64,000 nt of DNA from Desulfobacter vibrioformis DSM 8776 (GCF_000745975.1 NZ_JQKJ01000004.1:124001-188000), one strand, 5' to 3'; shown: positions 1 through 64,000, counted from the stretch's first letter. The notes: generated from the letters alone by a model not told the origin. Made by a program: numbers and translations.

Positions 1-1581
1 ACTGGTTCCTACGTCCGCGCCTAATTTCGTTCCCGCCGTTAAGACCGAGCCCGATGTGAGTATTGAATCTTCCGCCAGCGTCATCTCCTTGGTGATAGTC
101 AGGTCCGACGTAAGGTTCACATCTGCAGTTAAAGTAGACCCGGCCTCATATGTCGTGACGGTACCGGCGCCATCATCTGTTGAAAACGTTTGGGTCACCA
201 CAGTGCCTTTTGCAAGCGTTGAACCGCTTTCAAGGGTTGTTCCGACAGATACGGTCATGTCATCAGTTAATGTAGTCTTCGCACTGGTGGTAACCTCTCC
301 GGCGATAACGGTTCCTTTGGCCAGTACTGACCCACTTACCAAAGTGGTGCCGGCTTCAAGCTTGAAGTCACCAGTCGTATCCTTAATTTCTTTTACCGTG
401 GCTTCGCCCCCGAGAACGCTCCCTGCCGCCAGCACGGAGCCTGACTGAATGATAGACTCCTTTGCAATGGTACTTTCCCCGGTGGCTGTAAAGTCGTCGC
501 CAAGGGTGATTTTATCACCTGTGCCGCCGCTTGTCGTTGCAGTGATGTTGAACTGGCTGGACCCTTCCTGGGTCAGGGTGATATATCCGACAGTGGAGAG
601 AGCCTCCCCTTCAACGCCTTCGCCGAAGACATCGTTTAAATCACCCGTAACACTGATAGCCCGTCCGTCGTTAGATGTCAGGGTAATGGTGCCTTCTTCA
701 TTCCAGGCGGCGGAAACCCCTGTCTCAGAAGTTTGGTCATTGATGGCTGTAACCAGCGATGAGTCAGAATCTCCGTTCTTAACATCAATGGCGCCGATGG
801 TTACGCCATTGATGGCAAAATTACTTCCAGTGGAGCCTTCCGTAATGTACTCGGAAGTGCTTTCCACAACAGCCACTGCAGATACACCGGTGCTGGATGT
901 CACCGCGTTGATTTTATCGGCCAGGGCGCCAAGACCGTTTGCTTCTTCGTTATTTGCTTCAATGGTAATCGGTTCCAGATGGATATCTTCGCCGGTGATG
1001 GCTGAAGTGATGGTCAACTCAACGGTGCTGCCTTCTTGATCATCCAGCGCCAACGTAGCCGTTGAAATATGGCCTATGGAATCGGATTCAGTGTTTCCAA
1101 TGCTGATGGAAGAGCTTTCATTGGCAGATGCACCGGTGTGGATGACCTTATTTGTGTAGGTGCCGTTGAGAAGCTGCATGCCGTTGTAGGATGTACTGGT
1201 AGCGATGCTGTCCAGCTCTTCCAGCAGTTTGTCGATATCTTCCTGGATGGCAGTCCGGGTTGTCGTGGTCTGGCTGTCAGAAGCAGCCTGGGTGGCTTTG
1301 GTTTTAATGGTGTTAACGATGCTGACAGACTCTTTAAGGGCACCGTCTGCGGTCTGGACAATGGAAACACCGTCATTGGCGTTCTGGATGCCCTGCCCAA
1401 TGCCGGCGGCCTGTGCTGCCAGTGAATTGGCAATGGTCAGGCCCGAGGCATCATCCGCAGCTGAGTTGATTCTCAAACCAGTGGAAAGACGGGTCAGGGA
1501 TGTGGTCATATTTTTGTCTGTGCTAACCATGCTTCTATGGGCGATGAGTGCGGCAGTGTTGGTATTGATACTTAAACTCAT
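1..1581 (-). CDS. Flagellin, 3' end outside the window
   Basis: Structural subunit of the flagellar filament, exported through the flagellar type III apparatus. The frame reads leftward from an ATG at 1581 and stays open for 527 codons to the window edge, so the C-terminal D1/D0 half is missing. A strong ribosome site (GGAGG) sits 7 bases before the ATG. Residues 1-140 are the typical N-terminal flagellin helices (INTNTAAL near the start, then LSTGLRINSAADDASGL and a helix ending SYNGMQLLNG). After that comes a long Thr/Ser/Gly-rich variable region. Its last ~170 residues hold four copies of a motif like SGSxLAxGTxxxG (about 11-66, 189-240, 294-347 and 403-453), suggesting a beta-rich surface domain. 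With more than 350 insert residues before the missing C-terminus, the protein is much larger than a minimal flagellin. The long plus-strand open frames here are shadows. Confidence 0.93.
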   Translation of the reverse strand, partial: MSLSINTNTAALIAHRSMVSTDKNMTTSLTRLSTGLRINSAADDASGLTIANSLAAQAAGIGQGIQNANDGVSIVQTADGALKESVSIVNTIKTKATQAASDSQTTTTRTAIQEDIDKLLEELDSIATSTSYNGMQLLNGTYTNKVIHTGASANESSSISIGNTESDSIGHISTATLALDDQEGSTVELTITSAITGEDIHLEPITIEANNEEANGLGALADKINAVTSSTGVSAVAVVESTSEYITEGSTGSNFAINGVTIGAIDVKNGDSDSSLVTAINDQTSETGVSAAWNEEGTITLTSNDGRAISVTGDLNDVFGEGVEGEALSTVGYITLTQEGSSQFNITATTSGGTGDKITLGDDFTATGESTIAKESIIQSGSVLAAGSVLGGEATVKEIKDTTGDFKLEAGTTLVSGSVLAKGTVIAGEVTTSAKTTLTDDMTVSVGTTLESGSTLAKGTVVTQTFSTDDGAGTVTTYEAGSTLTADVNLTSDLTITKEMTLAEDSILTSGSVLTAGTKLGADVGTS

Positions 1582-1998
1582 GATTATTTCCTCCGTGAAT
1601 TTGGTGTTTAAGTGACGGCATCATTGCCAGGCCACTTGGTGTCATTCGTCAGATCCGTCTGAAGAATGGTTTAAAAGGTTTTTCTTGCGGGGATCAGCCG
1701 CCTTTTTGGATTAATCCTTTGTTCAGTTATCGTGATAAAAAAAGGCAACCTTTAATCGATCACGATACCGGAAGATGGAAAGTGATAAATGTATCACATA
1801 TTTAAAAACTGATATATTGCTGAATTTTTAAAGAAATATTTAATAAACTTGAAATCAATCAATTGAGATTTTTATTATGATAAAGTTTTAACCCAGGATA
1901 AAAACTGGCGTTTCTGCTGGCGTAGACCGCAGCAGAACCATGGGGTTCAGGGCCACCGCATATAATTTTCCTGCTGTTCATGTACTGGATTTTTATTT
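1582..1998. other. Intergenic region upstream of flagellin
   Basis: This 417-base gap lies between the flagellin start and the 3' end of the transposase-like gene. It holds the sigma-28-like promoter at 1727-1754 and a very AT-rich stretch at about 1790-1890. I see no gene, tRNA or terminator hairpin in it. Confidence 0.6.
1727..1754 (-). promoter_or_regulatory. Probable sigma-28 type flagellin promoter
   Basis: On the minus strand TAAAGGTT (1754-1747) is followed after 12 bases by CACGATAA (1734-1727). The flagellar sigma-28 consensus is TAAAGTTT, 11 bases, GCCGATAA, so both boxes match well but the spacer is one base long. It would give a leader of about 135 bases before the flagellin ATG. 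Assignment is by pattern only. Confidence 0.45.
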
Positions 1999-2934
1999 TT
2001 ACATGGGTTTGTGTTTGAAACTGTTTGGAAAATGAGTGTAGTGCGCTTTCATGGCCTGGTAGGGTGTTTGCTGTTTTAAAAAGCCAAGGGGCAGTTCAAT
2101 ATTGTAATGGTGTGTCTGTTTTGCCAATGCCTCGTTTGTTTCCCAGGGGGGGGGATCTTTTGTAAGATCAGGGCTGTTACCGATTTTGTTTACCCGCAAG
2201 TTTAATTCAGTTATAGTGTCTGCATGCAGATCATCCATCTGAAAGAATGAAAGGCCCAATGTCCTGCACAATTGCTCAATGGCGGCGTCAGGGTTTTTCA
2301 TACCTGTGTCTTCGGTACCGATCCGTACCGGATCATGATAGATAATGCCTAGGACCTTTAGAGGGAAGCCCTGGATATGATTTGAAATAAACTGGATATG
2401 ATCTGAAATAAATGTGTGCGCCATGGTGGAGAACTGCGCATGAAAAGTCCTGAACGAGCAGTCAAGAAGGGTTTGCAGCACCACAGGCGGGGCGTCTGCC
2501 TGAAAAGACGGCAGATGAAAACAATTGTAATAAAAATAAGTACCTGTGTGATCTTTGAGGTCAAATGGAACAGATTTCCCAAGTTTTGGCATCCTGGATA
2601 TCTGATACCGTTTGAGACATCTGTTGAGGCTGGCCCTGGAACAGTTGATCTTAAAAAAAGATTCTGCAATGAGATGCAGGTCATCAAGGCCTGCCCTGAA
2701 TGCAATCCGGCAGATAATGATTTTAATCTCTTCAATGGGTGCCAGGGCCGTTTTTATGCGCTTGGGTGTATGTGGGCGGTCATATACATCCATGCGGCTC
2801 TGCCACCGGCGTATTGTGGTTTTACTGACCCCTGTTTTTTTTGCCAGAGCGGCAACGGACAGATGGGGGTTGTTTTGAATATATGCCCGCTGGGCAGGGG
2901 TTGTTGTTGCATTCTTATGAAGATGTATTTTCAT
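1999..2934 (-). CDS. IS481-like transposase, probably catalytically dead
   Basis: A 311-residue protein with the layout of an IS481-type DDE transposase. The N-terminal helix-turn-helix (residues ~28-55, VAALAKKTGVSKTTIRRW) is followed by a linker typical of the family (RPHTPKRIKTALAP, then a segment ending SLNRCLKRYQISRM). The integrase core is badly eroded. The first catalytic Asp, expected in a VHVDVKYLP-like strand, is Asn in YYNCFHLP; the TDNG strand reads YHDP; a Glu remains in the last helix (ITELN). The frame is nevertheless intact, with a ribosome site (GAGGTG) ahead of the ATG. I see no terminal inverted repeats or target duplication, so it is not an intact insertion sequence. It may be a relic or a domesticated DNA-binding protein. 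It lies 18 bases after the small membrane protein gene, in the same direction. Confidence 0.7.
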   Translation of the reverse strand: MKIHLHKNATTTPAQRAYIQNNPHLSVAALAKKTGVSKTTIRRWQSRMDVYDRPHTPKRIKTALAPIEEIKIIICRIAFRAGLDDLHLIAESFFKINCSRASLNRCLKRYQISRMPKLGKSVPFDLKDHTGTYFYYNCFHLPSFQADAPPVVLQTLLDCSFRTFHAQFSTMAHTFISDHIQFISNHIQGFPLKVLGIIYHDPVRIGTEDTGMKNPDAAIEQLCRTLGLSFFQMDDLHADTITELNLRVNKIGNSPDLTKDPPPWETNEALAKQTHHYNIELPLGFLKQQTPYQAMKAHYTHFPNSFKHKPM

Positions 2935-2952
2935 GGCAACACCTCTTATATC

Positions 2953-3246
2953 TTATTTTCTTCGTGCGGAAAATATCCAGACAAGGGACCATCCCAGGGC
3001 CACGGGCAGGACCCCTGAAACCATAAAGATCAAAATGCGCCCCTGCCAGGGTTTTGTCCCCAAGGCACTGATAATGATGACAATTGCCGACAATACAATG
3101 GCAGCCCTCATTTTCATCGTGAACACCCTGGCAGATGGCCCTGTTTTTTTTCTTCCGGCCAAGGGTTTCGGGGGCATCATCCGGGGGACGATCAGGATAC
3201 ACAATAATAAAAGGATAAGTACAAGAATTTCGCTGATGCCGGTCAA
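2953..3246 (-). CDS. Small membrane protein of unknown function (97 aa)
   Basis: No family recognised. Two hydrophobic segments are visible: residues ~5-22 (ISEILVLILLLLCILIVP) and a second region from ~47 to 92 that can span the membrane once or twice, joined by a basic loop (KPLAGRKKTG). The chain starts at a TTG with AGGAAA five bases upstream and ends with a basic tail (SARRK), suggesting a cytoplasmic C-terminus. It follows the DUF1232/J-domain gene by 36 bases on the same strand and probably belongs to the plsB-dapB run. Confidence 0.6.
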   Translation of the reverse strand: MTGISEILVLILLLLCILIVPRMMPPKPLAGRKKTGPSARVFTMKMRAAIVLSAIVIIISALGTKPWQGRILIFMVSGVLPVALGWSLVWIFSARRK

Positions 3247-3282
3247 TTCAGTTTCCTAAAATGTGTTGTATTCAATTGTTTT

Positions 3283-3813
3283 TCACCGATTATAAATTGA
3301 TTTTAACGTTGCATATGCCTGCTGGATTTCTAAAAATTTTTCATTGGCAAGATTTGAAAATTCTTCACCCAGGTGGGACAGTTTATCCGGGTGGTATTGC
3401 TTTATCTTACTTTTATATGCATTTTGAATTTTCGGCCAGGACGCAGATTTATCTACACCAAGGATCTCATATGGGGATTTGACGGTACTGGTGTTTGCGA
3501 AACTGTTCTTTTGTGCTGACTGACCTGTTGGGTTGGACCTGGATGACGACCGGTTTGGGGCGTCTTTTCTAAATGTTTTGGCTGTTTCAGTATCCTGGTT
3601 TTTTTTTTCAAAGGATTGTTTCGTGCCTTTTTTAAATAAAAAAGAGGGCAGCCGGCCATATCGGATCAGATGATACAGACACAAGATGACCAGGCTGTCA
3701 TCAATCCATCCCACCCAGGGCAGATACATTTCTGGAATCGCATCCGCAGGCGAGATCAGATAGGCCAGTCCCAGAAGAACCAGTATAAATTTAACCAGGG
3801 GCGTCATGGTCAC
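3283..3813 (-). CDS. DUF1232 and J-domain protein
   Basis: A membrane-associated co-chaperone-like protein. Residues ~5-50 look like the DUF1232 (YkvA-type) segment, with LISPADAIPEMYLPWVGWIDD and a hydrophobic stretch. Residues ~55-108 are a polar Ser/Thr/Lys/Asn-rich linker. Residues ~110-176 form a J domain with the HPD motif at 141-143, which in this family stimulates the ATPase of DnaK-type Hsp70. The gene starts with an ATG overlapping the dapB stop in ATGA, so translation is coupled. The combination of DUF1232 and J domain is seen directly; the client or role is unknown. It resembles a membrane-tethered DnaK recruiter rather than general DnaJ, as the zinc-finger and C-terminal substrate domains are absent. 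Confidence 0.8.
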   Translation of the reverse strand: MTMTPLVKFILVLLGLAYLISPADAIPEMYLPWVGWIDDSLVILCLYHLIRYGRLPSFLFKKGTKQSFEKKNQDTETAKTFRKDAPNRSSSRSNPTGQSAQKNSFANTSTVKSPYEILGVDKSASWPKIQNAYKSKIKQYHPDKLSHLGEEFSNLANEKFLEIQQAYATLKSIYNR

Positions 3814-4646
3814 TGCCCGGCGGTCAGGACATCAATCATGGTGAAAAGTTTGCGCCCAAAGGCATTTGCATCAATTTTATTTTTCAGGAAAACCACAGCA
3901 TCAAAGGTGCCTGAAACATAAATCTGCCGTCCGTTTATGTTATGGGTCAGTTCAAACAATGCGGACCCGTCCGGGGCTTTCAGCGTATATGTATGCCACC
4001 CGTGCCCCTCTATATACTGCTCCGGAACGCCTAAATCCGCTTTCTGGATTTTGGGATCCCTGATTTTTTCAATATCGGAAATATTAAAATCCGTGCCCAG
4101 TTGATTAAAACAGGCCACCAGGGCCTTAGCCGTACCCGATGTATCCGCTTTTGCCTGCTGGTGACTCTCTTTGACCTGAAGCGTGAAGCCTTTGAACAGT
4201 CCCGGGAAAGTGCTTGCCCCGTATTCAAGCATGGCCTGAAGCCCCACGATCTGTTTGGCCATGTTCGGGGCAATGACTGCGGGAACAGACCCGTTGTTCA
4301 CCGTGTTTTCAAGGTCCTGCCTGTCCCCCCCTGTGGTGCCCATAACAAAGGGTATTTTATGCGCAACATAAAATTTAGCATTGTTGTTTACAGCGGTCGG
4401 GTGGGTGTAATCAACACAGATACAGCCAGGATAGGATTCAAGAATATTATTGATTCTATCTTCCCTTTCACTGGGTTTTAAAAGGGTCACTTTTGTTTGA
4501 TCCACAGACACCTGGGTCATGGAGATCTCTTCTCCGGTCAGGGAGAAAGGTACAAGGGTAAACCGCTCATCCTGGAACGCGGCTTCAGTCATTATACGGG
4601 CCACATTTCCAGGCAGTCCGTTGATCATGATGGGTATGCAATTCAT
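3810..4646 (-). CDS. dapB: 4-hydroxy-tetrahydrodipicolinate reductase, plant-type DapB
   Basis: Reduces hydroxy-tetrahydrodipicolinate with NAD(P)H in the lysine and meso-diaminopimelate pathway. The 278-residue chain resembles the plant-type DapB branch: an N-terminal nucleotide-binding segment (MINGLPGNVA), a CVDYTHPTAVNNN block, PFVMGTTGGDR, and the active-site stretch ESHQQAKADTSGTAKA, in which the His and Lys of the classical EAHHxxKxDxPSGTA motif are kept. RDPKIQ and a C-terminal MIDVL also match that branch. Start: ATG at 4646 with AAGGAG upstream. It overlaps the J-domain gene by 4 bases and the MurU-AmgK-like gene by 4 bases. Its product is consumed by MurE, also in this window, whose DNPR motif predicts diaminopimelate use. 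Confidence 0.92.
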   Translation of the reverse strand: MNCIPIMINGLPGNVARIMTEAAFQDERFTLVPFSLTGEEISMTQVSVDQTKVTLLKPSEREDRINNILESYPGCICVDYTHPTAVNNNAKFYVAHKIPFVMGTTGGDRQDLENTVNNGSVPAVIAPNMAKQIVGLQAMLEYGASTFPGLFKGFTLQVKESHQQAKADTSGTAKALVACFNQLGTDFNISDIEKIRDPKIQKADLGVPEQYIEGHGWHTYTLKAPDGSALFELTHNINGRQIYVSGTFDAVVFLKNKIDANAFGRKLFTMIDVLTAGQ

Positions 4647-6346
4647 TTTAAATCTCCTTGAAGGCTTTGGGCAAAATGGGTCAGATCAGCAAGTTCAGGG
4701 TCGTTTAAGTTTTTGAGCCGGCATTCAAGCCCATTCAGGGCTGCCGGGATATATTTTTTAAATTGGGTCTTGTTTTTAATTCGGGTGAGAAAACCAAATG
4801 CGCCCAGCATCTGAAGGTTACGTGAAATACAACAGTATCTGAAACTATGTATAAAAGCATCTTTATTACAGGATACGTTAAGGCCGATTTTTTCCAAAGC
4901 AAAGTTTAAAAGCTGATCTTGAACAGCCCGGGACAGTGTAACATAGGGGTCAATTAAAAGGGAAGCCAGATCATACTGAAAAGGACCTTTGCGTGCGGAT
5001 TGAAAATCAATGAACCAGGGGTGCCCGTTATGGATCATGATATTTTTCGACTGGCAGTCCCTGTGCATAAGCCCGTTCATTGCACCAATCCGTACATTGT
5101 CGGCAATATGGGAAAATTGCTGCGCAAAGGTTTTGAACTGTTCTCTGCGGCCAAGGTATTCATTTACAAAGGCCTGCATAAAATACCGGCATTCCAGGTC
5201 CAGGATCATCTGTTTTGAGTAGGACGGGGTCTGGCAGGTCCAGGCCGTATCAAAATCTTCAATCCCTTTAAAAGAAAAATCAATCAGGGCGTCAATAACA
5301 CGTTTATACCAGGTGATGATCGGTTTTTCGTCCATTCCCCGGATATGGTCGGCCAGATGGGTGTTGCCAAGATCTGCCACGGCCACCTGGCCTGAAATGG
5401 TGTCATGGCCCAGGATTTTGGGCACGGCAACACCCTTGTCTGTGAGATGGGTCCCGATTTTTACAAATGCATTCAACTGGGCCGGCCCATTATTGCATTG
5501 GGTGTTGTATGGGGGCGTAGCTATGCAGATGCCGTGATCCGAGAGAATCAAACTTTTTTCTTTGTGCCGGGCACGGAACCAGAGACGGTCTGATCCGTCC
5601 CCGGCCAGGGCCTGGATTTCAATTTCATGAATCCGGGACAGGGCTATACCAAAAATTTTTCCGGCCAGGCATTCCCTGGATGTTTGTTGGTAATCCCGGG
5701 GTGTGCCCATGTCCCGCCAGTAAAATTGCTTTGCTTTAAGCGCAGAAACTTTTTGCAGGCCACATAATTTTTGATACACATCAATGCTTGAAAATATTTT
5801 TTCAGGGGGCATGTATTCAAAAATGCCCGGGGATATTGCCTGGATTCCCGTGAATGCAAGACCGGATTCCGGGGCCTGGGAAAAGTGCCTGACAATGCCG
5901 GGTCCTGGTGTTGTCTGGTCCACACAAAGGGTATTGAACCGGTAGCAGTCATGGACCAGCAGGGTGGCAAGGGCATCAGATGCCTTGTGGCAGGCCATCA
6001 GGTGTGACAGATCAAAATCACAGATCACATCGGCATTGACCACAAAAAAATCATCATCTGCCAGTTGACTGCCAAGGTTGGCAATGGCCCCGCCGGTGTC
6101 AAGGAGTACAGGCTCAAAAACCATTTCCAGAAGATTTTTTGACCAATGAGTATCAATAAAGCATTTAATGGCATCTGCTAGGTGGTGTGCATTGATAAAA
6201 ATTTTTGTACACCCGGCATCTAAAAGGCTTTTAACGGCATAGTCGAGAATCGGCCGGCCGTTGATGGTGAAAAGGGGCTTGGGCAAATGTTGTGTATAAG
6301 GCAGCAGCCTTGTTCCAAACCCGGCTGCAAGTATCAGGGCTTTCAC
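4643..6346 (-). CDS. MurU-AmgK-like fusion: sugar-1-phosphate nucleotidylyltransferase plus sugar kinase
   Basis: Two enzymes in one 567-residue chain. Residues 1-~225 are a nucleotidyltransferase with the signature LAAGFGTRLLPYT and LPKPLF, as in MurU. Residues ~235-567 are an aminoglycoside-phosphotransferase-fold kinase: catalytic HRDCQSKN from 428 and metal-binding IDFQSARKGPFQYDLASLL from 446, closely matching AmgK. In Pseudomonas, AmgK phosphorylates MurNAc/GlcNAc at the anomeric position and MurU makes UDP-MurNAc, bypassing de novo synthesis. By inference this fusion does both steps. Start is GTG at 6346, 5 bases after the plsB stop, without a clear ribosome site, so it is probably coupled to plsB. 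Other sugar-phosphate substrates remain possible. Confidence 0.8.
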   Translation of the reverse strand: MKALILAAGFGTRLLPYTQHLPKPLFTINGRPILDYAVKSLLDAGCTKIFINAHHLADAIKCFIDTHWSKNLLEMVFEPVLLDTGGAIANLGSQLADDDFFVVNADVICDFDLSHLMACHKASDALATLLVHDCYRFNTLCVDQTTPGPGIVRHFSQAPESGLAFTGIQAISPGIFEYMPPEKIFSSIDVYQKLCGLQKVSALKAKQFYWRDMGTPRDYQQTSRECLAGKIFGIALSRIHEIEIQALAGDGSDRLWFRARHKEKSLILSDHGICIATPPYNTQCNNGPAQLNAFVKIGTHLTDKGVAVPKILGHDTISGQVAVADLGNTHLADHIRGMDEKPIITWYKRVIDALIDFSFKGIEDFDTAWTCQTPSYSKQMILDLECRYFMQAFVNEYLGRREQFKTFAQQFSHIADNVRIGAMNGLMHRDCQSKNIMIHNGHPWFIDFQSARKGPFQYDLASLLIDPYVTLSRAVQDQLLNFALEKIGLNVSCNKDAFIHSFRYCCISRNLQMLGAFGFLTRIKNKTQFKKYIPAALNGLECRLKNLNDPELADLTHFAQSLQGDLK

Positions 6347-6351
6347 GATGG

Positions 6352-8997
6352 TCAGCTTGAAATTCGTCTGGAGAGCAGATCAATGATCTCCTTGTACTGG
6401 TCTATGCGTTCCTGGTCCCCGGAGCCGTTGATATCATTTTTGGCAAAATAGTTCACGGCATTGCGGTAGTTGATCAGGGACAAGGATTCCTTCCGTACCA
6501 CCTGGTTGCGTTTATACAGTCTGGTGCCGAATGAAAGCAGCTTTTTTGTACGCTCTTTGACATCATATTTGTCTGTCTTTTCTTTTTCCAGAAAGATCAG
6601 GCAGGTCATATAGGATTCAAAAAAAGGAATGAGAAAGGCGGCAAACCATTTTAATTTTCTCAGCCCTTCCGATGTCAGGTTAAAGGTGTCGGCAAATTGA
6701 GGATCAGGCACAAGAATCCCCTCGTTGATAAAGCCTTTTAACGCCTTTGAAATCTGTTCTTGTGCGGTAATTTCCTCATCAAATGAAAATTCGTCCGTGA
6801 ACAGTTTTTGCAAGAACTGGTACCTGGATACAAGGTCTTCTATTTCAAACTTAAACCGGTCGATCTCTATAATGGCTGCGGCCGTATAGGCAGCCGGTAC
6901 AAAGAAACAGATCACCGAGTTTTTATAGTAGTCCAGGACCGGTCTTTTGTTGTGCTTGACAATGAGCATGGTGGTGTCTGTGATGTCATCCTCGTCTTCG
7001 TCGGCAAGCTCAATGAAATTTCTGGAAAGAAAATTTTCAATGACTGAATCAAAGGCATTGTCCGGGTCAATCATCAATGTGTCGGAAAGATATGCCCCGT
7101 GAAAGGTCAGATGGTTCATATAGGTGTTTACCCGGGCAAACATCTGCTTCTTTGTAAATGTGCTTTCAGAACAGTTAAGGATGCCGGACGCGATAATACC
7201 ATGGGGCGTGGCAACCGTATTGTCATTGATGGCGTTTATCAGTTTGTATCCGAACTCCTTGACAAAGTGACTGAACTCCCCGTCACTGGCCTTTTTGAGA
7301 TTAATCCCTTTTTCATTCATATACGTGTTCATGGAAATCGGCGTGTCAAATTTAAGATAGACTTTGCCGTATTTGCGTTTTAAAAATTTCCTTGTGTTCA
7401 ACAGGCCTTTCAGGTTTTCAGGTGTTTTTTTGCCGCCTTCAATTTCATTGAGATAGGCGTCTTCTTCCAGAACCCTGTCATACCCCACATAAATGGGCAC
7501 AAAATAAAGGTCTTCACAGGCACCGCTTAAAAAGGCCCGGATAATCATGGACAGCCCGCCGATTTTTGGGGGCAGGACTTTCCCTGTCCGGCTTCTGCCC
7601 CCTTCAATATAAATCTTAATGTTAAACCCTTCATAGAGCAGTTTCTCTATATATGCGGCAAAAATGCGGGCATACAACTCGGCCCCCTTGAATGTCCGGC
7701 GCAGGAAAAACGCGCCGCCGCCCCTGAATAAAGGGCCAAGGGGCCAGAAGGAAAGGTTTTTGCCCGCCGCAATATGGGGGCAGGGCATATTGTTCTTGAA
7801 CATGATATAGGGTAAAAGCAGGTAATCCAGGTGGCTTTTATGGCAGGGAACCAGAATCAGCGGGGCTTTGGTGTAAGTCTCCCGCATCATGTTGATCTCA
7901 TCCTGGGATACGGAAACCCCCTCAAATATGTTTTTAAATACCAAAGTCAAAAGCCAGTTTAAAAAATTTATTATCCTTAAACTGTAGTTGGCAGCAATTT
8001 CATCGATGTAGGCAGCCGCCTTTTTGTTTACCTTTCGCAAAGGGGTCTGGGTTTTGTCTGCATAGGCAGCCAGAAATTCTCTTAGAGATTTTCGGTTAAG
8101 AATGTCTTCGGTGATCTCCTGACGGGATTTAAGCACGGGACCTGTGATACTTTTGCGCTGGCGGTTCAGGATATCCACAAGGAGACTTCTAAGCCGGTGG
8201 GTCTGGAATTCCGAATCAAGACGCTGGATTTCCGGCCGGGCTAAAAATTCTTTCAGGTTGACGGGCCGGGCCACTTCCACCCGGATTTTGTCCGGTTGCC
8301 GCAGCAGGGTGAAAATTCTTTTGAGGCGGCCGGGTTTTTCATGGGTGCCGAATATTATATCCCCAAGGCTTGGATTTTTGTGCATGGGCTTGGGGATATA
8401 GATAATATCTTCAGGTACAATAATAACTGGCTTTTCAGTTTGTTTCTGCAGTTCAATCAGATGAAATAACGGATCCGGTGTTGACCTGATAAACCTGTTA
8501 TAAAATTCATCCTCTTCAATAAGGGTGATGAATCCTGCCCGGTTCTCCAAAAGCATTTTCCGGGCATACCCGCTGGAATAGATATCCTTGAAATGGAAAT
8601 GGTGAAAAAAATAATCCAGGTGGGAAAGGATAATCCGTGCCAGCTGTTTTGCGGGCAAAAGAAAGAAAAATCGTAAATCAAAACCCAGTTCAGGATACGG
8701 ACAGTTCATGGGTTTTAAAAGGGTATGAAAATATAAAAAATCAAAAATATGTTTGTTTTTACAGCTAAAAACAACAATTGAACCCGGTGCTGTATTTTTT
8801 ATTCTTTCCAGGCTGTTGTTATCTATGCTGATTTTATTCACAAGGTGGTTCAGTATTTTTCTGATAACGAAGCTTTGGGTGCCTGGATAATAACTTGAAT
8901 AATAATCATGGGAACCGTTAAGCAGAAACTCAATTAATTTACGTATTTTTTCCCGGGTGGCTGAGACCAGGTCATTTATTGGTGCAAACAAACTCAT
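6352..8997 (-). CDS. plsB: Glycerol-3-phosphate 1-O-acyltransferase, PlsB type
   Basis: First acylation of sn-glycerol 3-phosphate in phospholipid synthesis, at the inner membrane. At 881 residues it has PlsB size. The acyltransferase core shows motif I CHKSHLDYL (about residue 383), the GGGAFFLRRTF block, motif III IYIEGGRSRTGK (about 469) and a following FVPIYVGYDRVLEE. The N-terminal third, with a second HKSHLD-free domain, matches the PlsB layout rather than the short PlsC/PlsY enzymes. ATG at 8997 is preceded by AAAGGACA. It heads a tight leftward run (5-base gap to the next gene), suggesting one transcript with the cell-wall salvage fusion and dapB. Confidence 0.93.
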   Translation of the reverse strand: MSLFAPINDLVSATREKIRKLIEFLLNGSHDYYSSYYPGTQSFVIRKILNHLVNKISIDNNSLERIKNTAPGSIVVFSCKNKHIFDFLYFHTLLKPMNCPYPELGFDLRFFFLLPAKQLARIILSHLDYFFHHFHFKDIYSSGYARKMLLENRAGFITLIEEDEFYNRFIRSTPDPLFHLIELQKQTEKPVIIVPEDIIYIPKPMHKNPSLGDIIFGTHEKPGRLKRIFTLLRQPDKIRVEVARPVNLKEFLARPEIQRLDSEFQTHRLRSLLVDILNRQRKSITGPVLKSRQEITEDILNRKSLREFLAAYADKTQTPLRKVNKKAAAYIDEIAANYSLRIINFLNWLLTLVFKNIFEGVSVSQDEINMMRETYTKAPLILVPCHKSHLDYLLLPYIMFKNNMPCPHIAAGKNLSFWPLGPLFRGGGAFFLRRTFKGAELYARIFAAYIEKLLYEGFNIKIYIEGGRSRTGKVLPPKIGGLSMIIRAFLSGACEDLYFVPIYVGYDRVLEEDAYLNEIEGGKKTPENLKGLLNTRKFLKRKYGKVYLKFDTPISMNTYMNEKGINLKKASDGEFSHFVKEFGYKLINAINDNTVATPHGIIASGILNCSESTFTKKQMFARVNTYMNHLTFHGAYLSDTLMIDPDNAFDSVIENFLSRNFIELADEDEDDITDTTMLIVKHNKRPVLDYYKNSVICFFVPAAYTAAAIIEIDRFKFEIEDLVSRYQFLQKLFTDEFSFDEEITAQEQISKALKGFINEGILVPDPQFADTFNLTSEGLRKLKWFAAFLIPFFESYMTCLIFLEKEKTDKYDVKERTKKLLSFGTRLYKRNQVVRKESLSLINYRNAVNYFAKNDINGSGDQERIDQYKEIIDLLSRRISS

Positions 8998-9323
8998 AAG
9001 GGGTGTCCTTTTTTTCCATCGAAGTTTGAAGGGTCAATCGTGGCAGGAACGCTTTTTTGGGTTCATTCAATACCAGAGCTTGGTTTGCATGGCAATATGA
9101 TAATTTTTATATAAACGATTGAAAGAATCGTCCATTCTTATGCCAATATACTGAATTAAAAGTGTTTATTGATGTGTTTTGATATGGGTAAAAACGCCTT
9201 GATAAAATAAAGGGCCTGTGATATTTTTCCTCATCTATATGGGAAACAAGCACATAATTTTTAGGTATGAATCACGTATTTCACGTATCAACCGTTTAGA
9301 CGGGAATTTAAGGAGGATAACCT
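8998..9323. other. Divergent intergenic region, plsB / small membrane protein
   Basis: This 326-base AT-rich gap separates two divergently read genes and must contain their promoters. I cannot assign boxes with confidence. A small perfect hairpin (ACGATT, five bases, AATCGT) lies at about 9115-9131. A strong ribosome site (AAGGAGG) at 9310-9316 belongs to the downstream gene. No other gene is seen. Confidence 0.5.
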
Positions 9324-9539
9324 ATGAAAACGTTAATTGGTGGAGCTATTGCAGTGCTTCTCGGAGTTATTGGTATGGCTGTATGGTTTACAGAGTTTTT
9401 GCAAATTATTAAAGGATGTGTCCCTGTTGTTCTTCTGGTGGCCGGCGGCTTTGCACTCTACCTTGGATTTGACGAGTTGAAAGACTCCTGGAAAAATGAC
9501 GAAGGCGTTGATGCGTCTGCCGATGCGTCTGTTGATTAA
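9324..9539 (+). CDS. Small two-helix membrane protein (71 aa), MamI-like pattern
   Basis: A strong ribosome site (AAGGAGG, 7 bases before the ATG) supports a real gene. The chain has two hydrophobic helices (residues ~4-22 and ~32-48) joined by a short turn with WFTEFLQIIKGCVPVVLL, then an acidic, Ala/Asp-rich tail. From memory the pattern TEFL, six or so residues, G, one or two residues, PV, LL resembles MamI-type magnetosome membrane proteins. No other magnetosome gene is visible here, so this is only a resemblance. It stands alone between divergent plsB and the repeat-bearing region before the NamZ-like gene. Function unknown. Confidence 0.65.
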   Translation: MKTLIGGAIAVLLGVIGMAVWFTEFLQIIKGCVPVVLLVAGGFALYLGFDELKDSWKNDEGVDASADASVD

Positions 9540-9708
9540 GACAAGACCCCAATTGCCGAACTCGAAAAAAACTGGCGGTATGAAACGCGCCAAATAGTGC
9601 CGCTTTGTCGGATTTGTCAGTCCATGGTATCTGATCATAGTATCCGGGCCATAGTATCTGAAAGATCCGTGTTCGGGCTCCTTGATAGCGTCGCGCATGC
9701 TCACTTAA

Positions 9709-9830
9709 GGTTGCCCAGATGCAAGGCGGCAGATGCAAGGCGCAGAAAAATTTGCAACCGGAGTAACCTTCTGGTTGTGAGGATTGCAAATTTTTCTGCA
9801 ACGCCGCAGATGGATGACCTATCGTTCAAA
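9709..9830. repeat. Dispersed palindromic element, copy 1
   Basis: Starts TTGCCCAGATG, contains two near-identical GGCAGATGCAAGG-type boxes and a perfect 16-base inverted repeat (9742-9757 and 9784-9799) enclosing 26 bases, and ends CGCCGCAGATGG followed by TCGTTCAAA. The outer boxes recur at 30851-30905. It lies at the 3' end of the NamZ-like gene and could end transcripts by its hairpin. The upstream 9540-9708 holds no gene I can support. Confidence 0.6.
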
Positions 9831-11013
9831 AACCATATATATAAAAATTTTGTGATTCCTGTTTAAACTGCTGCAAAGACGCTTGCCAGGTCTTTTCCAG
9901 TTCAAGGGGATCATTCCTTCCTTCAAGATTTTCGCGCAACTTCCGGCTTCCTAAAATCAGGTCCATGGGCAGGCGCTCAAATTCATATTCATAAGGCGGG
10001 GCCTTGAACTGAAACCCGTTGGGATGTGCTTTCATGATTTCCTGTAACAGAATCAGGGAATACAGATAGGGTTTGTATTTTCTCCTGTCTGTTACATGGA
10101 TGTGTACACCTTGGCATGTCTGGTTCCGCCATTTACCGGATGTGGGCTGGAAACAGACCGGCCGCAGCACAATGCCTTCAAGACGGCCTTGCACACGCTG
10201 TTTTAATGTATGAATATCCAGATAAGGCGCGCCGAACTGTTCAAAGGGCAGGGTCGTGCCCCGTCCTTCTGACAGATTGGTCCCTTCAAAGATGACCTGG
10301 CCGGGATAGACCATGGCAGAAAGCGGGGTGGGCAGATTCGGGGACGGTGGAATCCAGGTTAGTCCGGTATCCTGCCAGTACATATCCCTGGTCCATCCCT
10401 GCATGGGAATCACGGTAAGATCACAGTCGATTTTTTGGGTTGAATTGATATAGGCGGTGATTTCGCCTACGGTCATGCCGTGGCGCATGGGTATGGGGTA
10501 GCGCCCGACAAATGAAGAATAGTCCTCTTCAAGGATATTTCCCTCAATCTGTAAGCCGCCAACAGGATTGGGCCGGTCCAGAACCACCACAGATCTGCCG
10601 AGTTTTGCTGCCATTTCAAGGCAGTATGAGATGGTATATATAAAGGTATACACGCGGGTTCCCACATCCTGGATATCAATGACCAGGGTGTCTATGGGGT
10701 CAAACATGTCGGTTGTGGGAATCCTTGTTTCACTGTACAGGCTGAATACCGGTATATTCAGATCCGGGGCTCTGAAATGCCCCGATTCAATCATATTGTC
10801 CTGCTTTTCCGCAAAAAAACCGTGCTGGGGTGAAAACAGGGCGCAGATCTGCCCGGGGAAACGTTGCGCTATAACGTCTTTTGCATGTTCAAACTGACTT
10901 GTTATCGAGGCTGGATTTGCCAGAAGGCCCAGGCGCCTGCCCTTTAAACATTCTGGTCGTTTGTCCCAAAGGGTGTCCAGTCCGGTTTTAATCCGTGGTG
11001 CGTTTTTGTTCAA
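9826..11013 (-). CDS. Exo-beta-N-acetylmuramidase NamZ-like (DUF1343, GH171)
   Basis: The DUF1343 family includes Bacillus NamZ, which removes MurNAc from the non-reducing end of peptide-free glycan chains. Family landmarks are clear: GLDTLWDKR, GRRLGLLANPAS, LFSPQHGFFAE, the DIQDVGTRVYTFIYT block, DRPNPVGG, and PSPNLPTP followed by YPGQVIFEGTNLSEGRGT. The frame is open up to 11139, but the extra N-terminal residues are encoded by a dispersed repeat. TTG at 11011-11013 has GGAG seven bases upstream and gives a 395-residue protein, so I start there. No signal peptide is evident from that start. With the MurU-AmgK-like fusion 5 kb away it suggests a MurNAc salvage route. Cellular location is uncertain. 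Confidence 0.82.
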   Translation of the reverse strand: MNKNAPRIKTGLDTLWDKRPECLKGRRLGLLANPASITSQFEHAKDVIAQRFPGQICALFSPQHGFFAEKQDNMIESGHFRAPDLNIPVFSLYSETRIPTTDMFDPIDTLVIDIQDVGTRVYTFIYTISYCLEMAAKLGRSVVVLDRPNPVGGLQIEGNILEEDYSSFVGRYPIPMRHGMTVGEITAYINSTQKIDCDLTVIPMQGWTRDMYWQDTGLTWIPPSPNLPTPLSAMVYPGQVIFEGTNLSEGRGTTLPFEQFGAPYLDIHTLKQRVQGRLEGIVLRPVCFQPTSGKWRNQTCQGVHIHVTDRRKYKPYLYSLILLQEIMKAHPNGFQFKAPPYEYEFERLPMDLILGSRKLRENLEGRNDPLELEKTWQASLQQFKQESQNFYIYGF

Positions 11014-11034
11014 TGTTAGTCTCCAATACGCTTT

Positions 11035-11110
11035 GTCCACCACGAAGAACACAACGTTTTCGTACTCTAATATCTTCGTGTCCTTTGTGTCCTTCGTGGT
11101 AAAAAAGAAA
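11035..11110 (-). repeat. 9-mer palindromic repeat element, copy D (inverted)
   Basis: Read on the minus strand this is TTTACCACGAAGGACACAAAG and so on, with the middle CACGAAGATATTAGAGTAC identical to the copy at 40748-40880. It sits just upstream of the NamZ-like gene and back to back with copy A, creating a false N-terminal extension (KDTKDTK) of that reading frame. Confidence 0.75.
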
Positions 11111-11146
11111 GAATAACCATTATAATCCGTATGACCCATTCAAAAG

Positions 11147-11260
11147 TCAATGTCATAAACTTAAGCATTGAGTATTTTATTTCACCATGAAGGACATGAA
11201 GAGCATGAAGAATATATGCCGGGAAATCAATCTTCATGTCCTTCATGCTCTTCATGGTTT
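11147..11260 (+). repeat. 9-mer palindromic repeat element, copy A
   Basis: Begins TCAATGTCATAAACTTAAG and continues CATTGAGTATTTT. Then come arms made of 9-base units: three CATGAAGGA/CATGAAGAG-type units at 11185-11211 and their inverted counterparts at 11231-11257, able to form a long hairpin. Copies are at 25901-26012 and 40748-40880, with an inverted partial copy at 11035-11110. Confidence 0.85.
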
Positions 11261-11265
11261 TAATA

Positions 11266-11294
11266 TTGACAAAAATTTAAATTCTAACTAATTA
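11266..11294 (+). promoter_or_regulatory. Probable sigma-70 promoter of hisC
   Basis: TTGACA at 11266-11271, then 17 bases, then TAATTA at 11289-11294. The -35 box is perfect and the spacing ideal; the -10 box is moderate. The -35 lies right at the edge of repeat copy A. Transcription would begin about 30 bases before the hisC ATG. Confidence 0.45.
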
Positions 11295-11337
11295 ATACTG
11301 TTTTATCCAACCCGCAAAGCAATGGAGCACATTTTTC

Positions 11338-12444
11338 ATGTTGTTTTCAATCAGTGAGTCCGTAAAGGCCATAAAGCCCTATGAGGCCGGCAAACCATTA
11401 AGCGAGGTAGAGCGAGAGTATGGTATTACCAACGCGGTAAAACTTGCCTCCAATGAAAATCCTTTCGGGTTTTCACCCCAAGTGACCCAGGCTGTTTTGT
11501 CAAAATTGCCCGGGATGAACCGGTATCCTGAGCCGGTCCCTTTTACGCTAGGCCAAAAACTTGCTGAAAAACACCATGTTCAGAAGGAAAATCTGGTCAT
11601 TGGAAATGGTTCCGATGATATCATTGCCCTGCTTGCCCATGGATTTCTGGATCCCGGGCAGGAAGCAGTCATGCCGCAGCCTTCCTTTCTCATGTATGAG
11701 ATCAGTGTGAAAACCGCAAAGGGCGTTCCGGTTATGGTGCCCCTCAAGGATTTTTCCACGAACCTTGACGGGCTTGTCAAGGCAGTTACCCCCAAAACAA
11801 AACTGGTGTTTGTGACCAATCCCTTCAATCCCACCGGGGCTGTGATCACCAAGGATGAATTTTCACGGTTCGCCGATCAACTGCCGGACAACGTTCTGAT
11901 TATTGTGGATGAAGCGTATATTGAATTTGTACGCAGCGATTCGGTCTATCATTCTCTGGCTGTGCCGTTGACAGATCCAAGAATTGTAACCCTGAGAACG
12001 TTTTCCAAAGCATACGGCCTTGCCGGTTTCCGCATTGGCTACGGGGTTATGGATAAAGCTGTGGCTGAAATCTTAAACCGGATCCGTCAGCCCTTTAATG
12101 TGAACGCCCTTGCCCAGGTTGCGGCCCAGGCCGCCCTGGAAGATACGGATTTTCTGTCCAAAACCATTGCCGGCACCCACCAGGGCATTGATTTTTTAAC
12201 CCAAACACTTACAGATGCCGGTTTTGAGGTGCTGCCCACCCAGGCCAATTTTCTTATGGTGGATGTAAAGACCAGCTCCCGGGATATTTGTAAAAAACTG
12301 CTTGGCAAAGGTGTGGTGGTGCGTTCCCTGGCATCCTATGGATATGACACCTTTGTTCGCATCAATGCCGGCACGGACCAGGAAAACCAAAAGTGCGTGG
12401 ATGCGCTCATTCGTGTTGCAGGGGAATACGTTGCAGGGAAATAA
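11338..12444 (+). CDS. hisC: Histidinol-phosphate aminotransferase
   Basis: PLP enzyme of histidine synthesis that transaminates imidazole acetol phosphate with glutamate. The 368-residue chain carries the usual marks: ASNENPFGFSP near residue 38, GNGSDDIIALL, TNPFNPTGAV, the VDEAYIEF strand, and the PLP-lysine motif TFSKAYGLAGFRIGYG. ATG at 11338 has GGAG ten bases upstream. The cmk gene follows after 7 bases, so the two are probably cotranscribed. Related HisC-like enzymes also act on aromatic amino acids, which cannot be excluded, since no other his gene is in the window. Confidence 0.93.
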   Translation: MLFSISESVKAIKPYEAGKPLSEVEREYGITNAVKLASNENPFGFSPQVTQAVLSKLPGMNRYPEPVPFTLGQKLAEKHHVQKENLVIGNGSDDIIALLAHGFLDPGQEAVMPQPSFLMYEISVKTAKGVPVMVPLKDFSTNLDGLVKAVTPKTKLVFVTNPFNPTGAVITKDEFSRFADQLPDNVLIIVDEAYIEFVRSDSVYHSLAVPLTDPRIVTLRTFSKAYGLAGFRIGYGVMDKAVAEILNRIRQPFNVNALAQVAAQAALEDTDFLSKTIAGTHQGIDFLTQTLTDAGFEVLPTQANFLMVDVKTSSRDICKKLLGKGVVVRSLASYGYDTFVRINAGTDQENQKCVDALIRVAGEYVAGK

Positions 12445-12451
12445 GAAGATT

Positions 12452-13135
12452 ATGGACAGGCGTATCATTACCATTGACGGGCCGGCAGGTGCCGGTAAAA
12501 CAACGGTTTCAAAAGCCCTGGCCAGGGAACTTGGCTGTGTTTATGTGGATACCGGGGCTTTGTACAGGGCTGTTGCGTTTGAAATCAGGTGCCAACATAT
12601 TAACTGGGAAGACAGTGCCCAGCTTGAACGGTTTCTTGCCTGCCTTGATCTTGATTTTGTCATGGAAGGCCGGGAACCTGTGCTGACATCATCGGGGCGG
12701 GATATCAGCGCATATATCCGCACCCATGAAATCAGTATGCTGGCCTCTGCCACCTCTGCCGTGCCCCAGGTGCGAAAGGCATTGCTGGGTATTCAAAAAT
12801 CCATTGCCAGGGAAAGGGATGCTGTGTTCGAAGGCCGGGACATGGGCACGGCTGTTTTTCCCGACGCGTCATATAAGTTCTTCCTGGCCGCTGATGTGAA
12901 CGTGCGGGCCCGAAGACGGTTTGAGGAATCAAACGCCTCCGGGATTTCATTTGAAAAAATTCTCGAAGATATGGTCAAGCGGGATTCAGATGACACCCGA
13001 CGGGCTGTATCACCATTAAAACAGGCCCCGGATGCTGTCCTTATCGATGCCACCGCATTAGATGTTTTCCAGGTTGTGGAAAAAATGAAACGCATTATAA
13101 ACGGCGTTCAAACACGGTTTTCTGATCAGATATAA
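12452..13135 (+). CDS. cmk: Cytidylate kinase
   Basis: Phosphorylates CMP and dCMP. The N-terminus is the P-loop TIDGPAGAGKTTVSKALA, followed by YVDTGALYRAVAF and the conserved GRDMGTAVFPDA, and RRAVSPLKQAPDAV near the C-terminus. The open frame extends upstream into hisC, but the ATG at 12452, seven bases after the hisC stop with AGGGAA before it, gives the usual 227-residue protein. cmk immediately upstream of rpsA is a common bacterial order and is kept here (132-base gap). Confidence 0.95.
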   Translation: MDRRIITIDGPAGAGKTTVSKALARELGCVYVDTGALYRAVAFEIRCQHINWEDSAQLERFLACLDLDFVMEGREPVLTSSGRDISAYIRTHEISMLASATSAVPQVRKALLGIQKSIARERDAVFEGRDMGTAVFPDASYKFFLAADVNVRARRRFEESNASGISFEKILEDMVKRDSDDTRRAVSPLKQAPDAVLIDATALDVFQVVEKMKRIINGVQTRFSDQI

Positions 13136-13268
13136 CTGAAAAAGTTCGGGAATTTCTTGATTTTTCTTTTTTCCGTTGATATAAGAACCAATTGTACTCG
13201 TCTTTGCCATCTTTTCCTGTGATTTAAAGGCGGGTAACATCATCGATTAGGGGGGGGAATAAACATTA

Positions 13269-15107
13269 ATGAACAACATTGCTGAAGAAAACGAAAACCA
13301 AAACATGAATCAAGAATTAGAGATCCAAAATGAGGTAAAAGAATCCGAAATCGAACTCGCCGGAGAAGAGACCAATGAAGTAAAAGAGTCCGAAATCGAA
13401 CTCACCGGAGAAGAGACCATGGAAGAACTGCTGGACATTTACGAGTCCAGCCTCAGTAAATTTGAAGAGGGACAGGTTGTCATCGGGACAGTGATCTCCG
13501 TCGGCAGGGAAACAGTCCTTGTGGATGTGGGATACAAATCCGAAGGACAGATCTCAATTCATGAATTCATTGGTGAGGACGGCAATGTCAACGTCAAAAT
13601 CGGCGACGAATTTGAGGTGATGATTGAAGTATGGGATGAAGAGGAAGAGACCGTTCTTCTGTCCCGTGACAAAGCCAAAAAGGTTAAAGTGTGGGATGCC
13701 ATCAAGGATATCTACGACGATGACGGCACCATTGAGGGTGTTATCACCAGTCGGGTTAAAGGCGGCTTTTCCGTTGATATCGGACTGCAGGCCTTTTTGC
13801 CAGGTTCCCAGGCTGATCTGCGGCCCATCCGCAACATGGATGAAATGGTCGGCAAAACTTATACGTTTAAGATTCTTAAGTACAACAAGAAAAGAAACAA
13901 TATTGTCCTGTCACGCCGGGTACTGCTTGAAACTGAACGGGAAAAAATGCGCAGTGCCACCCTGTCTGCCATTGAAAATGACAAGGTCATGGACGGCATT
14001 GTCAAGAATATTACCGAATACGGTGTATTTGTTGATCTCGGCGGCGTTGACGGACTTCTTCATATTACTGATATTTCCTGGGGCCGGGTTAAACATCCCT
14101 CTGAACTGTTCTCCGTCGGTGATCATATCAAGGTGAAAATTCTCTCCTTTGATTTTGAGAAGGAACGGGTCTCCCTGGGCATGAAACAGCTGACACCAGA
14201 TCCCTGGACAACGGCTGCTGAAAAATATCCCATTGATTCCAAGATCAATGGCCGGGTGGTCAGCCTGACCGATTACGGGGCATTCATTGAACTTGAAGAG
14301 GGTGTTGAAGGCCTTATCCATGTCTCTGAAATGTCATGGACCCGCAAAATCCGTCATCCGTCCCAGATGGTTGCCGTTGGCGAACAGGTTGAGGCTGTTG
14401 TTCTGGACCTTAAACCTGAAAACCGCAGGATTTCTCTGGGCATCAAACAGACCGTTGAGAATCCCTGGGAAGTCATTTCCCAGAAATATCCCGTGGGCAC
14501 CATCATTGAAGGCAAAATAAAGAACATTACCGAATTCGGTCTTTTTATCGGCATTGATGATGACATTGACGGCCTGGTTCACATCTCTGATATTTCATGG
14601 ACCAAACGGATTAAGCATCCTTCTGAAATTTATAAGAAAAACGATACCATCCAGGCGGTTGTGCTTGATATTGACAAGGCCAATGAAAGATTCTCCCTGG
14701 GTATTAAGCAGACCCAGGTAGATCCCTGGGAAACAGTTGCCGAACGTTATGACGTGGGCAAGGAAATTTCCGGTGTCATCACCAACCTCACCGATTTCGG
14801 CGTGTTTGTAGAGCTTGAAGAAGGCATTGAAGGGCTGGTTCATGTATCTGAAATCAGCAAGGAAAACATCAAGAGCCCCAAAGAGCATTACCAGATCGGC
14901 GAAACCATTACTGCCAAGGTAATGAATATTAATTCCGATGAAAGACGGATCGGCCTGTCCATCAAGCGTCTGAACGAAGAAGAAGATGACAACAGATACC
15001 TTGAAGAAATTGCAAAAAGTAGCAAACCTGCTGCATCCGCATTTGGAGAGATGCTGAGAAACAACATCCAGGAAAAACTGGAAGCGGAGAAAAAAGAAAA
15101 CGAATAA
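13269..15107 (+). CDS. rpsA: 30S ribosomal protein S1
   Basis: mRNA-binding protein of the small subunit that helps start translation. The 612 residues contain six S1 RNA-binding repeats, beginning near residues 62 (GQVVIGTVISVGRETVLVDVG), 155, 240, 325, 415 and 500, several with the typical GVEGLIHVSEMSW-like ending. The N-terminal ~50 residues are an acidic extension with a duplicated 15-residue unit starting EVKESEIEL (DNA copies 13332-13376 and 13377-13421). A G-rich ribosome site lies ahead of the ATG. It follows cmk and ends at a clear terminator. The acidic leader is unusual and may vary between strains. Confidence 0.97.
   Translation: MNNIAEENENQNMNQELEIQNEVKESEIELAGEETNEVKESEIELTGEETMEELLDIYESSLSKFEEGQVVIGTVISVGRETVLVDVGYKSEGQISIHEFIGEDGNVNVKIGDEFEVMIEVWDEEEETVLLSRDKAKKVKVWDAIKDIYDDDGTIEGVITSRVKGGFSVDIGLQAFLPGSQADLRPIRNMDEMVGKTYTFKILKYNKKRNNIVLSRRVLLETEREKMRSATLSAIENDKVMDGIVKNITEYGVFVDLGGVDGLLHITDISWGRVKHPSELFSVGDHIKVKILSFDFEKERVSLGMKQLTPDPWTTAAEKYPIDSKINGRVVSLTDYGAFIELEEGVEGLIHVSEMSWTRKIRHPSQMVAVGEQVEAVVLDLKPENRRISLGIKQTVENPWEVISQKYPVGTIIEGKIKNITEFGLFIGIDDDIDGLVHISDISWTKRIKHPSEIYKKNDTIQAVVLDIDKANERFSLGIKQTQVDPWETVAERYDVGKEISGVITNLTDFGVFVELEEGIEGLVHVSEISKENIKSPKEHYQIGETITAKVMNINSDERRIGLSIKRLNEEEDDNRYLEEIAKSSKPAASAFGEMLRNNIQEKLEAEKKENE
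13332..13421 (+). repeat. 45-bp in-frame tandem duplication in rpsA
   Basis: Two adjacent 45-base copies, 13332-13376 and 13377-13421, differ at only about five positions and each encode a 15-residue acidic unit with EVKESEIEL. The reading frame is preserved. Confidence 0.9.
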
Positions 15108-15149
15108 TGCCTGTTTGACAGGCAGCAGGATTTGATTTTTTAAGTTTTC

Positions 15150-15189
15150 AAGGCCGGACTGATCCTTTACAGGACATCCGGCCTTTTTA
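15150..15189 (+). terminator. Rho-independent terminator of rpsA
   Basis: AAGGCCGGA and TCCGGCCTT (stem at 15151-15158 and 15177-15184) enclose an 18-base loop and run into a T tract. It lies 43 bases after the rpsA stop and separates rpsA from sppA. Confidence 0.85.
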
Positions 15190-15222
15190 GTTTCCAATTA
15201 TAAAATTAAGGAATAAACCCTC

Positions 15223-16125
15223 ATGTTTGCAAGACGCCATCCTTTTTTGTTTTTTCTGTGTGTTATCTGTGGCTGCTTTACCTTTGGCCTGGTTGCCGTG
15301 TCGGGTATCGCAGTTCTGGGTGCCTTTGTCGTCAACAATGAGATCAGCGGCGTCATCTCGTCCTCTCCGGGCAACATCGGCGTGGTGGAGGTGACAGGGC
15401 CTATTATATCTTCAAAGAAAATCATCCAGGATCTTAAGGCGTTCAGGGATGATGATGCCATTAAGGCGATTATTTTAAGGATTGACAGTCCCGGCGGCGG
15501 AATCGGGCCTTCCCAGGAAATCTACCGGGAACTGATCAAGACCCGCGCTGAAAAAAAAGTGATCGCTTCCATGGGGTCTGTTGCAGCATCCGGGGGGTAT
15601 TATATCGCATGTGCAGCCCAGGGTATTGTCGCAAATTCCGGCACCATCACAGGATCCGTCGGCGTCATCATGGAGTATGCCAATCTTGAACAGATCGCTA
15701 AAAAGATCGGGATCGCCCCTGTGGTAATAAAAAGCGGTGAATATAAGGACATGGGTTCCCCCATGCGGGAGCTTAAAGACAGTGAAAAACAGCTGTTTCA
15801 AAATCTTGTGGATGAACTCCACGCCCAGTTCGTGTCCGATGCGGCGATTGCCAGGAATATGGAGATCAATGTTATGGCTAAACTGGCTGACGGCAGGGTT
15901 TACACCGGACAGACCGCCATGAAACTCAATCTTGTTGATCGTATCGGCAACATGGATGATGCGGTTCAATGGGCCGGACAGATGGCCGGCATTGAAGGAG
16001 AACTGACCCTGGTTTATCCCAAAGAGGATAAAATAACGCTGTTCAAAAAACTGGCCGAAACCCTGTTCCAGGATATTAACCTTGGTACCAGGCTTTCCGG
16101 ACAGTTCAGGTATGGTTTCAATTAA
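15223..16125 (+). CDS. sppA: Signal peptide peptidase SppA, short form
   Basis: Membrane-bound serine protease that degrades released signal peptides. Residues ~8-40 are a hydrophobic anchor. The catalytic fold shows IDSPGGGIGPSQEIY, the nucleophile region SMGSVAASGGYYIACAA, GSVGVIMEYANL, and the general-base lysine in SGEYKDMGSPMR, followed by DGRVYTGQTA. At 300 residues it is the single-domain form as in Bacillus, not the double-length enzyme of E. coli. It has its own position between the rpsA terminator and the convergent yciO-like gene. Confidence 0.93.
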   Translation: MFARRHPFLFFLCVICGCFTFGLVAVSGIAVLGAFVVNNEISGVISSSPGNIGVVEVTGPIISSKKIIQDLKAFRDDDAIKAIILRIDSPGGGIGPSQEIYRELIKTRAEKKVIASMGSVAASGGYYIACAAQGIVANSGTITGSVGVIMEYANLEQIAKKIGIAPVVIKSGEYKDMGSPMRELKDSEKQLFQNLVDELHAQFVSDAAIARNMEINVMAKLADGRVYTGQTAMKLNLVDRIGNMDDAVQWAGQMAGIEGELTLVYPKEDKITLFKKLAETLFQDINLGTRLSGQFRYGFN

Positions 16126-16133
16126 GTTGTGAT

Positions 16134-16742
16134 CTACTCAAAAATGTCAACCTCCCCTGCACCATACCGGATCACCTCGGGTTCATCCTCAACCAGGGAA
16201 ATCACGGAAGACGGGGTGTTGGGCACAGGGCCGCCATCCAGAACCATGTCCAGCCTTGCATCGAAATAATCATGGAGCAGGGATGCATCTTCAAATACGT
16301 CACCGTTGGGATTCGTGGCCGAGGTTGAAATAATGGGATTTCCCAGTTCCCGGGCAAGGCTTATGGCGATCTGATTGGCCGGGACCCTGATACCTGCGGT
16401 TTTTCTTTTGGTCAGCATAATCTTGGGCACCATTTTTGATCCGGGCAGAATAAAGGTATAAGGACCCGGCAGCAAGCGTTTCATGTGGCGGTAGGCCATA
16501 TTGGATACCTTGGCATACTGGGAGATATCTTTCAGGTCCGGACAGATGAAGCTGAAAGGCTTGGTTTTATCCCGCTGTTTGATCTGATATATCTGTTCAA
16601 TGGCTTTTTTATTCATGATATCGCAGCCGATACCGTAAAAGGTGTCTGTGGGATAGGCAATGATACCGCCTTTCTTGAGACAGGCCACAGCCATGGATAT
16701 GATTCGTGCCTGGGGGGTATGGGGATTAACATTATATAACAT
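16134..16742 (-). CDS. Sua5/YciO/YrdC family protein, YciO-like
   Basis: This fold binds double-stranded RNA; YrdC/Sua5 members make threonylcarbamoyl-AMP for tRNA t6A37. The 202 residues begin like YciO (NVNPHTPQARII) and contain GGIIAYPTDTFYGIGCD, IKQRDKTKPFSF, LLPGPYTFIL, TAGIRVPANQIA and PIISTSATNPNG. The KRDKTKP nucleotide-binding block is intact, so threonylcarbamoyl-AMP synthesis is plausible, but the overall match is to YciO. GGAGG precedes the ATG by six bases. It converges with sppA (8-base gap) and lies 18 bases downstream of pfkA on the same strand. MtaB, encoded at 26014, uses t6A as substrate. Confidence 0.88.
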   Translation of the reverse strand: MLYNVNPHTPQARIISMAVACLKKGGIIAYPTDTFYGIGCDIMNKKAIEQIYQIKQRDKTKPFSFICPDLKDISQYAKVSNMAYRHMKRLLPGPYTFILPGSKMVPKIMLTKRKTAGIRVPANQIAISLARELGNPIISTSATNPNGDVFEDASLLHDYFDARLDMVLDGGPVPNTPSSVISLVEDEPEVIRYGAGEVDIFE

Positions 16743-16760
16743 ATGTGCCTCCTGAAATAT

Positions 16761-17843
16761 TTAGTCACCAAAGCAGATGCCAAGGGTTCTGGCCGTCAGG
16801 ATCAGCTCCCCGTCAGGGTCAACGCTGCGTATTCTGTTTACGGCGTCTTTCAAATGTACACTTCCCATCATTCCGCTGGGCTTGAGTGCGACCATCTTGC
16901 CAAAATTCTCCTTGGCTGCCATATGCACCGCCTGAACCCCGAACCGGGTGCATAACTGCCTGTCCCAGTGGGTGGGTTGCCCCCCGCGCTGGAGATGGCC
17001 AAGCACCACGCACCGGCTCTCTTTGCCGGTCTTTTCCTGGATTTTTTCGGCAATTGCGTAACCAATGCCCCCAAAACGGACTTCCCTGTCTGTTTTATCA
17101 TTGTCAGACACCACCATGGTGTCGTCAAGTTTTGCCCCCTCGGCCACAATAACAATGGTGAATAATTTTCCTGTGGCTTCCCGGGACCTGATTTTTTTTT
17201 CAATGGCTGTCATGTTAAATTTTATTTCAGGAATCAGAATAACATCCGCACCCCCGGCAAGCCCGGCATAGACGGCAATCCAGCCGGCATACCGGCCCAT
17301 GACCTCCAGCACCATGACCCGGTTATGGCTCTGGGCAGTTGAATGAAGCCGGTCAAGGGCATCCACGGCACAGGCCACGGCCGTGTCAAATCCAAAGGTC
17401 TGCTGGGTGGCATCCAGATCATTGTCAATGGTCTTGGGTACACCGATGACAGGCAGTCCTGATTCATGCATCTGCAGGGCTGTGGTCAAGGTGCCGTCCC
17501 CGCCGATGACCACAAGCGCTTTCAGATCCAAGGCTTCTGCATTCTGCCGCACCTGGGCCATAAGATCTTCCGGGATTTTCCGCGTTTCCCCCTGGCCGGT
17601 TTTTGATGAAAATCTGCCGGAATTTGCAGTGCCCAGAATGGTGCCGCCGCGAATAAGAAGCCCGTCCATATCCCGGATGGTGAGCGGGTCCGCCTGAACC
17701 GGTGTTAAAAGCCCGTCAAAACCGCCCCGGATGCCTATGGTCGTAACCCCCTGCATATCAGCGGCTTTTACAATGGCCCGGATGACTGCATTCAGTCCGG
17801 GGCAGTCTCCTCCCCCTGTTACTACGCCAATTTTTTTCCCCAT
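16761..17843 (-). CDS. pfkA: 6-phosphofructokinase, group III-like
   Basis: Phosphorylates fructose 6-phosphate in glycolysis. Key motifs are GVVTGGGDCPGLNAVIR at the N-terminus, VVIGGDGTLTTA, PKTIDNDLDATQQTFGFDTA, MGRYAGWIA and LGHLQRGGQPTHWDRQL. GGDGT with Gly at the ATP/PPi-discriminating site favours ATP, while PKTIDND with Lys is the form shared with PPi-dependent enzymes. This mixed pattern is typical of group III PFKs, so the phosphoryl donor should be tested. It is 360 residues long, with AAGGA before the ATG at 17843. Confidence 0.92.
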   Translation of the reverse strand: MGKKIGVVTGGGDCPGLNAVIRAIVKAADMQGVTTIGIRGGFDGLLTPVQADPLTIRDMDGLLIRGGTILGTANSGRFSSKTGQGETRKIPEDLMAQVRQNAEALDLKALVVIGGDGTLTTALQMHESGLPVIGVPKTIDNDLDATQQTFGFDTAVACAVDALDRLHSTAQSHNRVMVLEVMGRYAGWIAVYAGLAGGADVILIPEIKFNMTAIEKKIRSREATGKLFTIVIVAEGAKLDDTMVVSDNDKTDREVRFGGIGYAIAEKIQEKTGKESRCVVLGHLQRGGQPTHWDRQLCTRFGVQAVHMAAKENFGKMVALKPSGMMGSVHLKDAVNRIRSVDPDGELILTARTLGICFGD

Positions 17844-17877
17844 CTTTTAATCCTTGTCAATGGGTAATATAGCCCAT

Positions 17878-17940
17878 ATCTGATATAGTCCTATCGTTGA
17901 ATTTAGGTGATCAAATTTGCCTCACGGTGCTATATCAGAT
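17878..17940. repeat. Inverted repeat between pfkA and the hydrolase gene
   Basis: ATCTGATATAG (17878-17888) is repeated perfectly inverted as CTATATCAGAT (17930-17940), with 41 bases between. It lies in the divergent gap upstream of both genes. It may be an operator pair or a small mobile palindrome; nothing further can be said. Confidence 0.5.
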
Positions 17941-17982
17941 AATCAGTAATGAAACAAATAAATTAGATTGAATCAATTGATA

Positions 17983-19074
17983 ATGTTATTTGATAAGGTT
18001 ATTTGTGACTTGAAATCTGTAACTTTTAAAAAAAAATTAACGCGCCTTTTTTTTATTCTGCTTGGGGTCACGCTTGTGTACCAGACAGGCCGGACCTTTT
18101 TTTTAAAACAGGAGTGGCAGGCCAGAAATCGTGCATATGAGATGGTCAAACGGCTGTTTCCCGACGCCTGGGACAGGGCATGTGACCAGTACGGATTATT
18201 TTGTTTTAACGGGTCTGAAAAACCCATGCAAAAATGTACTGGTGTTGTGGAATCCGGCTGTATTATTCTTATTCACGGCCTTGATGACCCTGGTTTTACC
18301 TTTGAAACACTTGCGTTGGCCCTTCACCGGAAAGGGTACCCGGTGCTGTTTTTCTTCTACCCGGATGATCAGAGGATTGATGCCTCATCACAATTGTTAT
18401 TCAATAATTTATCCTCCTTGTCCCTTGCAGGTCCTGTCGTGCTTGTGGGACATAGCATGGGCGGACTTGTGGCAAGACATATGCTGGTTGATCCCGTCAT
18501 TGATTATGCTGGGGCCAGGGCCAGGACCCGGGTTCCTGAAATCAGGGATTTGATCATGGTTGGCACCCCGAACCACGGGGCTTTTCTTTCAAGATTCAGG
18601 CTTTTCATGGAGATACGGGAACAATGCCTGCTCGCGTTTGATCACAGGTGGCACATGCTTTCCGGGTTTATTGACGGAACCGGTGCTGCCGGCATTGATC
18701 TGCTGCCGCAGTCCGAGTTTATGAGACATCTGAACAGTCTGCCTTATCCTGGAGACATACCTTGTCATATCATCGCCGGACATATCTTTGCCTTTCCGGT
18801 GAACATGCCTGAACAATTTCAGATTACGGGTAACCAGACCCTTGAGGGGGTACTGTTGTCAAAAAAAAACGATTTTCGGTCAATGCTGGACAAGGCAGGC
18901 CTTTTGATCGGAGACGGTCTTGTCTCCATCAATTCTGCCGTCTCTTTTGATGTGCCTGTCACCCTTGTGAAAGGAAACCATAAAACCATGCTTGCTCACT
19001 GTTATTTCAACGGTTCCCGGATTCCCCCTGCCGTTTCTGTGATACTTGATATTCTGGCGCACCATGAAAATTAA
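17983..19074 (+). CDS. Membrane-anchored alpha/beta hydrolase, lipase-like
   Basis: An esterase or lipase of unknown substrate. Residues ~18-37 form an N-terminal membrane segment after a basic start, so the catalytic domain is probably periplasmic. The oxyanion strand reads CIILIHGLDDPG, the nucleophile elbow is GHSMGGLVARHML, and VGTPNHGAFLS follows as in lipases. DGLVSINSAV supplies the likely acid and GNHKTMLAH the catalytic His. The frame can start at a TTG at 17968, but the ATG at 17983 is preferred; neither has a good ribosome site. It is 363 residues from that ATG and stands alone. Confidence 0.82.
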   Translation: MLFDKVICDLKSVTFKKKLTRLFFILLGVTLVYQTGRTFFLKQEWQARNRAYEMVKRLFPDAWDRACDQYGLFCFNGSEKPMQKCTGVVESGCIILIHGLDDPGFTFETLALALHRKGYPVLFFFYPDDQRIDASSQLLFNNLSSLSLAGPVVLVGHSMGGLVARHMLVDPVIDYAGARARTRVPEIRDLIMVGTPNHGAFLSRFRLFMEIREQCLLAFDHRWHMLSGFIDGTGAAGIDLLPQSEFMRHLNSLPYPGDIPCHIIAGHIFAFPVNMPEQFQITGNQTLEGVLLSKKNDFRSMLDKAGLLIGDGLVSINSAVSFDVPVTLVKGNHKTMLAHCYFNGSRIPPAVSVILDILAHHEN

Positions 19075-19174
19075 TTCAGAGATCTTTATGGATATTTCCC
19101 AGGGAATGACCTTGTAAAAGGTTCATAATTTTGGTAAAAGGGCATGTTTATATACTGTACTTTTAATAATTATT

Positions 19175-19211
19175 GGCCAGCCTTTTCACCTTTTTAACGT
19201 GACGGCTGGCC
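19175..19211 (+). terminator. Hairpin between hydrolase gene and guaB
   Basis: GGCCAGCC (19175-19182) and GGCTGGCC (19204-19211) form a perfect 8-bp stem with a 21-base T-rich loop. Only a short T run (CTTTAAAG) follows, so it is either a weak terminator of the hydrolase gene or part of the guaB leader. Confidence 0.5.
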
Positions 19212-19258
19212 TTTAAAGTATAAATAAACACCTTTCCTTTCTGGAGGATTCTTAAATT

Positions 19259-20728
19259 ATGTCAAATATATTACCCGAGCAAGGGCTCTCTTTTGATGAT
19301 GTGCTCCTGCTTCCCGATTATTCAGCCATCCTGCCTGACGAAGTGATCACGCGCACGCGTCTGACCAGGGAACTTGAACTCAACATCCCCATTGTCAGTG
19401 CAGCCATGGATACGGTGACCGAATCAGACACCGCCATCAGCATGGCCCGGGCCGGAGGCCTTGGATTTATCCACAGAAACCTGAGTATTGCCGAGCAGGT
19501 GGTTGAAGTGGACCGGGTTAAAAAAAGTGAAAGCGGCATGATTGTTGACCCTGTAACCGTCCATCCCGATGCCACCATTTCCGATGTGCTGAGTATCATG
19601 GCCAAATACCGGATTTCAGGTATCCCCGTTGTGGAAGACGATAAACTGGTCGGTATTGTGACCAACAGGGACCTTCGTTTTGAAACCCAGCTGGATAAAC
19701 CGGCCAGAGAGGTGATGACCAGTGAAAACCTGGTGACCGTGCCTGAAAAATGCACCCTGGAAGAATCCAAAATCATGCTGCATAAACACAGGATTGAAAA
19801 ACTTCTGGTGGTGGACCCCCAGGGCAACCTCAAAGGCCTGATCACTATCAAGGACATTGAAAAGATAAGAAAATATCCCAATGCCTGCAAAGATTCTTTG
19901 GGACGCCTGAGGGCCGGTGCTGCCATTGGTGTGGGGTCCGATATGATGGAACGTGTGGAAGCGCTTCTGGCTGCCGGGGCCGATGCCCTGGTCATTGACA
20001 CATCCCATGGCCATTCCCAGAATGTGATCAATGCGATTCAGCGTATTAAGGCGGCGTTTCCCGCCTGCCAGCTTATTGCCGGCAATGTGGCCACCGAGGC
20101 CGGGGCAAAGGCATTGATTGACGCAGGTGTTGATGCCGTTAAAATCGGTATCGGCCCAGGTTCCATATGTACCACCCGTATTGTTGCAGGTGTTGGTGTG
20201 CCCCAGCTCACTGCTGTGATGAACTGTGCCGATATTTCAAGGAAAACCGGTGTGCCCCTGATTGCCGACGGCGGGATCAAATTCTCCGGAGATGTCTCCA
20301 AAGCCCTGGGGGCCGGTGCCCATTCCGTGATGCTGGGCAGCCTTCTGGCCGGCACCAAAGAAAGCCCCGGCGAAATCGTCATCTACCAGGGCCGTTCATA
20401 TAAAGCCTACCGCGGCATGGGATCTGTGGAAGCCATGAAAAAGGGCAGTTCCGACAGATATTATCAGAAAGATACCGGTAAAAATGAAGAGCTGGTTCCT
20501 GAAGGTATTGTGGGCCGGATTCCTTACCGGGGAACCATCCGCGAGAATATTGTCCAGATGATTGGCGGACTCAAGGCCGGCATGGGATATCTTGGGGCCG
20601 CGACCATCAGCGAGCTGCACCAGAAGGCAAAATTTGTCCGGATCACTGCGGCCGGATTAAAGGAAAGCCATGTCCATGACGTTGTCATCACCAAGGAAGC
20701 ACCCAACTACAGAGTGGAAAGCAATTAA
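19259..20728 (+). CDS. guaB: Inosine-5'-monophosphate dehydrogenase
   Basis: Oxidises IMP to XMP with NAD+, the committed step to GMP. The 489-residue chain is full length: N-terminal [17 protein letters not shown], a pair of CBS domains at ~95-205 ([20 protein letters not shown] in the first), the [10 protein letters not shown] strand, the catalytic cysteine loop [15 protein letters not shown], and [23 protein letters not shown] site precedes the ATG at 19259. dnaE follows after 6 bases. Confidence 0.97.
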
Positions 20729-20734
20729 CTTCCC

Positions 20735-23700
20735 ATGACGGATAATCAGACCGATAATCAGGATATACCCTTTTGTCATCTGCATCTTCACACCGAGTAC
20801 TCCCTGCTTGACGGGGCCATCCGGCTGAACGACCTGATGAAAAGATGTACGGAATATGGCATGGATGCGGTGTCAATTACAGACCACGGCACCATGTTCG
20901 GTGTGGCTGAGTTTTATGAAAAAGCCCACAAAGCCGGCATTAAACCCATCATCGGCTGCGAAGTCTATGTCGCGCCCAGAACCTTAAATGACAGGACCCA
21001 GCTGGATCGAAAAGGACTAAGCCATCTGGTGCTTTTAGCCAAGGACCGGGAGGGATACACCAACCTTTGCAAACTGGTGTCCGCGGCCCAGCTCAAGGGC
21101 TTTTATTTTAAGCCCAGAATAGACAAGGCTCTTCTGGCCGAACATGCCAGGGGGCTTGTGGGGCTTTCCGCCTGCCTTAAAGGGGATATTCCCCAGGCCA
21201 TTCTGGCAGGGGACCGGGCAAAGGCAGATGATCTGGCGCGATTTTATCTTGATACCCTGGGAGAGGGTAACTTTTTTCTTGAAGTCCAGGAAAACGGTAT
21301 GGAGATCCAGCACCGTCTGAATAACGGTCTGCTGGAGATGAGCAAGCGTCTTTCCATTCCCATGGTGGCCACCAATGACTGCCATTACCTGTCCAGCGGA
21401 GATGCCAAAGCCCATGAAATCCTTTTGTGCATCCAGACCGGTGATACATTTGACAATGCCGACCGTTTTAAATTTGATTCGGACCAGCTCTATTTCAAAT
21501 CCAGGCAGGAGATGGCTGATTCCCTCGGCCATTTTCCCGATGCCATTGCCAATACAAAGCGGATCGCAGATATGTGCCAGGTGGATTTCGGCAAGAAAAC
21601 CTATCATTTTCCCCGGTATGACCTTGGCGATGGACTGTCCGAGGACGCATTGTTTAAAAAACTTGCCATGGCAGGATTTGAAGAACGGCTTGCCAAAATC
21701 AAGGAAACCCATCCTGATATCGATGAACAGGTCTACAGGGACCGGATTAAGTACGAAATTGACATTATTCTTAAAATGGGGTTTCCCGGCTATTTTCTCA
21801 TTGTGGCGGACTTTATTGGCCATGCACGGAAAATCGGGGTGCCGGTGGGGCCGGGCAGGGGGTCTGCAGCCGGTTCCATGGTGGCTTACGCCATGGGGAT
21901 TACAGCCCTTGATCCCATTGAACACGGGCTGATTTTTGAACGGTTTTTAAACCCGGCCCGAATCTCCATGCCTGATATTGACGTGGATTTCTGCATTGAG
22001 GGCAGGGAACATGTTTATGATTATACGGTTCAGCGTTACGGCGGTCCCGAATATGTCTGCCAGATCATCACCTTTGGAAAGCTCAAAGCCAAGGCTGTGA
22101 TCCGGGATGTGGGAAGGGCCTTGGGGGTTCCCCTTCCCGAAGTGGACGAAGTGGCCAAAATGATCCCCGACACCGCCAAAAATCTAAAAAAGGCATTGGA
22201 GGAGGTGCCGGCCATCCGGGATAAATGCCGCGAAACCGGCGTCAAAACCCAGATGCTGGACATTGCCATGCTGCTCGAAGGGTTGCCCCGGCATGCATCC
22301 ACCCATGCCGCAGGGGTTGTGGTTTCCGACAAACCCCTGTGCGAATATCTGCCGCTGTTCAAGGGCAAAGACGGTGAGACCATTACCCAGTTTGACATGA
22401 ACTTCACTGAAAAACAGGGTCTGGTAAAATTTGATTTCCTGGGACTTCGCAACCTGACCGTTATTAAAAACTGCCTTGCCCTGATCGAAAAACAGGGCAA
22501 GACCCCGCCGGATCTGCTCCACCTTGACTATTCAGATCAAAAGACCTTTGATTTGTTGCAAAATTCCGATACCACCGGGGTGTTCCAGCTTGAAAGTTCG
22601 GGTATGAAGGAGCTGATTGCCCGGCTGAAACCGGCCAGTTTTTCAGACATTGTGGCCCTTGTGGCCCTTTACCGGCCAGGGCCTCTGGATTCGGGGATGG
22701 CGGATAACTATGTGGAACGCAAACATGGCCGGGAGCCTGTGGTATATCTGTTTCCCGAATTAGAGCCTGTGCTTGAAGAAACCTACGGGGTCATCCTGTA
22801 CCAGGAACAGGTCATGAAGATAGCCGGCGTCATTGCCAATTACAGCATGGCCCAGGCAGACGGGCTCCGAAAGGCCATGGGAAAAAAGATTGCCGCCATG
22901 ATGGAGGAGCACCGGAGTCTTTTTATGAAGGGGGCCCAGGAAAACGGCCATGATCCCAAAAAGGCTGAAGATCTTTTTAACCTTATGGAGAAATTCGGCG
23001 GCTACGGTTTCAATAAGTCCCATTCAGCAGCCTACGCCCTGATTGCCTTTCAGACCGCATTTCTTAAGGCCCATTTTCCCGTCGAATTCATCGCGGCCCT
23101 GATGACGTCCGAACGCAGCAATTCCGATGCGATACTCAAGTACATGGAAGAATGCAAAGCCCATAATATCGAAGTCCTGCCCCCGGATGTCAACCAGAGT
23201 GACGCCTTTTTCAATGTGGATAATAAGTGTATCCGTTTTGGCCTGGCCGCCATTAAAGGCGTGGGAGAGGCTGCCATTGACTCTATTGTGGACAATTGTG
23301 AAAAGGAAGGGGACTATACCAGCCTTTATAATTTCTGCGAACGGGTGAACCTGAGCAAGGCCAATAAAAAAGTGCTTGAAGCCCTGATTAAATGCGGGGC
23401 TTTTGATTCCACAGGGGATAAACGCTCCCAGATGATGGCCGTGCTTGAGGATGCCCTGGACCATGGTTCCAGAATCCAGAGGGAAAAGGCAGATGCCCAG
23501 CTGGATCTGTTTGCCGATTCAGGTGTGGGCATTAGTCTTCCCTCCAGTATTCCGAGAATGCCTGATATGGACGAGTGGGAGGGCAAGGTGTTGCTGGAGC
23601 TGGAAAAAGAAGCGTTGGGATTTTACATCACCGGCCACCCCATGGATGATTATGCGGATATCATACGCAAATATGCCAGTGTTAACACGGTTACTATTCA

Positions 23701-24277
23701 AGACGTTGAAGATGAAAAGATGATCCGCATCGGCGGGCACCTGAAGGTCCGGAAAATTCACACGACCAAAAAAGGGGACTTGATGGCCTTCTGCAACATT
23801 GAGGACCAGTATTCAACCGTGGAATTGGTCGTATTTCCCGATCTTTATGCCATGACCCATACGTTTTTATCCCAGGAGCAGGTTGTCATTGTTGAAGCGC
23901 AAGCCCAAAAAAAAGAGAATACGGTCAAGCTGATAGGCGAAGCAATTGTGCCTGCAAGCCAGGCTGAAACCCTTTGGGCTGCCGGTATTGTCATGCAGGT
24001 GGATGCCCAGCGCCATGGACCTGATGTGTTTGATCAGCTCAAACCCGTGATCGAGCGGTATCCTGGCAATTGTGTCTCCTTGTTCAACATTCACATTGAT
24101 TCAGAACATCCCGATGTGATGGTGAAGTTATCGGATGAGTACAAGTCCGATGCCTGTCCCGGCTTTTTTCAGGAGATTGAAACCATCCTTGGCCCCGGCA
24201 CCATTGAAACCAGATGCGCCCCTGTCAAAGACAAGGTGAAAAGGAAAAAACACTGGCCCAGGAAACAAGTCACCTGA
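20735..24277 (+). CDS. dnaE: DNA polymerase III alpha subunit
   Basis: Replicative polymerase of the C family, 1180 residues. It opens with a PHP domain (HLHLHTEYSLLDGAIR at residue ~14) and has DHGTMFGVAEF and the polymerase core with PGRGSAAGSMVAYAMGIT and the catalytic acidic motif PDIDVDF near 412. ASTHAAGVVVSD and the YGFNKSHSAAYALIAF block follow, then a helix-hairpin-helix region and an OB fold near the C-terminus. The gene is 6 bases after guaB, with only a weak ribosome site at its ATG. Its last 8 bases overlap the convergent BON gene. A terminator hairpin suited to this strand lies at 24654-24676. Confidence 0.97.
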   Translation: MTDNQTDNQDIPFCHLHLHTEYSLLDGAIRLNDLMKRCTEYGMDAVSITDHGTMFGVAEFYEKAHKAGIKPIIGCEVYVAPRTLNDRTQLDRKGLSHLVLLAKDREGYTNLCKLVSAAQLKGFYFKPRIDKALLAEHARGLVGLSACLKGDIPQAILAGDRAKADDLARFYLDTLGEGNFFLEVQENGMEIQHRLNNGLLEMSKRLSIPMVATNDCHYLSSGDAKAHEILLCIQTGDTFDNADRFKFDSDQLYFKSRQEMADSLGHFPDAIANTKRIADMCQVDFGKKTYHFPRYDLGDGLSEDALFKKLAMAGFEERLAKIKETHPDIDEQVYRDRIKYEIDIILKMGFPGYFLIVADFIGHARKIGVPVGPGRGSAAGSMVAYAMGITALDPIEHGLIFERFLNPARISMPDIDVDFCIEGREHVYDYTVQRYGGPEYVCQIITFGKLKAKAVIRDVGRALGVPLPEVDEVAKMIPDTAKNLKKALEEVPAIRDKCRETGVKTQMLDIAMLLEGLPRHASTHAAGVVVSDKPLCEYLPLFKGKDGETITQFDMNFTEKQGLVKFDFLGLRNLTVIKNCLALIEKQGKTPPDLLHLDYSDQKTFDLLQNSDTTGVFQLESSGMKELIARLKPASFSDIVALVALYRPGPLDSGMADNYVERKHGREPVVYLFPELEPVLEETYGVILYQEQVMKIAGVIANYSMAQADGLRKAMGKKIAAMMEEHRSLFMKGAQENGHDPKKAEDLFNLMEKFGGYGFNKSHSAAYALIAFQTAFLKAHFPVEFIAALMTSERSNSDAILKYMEECKAHNIEVLPPDVNQSDAFFNVDNKCIRFGLAAIKGVGEAAIDSIVDNCEKEGDYTSLYNFCERVNLSKANKKVLEALIKCGAFDSTGDKRSQMMAVLEDALDHGSRIQREKADAQLDLFADSGVGISLPSSIPRMPDMDEWEGKVLLELEKEALGFYITGHPMDDYADIIRKYASVNTVTIQDVEDEKMIRIGGHLKVRKIHTTKKGDLMAFCNIEDQYSTVELVVFPDLYAMTHTFLSQEQVVIVEAQAQKKENTVKLIGEAIVPASQAETLWAAGIVMQVDAQRHGPDVFDQLKPVIERYPGNCVSLFNIHIDSEHPDVMVKLSDEYKSDACPGFFQEIETILGPGTIETRCAPVKDKVKRKKHWPRKQVT

Positions 24278-24698
24278 TGCCGGGATTCATAAATACAGTG
24301 CCCGGGTTGGTGATCTGCAGCCGGCTTACCACACGGACCACGCCGTCAATACTTTTTACCAGGTCCCGGGCCATGCGGTGCTGGTATTTATCGGCTACCC
24401 AGCCATCCAGATAGACGACCCCGTGGCGGACCTTTACGTGGATATCCGTATCATCCACCATGTCATCGGACATGAATTTGGATTTTACCCGGGCCATGAG
24501 CACTGTATCACTGACAAAAGTTATCGGTGACCGGGCCCTTTGTTTTGTGTCGGATTGATAGTACACCGGTGATCCGGTCTCCGCATTGGGGGACGCACAG
24601 CCGGGAAACAAGGTGCAAGAAACTAGAAACAAGATACAAGATACAAGAGGGAGAAGCGCCTGGGGCGCTTTTTTATTTGTTGCGGGTTGAATGCCCAT
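24270..24698 (-). CDS. BON-domain protein with repeat-derived signal sequence
   Basis: A 142-residue exported protein. Residues ~65-132 are a BON domain (TDIHVKVRHGVVYLDGWV, then a second strand pair ending RLQITNPG), as in OsmY-like envelope proteins that bind lipids. Residues 1-35 form a signal sequence with KK, a hydrophobic core and LFPGC, a weak lipobox, so it may be a lipoprotein. The hydrophobic core is encoded by a dispersed DNA repeat (24604-24676), and the segment before it by that repeat's terminator hairpin. ATG at 24698 lacks a ribosome site. It overlaps dnaE by 8 bases on the opposite strand and follows the 91-residue gene by 5 bases. Confidence 0.78.
   Translation of the reverse strand: MGIQPATNKKAPQALLPLVSCILFLVSCTLFPGCASPNAETGSPVYYQSDTKQRARSPITFVSDTVLMARVKSKFMSDDMVDDTDIHVKVRHGVVYLDGWVADKYQHRMARDLVKSIDGVVRVVSRLQITNPGTVFMNPGIR
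24604..24676 (+). repeat. Heptamer array plus hairpin element, copy 1
   Basis: A run of AGAAACA/AGATACA-type 7-base units ends in AAGCGCCTGGGGCGCTTTTTT. A second copy at 33338-33400 has the same order: heptamers, GAG, then AAGCGCC hairpin. Here the element lies inside the start of the BON gene on the other strand. Confidence 0.8.
24654..24676 (+). terminator. Rho-independent terminator serving dnaE
   Basis: AAGCGCC (24654-24660), a 3-base loop, GGCGCTT (24664-24670) and a T run give a good plus-strand terminator. It lies about 380 bases beyond dnaE and within the antisense coding start of the BON gene. Confidence 0.7.
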
Positions 24699-24703
24699 GC
24701 GGG

Positions 24704-24979
24704 TTATTCAAAATCGTCCAAATCAAGGTTGTCAAGATCGGAAAGGTCCATGTCCTTGAGCAGATCATCTTCATCAGGAATGCTGCTTTCATCAATCACA
24801 ACAGGTTGTCGCGCATTGAGGCCTGGATTGCTTCCGGTTCTTGAAACCGTGTTGAATCCTTCTTGTTCATCCTTGTCATGATCTCTGAAAAATCCGGCAA
24901 TCCCAATAAAAAACAGGTAACCGAGGCCAGCCATATTCAGAAGGATGATAATTGTTCCCAGAATGTTTTTAATCAGCAC
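24704..24979 (-). CDS. Small membrane protein with acidic tail (91 aa)
   Basis: Unrecognised family. Residues ~1-30 form one hydrophobic helix (TIIILLNMAGLGYLFFIGIAGFF), and the remainder is polar with a strongly acidic end rich in Asp-Leu (LKDMDLSDLDNLDLDDFE). The reading frame begins with a GTG at 24979 and a weak purine-rich stretch upstream. The BON gene starts 5 bases after its stop, so they are probably cotranscribed. The acidic, leucine-periodic tail could bind a protein partner. The gene is supported by spacing and composition only. Confidence 0.55.
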   Translation of the reverse strand: MLIKNILGTIIILLNMAGLGYLFFIGIAGFFRDHDKDEQEGFNTVSRTGSNPGLNARQPVVIDESSIPDEDDLLKDMDLSDLDNLDLDDFE

Positions 24980-25107
24980 GCTTTGCTTTTTCTCGTTAAG
25001 GTTTGACGATGGGGACTTAAGTGTTTATATATAATCTTTAATTTTGTGGCAAGGATAAACCTAAATAGTGCAAGAAAAATGGTGCAGGAAAATTTAAAGG
25101 TTTTTGT

Positions 25108-25875
25108 ATGAGTTGGCTTGGAAAAATGATAGGCGGCACCATAGGTCTGGCCTTGGGCGGTCCTTTGGGTGCTGTGGCAGGGGCTGCATTCGGCCACGCT
25201 TTTGTGGACAGAAGAGAGGATGAATATTTACGTTCCATTCCGGGCAGTAAGCGGCCGGGCCTGTCTTCCAACGAAGAGGCCCAGCTTGTTTTCTTTACTG
25301 CGGCTTTTTCCATGCTGGCTAAAATCAGCAAAGCAGACGGCCGGATCAGTGAAGAGGAGATAAAAGCGGTGGAACGTTTTATGATCAATGATCTTCAGCT
25401 GGATCAAGCAAGCCGTGAAACGGCCAAAGATATTTTCAGAAATGCCGTGACCTCTTCCCAGACCTTTGAGGCCTTTGCCCGGCAATTTTATTCGGTGTTT
25501 AAATACCAGGCCAATATCATTGAGTTGATGATGGATGTGCTGCTCAGGGTCTCTTCGGCTGACGGAAATATCTCTGATATCGAGGAACAGATGCTGTTGT
25601 CAGCTTCACGGATTTTCAGATTTTCCCAGTCAGATTATAACCGGCTTAAATCCAGGTATGTGAAAAAATCAGATCCCTATTATGCTGTCCTTCAATGCGA
25701 TGAAAATGCGAGCAATGAAGAGATAAAAAAGAAATACCGGACCCTGGTCCAGGAGTATCACCCGGATAAAATCCAGGCCAAGGGACTGCCCGGTGAATTT
25801 GTTAAGTTTGCCACGGATAAATTCACCGAAATCCAGGACGCTTACGAGCACATCAGAAAGCGCAGGGGGTTTTGA
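25108..25875 (+). CDS. djlA: DjlA-like membrane co-chaperone (TerB and J domains)
   Basis: A membrane-anchored DnaJ-like protein that can stimulate DnaK. Residues ~5-35 are a glycine-rich membrane segment (GGTIGLALGGPLGAVAGAAFG). Residues ~55-175 are a TerB-type helical domain (KADGRISEEEIKAVERFM, then SSADGNISDIEEQMLL). The C-terminal J domain begins DPYYAVLQCDENAS and has HPDK near residue 219. The order membrane-TerB-J is that of DjlA. ATG at 25108 has AAAGG upstream. It stands alone; a palindromic repeat separates it from the convergent mtaB gene. Confidence 0.88.
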   Translation: MSWLGKMIGGTIGLALGGPLGAVAGAAFGHAFVDRREDEYLRSIPGSKRPGLSSNEEAQLVFFTAAFSMLAKISKADGRISEEEIKAVERFMINDLQLDQASRETAKDIFRNAVTSSQTFEAFARQFYSVFKYQANIIELMMDVLLRVSSADGNISDIEEQMLLSASRIFRFSQSDYNRLKSRYVKKSDPYYAVLQCDENASNEEIKKKYRTLVQEYHPDKIQAKGLPGEFVKFATDKFTEIQDAYEHIRKRRGF

Positions 25876-25900
25876 TTTTTATCCGGCCCACACAACAAGG

Positions 25901-26012
25901 TCAAGGTCATAAGTTTAAGCATTGAGTATTTTCTTTTACCATGAAGGACATGAAGATCATGAAGAATATATACCGTAAAATTAATCTTCATGTCCTTCAT
26001 GCTCTTCATGGT
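25901..26012 (+). repeat. 9-mer palindromic repeat element, copy B
   Basis: Shares GTCATAAGTTTAAGCATTGAG with copies A and C, then CATGAAGGACATGAAGATC-type arms and their inverse ending CTTCATGG. It fills the gap between the convergent djlA and mtaB genes and ends one base before the mtaB stop, where it could act as a bidirectional transcript end. Confidence 0.85.
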
Positions 26013-26013
26013 T

Positions 26014-27360
26014 TTATACAATCCGGCCAACAAGGTCGTTGCCGTTGCCGCATTGATCATATTTAATATTAACAATTTTTCCCTTAAGGCTGTCCGGGTT
26101 GCCCTGGGCATCTGTTTCATTTTTAATAAGGATGGTCAGGTAGTTGGTGGTGACCGCCTTCAACATGTTTGTACGCCGGTCCCTTTGATTCTGGATCAGC
26201 CCTTTCAGTATCCGGCTCTGGTTTGACTTGAGAAAATCCTTATGTTTCTGCTTGCCAAGCTCGCGCATCAGTGCAGCTCTTTTTTTTGCCGTATCCGAGG
26301 GTACCTTTGGGGTGAAGTGCCATGCAGGGGTCCCTTTTCTGGGTGAATAGGGGAATACATGAAGATAGGATACGGGCAGGGACGCCACAAGCCTGTAGGT
26401 GTTTTCAAATGCCTTGTCGGTTTCTCCGGGAAAGCCCATGATCAGATCAAGGCCAATACCGGCATGGGGCAGGGCATCATGGATGCTGTGGATGATATCG
26501 GAAAACAGTTCAACTGAATAAGGCCGCTTCATACGGGACAGCACCCCATTATCCCCGGCCTGGAGAGGGATATGGAAATGATCGCACAAAATATGGCCGG
26601 CACGCGCCATATGAATGAGATCATCCGTTATTTCGTTGGGCTCAATGGAGGAGATTCTTATCTGGTCCACCGGACGTTCTTCATCAAGGGTTTTTACAAG
26701 CTGTGTCAGCGAGGTTTCAGGCGTTAAATCAAGACCATACAATCCTGTGTGAATGCCTGTAAGAATCACCTCTTTGAATCCCTGCCTGTTTAAGTCTGAA
26801 ACATGGGCCATGACCTGGTCAAACGGCATGGATACGGATGCTCCCCTGGCATGGGGGATAATGCAATAGGTGCAGAACTGATTGCATCCGTCCTGAATTT
26901 TCAGATAGGCCCGGGTCATTTTACCGGATACGGACCGGTCAGGTTCTGCAAATCCCGCAAAGCATGCCCCTTTGCCGTATTCAGGTTTTCTGAATTCAAA
27001 CAAATTTTTCTCAGGCGGTTCCCGGGTGAGATATGCGGGGATCAGATTTTTATCCTGATGGCAGACAATGAGATCCACCCCGCAAATTTTTTTGAACTGT
27101 TCCGGATCTGTCTGTGCATGGCACCCGGTGACAATTACTGTTGCATGGGGGTGTTCACGGATCAGTTTTCTGGTTTCCTGGCGGGACTGCATGCCGGCCC
27201 TGGTAGTCACTGCACAGGTGTTGACAATACAAATATCAGCGGGGCGGTCTTTACCCGCCCTTGAAAATCCATGGGCTTCAAGCTGGGCTGCAATGCCGTC
27301 TGATTCATATTGATTGACTTTACAGCCAAGGCTTTCGATATAAAATGTTTTTTTCGTCAT
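26014..27360 (-). CDS. mtaB: tRNA t6A37 methylthiotransferase MtaB
   Basis: Radical-SAM enzyme that converts t6A37 to ms2t6A in ANN-decoding tRNAs. The N-terminal UPF0004 domain has the three cluster cysteines in SLGCKVNQYES, VNTCAVT and VTGCHAQ. The radical-SAM CxxxCxxC lies in KIQDGCNQFCTYCIIPHARG, and a TRAM-like RNA-binding domain ends the chain. The N-terminal sequence and length (448) fit MtaB rather than MiaB. It overlaps mnmA by 4 bases, so two anticodon-loop modification genes are coupled. The stop codon lies at the edge of repeat copy B. Confidence 0.92.
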   Translation of the reverse strand: MTKKTFYIESLGCKVNQYESDGIAAQLEAHGFSRAGKDRPADICIVNTCAVTTRAGMQSRQETRKLIREHPHATVIVTGCHAQTDPEQFKKICGVDLIVCHQDKNLIPAYLTREPPEKNLFEFRKPEYGKGACFAGFAEPDRSVSGKMTRAYLKIQDGCNQFCTYCIIPHARGASVSMPFDQVMAHVSDLNRQGFKEVILTGIHTGLYGLDLTPETSLTQLVKTLDEERPVDQIRISSIEPNEITDDLIHMARAGHILCDHFHIPLQAGDNGVLSRMKRPYSVELFSDIIHSIHDALPHAGIGLDLIMGFPGETDKAFENTYRLVASLPVSYLHVFPYSPRKGTPAWHFTPKVPSDTAKKRAALMRELGKQKHKDFLKSNQSRILKGLIQNQRDRRTNMLKAVTTNYLTILIKNETDAQGNPDSLKGKIVNIKYDQCGNGNDLVGRIV

Positions 27361-28412
27361 TGGATTACTGAAATAAAACCTGCGCCGAGGACGCGGTTTC
27401 CGTGATAAAAGACTGCGGCCTGCCCGGGCGTTACCGCACTTTGAGGCGTGTCAAATGTTACAATGCCATATGTTTGATTCCAGTCAAGTCCGGCAGGGGC
27501 TGCCGTGTGGCCATACCGGATCTGAACGGTCAAACGCCTGATCTCTTTTTTTTCAGGATAATTCCAGATCATCTGTTCAACCTTCATCTGTTTTTGGGAA
27601 AGATCTGATTTAAAGCACACATGAAGGGTATTGGTGTTGATATCAATTTTTTTTACATAATAGGGTGCAGGGCCCGGGATATTGATGCCCCTGCGCTGAC
27701 CAACCGTAAATTTATGAAGCCCCTGATGGTAGCCCACGATCCTGTCCTGGCTGTCAACCACGGGACCGGGTCTGGGGGAAACCTTGGTTTTGGCGTTAAT
27801 GAACGCCCAGTGATTTTTATCCGGCAAAAAGCAGATGTCCTGGCTTTCAACCGGCACAACCGGTACAAGGTTGTGAATCCCTGCAAATTTACGGACCTGG
27901 CTTTTGGTCAGACCGGCCAGGGGAAACACCAATCTGTCTAAAATTTCATGGGAAAGCATCGATAAAAAATAGGACTGGTCTTTATTAAGGTCAGCACCCC
28001 TTTCAAGCCATGCCTGTCCAATCTCTTCCCTGCCAGGGGTGTACCTGTTGACCACCGTTGCATAATGTCCGGTTGCCATCAGATCCGCCCCAAGTTTTCG
28101 TGCATGGTCAAACAATGCCTTAAATTTTATCTGCATGTTGCAGACAAGGCATGGATTAGGTGTCTTTCCGGCCATGTAGGTTGACACAAAATAATCAACC
28201 ACCCGGGTTTGAAATTCTTTAGACAAGTCTATGGTGTGTACGGGAAACCCAAAAACAGATGCCAGGGCAGATACGTCCGGCATACTCTTTTCATAGCCGG
28301 TGGTGAAATGAATGCCGAAAACATTTTTAAAGCGCTGTTTGATAAGAAATCCTGCTGCCAGGGAGTCTATTCCGCCGCTCAGGGCCACGGCTACAACCGG
28401 TGAATCAGACAT
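27357..28412 (-). CDS. mnmA: tRNA-specific 2-thiouridylase MnmA
   Basis: Thiolates U34 of tRNA-Lys, Glu and Gln. The PP-loop ALSGGIDSLAAGFLI is at the start, the catalytic cysteines lie in NPCLVCN and SQDICFLP, and GHYATV, KDQSYFL and VGQRRGI are all present. At 351 residues it is of usual length. It lies between a NIL-domain ferredoxin gene (stop overlapping its ATG by one base) and mtaB, suggesting one transcript. The ferredoxin might supply electrons or a cluster to the sulfur chemistry, which is an inference from position. Confidence 0.94.
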   Translation of the reverse strand: MSDSPVVAVALSGGIDSLAAGFLIKQRFKNVFGIHFTTGYEKSMPDVSALASVFGFPVHTIDLSKEFQTRVVDYFVSTYMAGKTPNPCLVCNMQIKFKALFDHARKLGADLMATGHYATVVNRYTPGREEIGQAWLERGADLNKDQSYFLSMLSHEILDRLVFPLAGLTKSQVRKFAGIHNLVPVVPVESQDICFLPDKNHWAFINAKTKVSPRPGPVVDSQDRIVGYHQGLHKFTVGQRRGINIPGPAPYYVKKIDINTNTLHVCFKSDLSQKQMKVEQMIWNYPEKKEIRRLTVQIRYGHTAAPAGLDWNQTYGIVTFDTPQSAVTPGQAAVFYHGNRVLGAGFISVIQ

Positions 28413-28843
28413 CAGACGGTTTCTTTTAAATCCTCACTGAACAGACCCATGGCCCGGGTGGGGCAGGTCAGAAGACAGCGCTCACACAAACTGCATTTTT
28501 CCCGGTCAAATATCACTTCCATTTCAGGTCGTTTGATGTACAGGGCGCCTGTGGGACAGACAGCCGTACATGCGCCGCAATGGGTGCATATCTCTTCGTC
28601 CTTGTAAATTTTATGTTCGGGGGTGGATACACGGACCCCCTGTTCTTTTAAATACGTGATCCCTTTGTTAAATGCAGATTTCCCGGCAGATGAAATTTCA
28701 AGCACCAGATGACCTTCACTTCTTGAAGATATTCGAGCTTTCAGGATATTAAACATCAGGTCATATTTTTTAACCAGCTCGCAGACAATGGGCCTTTGGG
28801 CCGATTGGGGGGGGAAATCTAAAATCACAATTTTTGAGTACAA
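28412..28843 (-). CDS. NIL-domain ferredoxin, two [4Fe-4S] clusters
   Basis: Residues 1-~70 form a NIL domain, a ligand-binding fold also found at the end of methionine ABC transporter ATPases. Two cluster motifs follow: CTHCGACTAVCP and CSLCERCLLTCP, each able to bind a [4Fe-4S] cluster. The frame is open from 28900, but a TTG at 28843 with GGAGG eight bases upstream gives a 143-residue protein starting at the first NIL strand, so I use it. NIL-ferredoxins are associated with sulfur handling and methionine or homocysteine metabolism in anaerobes (family knowledge). Here it heads the mnmA-mtaB run. Confidence 0.85.
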   Translation of the reverse strand: MYSKIVILDFPPQSAQRPIVCELVKKYDLMFNILKARISSRSEGHLVLEISSAGKSAFNKGITYLKEQGVRVSTPEHKIYKDEEICTHCGACTAVCPTGALYIKRPEMEVIFDREKCSLCERCLLTCPTRAMGLFSEDLKETV

Positions 28844-28976
28844 CGCGGTAACCTCCATATCTTTTGTTAGGTTGCAAACGAATCCAGTATCATATACCAT
28901 TCATGGCGGTCATATCAATCTTTTACCGAATCCCTGTCCCTGAATCCCTTAAATGCGCAATGATGTGAAAAATTTC

Positions 28977-29004
28977 TTGTCAATTAATTGTATTTTCATA
29001 TAAG
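28977..29004 (+). promoter_or_regulatory. Probable sigma-70 promoter of the histidine kinase gene
   Basis: TTGTCA (28977-28982), 16 bases, TATAAG (28999-29004). Both boxes are five of six to consensus. The leader to the ATG at 29073 would be about 60 bases. Confidence 0.5.
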
Positions 29005-29072
29005 AGTACATAAAAATCATTTAAAATTTCATTGAATTCATCATCAACGCTATCTCTTTTTCCAGGAGGCGC

Positions 29073-30359
29073 ATGTCCCCAAAGGCGTCATACAACATGT
29101 TAGAACAACGGATTCAAGCACTTGAGCTTGAAAATGCCACCCTGAAACAAGACCTCGTTACACTTGAAAATGGCCGGACCACTGAAACAATTGCCAGATC
29201 CGCTTCCAGATCCGCATCTGATGACTCAACTGCTGTCATCAATCAAAGAATTGAAAAGGAGAGAGATTTGCTGCTCGCCGCAGTCGAGCAATCTCCCGAA
29301 GCGGTTTATATTACAGATTCCAAAGGAATGATTGAGTATGTTAATTCCGTATTTGCGAACCTGTCCGGGTTTTCCCGGGAGGCGTGTATTGGCAAGGATA
29401 TCAGCATGTTCAGGAGCGGAAAACACGACAACCAGTTTTATATTAACCTGCGGGCCACCATCAGTTCCGGGCGGGTGTGGCGTGGTCATATTGAATTTAA
29501 AAAAAAAGACAATTCTTTTTATACAATGGACACGACCATCTCTTCGGTCAGGGACAAAAATGGTGCCATTACCAATTATGTGGGCGTACAGCGGAATATT
29601 TCCAATGAGATGGAAATGAATGAAAAAATGGCCCAGATTCAGAAGATAGGGTCCCTTGGTACCCTGGCCGGCGGTATTGCCCATGATCTTAACAATATGC
29701 TGACCCCCATTATAGGGCATTCAGAAGTTTTGCTTCTTAACAGCGCTGCTTATGACAATAAAACAAAAGAGAGTCTGACACAGGTTTATGAAAGTGCCCT
29801 GCAGGCAAAAGAACTTGTCCGGCAGATCCTGAATTTTTCCCGGAACAAGAAAATTGAAAGACAGTCGTTACAGATACAAAATAGTATAAACACCGTGCTC
29901 AAGCTGATGAAGTCCGGTATTCCATGCAATATTTCAATAAAAAAGATTATAGATCCAAGCACTGCGCCTATTATTGCGGATCCCACCCAAATACACCAGA
30001 TCATAATGAATTTGATTAGCAATGGCGTGCATGCCATGGGCAATACAGGCGGCATACTCCAGATTTCACTGATGCCTGTAACTGTCTCTAAATTTGATCC
30101 CGGCAGCAGAATAAAACCGGGAAATTATATCTGCTTAAGTGTTTCAGATTCAGGTGCCGGTATGCCAGAGGAGGTGATGACGCATATTTTTGAACCGTTT
30201 TACACCACTAAGGGCAATGGGAAGGGAACCGGCATGGGGCTGTCTGTGGTTTATGGTATTGTTAAGGATATGGACGGCGACATTAAGGTGAACAGCCGGT
30301 TGGGCAAGGGAAGTGAATTCAAAATATATTTTCCGAGTCTCTTAACCCCAAAATATTAA
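29073..30359 (+). CDS. PAS-domain sensor histidine kinase, soluble
   Basis: A cytoplasmic sensor kinase of 428 residues without membrane segments. Residues ~5-30 form a short coiled coil, ~68-185 a PAS domain with its C-terminal motif (AVEQSPEAVYITDSKG through YVGVQRNISNE), the phosphoacceptor helix follows (GGIAHDLNNMLTPIIGH, His near 207), and ~300-428 is the ATPase domain (NLISNGVHAM, DSGAGMPEEV, GKGTGMGLSVVYGIV). AGGAGG precedes the ATG by 5 bases. No response regulator gene adjoins, so it is an orphan kinase here. The helix type matches NtrB-like kinases that often partner with sigma-54 regulators. Confidence 0.9.
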   Translation: MSPKASYNMLEQRIQALELENATLKQDLVTLENGRTTETIARSASRSASDDSTAVINQRIEKERDLLLAAVEQSPEAVYITDSKGMIEYVNSVFANLSGFSREACIGKDISMFRSGKHDNQFYINLRATISSGRVWRGHIEFKKKDNSFYTMDTTISSVRDKNGAITNYVGVQRNISNEMEMNEKMAQIQKIGSLGTLAGGIAHDLNNMLTPIIGHSEVLLLNSAAYDNKTKESLTQVYESALQAKELVRQILNFSRNKKIERQSLQIQNSINTVLKLMKSGIPCNISIKKIIDPSTAPIIADPTQIHQIIMNLISNGVHAMGNTGGILQISLMPVTVSKFDPGSRIKPGNYICLSVSDSGAGMPEEVMTHIFEPFYTTKGNGKGTGMGLSVVYGIVKDMDGDIKVNSRLGKGSEFKIYFPSLLTPKY

Positions 30360-30387
30360 CACCTGAAAAAAAGTTGCCGGAATAACC

Positions 30388-30756
30388 ATGCCTGGTCCTG
30401 ATATAGAAAAAATAAGAGCCCTTGAAAAGAAAATGGATCATTTGGGGGTTCTGAAAAAAGATATTCTGGAGAAATTTATAAAATCCTCGGGACGTGGGGG
30501 CCAAAAGGTCAATAAATCGTCCTCTGCCGTATTTTTGATCCATCTGCCCACCCAGATAAGCGTAAAATTCGGGAAATACAGGTCCCAGCATCTGAACCGG
30601 TTTATGGCTCTGCGATACCTGGTGGAAAAAATTGAACAACAGAAATCGGGAATGCCAGATGCCAAAGGCCGGAAATTAGCCCGGCTGAAAAAGCAGAAGC
30701 AGCGGAGAAGAAAAAAGGCGCTTAACAAAGTGCCGGACCGCAAGCCACCAGGATAG
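30388..30756 (+). CDS. GGQ-domain ribosome rescue factor (release-factor-like)
   Basis: A 122-residue protein with the peptidyl-tRNA hydrolase loop SSGRGGQKVNKSSSAVFLIHLPT, giving GGQ near residue 38. It lacks the codon-recognition domains of RF1 and RF2. A very basic C-terminal tail (KKQKQRRRKKALNK) should enter the mRNA channel, as in ArfB and mitochondrial C12orf65/MTRFR-type rescue factors. The loop is closer to the C12orf65-like group than to E. coli ArfB. By inference it releases chains from stalled ribosomes. It begins 28 bases after the kinase gene. Confidence 0.85.
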   Translation: MPGPDIEKIRALEKKMDHLGVLKKDILEKFIKSSGRGGQKVNKSSSAVFLIHLPTQISVKFGKYRSQHLNRFMALRYLVEKIEQQKSGMPDAKGRKLARLKKQKQRRRKKALNKVPDRKPPG

Positions 30757-30837
30757 CCGTTAATTCAGTTGCGCGCCGTTTTTTTTTGCATAATGGCCCC
30801 TGTTCCGGTAGCCTATAACATTTAGTGCCTGAACCTA

Positions 30838-30906
30838 AACTTTGTGTTTGGCCGAAAAGTTGCCCAGATGCCACGCCGCAGATGGGTTACTTTTCGTTCA
30901 AACACT
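30838..30906. repeat. Dispersed palindromic element, copy 2
   Basis: GTGTTTGGCCGAAAAG and CTTTTCGTTCAAACAC form an inverted repeat around TTGCCCAGATGCCACGCCGC and AGATGG. The inner boxes and the ending TCGTTCAAA match the copy at 9709-9830. No gene is seen between 30757 and 30983. Confidence 0.55.
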
Positions 30907-30983
30907 ATTTATTTGACTCTTATTCCAGGTTTATGTATGGGTGGATTATAACTTAAACTTTGACAGGATAAAGGCCTTATTAT

Positions 30984-31835
30984 ATGAAAAACACGCTTGG
31001 ATCCGGCAAATTCCAGATGATATACATCGCCTCCTGCGGCGAGGGCGTCAACGCCTTTCATCTCGTGGAATCCACCCTTGTACAGTTTCCTGATTCCGAT
31101 ATCACTGTTGTAAAAGTGCCCAGAATACGTACGGAGAGCCAGGTTGATGATCTCATCGATAAGGTCAAGGATATTGAAAGTATTATTGTTCATACCATTG
31201 TTGATTCAAACCTTCGCAAGTATCTTACGCGCCAGGGTATGGACAATCATATTGTCACCATTGATCTGATGGGTCCCATTATTTCAAAAATTGAAACTTT
31301 TCTTGACTGTCCGCCCCTGGAAATCCCGGGGCTTTACAGGGAAATTCACCTGGTGAACTTAGAACAGGTGTCTGCCATTGATTTTGCCCTGGCCCATGAT
31401 GATGGTTTGAATCCGGAGAGTATAACTGATGCCGAAATTGTGTTGATAGGACTGTCCAGAGCCGGGAAAACGCCTTTGTCAATGTACATGAGCGTTTTGG
31501 GATGGAAAGTGGCCAACATTCCCTTTGTCCCGGGCGTGCCCATGCCCCAGAGCCTGGATCTTGTGGACCGGCGACGGGTGTTTGCACTGAACATCAGCCC
31601 GGAACAGCTGCAGGCACACCGGAGAATGCGCCAGGAAAGCCTTGGGGCAAAGGATATCTACGCCTATTCCGGCAAGGAGGAAATTGAAAAGGAGATTGGG
31701 TGCGCCCAGAAATATTATATTACCAAAGGCTTTTCCATGATCAATGTGAGCAATAAGCCCATAGAGACCAGTGCCGAGGAGATTATTGAAATGATTACGC
31801 GCAGGTTCAAGGCTAACGCACATATAAAGGGCTGA
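30984..31835 (+). CDS. Pyruvate phosphate dikinase regulatory protein (kinase/pyrophosphorylase)
   Basis: Bifunctional ADP-dependent kinase and Pi-dependent pyrophosphorylase (DUF299 family) that inactivates and reactivates PpdK or PEP synthase by modifying a Thr beside the catalytic His. The 283 residues show the family start (YIASCGEGVNAFHLVESTL), SIIVHTIVD, DFALAHDDG, the P-loop-like GLSRAGKTPLSMYMS, NIPFVPGVPMPQ, and the C-terminal INVSNKPIETSAEEI. The probable target, PpdK, is encoded 6 kb downstream at 38006, in the same direction but not the same operon. Confidence 0.92.
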   Translation: MKNTLGSGKFQMIYIASCGEGVNAFHLVESTLVQFPDSDITVVKVPRIRTESQVDDLIDKVKDIESIIVHTIVDSNLRKYLTRQGMDNHIVTIDLMGPIISKIETFLDCPPLEIPGLYREIHLVNLEQVSAIDFALAHDDGLNPESITDAEIVLIGLSRAGKTPLSMYMSVLGWKVANIPFVPGVPMPQSLDLVDRRRVFALNISPEQLQAHRRMRQESLGAKDIYAYSGKEEIEKEIGCAQKYYITKGFSMINVSNKPIETSAEEIIEMITRRFKANAHIKG

Positions 31836-32063
31836 CATTCTATTTTGGCAGTATGGCAGAAAAGAGAAAACAAATCCATACATGCGAAAATTCACTGACC
31901 TTTTCAGTCTTGTTTTTATCTAAATGAATATAGCTGGTGTTCAGGATTGATTGTCGCCATCTTGTCTTCAGGTTCCAGTTTCTTGCCATTAACGCTTAAG
32001 TTAATGAGGTTGACATGCCGATAGTGTTATTATCTGAACCGCAAGAATTTTGGAAAAACAGCT

Positions 32064-32885
32064 ATGACACGTTATTTTATCCTGATGTTTGTTTTGATTG
32101 CAACGGCGCTGCCCTGCCGGGCCAGGGATTTCATGGTTGAATTTGTAGAGGAAAACTACATGGAAAACCAGGAAGACTATTCCCAAACCCCTATGATTTA
32201 CCATTCCTTTCAGGTGCGTTCCCATGCGGGCTTAAAGATGCTGGTGCTCACCGGAGAACATCCTGAATATCGCAAGTGGCTGCGTCGGTATGTTGCCCAG
32301 GATAAAGGTTTCATTGTCAAGGTTCCTGATGATGAGAATGATTTGTTTATTGCTTCAAAAGTTTATGAAATCGATGTGACAAATGTCCATCCCTTTGATC
32401 CTGCAACCTGGTCAATGAAAGGCAGCCGTGTTTTTGACGACAAGGATGCGCCGGGTGCACAGCCCTGGATTATGGCGGGGCAGGGACATATTCTGGTACT
32501 GGATAAAAATAACAAACGCAGTGAACTCATTGATACCGTAGTCAAGCGTATGGGGTATGTCGGCATGATTTCAGGCGATCCTGAAGAGGCTCTGGGAATA
32601 TTCAAAAATCAGCCTGAAAAATTCAAAATGGTCATTGTGAATTACGATATGCCGGGTATGGGCTCCGAGGCCTTTGTTGATAAACTGCTCAAGCTTGATC
32701 ACAAAATACCCATACTTATAGAAACCGGATATAATAACGAAAAGGTTAAGCGACAATACTTGTCAAAATTCTCAGGGGCAGGGACAGTTACGGTTACCCC
32801 CGTGGTATTGAGCCGCCTTCAGCAAACCATAAAAACCTTGATCAAACCTGGAGAGGAAACAGCGGCACAACATGCCAATGGATAA
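32064..32885 (+). CDS. Exported protein with degenerate receiver domain
   Basis: A 273-residue protein whose first ~20 residues are a clear signal peptide (YFILMFVLIATALPCRA), so it should be secreted to the periplasm. Residues ~25-135 are of unknown fold. Residues ~140-262 look like a CheY-type receiver: HILVLDKNNKRSELI, a helix, then MVIVNYDMPGM, PILIETGYN and TVTVTPVVL. The phosphoacceptor Asp is Asn (VNYDMPGM), one Asp of the acidic pair is missing (LDKN), and the conserved Lys before Pro is Thr. It is therefore a pseudo-receiver, unlikely to be phosphorylated, in an unusual compartment. It overlaps the next gene by 14 bases. Confidence 0.72.
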   Translation: MTRYFILMFVLIATALPCRARDFMVEFVEENYMENQEDYSQTPMIYHSFQVRSHAGLKMLVLTGEHPEYRKWLRRYVAQDKGFIVKVPDDENDLFIASKVYEIDVTNVHPFDPATWSMKGSRVFDDKDAPGAQPWIMAGQGHILVLDKNNKRSELIDTVVKRMGYVGMISGDPEEALGIFKNQPEKFKMVIVNYDMPGMGSEAFVDKLLKLDHKIPILIETGYNNEKVKRQYLSKFSGAGTVTVTPVVLSRLQQTIKTLIKPGEETAAQHANG

Positions 32886-33309
32886 AATAACAAAATTCTG
32901 CAGCGCTCTATTTATAATTTTTTTCATGATTCCTGGAACCGGACGCGGAACAGACCAGGCGTTTTATGAACTGGCGGCCGGATTTAAAAATTTTATTCAA
33001 TGCGAGCTTACCCGAACAGATGCTGAAAACTATTTTAAAGAAAATAATTTTTCCGTGACCATGGTGAACCTTTTTAATGTGACCAGAGAACTGGATATCA
33101 CCATCCTTACCGGAGCTGTCAAGTGCGATATTCAAGGGCAGTACCAAACCTTGTATGTGGCCCTGGGGTTAAGGGACTTGGAAGGAAAAAAAGTGGTTTC
33201 CTATTGCACCATCAGAAATAAGGATTTTCGCATTCTTGCCACGGAATTGATCCGCTATCCATATAAGGAACGATGCCCGTGGACACAGTACTGGATTAAT
33301 CAGGAGTAA
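32872..33309 (+). CDS. Secreted protein of unknown function (145 aa)
   Basis: The N-terminus is a signal peptide (KITKFCSALFIIFFMIPGTGRG), predicting export. The mature part is about 120 residues with four cysteines (QCELT, VKCDI, SYCTI, RCPW) that could form disulfides, and alternating hydrophobic strands. I recognise no family. It overlaps the exported pseudo-receiver gene by 14 bases, so the two are coexpressed and may act together in the periplasm. A terminator follows at 33377. Confidence 0.65.
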   Translation: MPMDKITKFCSALFIIFFMIPGTGRGTDQAFYELAAGFKNFIQCELTRTDAENYFKENNFSVTMVNLFNVTRELDITILTGAVKCDIQGQYQTLYVALGLRDLEGKKVVSYCTIRNKDFRILATELIRYPYKERCPWTQYWINQE

Positions 33310-33337
33310 TCAAGTTCATTAACTCAGAGCGTTAATG

Positions 33338-33400
33338 ACAAGAAACTGGAAACAAGAAACAAGAAACAAGAGAGCGAAGCGCCTTTGGCGCTTATTTTTT
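33338..33400 (+). repeat. Heptamer array plus terminator hairpin, copy 2
   Basis: GACAAGAAACTGGAAACAAG and two further AGAAACA units are followed by GAGAGCG and the hairpin AAGCGCC (33377-33383), TTT, GGCGCTT (33387-33393) and ATTTTTT. It matches 24604-24676. The hairpin is well placed to terminate the two secreted-protein genes. Confidence 0.85.
33377..33400 (+). terminator. Rho-independent terminator after the secreted pair
   Basis: A 7-bp GC-rich stem with a TTT loop and a T tract, 68 bases after the stop of the 145-residue secreted protein. It is part of the dispersed heptamer element and faces the convergent ATPase gene. Confidence 0.75.
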
Positions 33401-33428
33401 CCCAAGTTTCTGACATCCTTTTTTAGGA

Positions 33429-35666
33429 TCAGTCGCCGTTGTTATTGACGTTACGTTTTTTGATCTGGTTGTAAAGGGAGACAAGCTTGCGGTCTGTCTC
33501 GTTCAGGCGGTCGGCAAGGACGGTGAAAAGATGTTTGGCCACCTCAGGATATTTCTCTATCACCTCAATGAGCTTGTCTCCCGGAAACCGTTTAATCTTG
33601 GCGCGGCCCTTTGAAATAATGGACGCAGATCTTGGTGTGCCGGTTATGGCTGCCATTTCGCCGAAATACTCTCCGGGCTGGGTAATTTCTGCAATCATTT
33701 TACCGCCCTTGACCACATAAACAGCGCCTTGAACAAGCTTGAAAAAATCAATATCCGTGTTCCCTTCACGGATGATCACATCCTTGTCCTCGTATTGTTC
33801 AATGTCGGGGTTTACCAGATAGGCCGGCAGCGCTTCTTTTGAGATAACGGTTTTTCTTAACACTTCTTCCAGGGAGGTCTCTCTGGCTTTTACCTTAATA
33901 AGGCCTGCATCCCGAAGCGTAATCATGCCTTCGGAGATGGCCACCTTGCGCAGCTGGTCTTCAGATACTTCGGCAGAAATGGCTTTGCCGACCTCGTCGG
34001 ACACTTCCATGAGTTCATACAGCCCGACCCTGCCCTTGTATCCCGTACCATTGCAGTGGGGGCAGCCTTTAGGGCCGTATAGGGTTAAATTCGGAATTTC
34101 ACTTTTGTTAAAACCGTAGGATTCCAAGTCTTCCGGACTATAGCCGGTGACCACCTGCTTGCATTCCGGACAAAGCCTGCGCCCAAGACGCTGGGACAAA
34201 ACCATGGTAACGGATGAGGCAAGCATATAGGGGGGGATGCCAATGTCCACAAGCCGTCCAATGGTGGACGGACAGTCATTGGTATGCAGGGTGGCAAACA
34301 CAAGATGGCCTGTCATGGCAGCCTTTATGGCAATCTCTGCTGTTTCAAGATCACGGATCTCACCCACCATGATAATATCCGGATCCTGTCTGAGAAAGGC
34401 TTTCAGGGCTGCGGCAAAGGTCATGCCCACCTCTTCTTTTACCGGCACCTGGTTAATCCCCTTAAAGTTGAATTCCACGGGGTCTTCAGCGGTCAGGATC
34501 TTGATATCATCCTTGTTCAGGCGGTTGAGAACGGAATATAAAGTTGTGGTTTTACCCGACCCCGTAGGCCCTGTAACCAGAAGCAGTCCATAGGGCCTGG
34601 AGATACAGCGTTTGAGCATCTCAAAGGTGCCGGGTTCAAATCCTAAACGGGTCAGATCAATGCTTAGTGCGCTCTGGTCCAGGATACGCATGACAATGCT
34701 CTCTCCAAACAGGGTGGGCAACGTGGATACGCGGAAGTCCACGGATTTTTTCCTGCCCAGCCGGAGTTTGATTCGACCGTCCTGGGGCACCCTGCGCTCG
34801 GCGATATCCAGGGAGGCCAGAATCTTTATTCTTGAAATCACGGCATTTTTAATTGACAGCGGCAGGTTCATGGCCTTGTACATGCCGCCGTCCAGGCGGT
34901 AGCGCACCTGAAAGGTTTTTTCAAAGGGCTCAATGTGTATATCAGACACACCGTCGTTGATTGCTTTGGTTAAGATTCCGTTTACCAGTTTGATGATGGG
35001 CGCATCCGAGGCCATGAACGCATCCTGGCCGGCGTTTGAATCAGCGCTGCCGCCCACCTCAATCTCCTCGGCAGCCTCGGAAACCAAGGAGCCGAAATCC
35101 TCAACAGACGTTATCGGTTCATCCTCTTCTGCCTCGTCCTCAAAATGAAGAAAACTTTTATACGCTTCATCGGAAATTTTATAAAAATCACGGTATGCCT
35201 GGATGATATCGTTTTCAGTGGAGACAAAGGCCCGGATGTTTTTTCCTGTTTTCTTTCCAAGATCTGCAACCACATCCGTATCCGTGGGTTCGGCCATGCA
35301 GACCTGTAAATCGTCCCCGACAAGTTTCAAGGGGAAAACCAGATTGTTTTTGGCTTCATCATAGGGCAGAAGTTTCATTGCCTGGGGATCCGGCTTTATT
35401 TCAGAGAATTCGACAATCCTGTAGTTGTATCGTCGTCCCAGCACATTGATGATGGTATCCGGATCAATATACCCTTTCTGAAGCAGAATGCTCGAAAGCC
35501 GCTCGTCGGTTTTTTTCTGAACCAAGAGGGCCTCGTTGAGCATAATGGAGGTAATCTGCCCTTCTTTGGAAAGGATTTCACCGATTTTGACTTTGCCGGC
35601 ACCAGACTGATCTTTGATGGTAGACTTAAGGCTGGACCCGGATTTTAGAACAGTGCCGCTGGCCAT
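33429..35666 (-). CDS. PilB/GspE-type ATPase with C-terminal cyclic-nucleotide-binding domain
   Basis: A 745-residue hexameric motor ATPase for type IV pilus or type II secretion. Residues ~25-170 are MshEN-type N-domains, which in relatives bind cyclic-di-GMP. The ATPase core has Walker A VTGPTGSGKTTTLYSVL (near 370), the Asp box, Walker B PDIIMVGEIRDLETAEIA and the His box LHTNDCPSTIGRL. A four-Cys zinc site (CPEC, CPHC) follows. Residues ~620-730 form a cNMP-binding domain with a phosphate-binding cassette PGEYFGEMAAITGTPRSASI that keeps the key Glu and Arg. The fusion suggests second-messenger control of the motor. No pilin or secretin gene adjoins. Confidence 0.9.
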   Translation of the reverse strand: MASGTVLKSGSSLKSTIKDQSGAGKVKIGEILSKEGQITSIMLNEALLVQKKTDERLSSILLQKGYIDPDTIINVLGRRYNYRIVEFSEIKPDPQAMKLLPYDEAKNNLVFPLKLVGDDLQVCMAEPTDTDVVADLGKKTGKNIRAFVSTENDIIQAYRDFYKISDEAYKSFLHFEDEAEEDEPITSVEDFGSLVSEAAEEIEVGGSADSNAGQDAFMASDAPIIKLVNGILTKAINDGVSDIHIEPFEKTFQVRYRLDGGMYKAMNLPLSIKNAVISRIKILASLDIAERRVPQDGRIKLRLGRKKSVDFRVSTLPTLFGESIVMRILDQSALSIDLTRLGFEPGTFEMLKRCISRPYGLLLVTGPTGSGKTTTLYSVLNRLNKDDIKILTAEDPVEFNFKGINQVPVKEEVGMTFAAALKAFLRQDPDIIMVGEIRDLETAEIAIKAAMTGHLVFATLHTNDCPSTIGRLVDIGIPPYMLASSVTMVLSQRLGRRLCPECKQVVTGYSPEDLESYGFNKSEIPNLTLYGPKGCPHCNGTGYKGRVGLYELMEVSDEVGKAISAEVSEDQLRKVAISEGMITLRDAGLIKVKARETSLEEVLRKTVISKEALPAYLVNPDIEQYEDKDVIIREGNTDIDFFKLVQGAVYVVKGGKMIAEITQPGEYFGEMAAITGTPRSASIISKGRAKIKRFPGDKLIEVIEKYPEVAKHLFTVLADRLNETDRKLVSLYNQIKKRNVNNNGD

Positions 35667-35684
35667 AAGATATCCTGAAGTGTA

Positions 35685-35900
35685 TTACGACTTTTTATAG
35701 TTTTTAACCACCCGGATGCCGCCGGCCAGCACCAGAAGAAAGCACAGAAAATAGAAACAGAATTTTACAATTCCGATCTTATTTTTAAAAAACTCAATGG
35801 TCTCAATCTGGGGTATCACCTGGGGAACCCTTATGAACACCGCGATGCCCACGGCGATCAAAATAATGCCATAATAAAATCTAAGTGTACGTTTGTCCAT
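35685..35900 (-). CDS. Small two-helix membrane protein (71 aa)
   Basis: Two hydrophobic helices (residues ~8-24, YGIILIAVGIAVFIRVP, and ~48-64, CFYFLCFLLVLAGGIRVV) flank a short polar loop, and the chain ends in a basic tail. The frame is open from 35939, but ATG at 35900, two bases after the ABC-F stop, fits better. It sits 18 bases before the PilB/GspE-like gene on the same strand. Function unknown; the position suggests cotranscription with that ATPase. Confidence 0.6.
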   Translation of the reverse strand: MDKRTLRFYYGIILIAVGIAVFIRVPQVIPQIETIEFFKNKIGIVKFCFYFLCFLLVLAGGIRVVKNYKKS

Positions 35901-35901
35901 C

Positions 35902-37746
35902 TTAATCCACACCTTCAAGCCCGGATAATTCCCGGTCAAATTTCTTTTTTATCTTGTCTGCCCTGTCTGATATTTCCGTAAGGGTGTCAAACAGGGTTTC
36001 AATGTCCGATTCCAGTTTAGCATGTTCTTTGGATAAGGTGGCAATTTTTAATCCGTCCTGGTCCTGGGAAGCATCAAGCAGTTCTTTGTTCACCCGGGCC
36101 ATCTTGGTTTCCTTTGCCTCTATCTCATTTTCAAGTTTGCTTATTTTTTTATTTAAGGGTGTCAGCTGCTTAGACCTTTCGGCCACAATTTCTGATTTTT
36201 TTTTGCGCAGTTCTTTTTTGGCAAGCGGCGCGCTTTTTTTTTTCTTTACAGGGATCAGTTCTTCATCTTCCCATCCCTGTTTTTCAAGAAATTCCTGATA
36301 GGAACCTTCAAATATGTCGATGCCGCTGGACGTAAATATCACCAGGCGGTTAGCCAGGGCATGCAGAAACATCTCATTATGGGTAACAAGAACCACGGCG
36401 CCTTCAAACGCATTTAAGGCCGCCACAAAGGCATCACTGGCTTCAATATCAAGATGGTTTGACGGCTCATCCAAAAGCAGAAGATTCAAAGGCCGGATCA
36501 GAAGTTTGCCCAGCATGACCCGGGCTTTTTCTCCGCCGGACAGCACACTGACCTTTTTCAGGGCCGCATCCTGCTCAAACATCATGGCACCGCAGATGTT
36601 TCTGGCGGCCTGGCGGTCTGTTTCAGGATAGGCATGCAAGATCTCTTCTTCCACAGTGAACTGGGGGTTTAAGGTCTGGATATTGGTCTGCTCAAAATAT
36701 CCGGTCTCTATACCCGGATTGGGTTTTACCCAGCCTGCATCCGGCTCCATATTCTGACTGATCAGTTTAAGCAACGTGGTTTTTCCTTTGCCGTTTTTGC
36801 CGATCACGGCCACACGGTCACCGGGGTATACGGTCAAGGAAAAGTTTTTAATCAAAGGGGTGTTTTTTTCGTACCCAAAACTCAAATTTTCGGCAGTCAG
36901 TACCTGTTTGCCCGCAAAAGGCAGGTAGTTAAAGGAAAAATCCAGATTTTTAAGTTCTGCCAGTTTATCCTTTGTTTCAAGCTTGGCCAACGTCTTGATC
37001 CTGGACTGCACCATGTTGGCCAGCCTTGCCTTGGCCCTGAACCGGGAGATGAACAGCTCAATCTCTTTTTTGCGCTTCCCCTCATTTATCCGGGTTTTTT
37101 CATATATCTCTTCATCCTGGGCCACCTGAAGATAATATTTGGCGGTGTCTCCGGGTATCTTTTTCATCTTGCGCCGGTGAATCCCCACAACATGGGTGAC
37201 CACATTATCCATGAATCCACGGTCGTGGGTAACCAGGAGTATCTCCCTTGGCCAGGAGACAAGAAACCCTGTAATCCAGCGGATGGATGTAATATCCAGA
37301 TAATTGGTGGGCTCGTCAAGGATTAAAAGATCCGGTTCGGACACCAACACCTTGGCAAGGTTTAAACGCACCTGGTAGCCACCGGAAAACGCCATGGGAT
37401 CCTTTTGCATGTCCTGGTCGGAAAATCCCAGACCTGACAGGATTTTTTCAGCTTTCCAGAAATGGTCACGCTCATGATCAGGCAGGCCAAGCATGGCCTC
37501 TTCAAGAACAGTGGCTCTGCTGAATTTGATATGCTGGGAAAGCACGCCGATCCGATATCCGCTGGGTATAATAATGCGCCCTTCATCGGGGTGGTCCATG
37601 CCTGCGATTATATTTAAAAGCGTGGTTTTACCATGGCCGTTTCTTCCCACCAGGCCCACCCGTTCACCGGAATTGATCTGCATGCCGGTATTGTCAAGCA
37701 GTACCTGATCTGCGAATCCTTTAGTGATGGATTCTATATTCAGCAT
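35902..37746 (-). CDS. ABC-F family ATPase
   Basis: A soluble ribosome-associated ATPase with two ABC domains and no membrane part. First domain: GLVGRNGHGKTTLL, then FSGGYQVRLNLAKVL and LLILDEPTNYLD. Second: VIGKNGKGKTTLL, LSGGEKARVMLGKLL and LLLLDEPSNHLD. The interdomain linker is basic, and a C-terminal coiled coil (~525-600) resembles Uup/YheS members. Start: ATG at 37746 with AGGAGG six bases upstream, giving 614 residues and a standard N-terminus (MLNIESITKGF). The exact subfamily and role (translation factor or resistance) cannot be decided by eye. Confidence 0.9.
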   Translation of the reverse strand: MLNIESITKGFADQVLLDNTGMQINSGERVGLVGRNGHGKTTLLNIIAGMDHPDEGRIIIPSGYRIGVLSQHIKFSRATVLEEAMLGLPDHERDHFWKAEKILSGLGFSDQDMQKDPMAFSGGYQVRLNLAKVLVSEPDLLILDEPTNYLDITSIRWITGFLVSWPREILLVTHDRGFMDNVVTHVVGIHRRKMKKIPGDTAKYYLQVAQDEEIYEKTRINEGKRKKEIELFISRFRAKARLANMVQSRIKTLAKLETKDKLAELKNLDFSFNYLPFAGKQVLTAENLSFGYEKNTPLIKNFSLTVYPGDRVAVIGKNGKGKTTLLKLISQNMEPDAGWVKPNPGIETGYFEQTNIQTLNPQFTVEEEILHAYPETDRQAARNICGAMMFEQDAALKKVSVLSGGEKARVMLGKLLIRPLNLLLLDEPSNHLDIEASDAFVAALNAFEGAVVLVTHNEMFLHALANRLVIFTSSGIDIFEGSYQEFLEKQGWEDEELIPVKKKKSAPLAKKELRKKKSEIVAERSKQLTPLNKKISKLENEIEAKETKMARVNKELLDASQDQDGLKIATLSKEHAKLESDIETLFDTLTEISDRADKIKKKFDRELSGLEGVD

Positions 37747-37849
37747 TTTTTCCTCCTGTTGCGCCTGCCAGGCGGCGATAAAGTTCCAGCACACATCATA
37801 TTTAAAAGGGCAATACTATCATCGAAGCAGTGATTTATAAACATTTTAT

Positions 37850-37878
37850 TTGACTTGATTTTTACAAAGTTTTAATAA
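37850..37878 (+). promoter_or_regulatory. Possible sigma-70 promoter of ppdK
   Basis: TTGACT (37850-37855), 17 bases, TAATAA (37873-37878). The -35 box is good and the -10 box weak. It would leave a leader of about 120 bases, in which I see no known riboswitch. Confidence 0.35.
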
Positions 37879-38005
37879 TAGCGGTTAACATTTGGCAGAC
37901 TTTTATTAAGAAAATCGAATACCGGCTGGTTCCACGGCTTGAACAAGCTGAATATCAACATGTCTTTAACCATTAAGACTGAAACCATAAAAGCGGTGAT
38001 TTAAA

Positions 38006-40726
38006 ATGACCAAATACATCTATGAATTCGGCCCTGATAAAACAGAAGGGGATGCAAGTCAGAAAAATCTTTTGGGCGGCAAAGGCGCCAACCTTGCAGA
38101 AATGGCAAAGCTGAAACTGCCTGTTCCGCCCGGCTTCACCATATCAACGGAATGCTGCAATCACTATTTTGATTTAAACGGACGTTTTCCGGATACCCTT
38201 GAAGAAGAAATTCTCAATGCCCTGGCCAATATTGAATCCCAGGCAGGCATGGTGTTCGGTGACCCGGAAAATCCATTGCTGGTATCCTGCCGGTCCGGTG
38301 CAAGAAGCTCAATGCCCGGAATGATGGAGACCATATTGAATGTCGGCCTGTGTCCCGCCACGATCCCGGGACTGATCAAAAAAACCAATAATGAATGGTT
38401 TGTTTATGATGCCTACCGCCGGCTGATCATGATGTATTCAGATGTGGTCATGGAAAAAGCGGAACAGCTCCGTCCCAAGGATGGCATGGGTATCCGCCTG
38501 AATCTTGAAATGATGATGAACAATCTGAAAAACGACAAGGGATATAATAATGACACGGATATTTCAACCGAAGATTTAAAAGCCCTTTGCGAACGGTTTA
38601 AGAAAAAAATCAAGGAAGACCTAGGCGCTGATTTTCCCGATACCCCCAAAGATCAGCTCATGGGGTCCATCGGCGCTGTATTTAAAAGCTGGAACGGCAA
38701 ACGGGCAGTATCCTACCGCCGCATTGAACATATCCCGGACACCTGGGGCACGGCCGTCAATGTCCAGACCATGGTTTTCGGCAATATGGGCGACACCTCT
38801 GCCACAGGCGTTGCCTTTACCAGGGATCCGGCCACAGGGGACAATAAATTCTATGGAGAGTGGCTGGTCAATGCCCAGGGCGAGGATGTGGTGGCAGGCA
38901 CCAGAACCCCCAATCCTTTGAACACCGACACCAAAAATTCCCAGAATAAACACCTGCCCTCCCTGGAAGAATCCATGCCCGAGCTTTACAAGCAGTTGTT
39001 TGATATCAGGAATCTTTTAGAAGCCCATTACAAGGACATGCAGGACATTGAATTCACCATCCAGGAAGGCAGGCTTTACATGCTCCAGTGCCGGGTGGGT
39101 AAGCGCACCGCGACCGCTGCCCTGAACATGGCCATGGATATGCTTGAAGAAGGCACCATTGATGAAAAAACCATGGTATGCCGTCTTGATCCTAAAATTC
39201 TGGATGATATGCTTCACCCCATTGTGGACCCGAATGCGGAAAAAACAGCGGTAAAAGTTGCAGAAGGTCTGCCCGCAGGGCCTGGGGGGGCATGGGGACA
39301 TATCGTGTTCACGGCCGAAGATGCGGTTCAATGGGCCAAGTCAGATAAAAATGTCATTCTGGTCCGTGAAGAGACCAATCCCGAAGATATTGAAGGGATG
39401 CGGGCGGCAGCCGCCGTTCTCACAGCAAGGGGCGGCATGACCTCCCATGCGGCCCTGGTGGCCAGGGGATGGGGTAAGTGCTGCATTGTTGGTGCCGGAG
39501 CCCTTAAAATCAATCTTGAAACCAAAGAACTTCGTGTGGGAACCCGGGTGTTCAAGGAAGGAGAAATCTTCACCCTTAACGGCACCAAAGGCATGGTATA
39601 CCAAGGCCAGCTCAAAATGAAGGACGCATCGGAAAATGTCAGATTCAAAGCATTCATGAACATTGCGGATAAATACCGGGCCATGCAGGTCCGCACCAAT
39701 GCGGACACCCCGGCAGATGCCATGACAGCCCTTGATTTTGGGGCCCAGGGTATCGGGCTTTTCAGAACAGAACACATGTTCTATGGTGCGGATTCTGATA
39801 AAGCCCTTTTCCTTTTGCGCAAAATGATTTTAAGCAAGACCCATGAAGAGAGAGAAGTCGTCCTTGAAGAATTGTTCCCCTTTGTCAAGGAGGAGATCAA
39901 GGCCACCCTGCAGGTCATGGATAATCTGCCCGTGACCATCCGCCTGCTGGATCCGCCCCTGCATGAATTTGTGCCCCAGTCACGGGAAAATCAGCAGGAG
40001 ATTGCCGATGCCCTGCACATTGACATCGAAGAGGTATTCAAGCGCAGCGAGCAGCTTTTAGAATCCAACCCCATGATCGGGCACAGGGGGGTAAGACTTG
40101 GCATCACCTATCCTGAAATCTCCCATATGCAGGTAAAAGCCATATTTGAGGCCTGTGCAGAACTGATCAAAGCAGGTAAAAATCCCATGCCTGAAATCAT
40201 GGTGCCTGTGACCTGCAACGAAAAAGAGCTGGCCTTTGTCCGGGATATCGTTACCCGGTGCCATGATCAGGCGCTTAAAACCTACGAAATAGACGCCATT
40301 CCCTATCTGTACGGCACCATGATTGAAATCCCGAGAGCGGCATTGATTGCAGATAAAATGGCAGAATATGCCCAGTTTTTTTCCTTTGGCACCAATGATC
40401 TGACCCAGATGACCTTTGGTTTTTCAAGGGATGATATCGGCTCTTTCATGAACGACTACATTGACAATGCCATCCTTAGCTTTGATCCCTTTGAGACCCT
40501 GGACCAGGAAGCAGTGGGAGGCCTGGTGACAACGGCGGTGGAGCGCGGGCGCAGGACCCGGCCTGAAATCAAGCTGGGCATCTGCGGAGAACACGGCGGG
40601 GACCCCGAATCCGTCATATTCTGCCATAAAGCAGGACTGAACTATGTATCGTGTTCACCCTACCGGGTACCCATTGCCCGGCTGGCTGCAGCCCAGGCTG
40701 CCATTATGTATCCTGACTGCCGATAA
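38006..40726 (+). CDS. ppdK: Pyruvate, phosphate dikinase
   Basis: Interconverts pyruvate, ATP and Pi with PEP, AMP and PPi, here probably for gluconeogenesis from acetyl units or a PPi-linked glycolysis. The 906 residues show the family start (YEFGPDKTEGDASQKNLLGGKGANLAEM), the ATP-grasp domain with SCRSGARSSMPGMMETILN, the catalytic His loop LTARGGMTSHAALVARGWGK, with the regulatory Thr two residues before His, and the TIM-barrel PEP site (GIGLFRTEHMF, FSFGTNDLTQMTFGFSRDD, and GICGEHGGDP near the end). Its Thr is the expected target of the regulatory protein at 30984. Confidence 0.97.
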   Translation: MTKYIYEFGPDKTEGDASQKNLLGGKGANLAEMAKLKLPVPPGFTISTECCNHYFDLNGRFPDTLEEEILNALANIESQAGMVFGDPENPLLVSCRSGARSSMPGMMETILNVGLCPATIPGLIKKTNNEWFVYDAYRRLIMMYSDVVMEKAEQLRPKDGMGIRLNLEMMMNNLKNDKGYNNDTDISTEDLKALCERFKKKIKEDLGADFPDTPKDQLMGSIGAVFKSWNGKRAVSYRRIEHIPDTWGTAVNVQTMVFGNMGDTSATGVAFTRDPATGDNKFYGEWLVNAQGEDVVAGTRTPNPLNTDTKNSQNKHLPSLEESMPELYKQLFDIRNLLEAHYKDMQDIEFTIQEGRLYMLQCRVGKRTATAALNMAMDMLEEGTIDEKTMVCRLDPKILDDMLHPIVDPNAEKTAVKVAEGLPAGPGGAWGHIVFTAEDAVQWAKSDKNVILVREETNPEDIEGMRAAAAVLTARGGMTSHAALVARGWGKCCIVGAGALKINLETKELRVGTRVFKEGEIFTLNGTKGMVYQGQLKMKDASENVRFKAFMNIADKYRAMQVRTNADTPADAMTALDFGAQGIGLFRTEHMFYGADSDKALFLLRKMILSKTHEEREVVLEELFPFVKEEIKATLQVMDNLPVTIRLLDPPLHEFVPQSRENQQEIADALHIDIEEVFKRSEQLLESNPMIGHRGVRLGITYPEISHMQVKAIFEACAELIKAGKNPMPEIMVPVTCNEKELAFVRDIVTRCHDQALKTYEIDAIPYLYGTMIEIPRAALIADKMAEYAQFFSFGTNDLTQMTFGFSRDDIGSFMNDYIDNAILSFDPFETLDQEAVGGLVTTAVERGRRTRPEIKLGICGEHGGDPESVIFCHKAGLNYVSCSPYRVPIARLAAAQAAIMYPDCR

Positions 40727-40747
40727 AACACAGAGTCCGAACACCAA

Positions 40748-40880
40748 TCAATGTCATAAACTTAAGCATTGAGATTTCATTTTACCACGAAGAACACGAA
40801 GTTCACGAAGATATTAGAGTACTAAACTTCGTGTTCTTCGTGTTTTTAATCTGAAAGTTTCTTAACTTTATGACATTGAG
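40748..40880 (+). repeat. 9-mer palindromic repeat element, copy C, with terminal inverted repeats
   Basis: The most complete copy. The ends are TCAATGTCATAAACTTAAG and the inverse CTTAACTTTATGACATTGA. Inside, CACGAAGAA and CACGAAGTT units, CACGAAGATATTAGAGTAC and an inverse arm form a hairpin. It lies 21 bases after the ppdK stop. Confidence 0.85.
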
Positions 40881-40883
40881 GGT

Positions 40884-40961
40884 TTAGTTCAGGGTATTGA
40901 GCATGGATTCCCAGTCCTTCAACTTGACAATGGCCTTGATGGCATACTTCTGGCACAATTT
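40884..40961 (-). pseudogene. Truncated C-terminal gene remnant
   Basis: A short minus-strand frame codes for CQKYAIKAIVKLKDWESM and NTLN before a TAA at 40884-40886. It is preceded in frame by TGA, so only about 24 codons remain. The composition looks coding and the GC is like the core genes. The parent protein is not recognised. It lies between repeat copy C and the 3' end of the dual-NTPase gene, so it may mark the left junction of an insertion. Confidence 0.35.
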
Positions 40962-40975
40962 TCAGAGTACGGTGT

Positions 40976-43684
40976 TTAGGATAGAAGTCCTTTTCCTATA
41001 GCTTTCCGTTTGATGCTCAAAACCTTTGGACGAGCCCCCCGCTTAAATTTAAAGCCCAGTCCGATACGATAAATTTCAGGGATATAAAAACGAAATTCCT
41101 CCGTAGAATCACTAGTATCCTCATACACAACACCCAGTTTTTTTAATTCAATCAATGATGCTGTGCTATCATCGGGCAGCAAAGATTTTGAAAAAGGAAT
41201 AACAAGATCACCCTCTACCCCTGCTTCCAAAGCAGTGGCCCAGCGCTCAAAGACTTTGGATTCCTGTTTAAGTTCTTTAACGCGATCTATACTGCATCCG
41301 TTCATTGCCGAACGTATGGCCGCAGGAGGAAGTAATCGAGTTTTCCATTGTGCGGAGGATGGTGTTTCCGAGGCTTTTGCAGCTTCTTCGAGGAATCGGA
41401 CGACATCTCTTGCTTGAAGATATCCTTTAAAATCTGATAAGGCCCCGTATACCCAGTTGATTGTGTATGCTTCTTTTGAATTATCTTTACCCAGTTTAAG
41501 TCCCCATAGTTTTTTTAATTCTTTTGATAGTTGACTTTTATTCATAGAAGACGGGTCTAAATCAGACTCTTTTTCAAACGCTCCGGAACTTGTAGCAAGC
41601 CATAACACTAAGCGCAAGAAAGCGGTTTCATTCCATAAAAGCCGAAAGGCTTCATATTTTTTTTCAAATTGTCCTGTATTTTCTCTTTTTGCACTGCCAA
41701 GGTAATCCTGTCGAAGAAAAATAATCAATCCAATGTTTCGATCACGAATTTCACTAAGCCGTGCCGGGATATTCAACAAAGCTAACACTGCATTCTGCTG
41801 ATCTGTATTGGAATGGATATCAGGAAACAGGTTTTCCAACCCATCAAAGAGAAGAATTATTGGCGTTTCTTTCAGAGCATCATTAAGTTGCCGAAAAGTT
41901 GTTATACTACGATCGTTTCCGGCAACGCCCTTAATGATCTGCTCTTCCCAAAAAAATTTCCATTCAGACTCCGAATGTGTTTGATCCCTAAAAATCTCCA
42001 AACCGGTCTTAAACCCATCATAATCAAACTGTTCAAACCGAGGCTGGTTATTTTTCAGCTGTTTTATAACCGGGGAATCTCCTCCAATTTCATTTGAACG
42101 GAGAATCGGAAAAAAATCCGCATCTATCTTTGTTTTACCAGGCTCAATACGATCACAGAATTTTTTATAACTCATAAATCCTGTCATGCGCATAAAGTGA
42201 AATGTTTTGCCCGATCCTTTTGTCCCCAAAGAGACAACAAGAGGTAAGGTATTGAAGTATTGCCTTGGAAATTCTTTAAAAAAATTTGTTTTTAAGAAAT
42301 CTTCGGATTCTGTATTTTCAGCAAAAACATATTTGGAACAGAACGTTTTTAATTTCATCACAGGCGAAGGAAAATCTTTATTATCAGACAAGGTATCGTC
42401 TTCCAAATCGTCCGCTGCTTCCAATCCTTGGAAATAATCCTTAAAAATGTCAATTAAAGTACCTGAATTATCCCACACATCCTCCCAGGATCTAATATTT
42501 AGCAACTCAGTTTTGAATGGCGTCGACTGGATTGAAATCGGCTCTGTAAGTAATTCCTCAGAAGCGTCCGAGCTTAATTCACTTTCACTTCCAAATATAG
42601 CACTTTCAAAACGGGCTCTGGCATTTATCAACCGGTTCTCATCTTGATCCGGCGGCACCATGGAAATGATAATCTCCGGCAGCATCTTTCTTTGAGGCAT
42701 GGGACCGGTTTTATTTACTTTAGCCATCTCTTTTAAAACCAACTCCGTTCCATAGAGCGACTGCTCAGACAGAGTTGTCACCAGGAATCGGTCAACATAC
42801 GGATCCAATAAAAATGGGGCGCTTAACTCACTGATTCCGGCTCTTAAATCAATGAATACATAATCGGCATCGACCTGTGTGGCAAGCTTGTCAATACTTT
42901 GCCTTAACTTCCATGGATGATCACCCTGGGAAAGATGTTCAGGCTTGACATGAATCTGAAATAGATCGAGAGGATCGCTGAAAGCGGGTAAAACAGTGAT
43001 TTTCAGGTTATCGGTACCATGTTCGAACCGCTGAATTTCTTGGGCAAAATATTGGATTACCTCATCTGTGGTATATCCGGTTTCAGGATCTGAGTATTGT
43101 ATTGCATCTAAGAACTGGGTAAATCCTACCTCGGCAGCACCCCCGGTTCTATTCTTCTCCCAGAACGTAATACCAGGTGCTTCCAAATCCCCATCAATGA
43201 CCAATACTTTTTTTTTTGTTCCTGTTTCATTAATAACTTCGTTGAGGGATTTGATCATTGCGGCCAGATGAAGTGTCCTGCCGACGCCACCTTTGAAGGA
43301 ATGAAACGCTAGAATTTTATGTTCAGGCTCAGGGACTTTGGATAATGCGTCATCTGAAAGAAATACTTTTGAGAAATAGAGATGATCAAATCGGGGTCTT
43401 TCCTGGAATTGAATATGATCAGCCATACCGATTTCGATTGAAATATTCATTGTTGCGTGGCCGATATCCAGGTAAATTATGTTTTTTTCAAAATTATATG
43501 TATCCTGATTTGGAAACCATTCTTGAAAAGCCTTTTGTATGAGTTCTATATTTTCCTTTTGCTGTTCAACTATAATTTCATCCGGATAAAAATGCAGTTT
43601 TTTAATGCTTTCAGGCAACCTCCTGAAGTTGTCGGTTTCTTTTCGAATTCTGCTTTTTACATCAAGCCAACTAAGAAGTTTCAT
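40976..43684 (-). CDS. Dual-NTPase with KGGVGR P-loop (ParA-like plus STAND/AAA-like)
   Basis: A 902-residue protein with two nucleotide-binding modules. The first (residues ~120-320) is ParA/MinD-like with FHSFKGGVGRTLHLAAM near 130, VLVIDGDLEAPG, and YVFIDLRAGIS; the usual second P-loop Lys is Arg. The second (~455-700) has SLGTKGSGKTFHFMR near 486, a Walker B strand IILLFDGLENLFPD near 611, and IIFLRQDYLG near 655, as in STAND- or Sll1717-like ATPases. The last ~200 residues look like a winged-helix end. Residues 1-115 are unassigned. ATG overlaps the HEPN-like stop (TAATG) with GGAGG upstream, so translation is coupled. Base composition is visibly AT-richer than neighbouring genes. I infer a conflict or defence role; it is unproven. 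Confidence 0.75.
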   Translation of the reverse strand: MKLLSWLDVKSRIRKETDNFRRLPESIKKLHFYPDEIIVEQQKENIELIQKAFQEWFPNQDTYNFEKNIIYLDIGHATMNISIEIGMADHIQFQERPRFDHLYFSKVFLSDDALSKVPEPEHKILAFHSFKGGVGRTLHLAAMIKSLNEVINETGTKKKVLVIDGDLEAPGITFWEKNRTGGAAEVGFTQFLDAIQYSDPETGYTTDEVIQYFAQEIQRFEHGTDNLKITVLPAFSDPLDLFQIHVKPEHLSQGDHPWKLRQSIDKLATQVDADYVFIDLRAGISELSAPFLLDPYVDRFLVTTLSEQSLYGTELVLKEMAKVNKTGPMPQRKMLPEIIISMVPPDQDENRLINARARFESAIFGSESELSSDASEELLTEPISIQSTPFKTELLNIRSWEDVWDNSGTLIDIFKDYFQGLEAADDLEDDTLSDNKDFPSPVMKLKTFCSKYVFAENTESEDFLKTNFFKEFPRQYFNTLPLVVSLGTKGSGKTFHFMRMTGFMSYKKFCDRIEPGKTKIDADFFPILRSNEIGGDSPVIKQLKNNQPRFEQFDYDGFKTGLEIFRDQTHSESEWKFFWEEQIIKGVAGNDRSITTFRQLNDALKETPIILLFDGLENLFPDIHSNTDQQNAVLALLNIPARLSEIRDRNIGLIIFLRQDYLGSAKRENTGQFEKKYEAFRLLWNETAFLRLVLWLATSSGAFEKESDLDPSSMNKSQLSKELKKLWGLKLGKDNSKEAYTINWVYGALSDFKGYLQARDVVRFLEEAAKASETPSSAQWKTRLLPPAAIRSAMNGCSIDRVKELKQESKVFERWATALEAGVEGDLVIPFSKSLLPDDSTASLIELKKLGVVYEDTSDSTEEFRFYIPEIYRIGLGFKFKRGARPKVLSIKRKAIGKGLLS

Positions 43685-44106
43685 TATACTAACTCCTCCT
43701 GCAACCAGGAATCAATCTTTTGTAATTTTCCTTCAAGTTTACTTTTTTCTTCTGAATTTATAAAAGTACCTCCATATCTCAAGGCCTGGTGCAAATCTGT
43801 GAGCGGTACAGTTTCAGGTGTTTTAAAACGGGTCAGAAACTGGAAATTTTCAGGAAGACGATGGGGAGAATGAAGTTTAGATAGAAGGCCTCTCAGATCA
43901 TGAGTCAAACTGCCGGGCCTTTGATCTTCAGGAATTTTAAATGTGTCTTTTATGTTTTTGCGTTTAAGCAAAAGGGCTTTAATTCCACACTCAACAGCAT
44001 ATATAAACAATAACATTTTTGCATTAGTGCCGGGACTATTTTTCCCGCACTCCTGCATCAGATGCCGATAGGATTTATCCAGATTCTTCTGACTAACATG
44101 AATCAT
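43684..44106 (-). CDS. HEPN-like small protein coupled to the dual-NTPase
   Basis: A 140-residue, mostly helical protein. The segment AKMLLFIYAVECGIKALLLKRK, followed after a loop by LTHDLRGLLSKL, has the look of HEPN-fold proteins (two long helices with a conserved Glu and a His-Asp turn). The HEPN ribonuclease signature R-x4-6-H is not evident, so it may be a non-catalytic sensor or adaptor. The frame can begin at a TTG at 44121, but ATG at 44106 with GGGAAAAG upstream is better. It is the first gene of a two-gene unit with the KGGVGR NTPase. The AT-rich 44107-44233 upstream should hold its promoter. Confidence 0.6.
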   Translation of the reverse strand: MIHVSQKNLDKSYRHLMQECGKNSPGTNAKMLLFIYAVECGIKALLLKRKNIKDTFKIPEDQRPGSLTHDLRGLLSKLHSPHRLPENFQFLTRFKTPETVPLTDLHQALRYGGTFINSEEKSKLEGKLQKIDSWLQEELV

Positions 44107-44233
44107 ATCTTTTCCCGGCAACAGTGTCTTTATAATAAAAATGCATATAGCTTTATAAATTCAACCAGTTGAAATTAATATGAGCGGCATTAAACTACAG
44201 GCAAGTTACTGCCATTGCCTGGTTTGGCGGTGC

Positions 44234-44647
44234 CTAACGGTTAAACGTCAGATCAAGCTTTTCCTTTTCCATGGCAGATATGCGTGAAATCTCTTCGGGG
44301 GGGGCGCCTTTTTTTATGCCTGGGCAGGAGTTTGCCATGATGTCCCAGTTTTCAGGATGGTTAATCAGGGCGTTTATGAAGGGCCAGGCCCGGCACATAT
44401 AGGGTTTGACCGGATGGATGGTGCACTGCTTTTGGGGATCAAAGAAGATGCAGCAGCCGTCTTGTCCCAGTGTCAGTACAGGCCTTGACCCGGACATGTC
44501 ACAATATTTTTCCACAAAGGTGTCAGGATATGCCTGGATATAGTCGCAGATTTTTCTGATATCCTTTTCTTCCACATAGGTGCCGCCAAATCCTTTGCAG
44601 CACTGACCGCATAATTTACAGTCAAAAATACCTTCTGGTGTCATCAT
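44234..44647 (-). CDS. YkgJ-family cysteine-cluster protein
   Basis: A 137-residue protein with the YkgJ metal-binding pattern: FDCKLCGQCCKGFGG at residues ~8-22, then GCCIFFDP, QCTIHPVKPYMCRAWPF, and a final C in NSCPG. These eight or so Cys probably bind iron or zinc, possibly an Fe-S cluster. The family function is not established. It starts with ATG at 44647, 4 bases after the recR stop, and closes the dnaX-ybaB-recR run. Confidence 0.88.
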   Translation of the reverse strand: MMTPEGIFDCKLCGQCCKGFGGTYVEEKDIRKICDYIQAYPDTFVEKYCDMSGSRPVLTLGQDGCCIFFDPQKQCTIHPVKPYMCRAWPFINALINHPENWDIMANSCPGIKKGAPPEEISRISAMEKEKLDLTFNR

Positions 44648-44651
44648 TTTT

Positions 44652-45251
44652 TTAAACCTTGTACCGTTTTTCCATGGCTTTCTGCATGGTCAGGGGATCC
44701 ACATACTGAAGGTCCCCGCCCATGGGTACGCCAGATGCAATCCGGGTGATGTTGATTTTTCTCAGATCCAGCTTGCCCCGGATATAGGCGGCCGTGGCTT
44801 CGCCTTCCACATTGGTCCGGGTGGCAAGGATGATTTCCCTGACGTCGTTGCCCCGGACCCGCCTGAACAGTTCGGCCAGACGGATGTCTCCGGGGCCGAT
44901 ACCGTCAATGGGGGACAGGGCACCGCCGAGGATGTGGTACACGCCTGAAAATGCGCCTGATTTTTCAATGGCCGCCATGTCAGTGGGATTTTCCACCACG
45001 CAGATCAGTCCTTTGTCCCGGCCGGGGTCTGAACAGATCTGGCAGGTTTCCCGGTCAGTCAGTGCAAAGCAGGATGCGCACAACTTGACGTTTTTTTTCA
45101 GTTCAATGATATCGGCAGCCAAAGCAGCAGCCTCATGGTCCGGGGCATGAAGAATATGAAGGGCCAGGCGCTCTGCTGTTTTCTTGCCTATCCCCGGCAG
45201 GGTGGAAAGCGAATGGATCAGCTTGACAATGGCTTCGGGATAATAGCTCAC
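44652..45251 (-). CDS. recR: Recombination protein RecR
   Basis: Clamp-forming partner of RecO and RecF in gap repair. The 199 residues have the helix-hairpin-helix start (LIHSLSTLPGIGKKTAERLALHIL), a C4 zinc finger (CASC, CQIC), and a TOPRIM domain (ICVVENPTDMAAIEKSGAF, YHILGGALSPIDGIGPGDI) with a C-terminal GGDLQYVDPLT. The order dnaX-ybaB-recR is a classic bacterial arrangement and is preserved here. Confidence 0.97.
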   Translation of the reverse strand: MSYYPEAIVKLIHSLSTLPGIGKKTAERLALHILHAPDHEAAALAADIIELKKNVKLCASCFALTDRETCQICSDPGRDKGLICVVENPTDMAAIEKSGAFSGVYHILGGALSPIDGIGPGDIRLAELFRRVRGNDVREIILATRTNVEGEATAAYIRGKLDLRKINITRIASGVPMGGDLQYVDPLTMQKAMEKRYKV

Positions 45252-45280
45252 AATGGGTTCAGGTTCTTTAAAAAAAGAGA

Positions 45281-45589
45281 TTACAGGCCTGGAATATTCA
45301 GGCCTCCGGTCAGTTTTCCCATTTCAGCGGAGATCATTTCCTGGGATTTATTCAAAGCGTCATTCACTGCAGCAAGCACCAGATCCTGCAGCATTTCAAC
45401 ATCTTCGGGATCGATCACCTCTTTTTCAAGAATAATGGATTCAATTTTCTGGGCACCATTGGCAACCACTTTTACCATGCCGCCGCCTGAGCTGGCTTCA
45501 ACGGTTTTAGTTGCCAGAGCCTGCTGGGACTGCAGCATTTTTTTCTGCAGTTTCTGGGCCTGTTTCATCATGTTATTCATATTGTTCAT
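45281..45589 (-). CDS. ybaB: YbaB/EbfC nucleoid-associated protein
   Basis: A small DNA-binding protein of 102 residues with the expected Met/Gln-rich coiled N-terminus ([20 protein letters not shown]), [18 protein letters not shown], and a C-terminal [19 protein letters not shown] helix. Members form tweezer-like dimers that coat DNA. It lies 32 bases after dnaX and 29 bases before recR. Confidence 0.95.
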
Positions 45590-45621
45590 GGGTCAGCTCC
45601 TATTTTTATATTGGGGGTTTT

Positions 45622-47367
45622 TTATATAATATCTGCGTCAAATAAACGTACCGCGTGCAGGACCATGGGATGGGCTGCCGCGGCTTGTTCAGCCTTTTGC
45701 CGGTCATATTGCTGACGGCAGGTCTTATCATCCGCACAGCCATTGTCTTCTATACGTACCTCAATGGATTTTCCTAAATGCTTTTGGCCCAGTTCTGCCA
45801 GCGTTTTGGTTGCGTTGTTGAGCCTGGATGTTTCAAACCCGGAGCAGGATGCCAGGGTTACAATGACCTTGTCCGGGGCTGATGTGTCTGCCTGGCCCTT
45901 GGAAAATAAGCCGAAAATAAAGGGCTGCTCATGTTGAAGTATTTCCATGAACCCGGACCAGCTTGCAGGCCTCCGGTGTTCTTTAACCTGTTCTTTCTCC
46001 TGGTGCACAGGGGTGTCAGATTCCAATGAACCGGGTGAATCGGCAGGGATGTCCGGCGGTAGTATCTGGGCCAGGTTAAGTTCATAGGGTGGTGGTTCCG
46101 GCATCGGCCGGGGTGAGCCGGTACCGGGGACCTGTTCTGCAGGCAGAACAGATGCCTGGTTGAGATTATTATTTTGTTGCGGGAAAGGTGAACCGGCACC
46201 GGCCTGGTCCAGACGGTTCTCCATCCGGCGTGCTAAAAGATCCACCTTGGTGATGATTTCATCAAGCCGGGTCTCAGGCTCAATCTGGATCATTTTGAGC
46301 AGCACCATCTCCACGGCGGTCTGGGTGTGGGATGCGAAGCGCACAATGCTCTCCTCCTTTAATAGAAGGTCCAGCAGCATCCCAAGATAGGCCGGCGGCA
46401 GGTTTTGGCACATCTGGTCAAGCTCAAGCTTTTCCGTTTCAATCATATTGAGCACAGGGCTGTTTTTCCCGCACAGCCGGATGATGTTCAGATTCCTGAA
46501 CTGGGCAATGATACCGGAATAAAATTCTTTCAAATCCATACCGGAGTCATTGATTTTACTGACAAGCTCAATGAGGCAAGCCCCGTTTCTTTCCAGTACG
46601 GCCGACGATATGGAAAAAAGAACTCTCCGGTCCGTGGTCCGAAGCCTTTGGGCCACTATTTGCCGGCCAATCTCTTTTTCAGGCCCGGCTGAAAGAATCC
46701 TGTCCAGCAGGCTTAAGCTGTCTCTGATGGAGCCGTCCGCCTCCAGGGCGATCAGTTCCAGCCCTTCTTTTTCAACGGTATAGCCTTCTTTTCGGCACAG
46801 ATTCTCCAAGTGCGCGCAGATTCTGTCCAGTGAAATTCGTGACAAATCATGGCGCTGGCACCGGGACAGGATGGTGGCCGGGATTTTATGGACTTCCGTG
46901 GTGGCAAAGATGAAAATAACATGATCCGGGGGCTCTTCAAGGGTCTTGAGCAGGGCATTGAAGGCAGCCACCGAAAGCATGTGGACTTCATCAATGATAT
47001 AGATTTTATACCTGGCGGCAGAGGGCATGTAGGCCACATTGTCCCTCAGTTCACGGATCTGTTCCACGCTGTTGTTGGATGCGCCGTCAATTTCAAACAC
47101 ATCTGCACAATGACCGTTGATAATGTCTTTGCAGATTCTGCATTCATTGCACGGCGACGGGGTGGGGCCGGCCTGACATGTCAGGGCCTTGGCCATGATG
47201 CGGGCAATGGTGGTTTTGCCGGTGCCCCTGGGACCTGCCAGCAGAAGGGCATGGGCCACCCTGTTCCCGGAAATGGCATTGGTCAGGGTCGTGGTGACAT
47301 GATCCTGTCCAACAACATCTGAAAATGTCTGGGGACGATATTTTAATGCCAGAACCTGGTAAGACAT
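45622..47367 (-). CDS. dnaX: DNA polymerase III subunits gamma/tau
   Basis: Clamp-loader ATPase. The first 370 residues hold the AAA+ module: LKYRPQTFSDVVGQDHV, Walker A GPRGTGKTTIARIMA, a four-Cys zinc module (CNECRIC), Walker B IYIIDEVHMLS and FATTEVHKIPATILSRCQRHDL. A Pro-rich linker (~395-480) leads to a C-terminal tau-like domain. The frame is open from 47412, but that start lies at or before the predicted transcription start, so I use ATG at 47367 (MSYQVLALKYRPQ), 581 residues. I saw no obvious A-run frameshift signal, but did not search exhaustively. Confidence 0.95.
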   Translation of the reverse strand: MSYQVLALKYRPQTFSDVVGQDHVTTTLTNAISGNRVAHALLLAGPRGTGKTTIARIMAKALTCQAGPTPSPCNECRICKDIINGHCADVFEIDGASNNSVEQIRELRDNVAYMPSAARYKIYIIDEVHMLSVAAFNALLKTLEEPPDHVIFIFATTEVHKIPATILSRCQRHDLSRISLDRICAHLENLCRKEGYTVEKEGLELIALEADGSIRDSLSLLDRILSAGPEKEIGRQIVAQRLRTTDRRVLFSISSAVLERNGACLIELVSKINDSGMDLKEFYSGIIAQFRNLNIIRLCGKNSPVLNMIETEKLELDQMCQNLPPAYLGMLLDLLLKEESIVRFASHTQTAVEMVLLKMIQIEPETRLDEIITKVDLLARRMENRLDQAGAGSPFPQQNNNLNQASVLPAEQVPGTGSPRPMPEPPPYELNLAQILPPDIPADSPGSLESDTPVHQEKEQVKEHRRPASWSGFMEILQHEQPFIFGLFSKGQADTSAPDKVIVTLASCSGFETSRLNNATKTLAELGQKHLGKSIEVRIEDNGCADDKTCRQQYDRQKAEQAAAAHPMVLHAVRLFDADII

Positions 47368-47415
47368 GGTGTATCCAAAGGCCGTTGATGTTTCTTTCAA
47401 TAAAAAGTACAAAGT

Positions 47416-47444
47416 TTTATACCAGAGGGGGTGTTAAGGGTCAA
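47416..47444 (-). promoter_or_regulatory. Sigma-70 promoter of dnaX
   Basis: On the minus strand TTGACC (47444-47439), 17 bases, TATAAA (47421-47416). Both boxes and the spacing are near consensus. Transcription would begin near 47409, which rules out the upstream in-frame TTG and supports ATG at 47367. Confidence 0.65.
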
Positions 47445-47486
47445 TGTCGGAGGGGGAATTTGTTTCATTTGCGGACTATGTTTAAA

Positions 47487-47569
47487 GATTGTCAAAGGTT
47501 CGGGATCTATACCCCAGGTACTTTTTCAATTTTATTGGCCTTGACAATCGTTGACCGGTTTTATATATT
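47487..47569 (+). promoter_or_regulatory. Promoter and possible operator of the arsR gene
   Basis: TTGACA (47541-47546), exactly 17 bases, TATATT (47564-47569) is a near-perfect sigma-70 promoter. The -35 box is part of an inverted repeat: GATTGTCAA at 47487-47495 and TTGACAATC at 47541-47549, 45 bases apart. A regulator binding both arms would block RNA polymerase, so autorepression by the ArsR protein is plausible. Confidence 0.65.
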
Positions 47570-47616
47570 CCATTTTAACGATTTACTTGAAGCCGGGATT
47601 TTAAAGTTTGGCAGAA

Positions 47617-47964
47617 ATGAAAATATTTATCAGGGTCATGAAAGCATTATCTGATCCCAACCGGGTGAAGATGATGAAACTGCTTCAGCACCGGCCTTTA
47701 TGTGTCTGTGAAATCAAGGAATGTTTAGGCATTGCCCAGTCCACTGCAAGCAAACATTTGAAAATACTTGAGGATGCCGATCTGGTCAGAAGTTTCAAGG
47801 ATGGGCTGTGGGTCAATTATTCCCTGTCCGACGGCAATGGATCACCCTTTGCCGCAAGCATGATCGGAAATCTGAAACACTGGCTGGGCAATGATGCCCA
47901 GATTCAGAGACTGGAGAATATCCTTCCGGGAATTGACCGGCATAATATTGTGGGCAAGGGATAA
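47617..47964 (+). CDS. ArsR-family transcription regulator
   Basis: A 115-residue winged-helix repressor. The core is MKALSDPNRVKMMKLLQHRPLC, then the CVCEI metal-site motif (Cys-Val-Cys as in ArsR proteins that sense arsenite or other soft metals), and the recognition helix QSTASKHLKILEDADLV, with a wing at SFKDGLWVNYSL. The frame is open from a TTG at 47608, but ATG at 47617 fits the family. It leads the permease-thioredoxin operon and probably controls it; metalloid specificity is inferred from the CVC motif only. Confidence 0.9.
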   Translation: MKIFIRVMKALSDPNRVKMMKLLQHRPLCVCEIKECLGIAQSTASKHLKILEDADLVRSFKDGLWVNYSLSDGNGSPFAASMIGNLKHWLGNDAQIQRLENILPGIDRHNIVGKG

Positions 47965-47974
47965 GATAAATTGT

Positions 47975-47998
47975 CGCCCTTTGGGCGGGTTTTAGGTT
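47975..47998 (+). terminator. Weak hairpin after arsR
   Basis: CGCCC (47975-47979), TTT, GGGCG (47983-47987), then GGTTTTAGGTTTT. The stem is short, so it may only attenuate transcription into the permease gene. A second small inverted repeat, GCCTAAATATAGGC, follows at about 48020-48033. Confidence 0.4.
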
Positions 47999-48076
47999 TT
48001 AGGAAATGGAACTTCCTATACGCCTAAATATAGGCTCATATATCGTTAAATGACCATGTATGGATTAAGGAGGCGT

Positions 48077-49144
48077 ATGGATTCAAATACAGCAGATACC
48101 GGCCCGGTCCGGAAAAAAGAAAACATGCAGCTGGTGCTGAGCCTGTTCCTGGGGACGGCCGGTGTCGTTTTGTGGTGGGTGGTTTACCGGCAGCTGTCCG
48201 GATTGTCCAAATGGCTGACCTATGATCTTTTACCCATTGATAAGGGATCTCATCTTGGCAGTTCCATTGAATTTTTTCTTTATGACACACCCAAGGTCAT
48301 GATGCTGCTCTTTCTGGTGGTGTTTGGCGTTGGTATTATCCGAAGCTTTTTTACCCCGGAGAAAACCCGGGCGTTTCTGTCCGGGAAAAGCGAATTTGCC
48401 GGCAATGTGTTTGCCGCACTGCTTGGGATTGTAACGCCCTTTTGTTCCTGCTCTGCCGTGCCTTTGTTCATTGGTTTTGTGACCGCCGGTGTCCCCCTGG
48501 GTGTCACGTTTTCGTTTCTGATCTCTGCGCCCATGGTCAATGAAATTGCCCTGGGGCTTTTATATGGGCTTTTGGGATGGAAAGTGGCTGCCATTTATTT
48601 GGGCACAGGGCTTTTCATTGCCATTGCCGCCGGTTGGGTTATCGGGCGGCTAAAACTTGAAAATCACATCGAGGAGTGGGTGACCCAGGCCAGCATGGCT
48701 GCCGTTGAGCTGGAAGAGGAAAAGATGACATGGCAGGACCGGTTTGTTTACGGCTGGGATGCGGTAAAAGAGATCATCGGACGTGTCTGGATCTACGTTA
48801 TTCTGGGTATTGCCGTGGGAGCCGGCATCCACGGGTTTGTTCCGGAAGGCGTCATGGCATCGGTCATGGGCAAAGATGCCTGGTGGTCTGTGCCCGTGTC
48901 TGTGCTGATCGGGGTGCCCATGTATTCCAATGCAGCCGGTGTTATCCCTGTTGTTGAAGCACTGCTGGGCAAAGGGGCGGCCCTGGGATCTGTCCTGGCA
49001 TTCATGATGAGTGTCATTGCCCTGTCATTGCCTGAAATGGTGATTTTAAGAAAGGTGTTGAAACCCAGATTGATCGGCGTTTTCATCGGTGTTGTATCCT
49101 GCGGTATTTTGTTTGTGGGGTATCTGTTTAATCTGATTTTATAA
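48077..49144 (+). CDS. Permease of the UPF0718 / ArsP-like family
   Basis: An inner-membrane permease of 355 residues with about eight to ten hydrophobic segments. The diagnostic motif TPFCSCSAVPLFIGFVTAG lies in the first half, followed by SAPMVNEIALGLLYG; the second half repeats the theme (GVPMYSNAAGVIPVVEAL and a C-terminal SLPEMVILRKVL). Some family members export organoarsenicals (ArsP); the substrate here is unknown. ATG at 48077 has AAGGAGG just upstream, better than the ATG at 48050. A cytoplasmic loop between ~205 and 235 is acidic. Confidence 0.88.
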   Translation: MDSNTADTGPVRKKENMQLVLSLFLGTAGVVLWWVVYRQLSGLSKWLTYDLLPIDKGSHLGSSIEFFLYDTPKVMMLLFLVVFGVGIIRSFFTPEKTRAFLSGKSEFAGNVFAALLGIVTPFCSCSAVPLFIGFVTAGVPLGVTFSFLISAPMVNEIALGLLYGLLGWKVAAIYLGTGLFIAIAAGWVIGRLKLENHIEEWVTQASMAAVELEEEKMTWQDRFVYGWDAVKEIIGRVWIYVILGIAVGAGIHGFVPEGVMASVMGKDAWWSVPVSVLIGVPMYSNAAGVIPVVEALLGKGAALGSVLAFMMSVIALSLPEMVILRKVLKPRLIGVFIGVVSCGILFVGYLFNLIL

Positions 49145-49195
49145 AAAATGATGGTGTTTCATAAAAAATGATTTTGATTAAAAGGAGTGATTAAC

Positions 49196-49429
49196 ATGGA
49201 AATCAAAGTATTAGGCCCGGGATGTGCCAAGTGCGGTAAAACCGAAAAATTGATCCGGGAAGTGATTAAGGAGGCGGGTGTGGATGCAAGCGTTGAGAAG
49301 GTGACTGATATGCTGCAAATTGCGTCATACGGCGTGTTTGGTACGCCTTCGGTTATTGTGGATGGTGAAGTGAAGTGCGTTGGCAAGGTGCCCAAAAAAG
49401 ATGATGTTAAAGCCTGGCTTGCCGGGTAG
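49196..49429 (+). CDS. Thioredoxin-fold disulfide protein (77 aa)
   Basis: A small cytoplasmic redox protein: MEIKVLGPGCAKCGKTEKLI gives a CxxC pair (GCAKCGK), and GVFGTPSVIVDGEV supplies the cis-Pro of a thioredoxin fold. A third Cys sits in VKCVGKV. ATG at 49196 has AAAGGAG eight bases upstream; the frame is open slightly further. Such small proteins often accompany UPF0718 permeases (family knowledge) and may reduce or deliver the transported thiol-bound substrate. Confidence 0.88.
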   Translation: MEIKVLGPGCAKCGKTEKLIREVIKEAGVDASVEKVTDMLQIASYGVFGTPSVIVDGEVKCVGKVPKKDDVKAWLAG

Positions 49430-49494
49430 CACGGGAAATATACGAAAATGTTCGTCAAAAACACCACCAAATAATTTTTATGAAGGAGAAGACG

Positions 49495-49869
49495 ATGTCC
49501 GAAAATTGTTGTTGTTCAAACAGTCAAACTATGATTCTTGCCTGTTCCGGCGGATCCAACGTGGGCCAGCTTTCAAACCAGGCTGCCATTGAACTCACTC
49601 AACAGGGTTTTGGAAAAATGTTCTGCCTGGCGGGTATTGGGGGCGGACTCAGCAGTTTTGTCCAGTCTGCAAAGGATGTGGACAAGCTTGTTGTGATCGA
49701 CGGCTGTGAGATAGGATGCGCTAAGGCAATTCTGGAAAAAAGCGGGATAGAGAATAAAAATTATACCGTGATTACCGACCTTGGCATTGAAAAAAACAAA
49801 GAGCTTAAGCTTAAGCCCGGGGAAATTGAGATGGTCAAGGATGCCCTGACCAAAGGTGCAAATCAATGA
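49495..49869 (+). CDS. DGC-domain putative zinc-binding protein
   Basis: A 124-residue protein with an N-terminal Cys cluster (ENCCCSN) and the DGC signature VVIDGCEIGCAKAILEK. ACSGGSNVGQLSNQAA and LAGIGGG fit the family. Members are annotated as zinc-binding, and their chemistry is unsettled. ATG at 49495 has AAGGAG upstream. It overlaps the next gene by 4 bases (ATGA). Cys residues in every member of this operon point to thiol or metalloid handling. Confidence 0.85.
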   Translation: MSENCCCSNSQTMILACSGGSNVGQLSNQAAIELTQQGFGKMFCLAGIGGGLSSFVQSAKDVDKLVVIDGCEIGCAKAILEKSGIENKNYTVITDLGIEKNKELKLKPGEIEMVKDALTKGANQ

Positions 49870-50282
49870 CAATAGGTGCCGGAACAATTAAAACCCTGAT
49901 GCTTTTTGCGGTGCCTGCTTTGGTTGTTCTGTCAGTAACCCAGACCGCCTGGCCCCTGGATTTATCTGAAATTCCGGAAAAAGGGACCATTACCATGATC
50001 GATCTGGGGGCAAAGAAATGCATTCCCTGCAAAATGATGGCCCCGATTTTAAACAAGCTTGAAAAAGCATATGAAGGCAATGCCCGGATTATTTTTATAG
50101 ATGTCTGGGAAAACAGGGATCAGGCGGCAAGGTTTGAGGTCCGGGCCATACCCACCCAGATTTTTTTCAATGAAAACGGTAAAGAGGTGTATCGACATCT
50201 TGGTTTTCTGGATGAAGCTGATATTGTCCGGCGATTGACGGACATGGGAGCAGAAATTCCGAACCTGGAGACAAAGGAATAA
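49866..50282 (+). CDS. Exported thioredoxin
   Basis: A 138-residue periplasmic thioredoxin. Residues ~8-30 form a signal peptide or anchor (TLMLFAVPALVVLSVTQTAWP). The active site is KKCIPCKMMAP, with FIDVWENRD and the cis-Pro loop VRAIPTQIFFNENGKE. The gene overlaps the DGC gene and is followed by the CcdA-like gene after 3 bases. CcdA-type proteins pass electrons across the membrane to such thioredoxins, so this pair probably forms a reducing relay for the periplasm. Confidence 0.92.
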   Translation: MTIGAGTIKTLMLFAVPALVVLSVTQTAWPLDLSEIPEKGTITMIDLGAKKCIPCKMMAPILNKLEKAYEGNARIIFIDVWENRDQAARFEVRAIPTQIFFNENGKEVYRHLGFLDEADIVRRLTDMGAEIPNLETKE

Positions 50283-50285
50283 TGT

Positions 50286-50999
50286 ATGCCTGACTCCCTG
50301 TTTCTGACGGTTAACCAATGGATGACGGGCAGTATGATGCTTGCGGCTGCCGGGTGTTTTTTATGGGGCGTTATCAGTGTATTGTTCAGCCCCTGTCATC
50401 TGGCATCCATCCCTTTAATTGTCGGATATGTCGCCGGTCAGAGCACCATGGTCCGGCCCCGTCAAGCAAGTTTTTATTCTGTTTTGTTTACAGCAGGCCT
50501 TTTCATAACCATTGCGCTGACAGGGACTGTCTGCGCCTTTCTTGGCAGGATGCTCGGTGATGTGGGCGGCTGGTGGCAGGTTCTGATCGGCGCTATTCTG
50601 ATCTGGATTTCCCTGGATATGATGGGGATCGGGGTATGCGCTGTGCCGGGAACTGTACTGTACCGGCTGAATCTTAAGGGGAAATGGGGGGCTTTTGTCC
50701 TGGGCCTTGGTTACGGCCTGTTATCCGGGTCCTGTACCTTTGGATTTATTGCACCGGTGCTGGCCATTATTACCGTCCAGGAAAAGGTGGCCACAGGAGT
50801 GGTTTTAATCCTTCTTTTTGCCCTGGGTCATTGTTTGCCCATTGCCGTTGCGGGCAGCTTTGCTGCTTCAGTGAAAAGGCTTGTTGAAAACCGCGTCTGG
50901 AGTGGTGCCGGTGCATGGTTCAGAAAACTGGCCGGGGTTACCATTGCAGGCCTAGGCGTATATTTTATTGCCAGTCCCTTTTTATATCATATCCCCTGA
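50286..50999 (+). CDS. CcdA/DsbD-like transmembrane electron carrier
   Basis: A 237-residue membrane protein with about six helices. It carries the first conserved Cys in LFSPCHLASIPLIVGYVAG and the second in SGSCTFGFIAPVL, the pair through which CcdA moves reducing equivalents from cytoplasmic thioredoxin to the periplasm. It closes the ArsR-controlled operon. The stop at 50999 overlaps the antisense remnant of a radical-SAM gene, suggesting that the operon joins older sequence right here. Confidence 0.9.
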   Translation: MPDSLFLTVNQWMTGSMMLAAAGCFLWGVISVLFSPCHLASIPLIVGYVAGQSTMVRPRQASFYSVLFTAGLFITIALTGTVCAFLGRMLGDVGGWWQVLIGAILIWISLDMMGIGVCAVPGTVLYRLNLKGKWGAFVLGLGYGLLSGSCTFGFIAPVLAIITVQEKVATGVVLILLFALGHCLPIAVAGSFAASVKRLVENRVWSGAGAWFRKLAGVTIAGLGVYFIASPFLYHIP

Positions 51000-51176
51000 A
51001 AGGAGAAGGTCAACAAAGGGCGCAATAGGTTCCGGGTTAAGGCTCCATCCCCCCCCTGCAGCCACCAGGGGGTGGATGTGGTGCCGGTCAGATGGCCGCA
51101 GGGGAAGGCCCGTTGCCCGCAAGATACGGACAAGATTCAAAAAGCCGTTTTTAAATAAAAATGGCCTCCTTCGCCT
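50982..51176 (-). pseudogene. Decayed radical-SAM (B12-binding type) gene fragment
   Basis: The minus strand between ftsZ and the CcdA-like gene keeps an open frame of ~65 codons without a start. It reads FLNLVRILRATGLPLRPSD, then HPLVAAGGGWSLNPEPIAPF and VDLLLSGD before TAA. This resembles the segment IAGGPCAFNPEPLADFID with upstream LAGIPLR of B12-binding radical-SAM proteins (TIGR03960-like), from memory. Only ~60 residues of an over-600-residue protein remain. It is in line with ftsZ, so the intact gene probably once followed it. Confidence 0.5.
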
Positions 51177-51223
51177 TTACAGGACCAACGGTCAGGGCTG
51201 GCTTTGCATCTTTTTTTCATTGA

Positions 51224-52531
51224 TTAATCGGCTTTGCGTCTTAAAAAAGTGGGAATCTCCAGGTCGTCATTATCAAAATTCATGCCGTGGTCCTGGCCCA
51301 GGTTGCTATCTCCCACCACGCGTTTGTGGCGGACAACACGCACCGGGTCATTCCAGTTGGCCATATCCTCTTCTGTGGCGTCCCTTACAATCCCCCTGGC
51401 AATGGGATCCTGGCGGCCGGCAGGCGTGGGCTGCCCCATGTTCGGTGTGCTCTGGCCATAGACTGCCTGGTTCCCGTATGTGCCGTTGGCAACAGTTGTC
51501 TGCTGGGGGTGCTGGGCATAGGCCTGGGCGATTTGAGGATCAAATCTGTGCATATTTTCAGCATGAGCCGGCTCGTCCATACCAATCCCCGTGGCAATGA
51601 CGGTGATGCGGATTTCATCCCCGAGTTCTTCGTCAAAGGTCTGGCCCCAGATGATTTCAGCCTCGTCACCCACTTCCTGGTAGATGCGGTCACAGGCTTC
51701 GGTCATTTCGTCAAGGGTCAGATCGGAACTTGATGTGATATTCATCAGCACGCCCTTGGCACCGGATACGGAGATATCTTCCAGCAGCGGATGGGAAATG
51801 GCCCGTTCAGCCGCTTCCGTGGCCCGGTTTTCGCCCGAGGCAATACCAATGCCCATTAACGCCTTGCCGGCTTTCTGCATGGTGGTTTTTACGTCGGCAA
51901 AGTCCAGGTTGACGTGTCCGGGCATCATGATTAAATCGGTGATGCCTTTGACAGAGTGGTGCAAAATTTCGTCGGCCTTGATGAACATGTCCTTCATGCG
52001 TGCCCCTTTACCGGCAATCCCGCGCAGCCGGTCATTGGGGATGGTGATGACGGTGTCTGTAATTTCCTGCAGTTTTTTCAAGCCGTCCAAAGCTGCCCGT
52101 TCCCGTTTTTTGCCCTCAAAGGAAAAGGGTTTGGATGCAACCGCCACGGTGAGAATGCCCAGATCCTTGCATATTTCTGCAATCACAGGTGCGGCGCCTG
52201 TGCCGGTACCGCCGCCGAATCCGGCGGTAATAAAGACCATATGGCTGTCTGCAAGGGATTCGCGCAGTTCATCCATGCTTTCCAGGGCCGCATCCCTGCC
52301 CACATTGGGATCTGCACCCGCCCCAAGCCCTTCGGTGAGCTGGGTGCCCATTTGAATTTTAACTTCGGCCCTGGAGTGTTCCAGGGCCTGGGCATCGGTG
52401 TTGGCCACAATGAATTTAACACCCTGAAGCTTGGCGTCGATCATGTTGTTGACTGCGTTGCTGCCGGCACCGCCGACACCAATGACCTTAATTTTAGCCG
52501 TGTTGTTATTCTCCACATAAGAAAAAGTCAT
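51224..52531 (-). CDS. ftsZ: Cell division protein FtsZ
   Basis: Tubulin-like GTPase that forms the division ring. The 435 residues have VIGVGGAGSNAVNNM near 17, the GTP-binding signature GFGGGTGTGAAPV at ~105-117, and a T7-type loop in VNLDFADVKTTM. A variable Gln/Thr/Pro-rich linker (~325-400) ends in the conserved tail LEIPTFLRRK that binds FtsA. The frame starts at a TTG two codons earlier, but ATG at 52531 with GGAG upstream is preferred. It follows ftsA by 19 bases and ends the dcw cluster. Confidence 0.97.
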   Translation of the reverse strand: MTFSYVENNNTAKIKVIGVGGAGSNAVNNMIDAKLQGVKFIVANTDAQALEHSRAEVKIQMGTQLTEGLGAGADPNVGRDAALESMDELRESLADSHMVFITAGFGGGTGTGAAPVIAEICKDLGILTVAVASKPFSFEGKKRERAALDGLKKLQEITDTVITIPNDRLRGIAGKGARMKDMFIKADEILHHSVKGITDLIMMPGHVNLDFADVKTTMQKAGKALMGIGIASGENRATEAAERAISHPLLEDISVSGAKGVLMNITSSSDLTLDEMTEACDRIYQEVGDEAEIIWGQTFDEELGDEIRITVIATGIGMDEPAHAENMHRFDPQIAQAYAQHPQQTTVANGTYGNQAVYGQSTPNMGQPTPAGRQDPIARGIVRDATEEDMANWNDPVRVVRHKRVVGDSNLGQDHGMNFDNDDLEIPTFLRRKAD

Positions 52532-52550
52532 ATCCAACTCCTTTAAGGAT

Positions 52551-53777
52551 CTAAATAATATTTTTAAACCATTGTTTCATTTTATTTAAAATCATCTGAA
52601 GCCCATGGGAATCGTTCTTGGCAACCTGGGTACGGCTGCTTGTCTGTGATCCGAAGATGACGAGTCCAACGCCTGTGGCGTATGCGGGGTCTTTAACAAT
52701 ATCTTTGAGTCCGCCGATACGCTTGGCTTCACCAATACGAACAGGTACGCTGAATACGGATTCTGCCATTTCAGCAATGCCGTCCATGACAACGCTGCCG
52801 CCGGTGAGGATAAATCCGGCAGGAAAGCTGTTTTCAAGTCCGTTGGAAAACAGCTCCTTTTTCAGCAGGGAAAAGATCTCCTCCACCCGGGGTTCCAGGA
52901 TCTCGGCAAGAATCCCCTTGGCCAGGCGCTTGGGGGCTCTGCCGCCCACCGCCGGCACCTCAATGATATCGCCGTTCTTGACGTTTTGCGGTATACAGGT
53001 GCCGTGTGTTTTTTTAATCTTTTCCGCTTCGGGCAACGGGGTGCGAAGCCCTACGGAAATATCATTGGTCAGGTTATGTCCGCCCACGGTAAGTTCGTAA
53101 ATGAATTTCAGATTGTTGTCTTTGAACAGGGCCAGGTCAGTGGTTCCGCCGCCCATATCGGCCAGGATGCAGCCAAGTTCCTTTTCTTCATCGGTGAGGA
53201 CAGCATAGCCCGAGGCCAGGGATTCAAGGGCAATGTCGCAAACCTCGAGACCTGCCTTGTGGCAGCACTTGATAATGTTGCGCGCTGCAGATACCGCACC
53301 TGTGATGATGTGGATCTTGGCTTCCAGGCGCACGGCTGTCATGCCCACGGGGTTCTGGATAGACGTCATTTCATCCACAATAAATTCCTGTGAAATGACA
53401 TGCAAAATTTCCCGGTCCGGGGGGATGGCAACCGCCTTGGCCGCATCAATGACCCGTTCCACATCCATTTCGGTGATCTCCCGGCCTTTGATGGCAATGA
53501 TGCCATGGCTGTTGAACCCTTTGATGTGGTTGCCTGCAATGCCCACGTAAACGGAAGATATATTGCAGTCCGCCATAAGTTCGGCTTCTTCCACAGCTTT
53601 TTTAATGGAATCCACAGTGGACTCTATGTTCACCACGGATCCCTTGCGAAGCCCTGTGGAGGGGTGGGAGCCCACACCGATGATGTTGATCTCATCATCA
53701 AGCATCTCACCCACCACTGCGCAGATTTTGGTGGTACCAATGTCAAGTCCCACCAGTAATTTTTCGGTTCCCTGCAA
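52551..53777 (-). CDS. ftsA: Cell division protein FtsA
   Basis: Actin-like ATPase that tethers FtsZ to the membrane. The 408 residues show VGLDIGTTKICAVVG at the start, the SHC-subdomain region, ADMGGGTTDLALF, ILTGGSVVMDGI, and a C-terminal amphipathic helix (ILNKMKQWFKNI) for membrane attachment. It starts at TTG (53777) with GGGGG six bases upstream. The ftsQ stop lies one base before it, so the genes are coupled. Confidence 0.96.
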   Translation of the reverse strand: MQGTEKLLVGLDIGTTKICAVVGEMLDDEINIIGVGSHPSTGLRKGSVVNIESTVDSIKKAVEEAELMADCNISSVYVGIAGNHIKGFNSHGIIAIKGREITEMDVERVIDAAKAVAIPPDREILHVISQEFIVDEMTSIQNPVGMTAVRLEAKIHIITGAVSAARNIIKCCHKAGLEVCDIALESLASGYAVLTDEEKELGCILADMGGGTTDLALFKDNNLKFIYELTVGGHNLTNDISVGLRTPLPEAEKIKKTHGTCIPQNVKNGDIIEVPAVGGRAPKRLAKGILAEILEPRVEEIFSLLKKELFSNGLENSFPAGFILTGGSVVMDGIAEMAESVFSVPVRIGEAKRIGGLKDIVKDPAYATGVGLVIFGSQTSSRTQVAKNDSHGLQMILNKMKQWFKNII

Positions 53778-53778
53778 G

Positions 53779-54678
53779 TTAGACCCCCTTTTCTATAGTA
53801 TTGTGGGCAGCATCTTCAGTTGTAACAAACACCTTTTCCAGGCTGAAAAGATCCATGGCTGATATGGTTTTGTCCGGGTAGTTGGTCTCCATATAGTTCC
53901 GGACCTGCCTGGCTCTTGCAAGTTTTTCTTCAAATCTGTCAAACCCGAGTTTAACCGGGAGAACGGTCTTGTTTTCAGCTTTTTTTTCGCCGGAGGGGCC
54001 AGGATATCCTGTATCAGGGCAAGTGGTTAATATATTAATGACGATGCCTGTATTGTCGTCTCCCAAAATGGTCTGAATCTGTCCGAATCCTTTGATTTTT
54101 AGGATTTCCATCACCGCGTTGAACAGGTCCCCTTCAAACAGGTACGTGCTGTTGGACAGGCTTAAATCCACCCCGGATATAACGGGCAATGCCTTTAGAT
54201 CATCCTTGGCCGGTTCATACGCTTTAAAGGGTGCTCCCTGGGTGTTGATGACGATGTCTGTCAGGTTTTCAATGGTCACGATGGCCAAGGGTTCCTGCTC
54301 TTCGATTTTAATGGAAAGGGTTGATAACAGCTGACGTTTCACCGTGGCCATGCGAATCCATGGATGGGTGTTCAGCTTTTTTTCGAGCATATCCGGCTGC
54401 AGTTCAAACATATTGACTGGCTTGTCAAGTCCTGTCTGGGTCAGGACCTCGTCCCGGGTCACCCGGTCAAGTCCGTCAATCATAATGGTTTTAACATCAA
54501 AGATAGGGCACTGGAGAACCGCGTCGTGAATGTAGATGCACCCAAAACTCATTGCACCGACAAAGAGAATAAGAAAAATTTTTCCCCAAAGGGCTTTGCC
54601 GCCGGAAAAAATTTTAAGTTTCCGGGTCTCTTTTTCCTGTACCTTGTAGCTGTTTGGAGTAATTTTTTTAGTCGCCAA
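53779..54678 (-). CDS. ftsQ: Cell division protein FtsQ
   Basis: Bitopic membrane protein that scaffolds late divisome assembly. Of 299 residues, 1-~30 are cytoplasmic and basic, ~31-50 form the membrane helix (IFLILFVGAMSFGCIYI), and a POTRA domain follows (VKTIMIDGLDRVTRDEVLTQ, then HPWIRMATVKRQLLSTLSI), then the beta domain. It starts at TTG (54678) with GAGGTG eight bases upstream, overlapping murB by 11 bases. Confidence 0.92.
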   Translation of the reverse strand: MATKKITPNSYKVQEKETRKLKIFSGGKALWGKIFLILFVGAMSFGCIYIHDAVLQCPIFDVKTIMIDGLDRVTRDEVLTQTGLDKPVNMFELQPDMLEKKLNTHPWIRMATVKRQLLSTLSIKIEEQEPLAIVTIENLTDIVINTQGAPFKAYEPAKDDLKALPVISGVDLSLSNSTYLFEGDLFNAVMEILKIKGFGQIQTILGDDNTGIVINILTTCPDTGYPGPSGEKKAENKTVLPVKLGFDRFEEKLARARQVRNYMETNYPDKTISAMDLFSLEKVFVTTEDAAHNTIEKGV

Positions 54679-55606
54679 TGGTTTTCACCTCTTCTTTAAG
54701 GGTAATCCCGAATTTCTCGTATACGCTTTTCCTTATCTGGACAGCCAGGTTCAGGATGTCACTTGCACAGGCGTTGCCGTGGTTGACAATGAAATTGGCG
54801 TGCAGATCAGAGACCATGGCCCCGTTGCACCGGGCGTTTTTTATGCCGGCCTGCTCAATGAGAAAGCCTGCTGGTTTGAAGCCCGGGGGGTTTTTGAAAT
54901 AACACCCGGCAGATGCCTGGGACACCGGCTGGGTGGACTGTTTTGTTTTAAGGTTGCGGTAAAATTCATCCCTGACGGTTCCGGGGTCAGCTTTGGCCAG
55001 GCCAAGCCTGACCTTGAGCACAATACTGTTTTCAAGGGCCAGTTTCCGGTAGGAAAATGGCAGACGGTTTCCGGGCAGCACTGTTGTTTCCAGGGTGGTA
55101 AGATCCAACACTTCGATTTCCATGACAATTTGGCTCATGTCGCTGCCAAAGGCCCCTGCATTCATCATGACGGCACCGCCAATGGTGCCCGGGATTCCGG
55201 CTGCCCAGGCCAGACCGGCCAGACCTGAGTCTGCCGCATGTCTGCAAATATTGCCAAGACGTTCTCCGGCAAGTGCTGTCAAACAGATCTGGTCTGAAGA
55301 GTCGCCGCCTGTGTTCATGTGGGGTGCGGTCTGTTCAATTCCCTGTCTCAGCCGGGTTAAAACCATCACAAGCCCCCGGACCCCTTTGTCCGATATAAGG
55401 ACATTGGTGCCGCCGCCGAGAATGGTCACCGGCACCCCGGCTTTTTGTGCGGTTTTGGCAAGGGCGATCACCTGTTCCATGGTTTGCGGCAGCACCAGAA
55501 TATCCGCTGGCCCGCCCACCCTGAAGCTGGTGTACCGGTCCATGGCCTTGTGCGTTTCAGGCGCAAAGGGCGCGAACATCTTTTTTATGTCGCAGCTTTT
55601 ACCCAT
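54668..55606 (-). CDS. murB: UDP-N-acetylenolpyruvoylglucosamine reductase
   Basis: FAD enzyme that reduces enolpyruvyl-UDP-GlcNAc to UDP-MurNAc. The 312 residues have TSFRVGGPADILVLP, VTILGGGTNVLISD, WAAGIPGTIGGAVMMNAGAFG, and the active-site block SAGCYFKNPPGFKPAGFLIEQAG. The proton donor position, often Ser, is Cys here. The protein lies between murC and ftsQ; its ribosome site is within the murC end (GGAGG). Confidence 0.95.
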   Translation of the reverse strand: MGKSCDIKKMFAPFAPETHKAMDRYTSFRVGGPADILVLPQTMEQVIALAKTAQKAGVPVTILGGGTNVLISDKGVRGLVMVLTRLRQGIEQTAPHMNTGGDSSDQICLTALAGERLGNICRHAADSGLAGLAWAAGIPGTIGGAVMMNAGAFGSDMSQIVMEIEVLDLTTLETTVLPGNRLPFSYRKLALENSIVLKVRLGLAKADPGTVRDEFYRNLKTKQSTQPVSQASAGCYFKNPPGFKPAGFLIEQAGIKNARCNGAMVSDLHANFIVNHGNACASDILNLAVQIRKSVYEKFGITLKEEVKTIGD

Positions 55607-55609
55607 GGG

Positions 55610-56977
55610 TTACAAAACCTCCACCAGTTTTTCCCCAAGGGTGTAGACATCGCCGGCTCCTAAGGTCAGCACCATATCCCCCGGCTTTGCCTTGTGGGTG
55701 AGGATGGACAAGGCCTGGATAAAATCCGGGGCAAAGCAGGCGTCCTTGTGTCCGTGGGCCTGTATCCCTGCCACAAGTTTTTCCGAATCCACGCCTTCAA
55801 TGGGGGATTCCGAAGCCGGGTAGATGGGCAGCACCATGAGCACGTCAGACTGGTAAAAGGCCCGGGTGAACTCCTGGAACAAGGCCTTTGTTCTTGTGTA
55901 TCTGTGGGGCTGGAATGCCACAATGATCCGTTTGTCCGGATAGCTTTCCCTGACTGCTGTCAATGTGGCCTTGATCTCTGTGGGGTGATGGCCGTAGTCA
56001 TCCATGACTGTGATGCCCTTGGCGTGGCCCTTGATTTCCAGGCGGCGTTTGACGCCCTTGATCTCTTCCAACGCTTTTTTAATGGTGTCAAAGGGGATGT
56101 TCAGCTCCAGGCCCGTGGCAATGCCGGCCATGGCATTGAGAATATTGTGCTGTCCCCCGATGTTTAAAAGGATTTGGCCCAGGTCCTGTTTTCCCTTGAA
56201 AACATTGAACAGGGATTTCCCGTTTTCAAACCGGATGTGCCGTGCCTGCAGTCCGGACTGGGCTGTCAGGCCGTAGGTGATGTGCCGCACCGTGATCCTG
56301 GGCAGAATGTCCTGGATATGGGGGTTGTCCAGGCACAGGATGGCAAGGCCGTAAAAGGGAACGGAGTTGATAAACCGGACAAAATTGTCTTTTATGTCTT
56401 CAATATCTTTATAAAAATCCAGATGTTCCAGGTCAATGTTGGTCACAGCGGCAATGGAGGGGGCATATTTGAGGAAAGATCCGTCGCTTTCATCGGCCTC
56501 GGCCACAATAAATTCACCGGAACCGTGCAGGGCATTGGTGTCAAGCCCCTGGAGCAGGCCGCCGATGATGACTGTGGGATCAAGTCCTGCGGTGTTCAGG
56601 ATCTGGGAGATCATGGCGGTGGTGGAGGTTTTGCCATGGGCCCCTGCCACGGCAATGGCGTATTTGATGCGCATGAGCTCGGCCAGCATTTCAGCCCGGG
56701 GGATGATGGGACAGCCCAGTTCTTTTGCTTTGATCACCTCCGGGTTCTGGGGGGAAATGGCCGAAGAGGTCACCATCACATCCACATCTTTGATGTTTTC
56801 CTTGGCATGGCCTTTGTAAATCACGGCCCCTTTGGCCTTGAGCCGGTCCGTGATGTGGGAGAGCCTGAGATCGGACCCGGATATGGTGTAGCCAAGATTT
56901 AACAGCAGTTCGGCAATGCCGCTCATGCCGATGCCGCCGATGCCTACAAAATATATGTGGTAATCATGCTGGTACAT
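55610..56977 (-). CDS. murC: UDP-N-acetylmuramate--L-alanine ligase
   Basis: ATP-dependent ligase adding L-Ala to UDP-MurNAc. Key parts: IYFVGIGGIGMSGIAELL, AVAGAHGKTSTTAMISQIL (Walker-like loop), AEADESDGSFL, NIDLEHLDFY, DDYGHHPTEIKATL and FQPHRYTRT. The frame is open to 57049, but ATG at 56977 with AAGGAA upstream gives the standard 455-residue protein. It overlaps murG by 14 bases. Both de novo MurB product and salvaged UDP-MurNAc would enter here. Confidence 0.96.
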   Translation of the reverse strand: MYQHDYHIYFVGIGGIGMSGIAELLLNLGYTISGSDLRLSHITDRLKAKGAVIYKGHAKENIKDVDVMVTSSAISPQNPEVIKAKELGCPIIPRAEMLAELMRIKYAIAVAGAHGKTSTTAMISQILNTAGLDPTVIIGGLLQGLDTNALHGSGEFIVAEADESDGSFLKYAPSIAAVTNIDLEHLDFYKDIEDIKDNFVRFINSVPFYGLAILCLDNPHIQDILPRITVRHITYGLTAQSGLQARHIRFENGKSLFNVFKGKQDLGQILLNIGGQHNILNAMAGIATGLELNIPFDTIKKALEEIKGVKRRLEIKGHAKGITVMDDYGHHPTEIKATLTAVRESYPDKRIIVAFQPHRYTRTKALFQEFTRAFYQSDVLMVLPIYPASESPIEGVDSEKLVAGIQAHGHKDACFAPDFIQALSILTHKAKPGDMVLTLGAGDVYTLGEKLVEVL

Positions 56978-58133
56978 TTTTATTCCTTTTTGAAACATCC
57001 GTTCCCAGAATACGCCCGGCAATAAGGTCTGCCCCATGGGGCATGGCAAGGGCCGTCATGGTGTCCGCCATTTCAACTCTTTTATCTGTATTGTGCTGCA
57101 GGTCCTCAATGGCTGCCAATAAGGTTTCACCTGTCAGATCCTTGTCCGCAATCATGATGCAGGCGCCCTGGTCAGCCAGGTATCTGGCGTTTGCGGTCTG
57201 GTGATCGTCTGCCGCATGGGGGTAGGGGACCAGGATGGCGGGTTTTCCCTTGATACACAGCTCTGATACCGTGCCGGCCCCGGCCCGGCTGATGACCAGG
57301 TCTGCCCGGTCCTGGATGGCAGGCATATCGTAGAAAAAGGCTGCGGCCTTGTGCCGGATTTCCCTGGCCCTGTAAAATTGCTGTATCTGTGCCTCGGCGT
57401 TTTTCCCGGTCTGGTGGATGATGAAAAGCCGGCGGGTATCTTTCATCATTGCCACGGCATCGGTGAATGCCCCGTTAATGGAGGCGGCACCCTGGCTGCC
57501 GCCGGTGACAAGGATGAGAAAATCATCTGGGTTTATCCGGTTAAGCACACTGTCATCTGTGTTCGTGTTTTCCAGAGGCGTGGTGGGTAAGGGACGGCGT
57601 ACCGGGTTGCCCACCAGAAATGTGGTGTCATTTTCCGGCATGCCCCTGGTCTCTTTAAAGGAGATAAACCGGGACCGGGCAATTTTTGCCAGCAGGCGGT
57701 TGGTCATGCCGGGAAAGGCATTCTGTTCATGGATGGCCGTGTTCCTGAAAAGGATACGTCCGGCCAGAACCAGGGCAAAGGATGAAAATCCGCCCACGCC
57801 CAGGATGAAATCCGCCCTGAACATCATGATGATGGCCAGGGCCTGGACCAGGCTGATCCCCACAAGGCTGGCTGACCAGGCCTTTGCAAATATGTTTTTC
57901 CCCTTAATGGGGCGTGCGATAATCGATTTATGGATAAACCCGTACCGGGCAAGGGTATCTGTTTCAAAGGGTGCGCGGGTGCCCACAAAAAGGATTTTGG
58001 TGGTTGGGTCTTTTTCCATCAGGGCCTGGGCCACGGCAATGCCCGGGAAAAGATGGCCCCCTGTTTTTCCGCCGGCAATGATGACATGTTTATTGGCGGC
58101 CTGTTTATTTGTGACCTGTTTATTTGTGACCAT
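56964..58133 (-). CDS. murG: UDP-GlcNAc--lipid I GlcNAc transferase MurG
   Basis: Peripheral membrane glycosyltransferase that makes lipid II. The 389 residues have IIAGGKTGGHLFPGIAVAQAL, GVGGFSSFALVLAG, HEQNAFPGMTNRLLA, VTGGSQGAASINGAF and RAGAGTVSELCIKGKPAILVPYPHAADDHQ. Before the first strand sits an extra N-terminal segment (VTNKQVTNKQAANKH) made by a 15-bp tandem repeat that also contains the ftsW stop. The start overlaps ftsW by 14 bases. Confidence 0.95.
   Translation of the reverse strand: MVTNKQVTNKQAANKHVIIAGGKTGGHLFPGIAVAQALMEKDPTTKILFVGTRAPFETDTLARYGFIHKSIIARPIKGKNIFAKAWSASLVGISLVQALAIIMMFRADFILGVGGFSSFALVLAGRILFRNTAIHEQNAFPGMTNRLLAKIARSRFISFKETRGMPENDTTFLVGNPVRRPLPTTPLENTNTDDSVLNRINPDDFLILVTGGSQGAASINGAFTDAVAMMKDTRRLFIIHQTGKNAEAQIQQFYRAREIRHKAAAFFYDMPAIQDRADLVISRAGAGTVSELCIKGKPAILVPYPHAADDHQTANARYLADQGACIMIADKDLTGETLLAAIEDLQHNTDKRVEMADTMTALAMPHGADLIAGRILGTDVSKRNKNVPA
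58086..58130 (-). repeat. 15-bp tandem repeat at the ftsW-murG overlap
   Basis: CTGTTTATTTGTGAC is repeated exactly at 58101-58115 and 58116-58130, with a degenerate third unit at 58086-58100. It codes for the VTNKQ units at the MurG N-terminus, and the right-hand copy carries the ftsW stop codon. Confidence 0.9.
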
Positions 58134-59274
58134 GGTTTGCCGACGCTCCTATGTTCATTAGAATTCCCATGGCTGCCATATTGATGATCAGGGATGTCCC
58201 GCCGTAGGAAATAAAGGGCAGGGTCAGCCCCTTGGTGGGCAGTACGCCCAAGGTCACGCCCGTGTTGATGATGACCTGGAGTCCAAGGTATAAGGTGATG
58301 CCCGTGGCTGTCAGTGCCCCGAAAAAGGTATCTGCCTGCCGGGCAATGCAGGTACCGGTGTGAAGGATGAGCCCGTAAAGCACCAGGATCGCTGTCACCC
58401 CGATAAGGCCGAGTTCCTCGCCGATTATGGAGAAAATAAAATCCGTATGGGGTTCGGGCAGAAAATGCATCTTTTGCATGGAAAGCCCGATACCCTTGCC
58501 GAACAGACCGCCCGATCCAAAGGCCTTGAGGGAGTTGGTGAGCTGGAACCCGTTGCCAAGGGGATCGTCCCAGGGGTGCAGGAATCCGATGACCCGTTCA
58601 AGCCGGTAACTGACCTTGAAAACCAGAAAGTATGCCACCACAGGAATAATCAGCGGCAACGGGATGAGCAGGTATCGTAAAGGTACGCCTGCAGTAAACA
58701 TCATTCCCCAGCAGATCATGCCCAGGACCACGATGGTGCCGAAATCGGGCTGGAACAGGATGAGTACGGCCATGAGGCTGAACCACATGACATGGGGTAC
58801 AACACCAATGGAAAATTCCCGCAGTTTTCCTGTTTCCTGTTTTTTGGACAGGGAGTAGGCCATGAAAAGGATCATGGCAAGCTTGGCAAATTCTGCGGGC
58901 TGGAATGCGAACGGCCCGAAATCAAGCCAGCGCCGGGCATTGTTCGCTTTAATGCCCAGGGCCGGGATAAGCACGGCAATCAGCAGGCCCATGGCTGTAA
59001 ACAGGATGATATAGGCCATGCTTTTATATAATTTGTAAGGCAAAGAGGCGGTGATATACATGATGCAAAGACTGGCAAACAGGAATATGGCCTGGCGTTT
59101 CAGGTAATAAAACAAGGTGTTATGCTCATCCATGGCAATGGCACAGGACGCCGAATACACCATGACCAGGCCAATGCCGGTGAGAATAAGCACCGGGAAA
59201 AGAATGGTTTTTTCCCTGAAAAAGGGATGGAGACGATTGGGGATGTATTCCCGGGCGCCCAGGGTATTAGCCAT
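58120..59274 (-). CDS. ftsW: Lipid II polymerase/division protein FtsW
   Basis: SEDS-family membrane glycosyltransferase working with a class B penicillin-binding protein at the septum. The 384 residues form about ten membrane helices. Family marks include LILTGIGLVMVYSAS, FQPAEFAKLAMILFMA, the loop FQPDFGTIVVL, EPHTDFIFSIIGEELGLIG and LTLPFISYGGTSLI. The open frame begins much earlier, within murD, but ATG at 59274 with GGAG upstream is the natural start. It overlaps murD by 8 bases. Confidence 0.95.
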   Translation of the reverse strand: MANTLGAREYIPNRLHPFFREKTILFPVLILTGIGLVMVYSASCAIAMDEHNTLFYYLKRQAIFLFASLCIMYITASLPYKLYKSMAYIILFTAMGLLIAVLIPALGIKANNARRWLDFGPFAFQPAEFAKLAMILFMAYSLSKKQETGKLREFSIGVVPHVMWFSLMAVLILFQPDFGTIVVLGMICWGMMFTAGVPLRYLLIPLPLIIPVVAYFLVFKVSYRLERVIGFLHPWDDPLGNGFQLTNSLKAFGSGGLFGKGIGLSMQKMHFLPEPHTDFIFSIIGEELGLIGVTAILVLYGLILHTGTCIARQADTFFGALTATGITLYLGLQVIINTGVTLGVLPTKGLTLPFISYGGTSLIINMAAMGILMNIGASANHGHK

Positions 59275-60637
59275 GACAGAGCTCCTGTCCCGGAACCATC
59301 GCGTTGACAATGCGGGAAAAGTCTTTTCCCCGTTCCTGGTAATTGGCATAGAGATCAAAACTTGCGCAGGCCGGGGATAAAAGCACCACATCACCTCTGC
59401 CTGAAAGGGAAACCGCCCTGTTAACGGCACAGATCATGTCCGGGCAGGCGTATGCCGGGCAGATGCCGTCAAAGGTCTCCATGATATGACCGGCAGCTTC
59501 GCCCATGCCGATAACTGCCTTGGCCCGGGCCTTCACTTCAGGCACCAGGGGGGCAAAATCCAGGCCCTTTTCCCTGCCTCCGAGAATGAGAATGACATTG
59601 GATTCAAAGGATTCCAGGGCACGCAGCACGGCATCCACGTTGGTGGCCTTGGAGTCGTTGTAAAAACGGATGCCGTCAATCTCCCGGACAAAGGCGATGC
59701 GATGGTCTGACAGGGTAAACTCGTTTAAGGCCTGCCTGATACCTGCCATGGTAGCACCGCAACTCAGTGCAACGAGCGCGGCTGCTGCAATATTTTCCCT
59801 GTTATGGATGCCGGGAAGCATGGCCAGGGTGTCTGCGGCAAGGGTGTCATTGATTTTTTTTGTCCGGATATCGATTCCCATCTTGTGAACGCTTGCGCCC
59901 CGGGTCACAGGGCCGGTGGATGAAAATTCAAGGATACCGGCGCAAATGGCTTTCGTCCGTGTTGAAAAATTTTTGATGGCAGCGTTAACCACGGCAGTAT
60001 CCAGAGCGGTCATATTTTTAAAAACAGACCATTTTGAATCGGCGTAAGCCGCAAAATCCGGATACCGGTCCAGGTGATCCTGGGCAATATTGAGAAGAGC
60101 TGCCACATCAGGCCTGAAAATATCCGCAAGATCAAGCTGGAAGGAAGAAATTTCGGCGACAACAACATCCTTTTGTCTGTCCTGCATGAGATGTTCCACC
60201 AGGGGGGTGCCGATATTTCCGCCCACAAAGCAGGAAATCCCTGATGCCTCAAGCATGGCTGCCACAAGTTCCGTGGTGGTGGTTTTCCCGTTGGTGCCTG
60301 TGATTGCGATCACTGGCGTGGTGTTGTACAGGGCAAAAATATCCAGTTCCCCTTTTACAGGCACGCCCTTGGCCCTGGCCGACCTGATAAACGGCATGTC
60401 TAAGGGAATACCGGGGCTTGGAATAATGATGGACGCCTTGTCAAACATCTTCTGGCCATGGCTGCCGATTCTTACCGGAATACCCAGTTCTTTTAAGGCC
60501 GCAGCTTCTCTGGTTTTTGTCCCGTCAATGTCCGTGGCTACCACGCAGTGGCCCAGGGAATTCAAAAACCGGGCCATGGAAATCCCGCAGACCCCTAAGC
60601 CCACAACCAGTTCATATGTGTCAGGAAAATGGCGCAT
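59267..60637 (-). CDS. murD: UDP-N-acetylmuramoylalanine--D-glutamate ligase
   Basis: Adds D-Glu to UDP-MurNAc-L-Ala. The 456 residues show VVGLGVCGISMARFLNSLGH, IIPSPGIPLDMP, VIAITGTNGKTTTTELVAAML, GGNIGTPLVEHL, ISSFQLDLADIF, NIAQDHLDRYPDF and FYNDSKATNVDAVLRAL. ATG at 60637 lies one base after the mraY stop, so expression is coupled. Confidence 0.96.
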   Translation of the reverse strand: MRHFPDTYELVVGLGVCGISMARFLNSLGHCVVATDIDGTKTREAAALKELGIPVRIGSHGQKMFDKASIIIPSPGIPLDMPFIRSARAKGVPVKGELDIFALYNTTPVIAITGTNGKTTTTELVAAMLEASGISCFVGGNIGTPLVEHLMQDRQKDVVVAEISSFQLDLADIFRPDVAALLNIAQDHLDRYPDFAAYADSKWSVFKNMTALDTAVVNAAIKNFSTRTKAICAGILEFSSTGPVTRGASVHKMGIDIRTKKINDTLAADTLAMLPGIHNRENIAAAALVALSCGATMAGIRQALNEFTLSDHRIAFVREIDGIRFYNDSKATNVDAVLRALESFESNVILILGGREKGLDFAPLVPEVKARAKAVIGMGEAAGHIMETFDGICPAYACPDMICAVNRAVSLSGRGDVVLLSPACASFDLYANYQERGKDFSRIVNAMVPGQELCHG

Positions 60638-60638
60638 C

Positions 60639-61718
60639 TTATCTTATTTTCAATGTGCTTAGGGATAGGGCGGCCAGGAAGATGGAAATAATCCAGAACC
60701 GGACAATCACCTTGGATTCATGCCAGCCTTTTAATTCAAAATGGTGGTGCAGCGGTGCCATTCTGAAGATTCTCTTGCCGTGGGTGATTTTAAAATAGGA
60801 GACTTGAAGAATTACGGATACCGCTTCCATGACAAAAAGCCCGCCTACCAGCACTAGCATGATCTCCTGTTTGGTGACCACGGCAATGGTGCCCAGGATG
60901 GCCCCAAGGGGGATGGAACCGGTGTCGCCCATGAAAATCTGGGCCGGATGGGCATTGAACCATAAAAAACCCATGCCGGCACCTGCCAGGATGCCGCAGA
61001 TTACGGTGACTTCCCCGGCTGCGAGAATGTGCCGGACATGCAGATACTCGGCAAACTGGACATGGCCGGCCACATAGGCAAACAGCATATAGGTCACCGA
61101 TGCCACGATAAAGGGGCCGATGGCCAGCCCGTCCAGTCCGTCGGTCAGGTTCACGGCATTGGATGTGCCCACAATGACCAGACAGGCAAAGGGAATATAA
61201 AGAATGCCTAAATTGATGGCCACGTTTTTGAAGAACGGTACCGTGAGCACGGCATTGAAGTCCGGGCTGCTGTAGATCAGAAAACCGATGAGCAGGCCCG
61301 AAAGGATCTGGAGAAGGAATTTTGCCCTGGCCGTAAATCCCATATTCTTTTTTTTCAACAGCGACAGGTAGTCGTCAATAAAACCGATAACACCGAAAAG
61401 CAGGGTGGCGAGCAGCAATATCCCCACATAGTGGTTGGTGAAGTTTCCCCATAAAAAGGTGGAAACAAAAATGGAAAACAAAATCATAATGCCCCCCATG
61501 GTGGGGGTGCCCTGTTTCTTTAAATGGGACTGGGGGCCGTCGGTCTGGATGATCTGGCCGAAATGCATGACCTGGAGCTGCCGGATTACAAAGGGGCCGA
61601 GAATAAAACAGATGAGAAAGGCGGTCAGTCCTCCGTATACGGTGCGGAAGGTGATATACCGGAAAATATTGAAAATGGTATAGTGTTCGTGCAGCGGGTA
61701 TAAAAACTGGTAAAACAT
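60639..61718 (-). CDS. mraY: Phospho-N-acetylmuramoyl-pentapeptide transferase MraY
   Basis: Integral membrane enzyme moving phospho-MurNAc-pentapeptide to undecaprenyl phosphate (lipid I). The 359 residues have about ten helices and FGQIIQTDGPQSHLKKQGTPTMGG, DDYLSLLKKKNMGF, NAVNLTDGLDGLAIG, FNAHPAQIFMGDTGSIPLGA and the His triad region APLHHHFELKGW. ATG at 61718, four bases after the murE-murF stop, gives the usual length; an upstream extension overlapping murF is unlikely. Confidence 0.96.
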   Translation of the reverse strand: MFYQFLYPLHEHYTIFNIFRYITFRTVYGGLTAFLICFILGPFVIRQLQVMHFGQIIQTDGPQSHLKKQGTPTMGGIMILFSIFVSTFLWGNFTNHYVGILLLATLLFGVIGFIDDYLSLLKKKNMGFTARAKFLLQILSGLLIGFLIYSSPDFNAVLTVPFFKNVAINLGILYIPFACLVIVGTSNAVNLTDGLDGLAIGPFIVASVTYMLFAYVAGHVQFAEYLHVRHILAAGEVTVICGILAGAGMGFLWFNAHPAQIFMGDTGSIPLGAILGTIAVVTKQEIMLVLVGGLFVMEAVSVILQVSYFKITHGKRIFRMAPLHHHFELKGWHESKVIVRFWIISIFLAALSLSTLKIR

Positions 61719-61722
61719 TGGA

Positions 61723-64000
61723 TCAGTCCGCCCTTTCAGCAGGTATGTCTTCAAGTACCGGGATCAGCGTTTCCATGGCCATTCCCCTGGAACCTTTAAT
61801 CAGTACCCAGGTTTCGTGTTTTGTTAATTTTTTAAGGGTCTCCCCCAGTTCCTGTTTGGACCCCATGACGATGCGTGTATCCGGGTATCCTTTTTCCAAA
61901 GCCCCCTCCCGGATCCGGGCGACCTGGGTGCCGAACAGCAAAAGCTTTGCCGGTGAAAGCGCTGCCACCAGGTACCCCACCTGCCGGTGAAGCAGTTGGG
62001 TCTGATCCCCCAGTTCCAGCATGTCTCCGAGTACGGCAATGCCCCGGTTCGTGCCGGCCATCCGGTTTAAGACCTTCAGGGCCTGGTCCATGGAACAGGG
62101 GTTGGCATTGTACGTGTCGTCAATCAGGTGCAGGCCGTTGCCAAGATGTTTTAAATTCATTCTGCCCTTGACCGGGACAAAGGCTTCAAGCCCCTGGGCA
62201 ATATCTGTTTCATCAATGCCTGCGGCCTTGGCCAGGGCGGCGGCGGCGGCGGCATTAAAGGCCATGAAGGCTGCCGGGGAGGGGACCGTGTATTGGCGGG
62301 CATGCCCGTCCATGGCAAGGGAAAATGTAATGCCATGGTCTGTGAAACTGATTTCTGACAAAAGGATATCGCTGTCGGGCCGGGTGCCGAAAAGCATCAA
62401 TTTGGCTGTCCCCGCGTTTTTCCCTGCCCCCTGGACAAGGATGTCACGCCGTGGGTCATCGCCAAAAACAATGGCTGTGCCGCCGGGGTTCAGTCCTTCA
62501 AAAATTTCAGCTTTGGCCCGGGCCACATTGTCCAAAGAGCCCACTCCCTGCATATGCGAACCATGGGTGTTGGTGATAAGTGCAATGTCAGGCCGGGCAA
62601 TGGCGGAAAGCCGGGCGATTTCACCCGGGTTGCTCATGCCCATCTCCACCACGGCCCATTCATGGATATCCGCCAGTCTGAGCAGGGTCAGGGGCAGGCC
62701 GATTTCATTGTTCAGGTTCCCCCGGGTGGCCAGGGTGTCATGGTGTTGCGAAAAGATATCTTCGGCCATTTTCCGGGTGGATGTCTTTCCGTTGGAGCCT
62801 GTCAGGGCGGCAATCCGCGCATTTGAACGCATCCGGTGATACCGGGCCAGGCGCCCCAGGGCAACCAGGGTGTCCGGCACTTGGAAAAAACAGATCCGGC
62901 CATTGTCCATCAGACGTTTCTGCTTTAAATCAAGGGTATCTAAGTAACCCTGCCTGACAATAAAAGCGGAAATTGCCTTTTCCGCCAGATCCGGAATAAA
63001 GCTGTGTCCGTCAAAGCGCTCCCCTGGCAAAGCCAAAAATACCATATCCGGGGAGAGGGTTCTTGAATCGGTGCCAATGCCTTTGAAAACCGGTGTTCCG
63101 GCATCTGCGCCACGCTTTTGTCCCAGAACGGTTACGGCGTCACACCCAAGGGCGCAGGAAAGATCCCCAAGATGCCATGGTCTTGGCGTCAATGCCTGGG
63201 TGCAGGCATGGGTTAAGTGTTCCTTGTCGTCAAAATGAATGGTGCCCGCATGGGTGATCTGGTAGGTTTCATGGCCCTTTCCTGCGGCCACGATAATGTC
63301 CCGGGGTTTTGAAATCTGGACGGCCAGGGCCAACGCTTTGGCCCTGTCAGTCATCCGGATATATCCTTTTTCACAGGCATTGGATGCCCCAAGATCAATC
63401 TGCCCAAGATCAATCTGCCCAAGATCAATCTGATTGACCCCCTGGGCACGGATACCGTCTATAATTTCGTCCACAATGGCGTCCGGGTCTTCGGTTCGCG
63501 GGTTGTCCGAAGTGACAATGGCGATGTCCGAGTATCTGCAGGCAATGACACCCATGGGGCCGCGTTTGCTACGGTCCCTGTCTCCGCCGCATCCGAACAC
63601 CGTGATCAGCCGTGCAGGTGCCCGGCCGGCAAGGGTTTTCAGGATGGATTCAAGGGCATCGGGTGTGTGGGCATAATCCACAAAGATATGCCGGTTCAGT
63701 TCGCAGGGAAGTTTTTCAAGCCGGCCCGGCACCCGTTCAAGACCGGCAATACCCCTGGCAATGGATTCAGGGTGGATGTCTGTGGCTAAAGCCGCGCCTG
63801 CCGCACATAAGATGTTTTCCAGGTTGAAGCGGCCCGTGAGCACAGAGTGCATGGGGGTCTGTACACCGCTGAAATCCAGGGTGGCTTTCAGACCATGGAT
63901 GTCGTCTGTGACGTTAATTGCCCTGATATCGGCCTGATGGTCTGCACTGACCCGGATAACGGGCAGATCAAGACTGTCTGCCAGCCGGGTGCCATATGCA
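61723..64000 (-). CDS. MurE-MurF fusion, 5' end outside the window
   Basis: One open frame runs from the window edge to 61723. Its upper part (~63180-64000) is the C-terminal two thirds of MurE: TGRFNLENILCAAGAALA, FVDYAHTPDALESIL, VFGCGGDRDRSKRGPMG and TSDNPRTEDP; DNPR marks the meso-diaminopimelate-adding type. The rest (from ~63180) is a complete MurF: PWHLGDLSCALG, GIGTDSRTL, LTGSNGKTSTRKMAE, NNEIGLPLTLL and DDTYNANPCSMDQAL. No stop or restart lies between, so the two ligases are covalently joined, as known in some other bacteria. A triplicated QIDLG unit interrupts the MurE part. Internal ATG at 63852 is not the start. Confidence 0.93.
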   Translation of the reverse strand, partial: AYGTRLADSLDLPVIRVSADHQADIRAINVTDDIHGLKATLDFSGVQTPMHSVLTGRFNLENILCAAGAALATDIHPESIARGIAGLERVPGRLEKLPCELNRHIFVDYAHTPDALESILKTLAGRAPARLITVFGCGGDRDRSKRGPMGVIACRYSDIAIVTSDNPRTEDPDAIVDEIIDGIRAQGVNQIDLGQIDLGQIDLGASNACEKGYIRMTDRAKALALAVQISKPRDIIVAAGKGHETYQITHAGTIHFDDKEHLTHACTQALTPRPWHLGDLSCALGCDAVTVLGQKRGADAGTPVFKGIGTDSRTLSPDMVFLALPGERFDGHSFIPDLAEKAISAFIVRQGYLDTLDLKQKRLMDNGRICFFQVPDTLVALGRLARYHRMRSNARIAALTGSNGKTSTRKMAEDIFSQHHDTLATRGNLNNEIGLPLTLLRLADIHEWAVVEMGMSNPGEIARLSAIARPDIALITNTHGSHMQGVGSLDNVARAKAEIFEGLNPGGTAIVFGDDPRRDILVQGAGKNAGTAKLMLFGTRPDSDILLSEISFTDHGITFSLAMDGHARQYTVPSPAAFMAFNAAAAAALAKAAGIDETDIAQGLEAFVPVKGRMNLKHLGNGLHLIDDTYNANPCSMDQALKVLNRMAGTNRGIAVLGDMLELGDQTQLLHRQVGYLVAALSPAKLLLFGTQVARIREGALEKGYPDTRIVMGSKQELGETLKKLTKHETWVLIKGSRGMAMETLIPVLEDIPAERAD
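63390..63432 (-). repeat. 15-bp tandem repeat (three copies) in the MurE part
   Basis: CAAGATCAATCTGCC occurs at 63390-63404 and 63405-63419, with a third copy from 63420 that matches through its first 13 bases. It keeps the frame and codes for three QIDLG units in a surface region of MurE before the next conserved block. Confidence 0.92.

Follow-up and report, generated by a model that had tools for sequence, protein, structure and literature searches.

A candidate anti-phage gene pair in Desulfobacter vibrioformis: a fused form of PDC-M28 with a twin ATPase and a divergent HEPN-like partner

In the window, a 64,000-nucleotide stretch of Desulfobacter vibrioformis DSM 8776, two overlapping genes encode a large ATPase and a small HEPN-like protein. 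We interpret them, with a probability of roughly three in four, as a horizontally moved two-gene anti-phage system in which the ATPase is sensor and switch and the HEPN-like protein the executor, in the fused form of the PADLOC candidate PDC-M28. The sequence-only reading had proposed a conflict system; there is strong support for such a role, since the pair occupies P2 and P4 hotspots, nests in Wadjet loci and shares operons with restriction genes, and phages carry copies of one ATPase domain. Genomic evidence of this kind makes an anti-phage role of the pair very probable. How the labor is divided is a more balanced question: that the ATPase senses and the HEPN-like protein acts has about an even chance of being right. 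Because PADLOC already lists the system as a candidate, what is new is confined to the fusion, the occurrence at P2/P4 hotspots and, most of all, the dead domain encoded by phages.

The gene pair and its products

Both genes lie on the minus strand. The small gene (43684..44106; coding part 43687–44106) specifies 140 aa counted from the ATG at 44106, with a TTG in phase at 44121, and the large gene (40976..43684; coding part 40979–43684) specifies 902 aa. Both open reading frames are real and lie where they had first been placed, and the TAATG stop-start that joins them (43682..43686) implies that their translation is coupled. The pair is indeed AT-richer than its surroundings, with a G+C content of 39.6% vs. 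50.8% for ppdK on one side and 52.2% for ykgJ-recR on the other; the 60-base line at 41521 holds 20 G+C, and just 0.3% of equal-sized windows across the 64 kb are as low as the pair. A palindrome does adjoin the pair, as had been noted, but it is not specific to it: the ~130-bp element has ~40 dispersed copies in the D. vibrioformis genome, and we rejected it as a mobility signal of the pair. The truncated gene remnant that had also been noted is a 24-codon tail (40887–40958, minus strand), for which no identification was obtained.

The large protein contains two predicted ATPase domains. Domain 1 (aa ~119–330; 42695..43330, minus strand) is of the ParA/MinD type, judging from its invariant residues and from a Foldseek search against the PDB (best E 2.8e-6, to ParA), and carries KGGVGRT at aa 131–137 (43274–43294), DxDLEAPG and DLRAG. 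It matches NF047398, the KGGVGR-motif variant AAA ATPase, over aa 123–320 (E 4.9e-45; 154 bits, cutoff 90), and a match of the large protein to PF13614 fell below its Pfam cutoff. Domain 2 (aa ~465–700; 41585..42292, minus strand) is a second P-loop ATPase according to profiles and conservation, with GTKGSGKT at aa 487–494 (42203–42226), DGLE at aa 614–617 (41834–41845) and LRQDY at aa 657–661, which includes R658 and D660. Here NF047389, the Sll1717-family P-loop ATPase, matches aa 482–811 with E 6e-18 and 65 bits, below its curated cutoff of 75. The PADLOC model PDC-M28B (PDLC04559) also matches the large protein (E 1.5e-15), and PDC-M28C (PDLC04561) matches the same chain (E 1.9e-10), best over aa 715–823. 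In an AlphaFold2 model built on a 47-sequence alignment (mean pLDDT 83, pTM 0.55), the protein forms two separate alpha/beta NTPase units, as anticipated, rather than a single NTPase domain. The helix/strand segment at the C terminus of the model (aa 785–895; 41000..41332, minus strand) is compatible with a predicted winged helix.

All four motifs that had been picked out from the sequence alone (KGGVGRT, GTKGSGKT, DGLE and LRQDY) are present, and their key residues (K131, R136, K489, G490, G492, K493, D614, R658 and D660) are invariant in 47 relatives of the large protein. In the first P-loop, K131, G132, G133, R136 and T137 are kept in 47/47, so that every relative has R136 in place of the P-loop lysine of the ParA/MinD motif KGGxGK. 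The second site (GxKGxGKT, DG[L/I]E, R658, D660 and QxRDxxR) is as strictly kept as the first. Because of this strict conservation the second site has the look of a functional ATPase, while the arginine in the first P-loop makes that site look like a nucleotide-binding switch, in which hydrolysis may be slow or absent. The sequence-only reading had mentioned STAND-like NTPases as recurrent in antiphage and abortive-infection systems. No STAND family was detected here: Pfam profiles for STAND, NACHT and NB-ARC gave no match to the large protein at E up to 10, and the nearest family is Sll1717. Nor did profile searches recognize a nuclease or other effector domain in the large protein.

The small protein was modeled as mostly helical with one beta hairpin (pLDDT 84.5). 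Its matches to solved structures included HEPN chains (1wol, Csm6, HepT), none of them significant (best E 0.29). Sequence searches of Pfam and the PDB with the protein or its 56-member profile gave no meaningful match, and no Pfam HEPN model matched any of the 56 members at E up to 1 among the best 25 of 34 families. Comparison of profiles was more telling: the 56-sequence profile (A3) aligned with PF05168 HEPN proteins of related genomes (hhalign 80%, E 1.3e-5) and with a second HEPN set linked to PDC-M28A and PF05168 (96%, E 2e-9), and reversed and column-shuffled controls gave a probability of ≤0.5%, with ≤0.3% for the comparison with PF05168 members. The PDC-M28A model matched the D. vibrioformis protein weakly (E 0.021) and 10 of the 56 relatives, at best with 7e-4. 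Y36, E39, G41, K43, H69, R110, Y111 and L128 are invariant in these relatives, among which no conserved column pair corresponds to R-x4-6-H. Because the HEPN profiles match and this motif is not conserved, the small protein appears to be HEPN-like but divergent and to lack the canonical active site, much as had been suspected from the single sequence. Its fixed polar residues could form another active site. Since Rx4-6H is absent from this HEPN-like protein, it is not certain to be an RNase effector.

Distribution and defense context

By domain content, the pair can be assigned as the fused two-gene form of PDC-M28. Classical PDC-M28 elsewhere in the phylum has three overlapping or adjoining genes, for a HEPN protein of ~140 aa, a KGGVGR ATPase of ~440 aa and a P-loop ATPase of 470–490 aa. 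The latter two (B and C) are fused in D. vibrioformis and its full-length relatives, and are separate genes in L240–L243. The large protein has relatives in cyanobacteria, beta- and gammaproteobacteria, Lachnospiraceae, Acidobacteria, Nitrospirae, Chloroflexi and an archaeon. Across phyla the HEPN gene lies directly upstream of the ATPase gene, most commonly with a 4-base overlap; under strict limits, a script detected it upstream in 63/77 loci, and contig ends or ORF calling had cut several of the others. PADLOC's PDCs are putative candidates obtained by ‘guilt-by-embedding’ and are mostly unvalidated (PMC12988326). Our literature search on PDC-M28, KGGVGR and Sll1717 found no paper.

The pair is no fixed part of the core genome. 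Of 19 genomes of the genus, three have it at full length and two keep a remnant, one a 30-aa tail (G017) and the other the N-terminal 120 aa, which ends beside a TnpB-like ORF (G002). Full-length copies in the genus and family have differing neighborhoods, the near pair G005 and G016 excepted, and the recR-ykgJ block is conserved without the pair in 16 other genomes of the genus. A clean empty site was not found in the genus, as ppdK is no neighbor of recR-ykgJ in the pair-less genomes examined. In the phylum, 3/395 genomes carry the pair, compared with 32/145 in the Nostocaceae, where several copies are broken; no full-length copy was found on plasmids. The pair is thus a mobile cassette that has moved horizontally between genomes.

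Several of its locations are associated with anti-phage defense. E. coli carries the pair in 11/5,426 genomes, at an identity of at least 99%, and in the three genomes examined it sits between an integrase at tRNA-Leu and psu in a P4-like satellite, an interval (P4 int-psu) described as an anti-phage hotspot (PMC9122126). One P4-borne copy is that of strain Ec1117 (NZ_CP126602.1, 4306465–4309567). In the viral contig of one P2-like prophage it lies between the portal gene and the replication gene gpA, which is likewise a hotspot (PMC9122126). The pair lies between JetC and JetD of Wadjet in G005 and G016, and the G017 remnant is found at the same place. The pair of Comamonas, Lampropedia and Thiopseudomonas is clustered with DrmMI/IIG-like methyltransferase and HNH genes and, where the contig reaches far enough, with DpdE/DrmD-like SNF2 helicases; in Desulfamplus, the start of the pair overlaps a type IIG enzyme gene. 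No defense gene adjoins the D. vibrioformis copy itself. A PADLOC neighbor tally is no more than suggestive of enrichment near defense genes: among the top 25 families listed, families around the pair matched 3–4 members vs. mostly single hits in same-contig controls, but the limit to 25 families confounds the comparison and the control regions contain some defense matches as well.

Domain 2 in Microcystis phages

Among phage records, a match was found only in Microcystis phage Mic1, to gene Mic1_05 (206 aa, annotated ParA). Its product is a free-standing domain 2, corresponding to D. vibrioformis aa ~470–690, with 61% identity to the Microcystis viridis FACHB-1342 protein and 30% to the D. 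vibrioformis protein. The gene (ORF5) has been assigned as the ParA of a ParABS partition system (PMC7156551), an assignment repeated in PMC11237433. As a ParA domain is absent from Mic1_05, its domain content does not support this claim. Viral contigs hold further copies, in Mic1-type phages, where genes for portal, endolysin, exonuclease and primase surround them, and in a second phage context, for which five contigs share a single allele; no phage copy of the HEPN gene was found. All phage copies group in a single clade (100/97) next to Microcystis (93/86), and they derive from the Microcystis version.

The P-loop differs strikingly among these copies. The Microcystis host protein and the truncated contig L252 have GAKGAGKT; the sequence is GAKDAGKT in L259, GVNVAGKT in L258, GADVAEYT in L250, GEGVAENT or GEGVAENI in L247 and L249, and GEDVAKKT in Mic1. 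Members of the Mic1 subclade also have H in place of the otherwise invariant R658. Nearly all other invariant residues of domain 2 are retained, frames are open in all copies, and the Mic1-type copies are under purifying selection (dN/dS 0.30–0.44 within the subclade; Mic1 vs. L249, Fisher p 1e-5). For the Mic1 group, a predicted loss of ATP binding under retained selection is what one would expect to see in a decoy or dominant-negative subunit. The likeliest reading, which we put at a little under even odds, is that Microcystis phages captured host domain 2, disabled its P-loop and kept its surface, to produce a dominant-negative subunit or a trigger decoy against the system. A serious alternative, short of an even chance, is that the copies have no part in counter-defense and are captured host DNA that is decaying or has some other use. 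The stepwise erosion of the P-loop would agree with this, as would the published partition assignment, and carriage of the system by the Mic1 host is not established; the low dN/dS and open frames, the retention of invariant residues outside the P-loop region except R658, the lack of a ParA domain, and the presence of nearly the same domain in two phage contexts all argue the other way.

Proposed mechanism, alternatives and known relatives

The two genes move as a unit and their translation is coupled, and from this starting point we propose the following sequence of events. The ATPase would act as the sensor and switch of infection. Its ParA-like domain, in which arginine replaces the P-loop lysine, would bind nucleotide and dimerize, and the second P-loop domain would assemble or read out the infection signal through ATP. 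On meeting that signal, the protein would assemble by means of nucleotide held by domain 1 and hydrolysis carried out by domain 2, and this switching would release or activate the co-translated HEPN-like partner, which would then arrest the cell through an action on RNA or through binding to it, an abortive infection. The domain 2 captured by Microcystis phages, which in the Mic1 group is predicted to be ATP-dead, would most likely poison the assembly or soak up the trigger, in which case phages would evade the system by swamping the assembly with inactive domain 2.

Other arrangements of the same parts have to be weighed. The ATPase complex could itself be the effector, for example on phage DNA, with the HEPN-like protein as an adaptor or as a sensor that binds RNA or nucleotides. 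This is a serious contender, if short of an even chance: the canonical HEPN catalytic motif is absent, motif-less HEPN domains may be non-catalytic RNA binders according to a 2013 paper (PMC3710099), both ATPase sites are strictly conserved, and the pair recurs in operons with DNA-acting enzymes. The large protein has no recognized nuclease or other effector domain, however, and invariance of E39, K43, H69, R110 and Y111 in 56/56 relatives of the small protein goes beyond what a scaffold would need. A toxin-antitoxin or stress-arrest module, with a HEPN toxin, an ATPase antitoxin and phage defense as a by-product at most, seems unlikely. A similar dyad of a HEPN protein (MAE_18760 family) and a ParA/Soj ATPase was read as a toxin-antitoxin module in the same paper, and small–large overlapping genes, low G+C and mobility suit such modules too. 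Yet a 900-aa antitoxin with two ATPase sites would be unusual, the HEPN-like protein lacks Rx4-6H and is matched by no Pfam HEPN model among the best 25 of 34 families, and both the P2/P4 placement and the capture by phages of ATPase domain 2 alone point to infection as the trigger. Finally, housekeeping or plasmid partition by a ParA-type segregation protein and a helper is very improbable and was rejected. It would account for the ParA-like domain and for the RefSeq name of the E. coli protein (‘ParA family protein’), but full-length copies are on no plasmid, the patchy chromosomal presence with remnants and broken copies contradicts it, and the pair lacks a ParB-like partner.

If the infection-switch reading is right, a database candidate becomes a concrete, cloneable putative anti-phage system that has an E. 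coli counterpart at an established defense locus, and a switch class could be defined whose motif-less HEPN protein is driven by a ParA domain without the lysine together with a second ATPase. The likely counter-defense protein, which comes from a cultured cyanophage, is directly testable, and the published Mic1 ‘ParA’ annotation would be corrected. Should the decoy reading be true, the pair would be a two-ATPase, HEPN-coupled immune switch that assembles via domain 2, and the published Mic1 ParABS would rest on a misidentified ParA.

The pair most closely resembles PDC-M28, sharing with it a HEPN-like A, a KGGVGR ATPase B and a P-loop ATPase C, in the same order and with overlapping or adjoining starts; it differs in that B and C form one 902-aa chain in D. 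vibrioformis and in its weak match to the A model. Among domain families, domain 1 is a clear member of NF047398, a domain-only model that gives no function, whereas domain 2 and the region that follows align with NF047389 under its curated cutoff. The MAE_18760 HEPN and ParA/Soj dyad is also a two-gene combination of HEPN and ParA-like ATPase with a predicted conflict role, but in the excerpts of PMC3710099 its HEPN is listed as active and no second P-loop domain is mentioned, while the D. vibrioformis protein lacks Rx4-6H and a Pfam HEPN match within the range given above. The toxin-antitoxin type MNT-HEPN (MntA-HepT) similarly couples a small HEPN to a nucleotide-handling partner; in D. vibrioformis this partner is a large twin ATPase and no nucleotidyltransferase, and the HEPN is without the catalytic motif. 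Finally, PARIS (AriA ATPase and AriB) combines an ATPase with a partner gene, occupies the P4 int-psu hotspot and also exists as fusions (PMC9122126), but is built from AAA+ and DUF4435/TOPRIM-like domains, in contrast to the ParA-like, P-loop and HEPN domains of the pair.

Broken, partial and diverged relatives of the ATPase

In E. coli 2018-01-1CC, the ATPase gene of the HEPN-ATPase system (L306:8665-11336) is split into two ORFs and is a broken copy inside the P4 hotspot. In four Nostocaceae genomes (G554, G638, G650 and G661) the ATPase is represented by its first half alone (aa 2-419), within ORFs that are 472-485 aa long; this half-length form is a stand-alone KGGVGR protein, with a different partner or none. 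Diverged HEPN and KGGVGR ATPase genes are immediately preceded, in two genomes, by a common multi-gene operon with similar gene sizes (about 505, 240, 420 and 135 aa; L024:7882-15098 and L027:35-5564).

Gene neighbourhoods and a second HEPN pair

In G002, a member of the same genus, six large ORFs, 370, 1088, 873, 331, 1906 and 1431 aa long, form an operon (contig C23, L025:98-18021) that is followed by a truncated ATPase copy and a TnpB-like ORF. None of the six matched PADLOC at E 1e-5, and the operon is possibly a defence operon of unknown type. The JetC-JetD interval of the Wadjet locus looks like an insertion hotspot. A HipB/HipA-like pair, assigned by eye, lies like the HEPN-ATPase pair between JetC and JetD (L022:12208-13330 and L029:9967-11473).

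A 138-aa HEPN protein with an ECALKACI motif is encoded by a gene that overlaps the gene of a 135-137-aa protein, in a recurring, toxin-antitoxin-like pair (L169:3210-4018, L170:6463-7271, L172:4201-5003 and L175:6310-7112).

In the window, beside the HEPN-ATPase pair, a palindromic element of ~130 bp (40749-40878), with ~40 copies scattered over the genome, is probably a MITE-like repeat. The 24-codon C-terminal tail of a gene, LCQKYAIKAIVKLKDWESMLNTLN (40887-40958, minus strand), matched nothing among the other loci compared.

Phage copies of the second ATPase domain

The second ATPase domain of the HEPN-ATPase system has copies in Microcystis phage Mic1, as gene Mic1_05 (L246:4010-4627), and in five related viral contigs (L247, L249, L250, L258 and L259). 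The ParA domain is absent from all of these, and the P-loop of the copied domain is broken in the Mic1-type phages. In the literature, Mic1_05 is described as the ParA of a ParABS system (PMC7156551).
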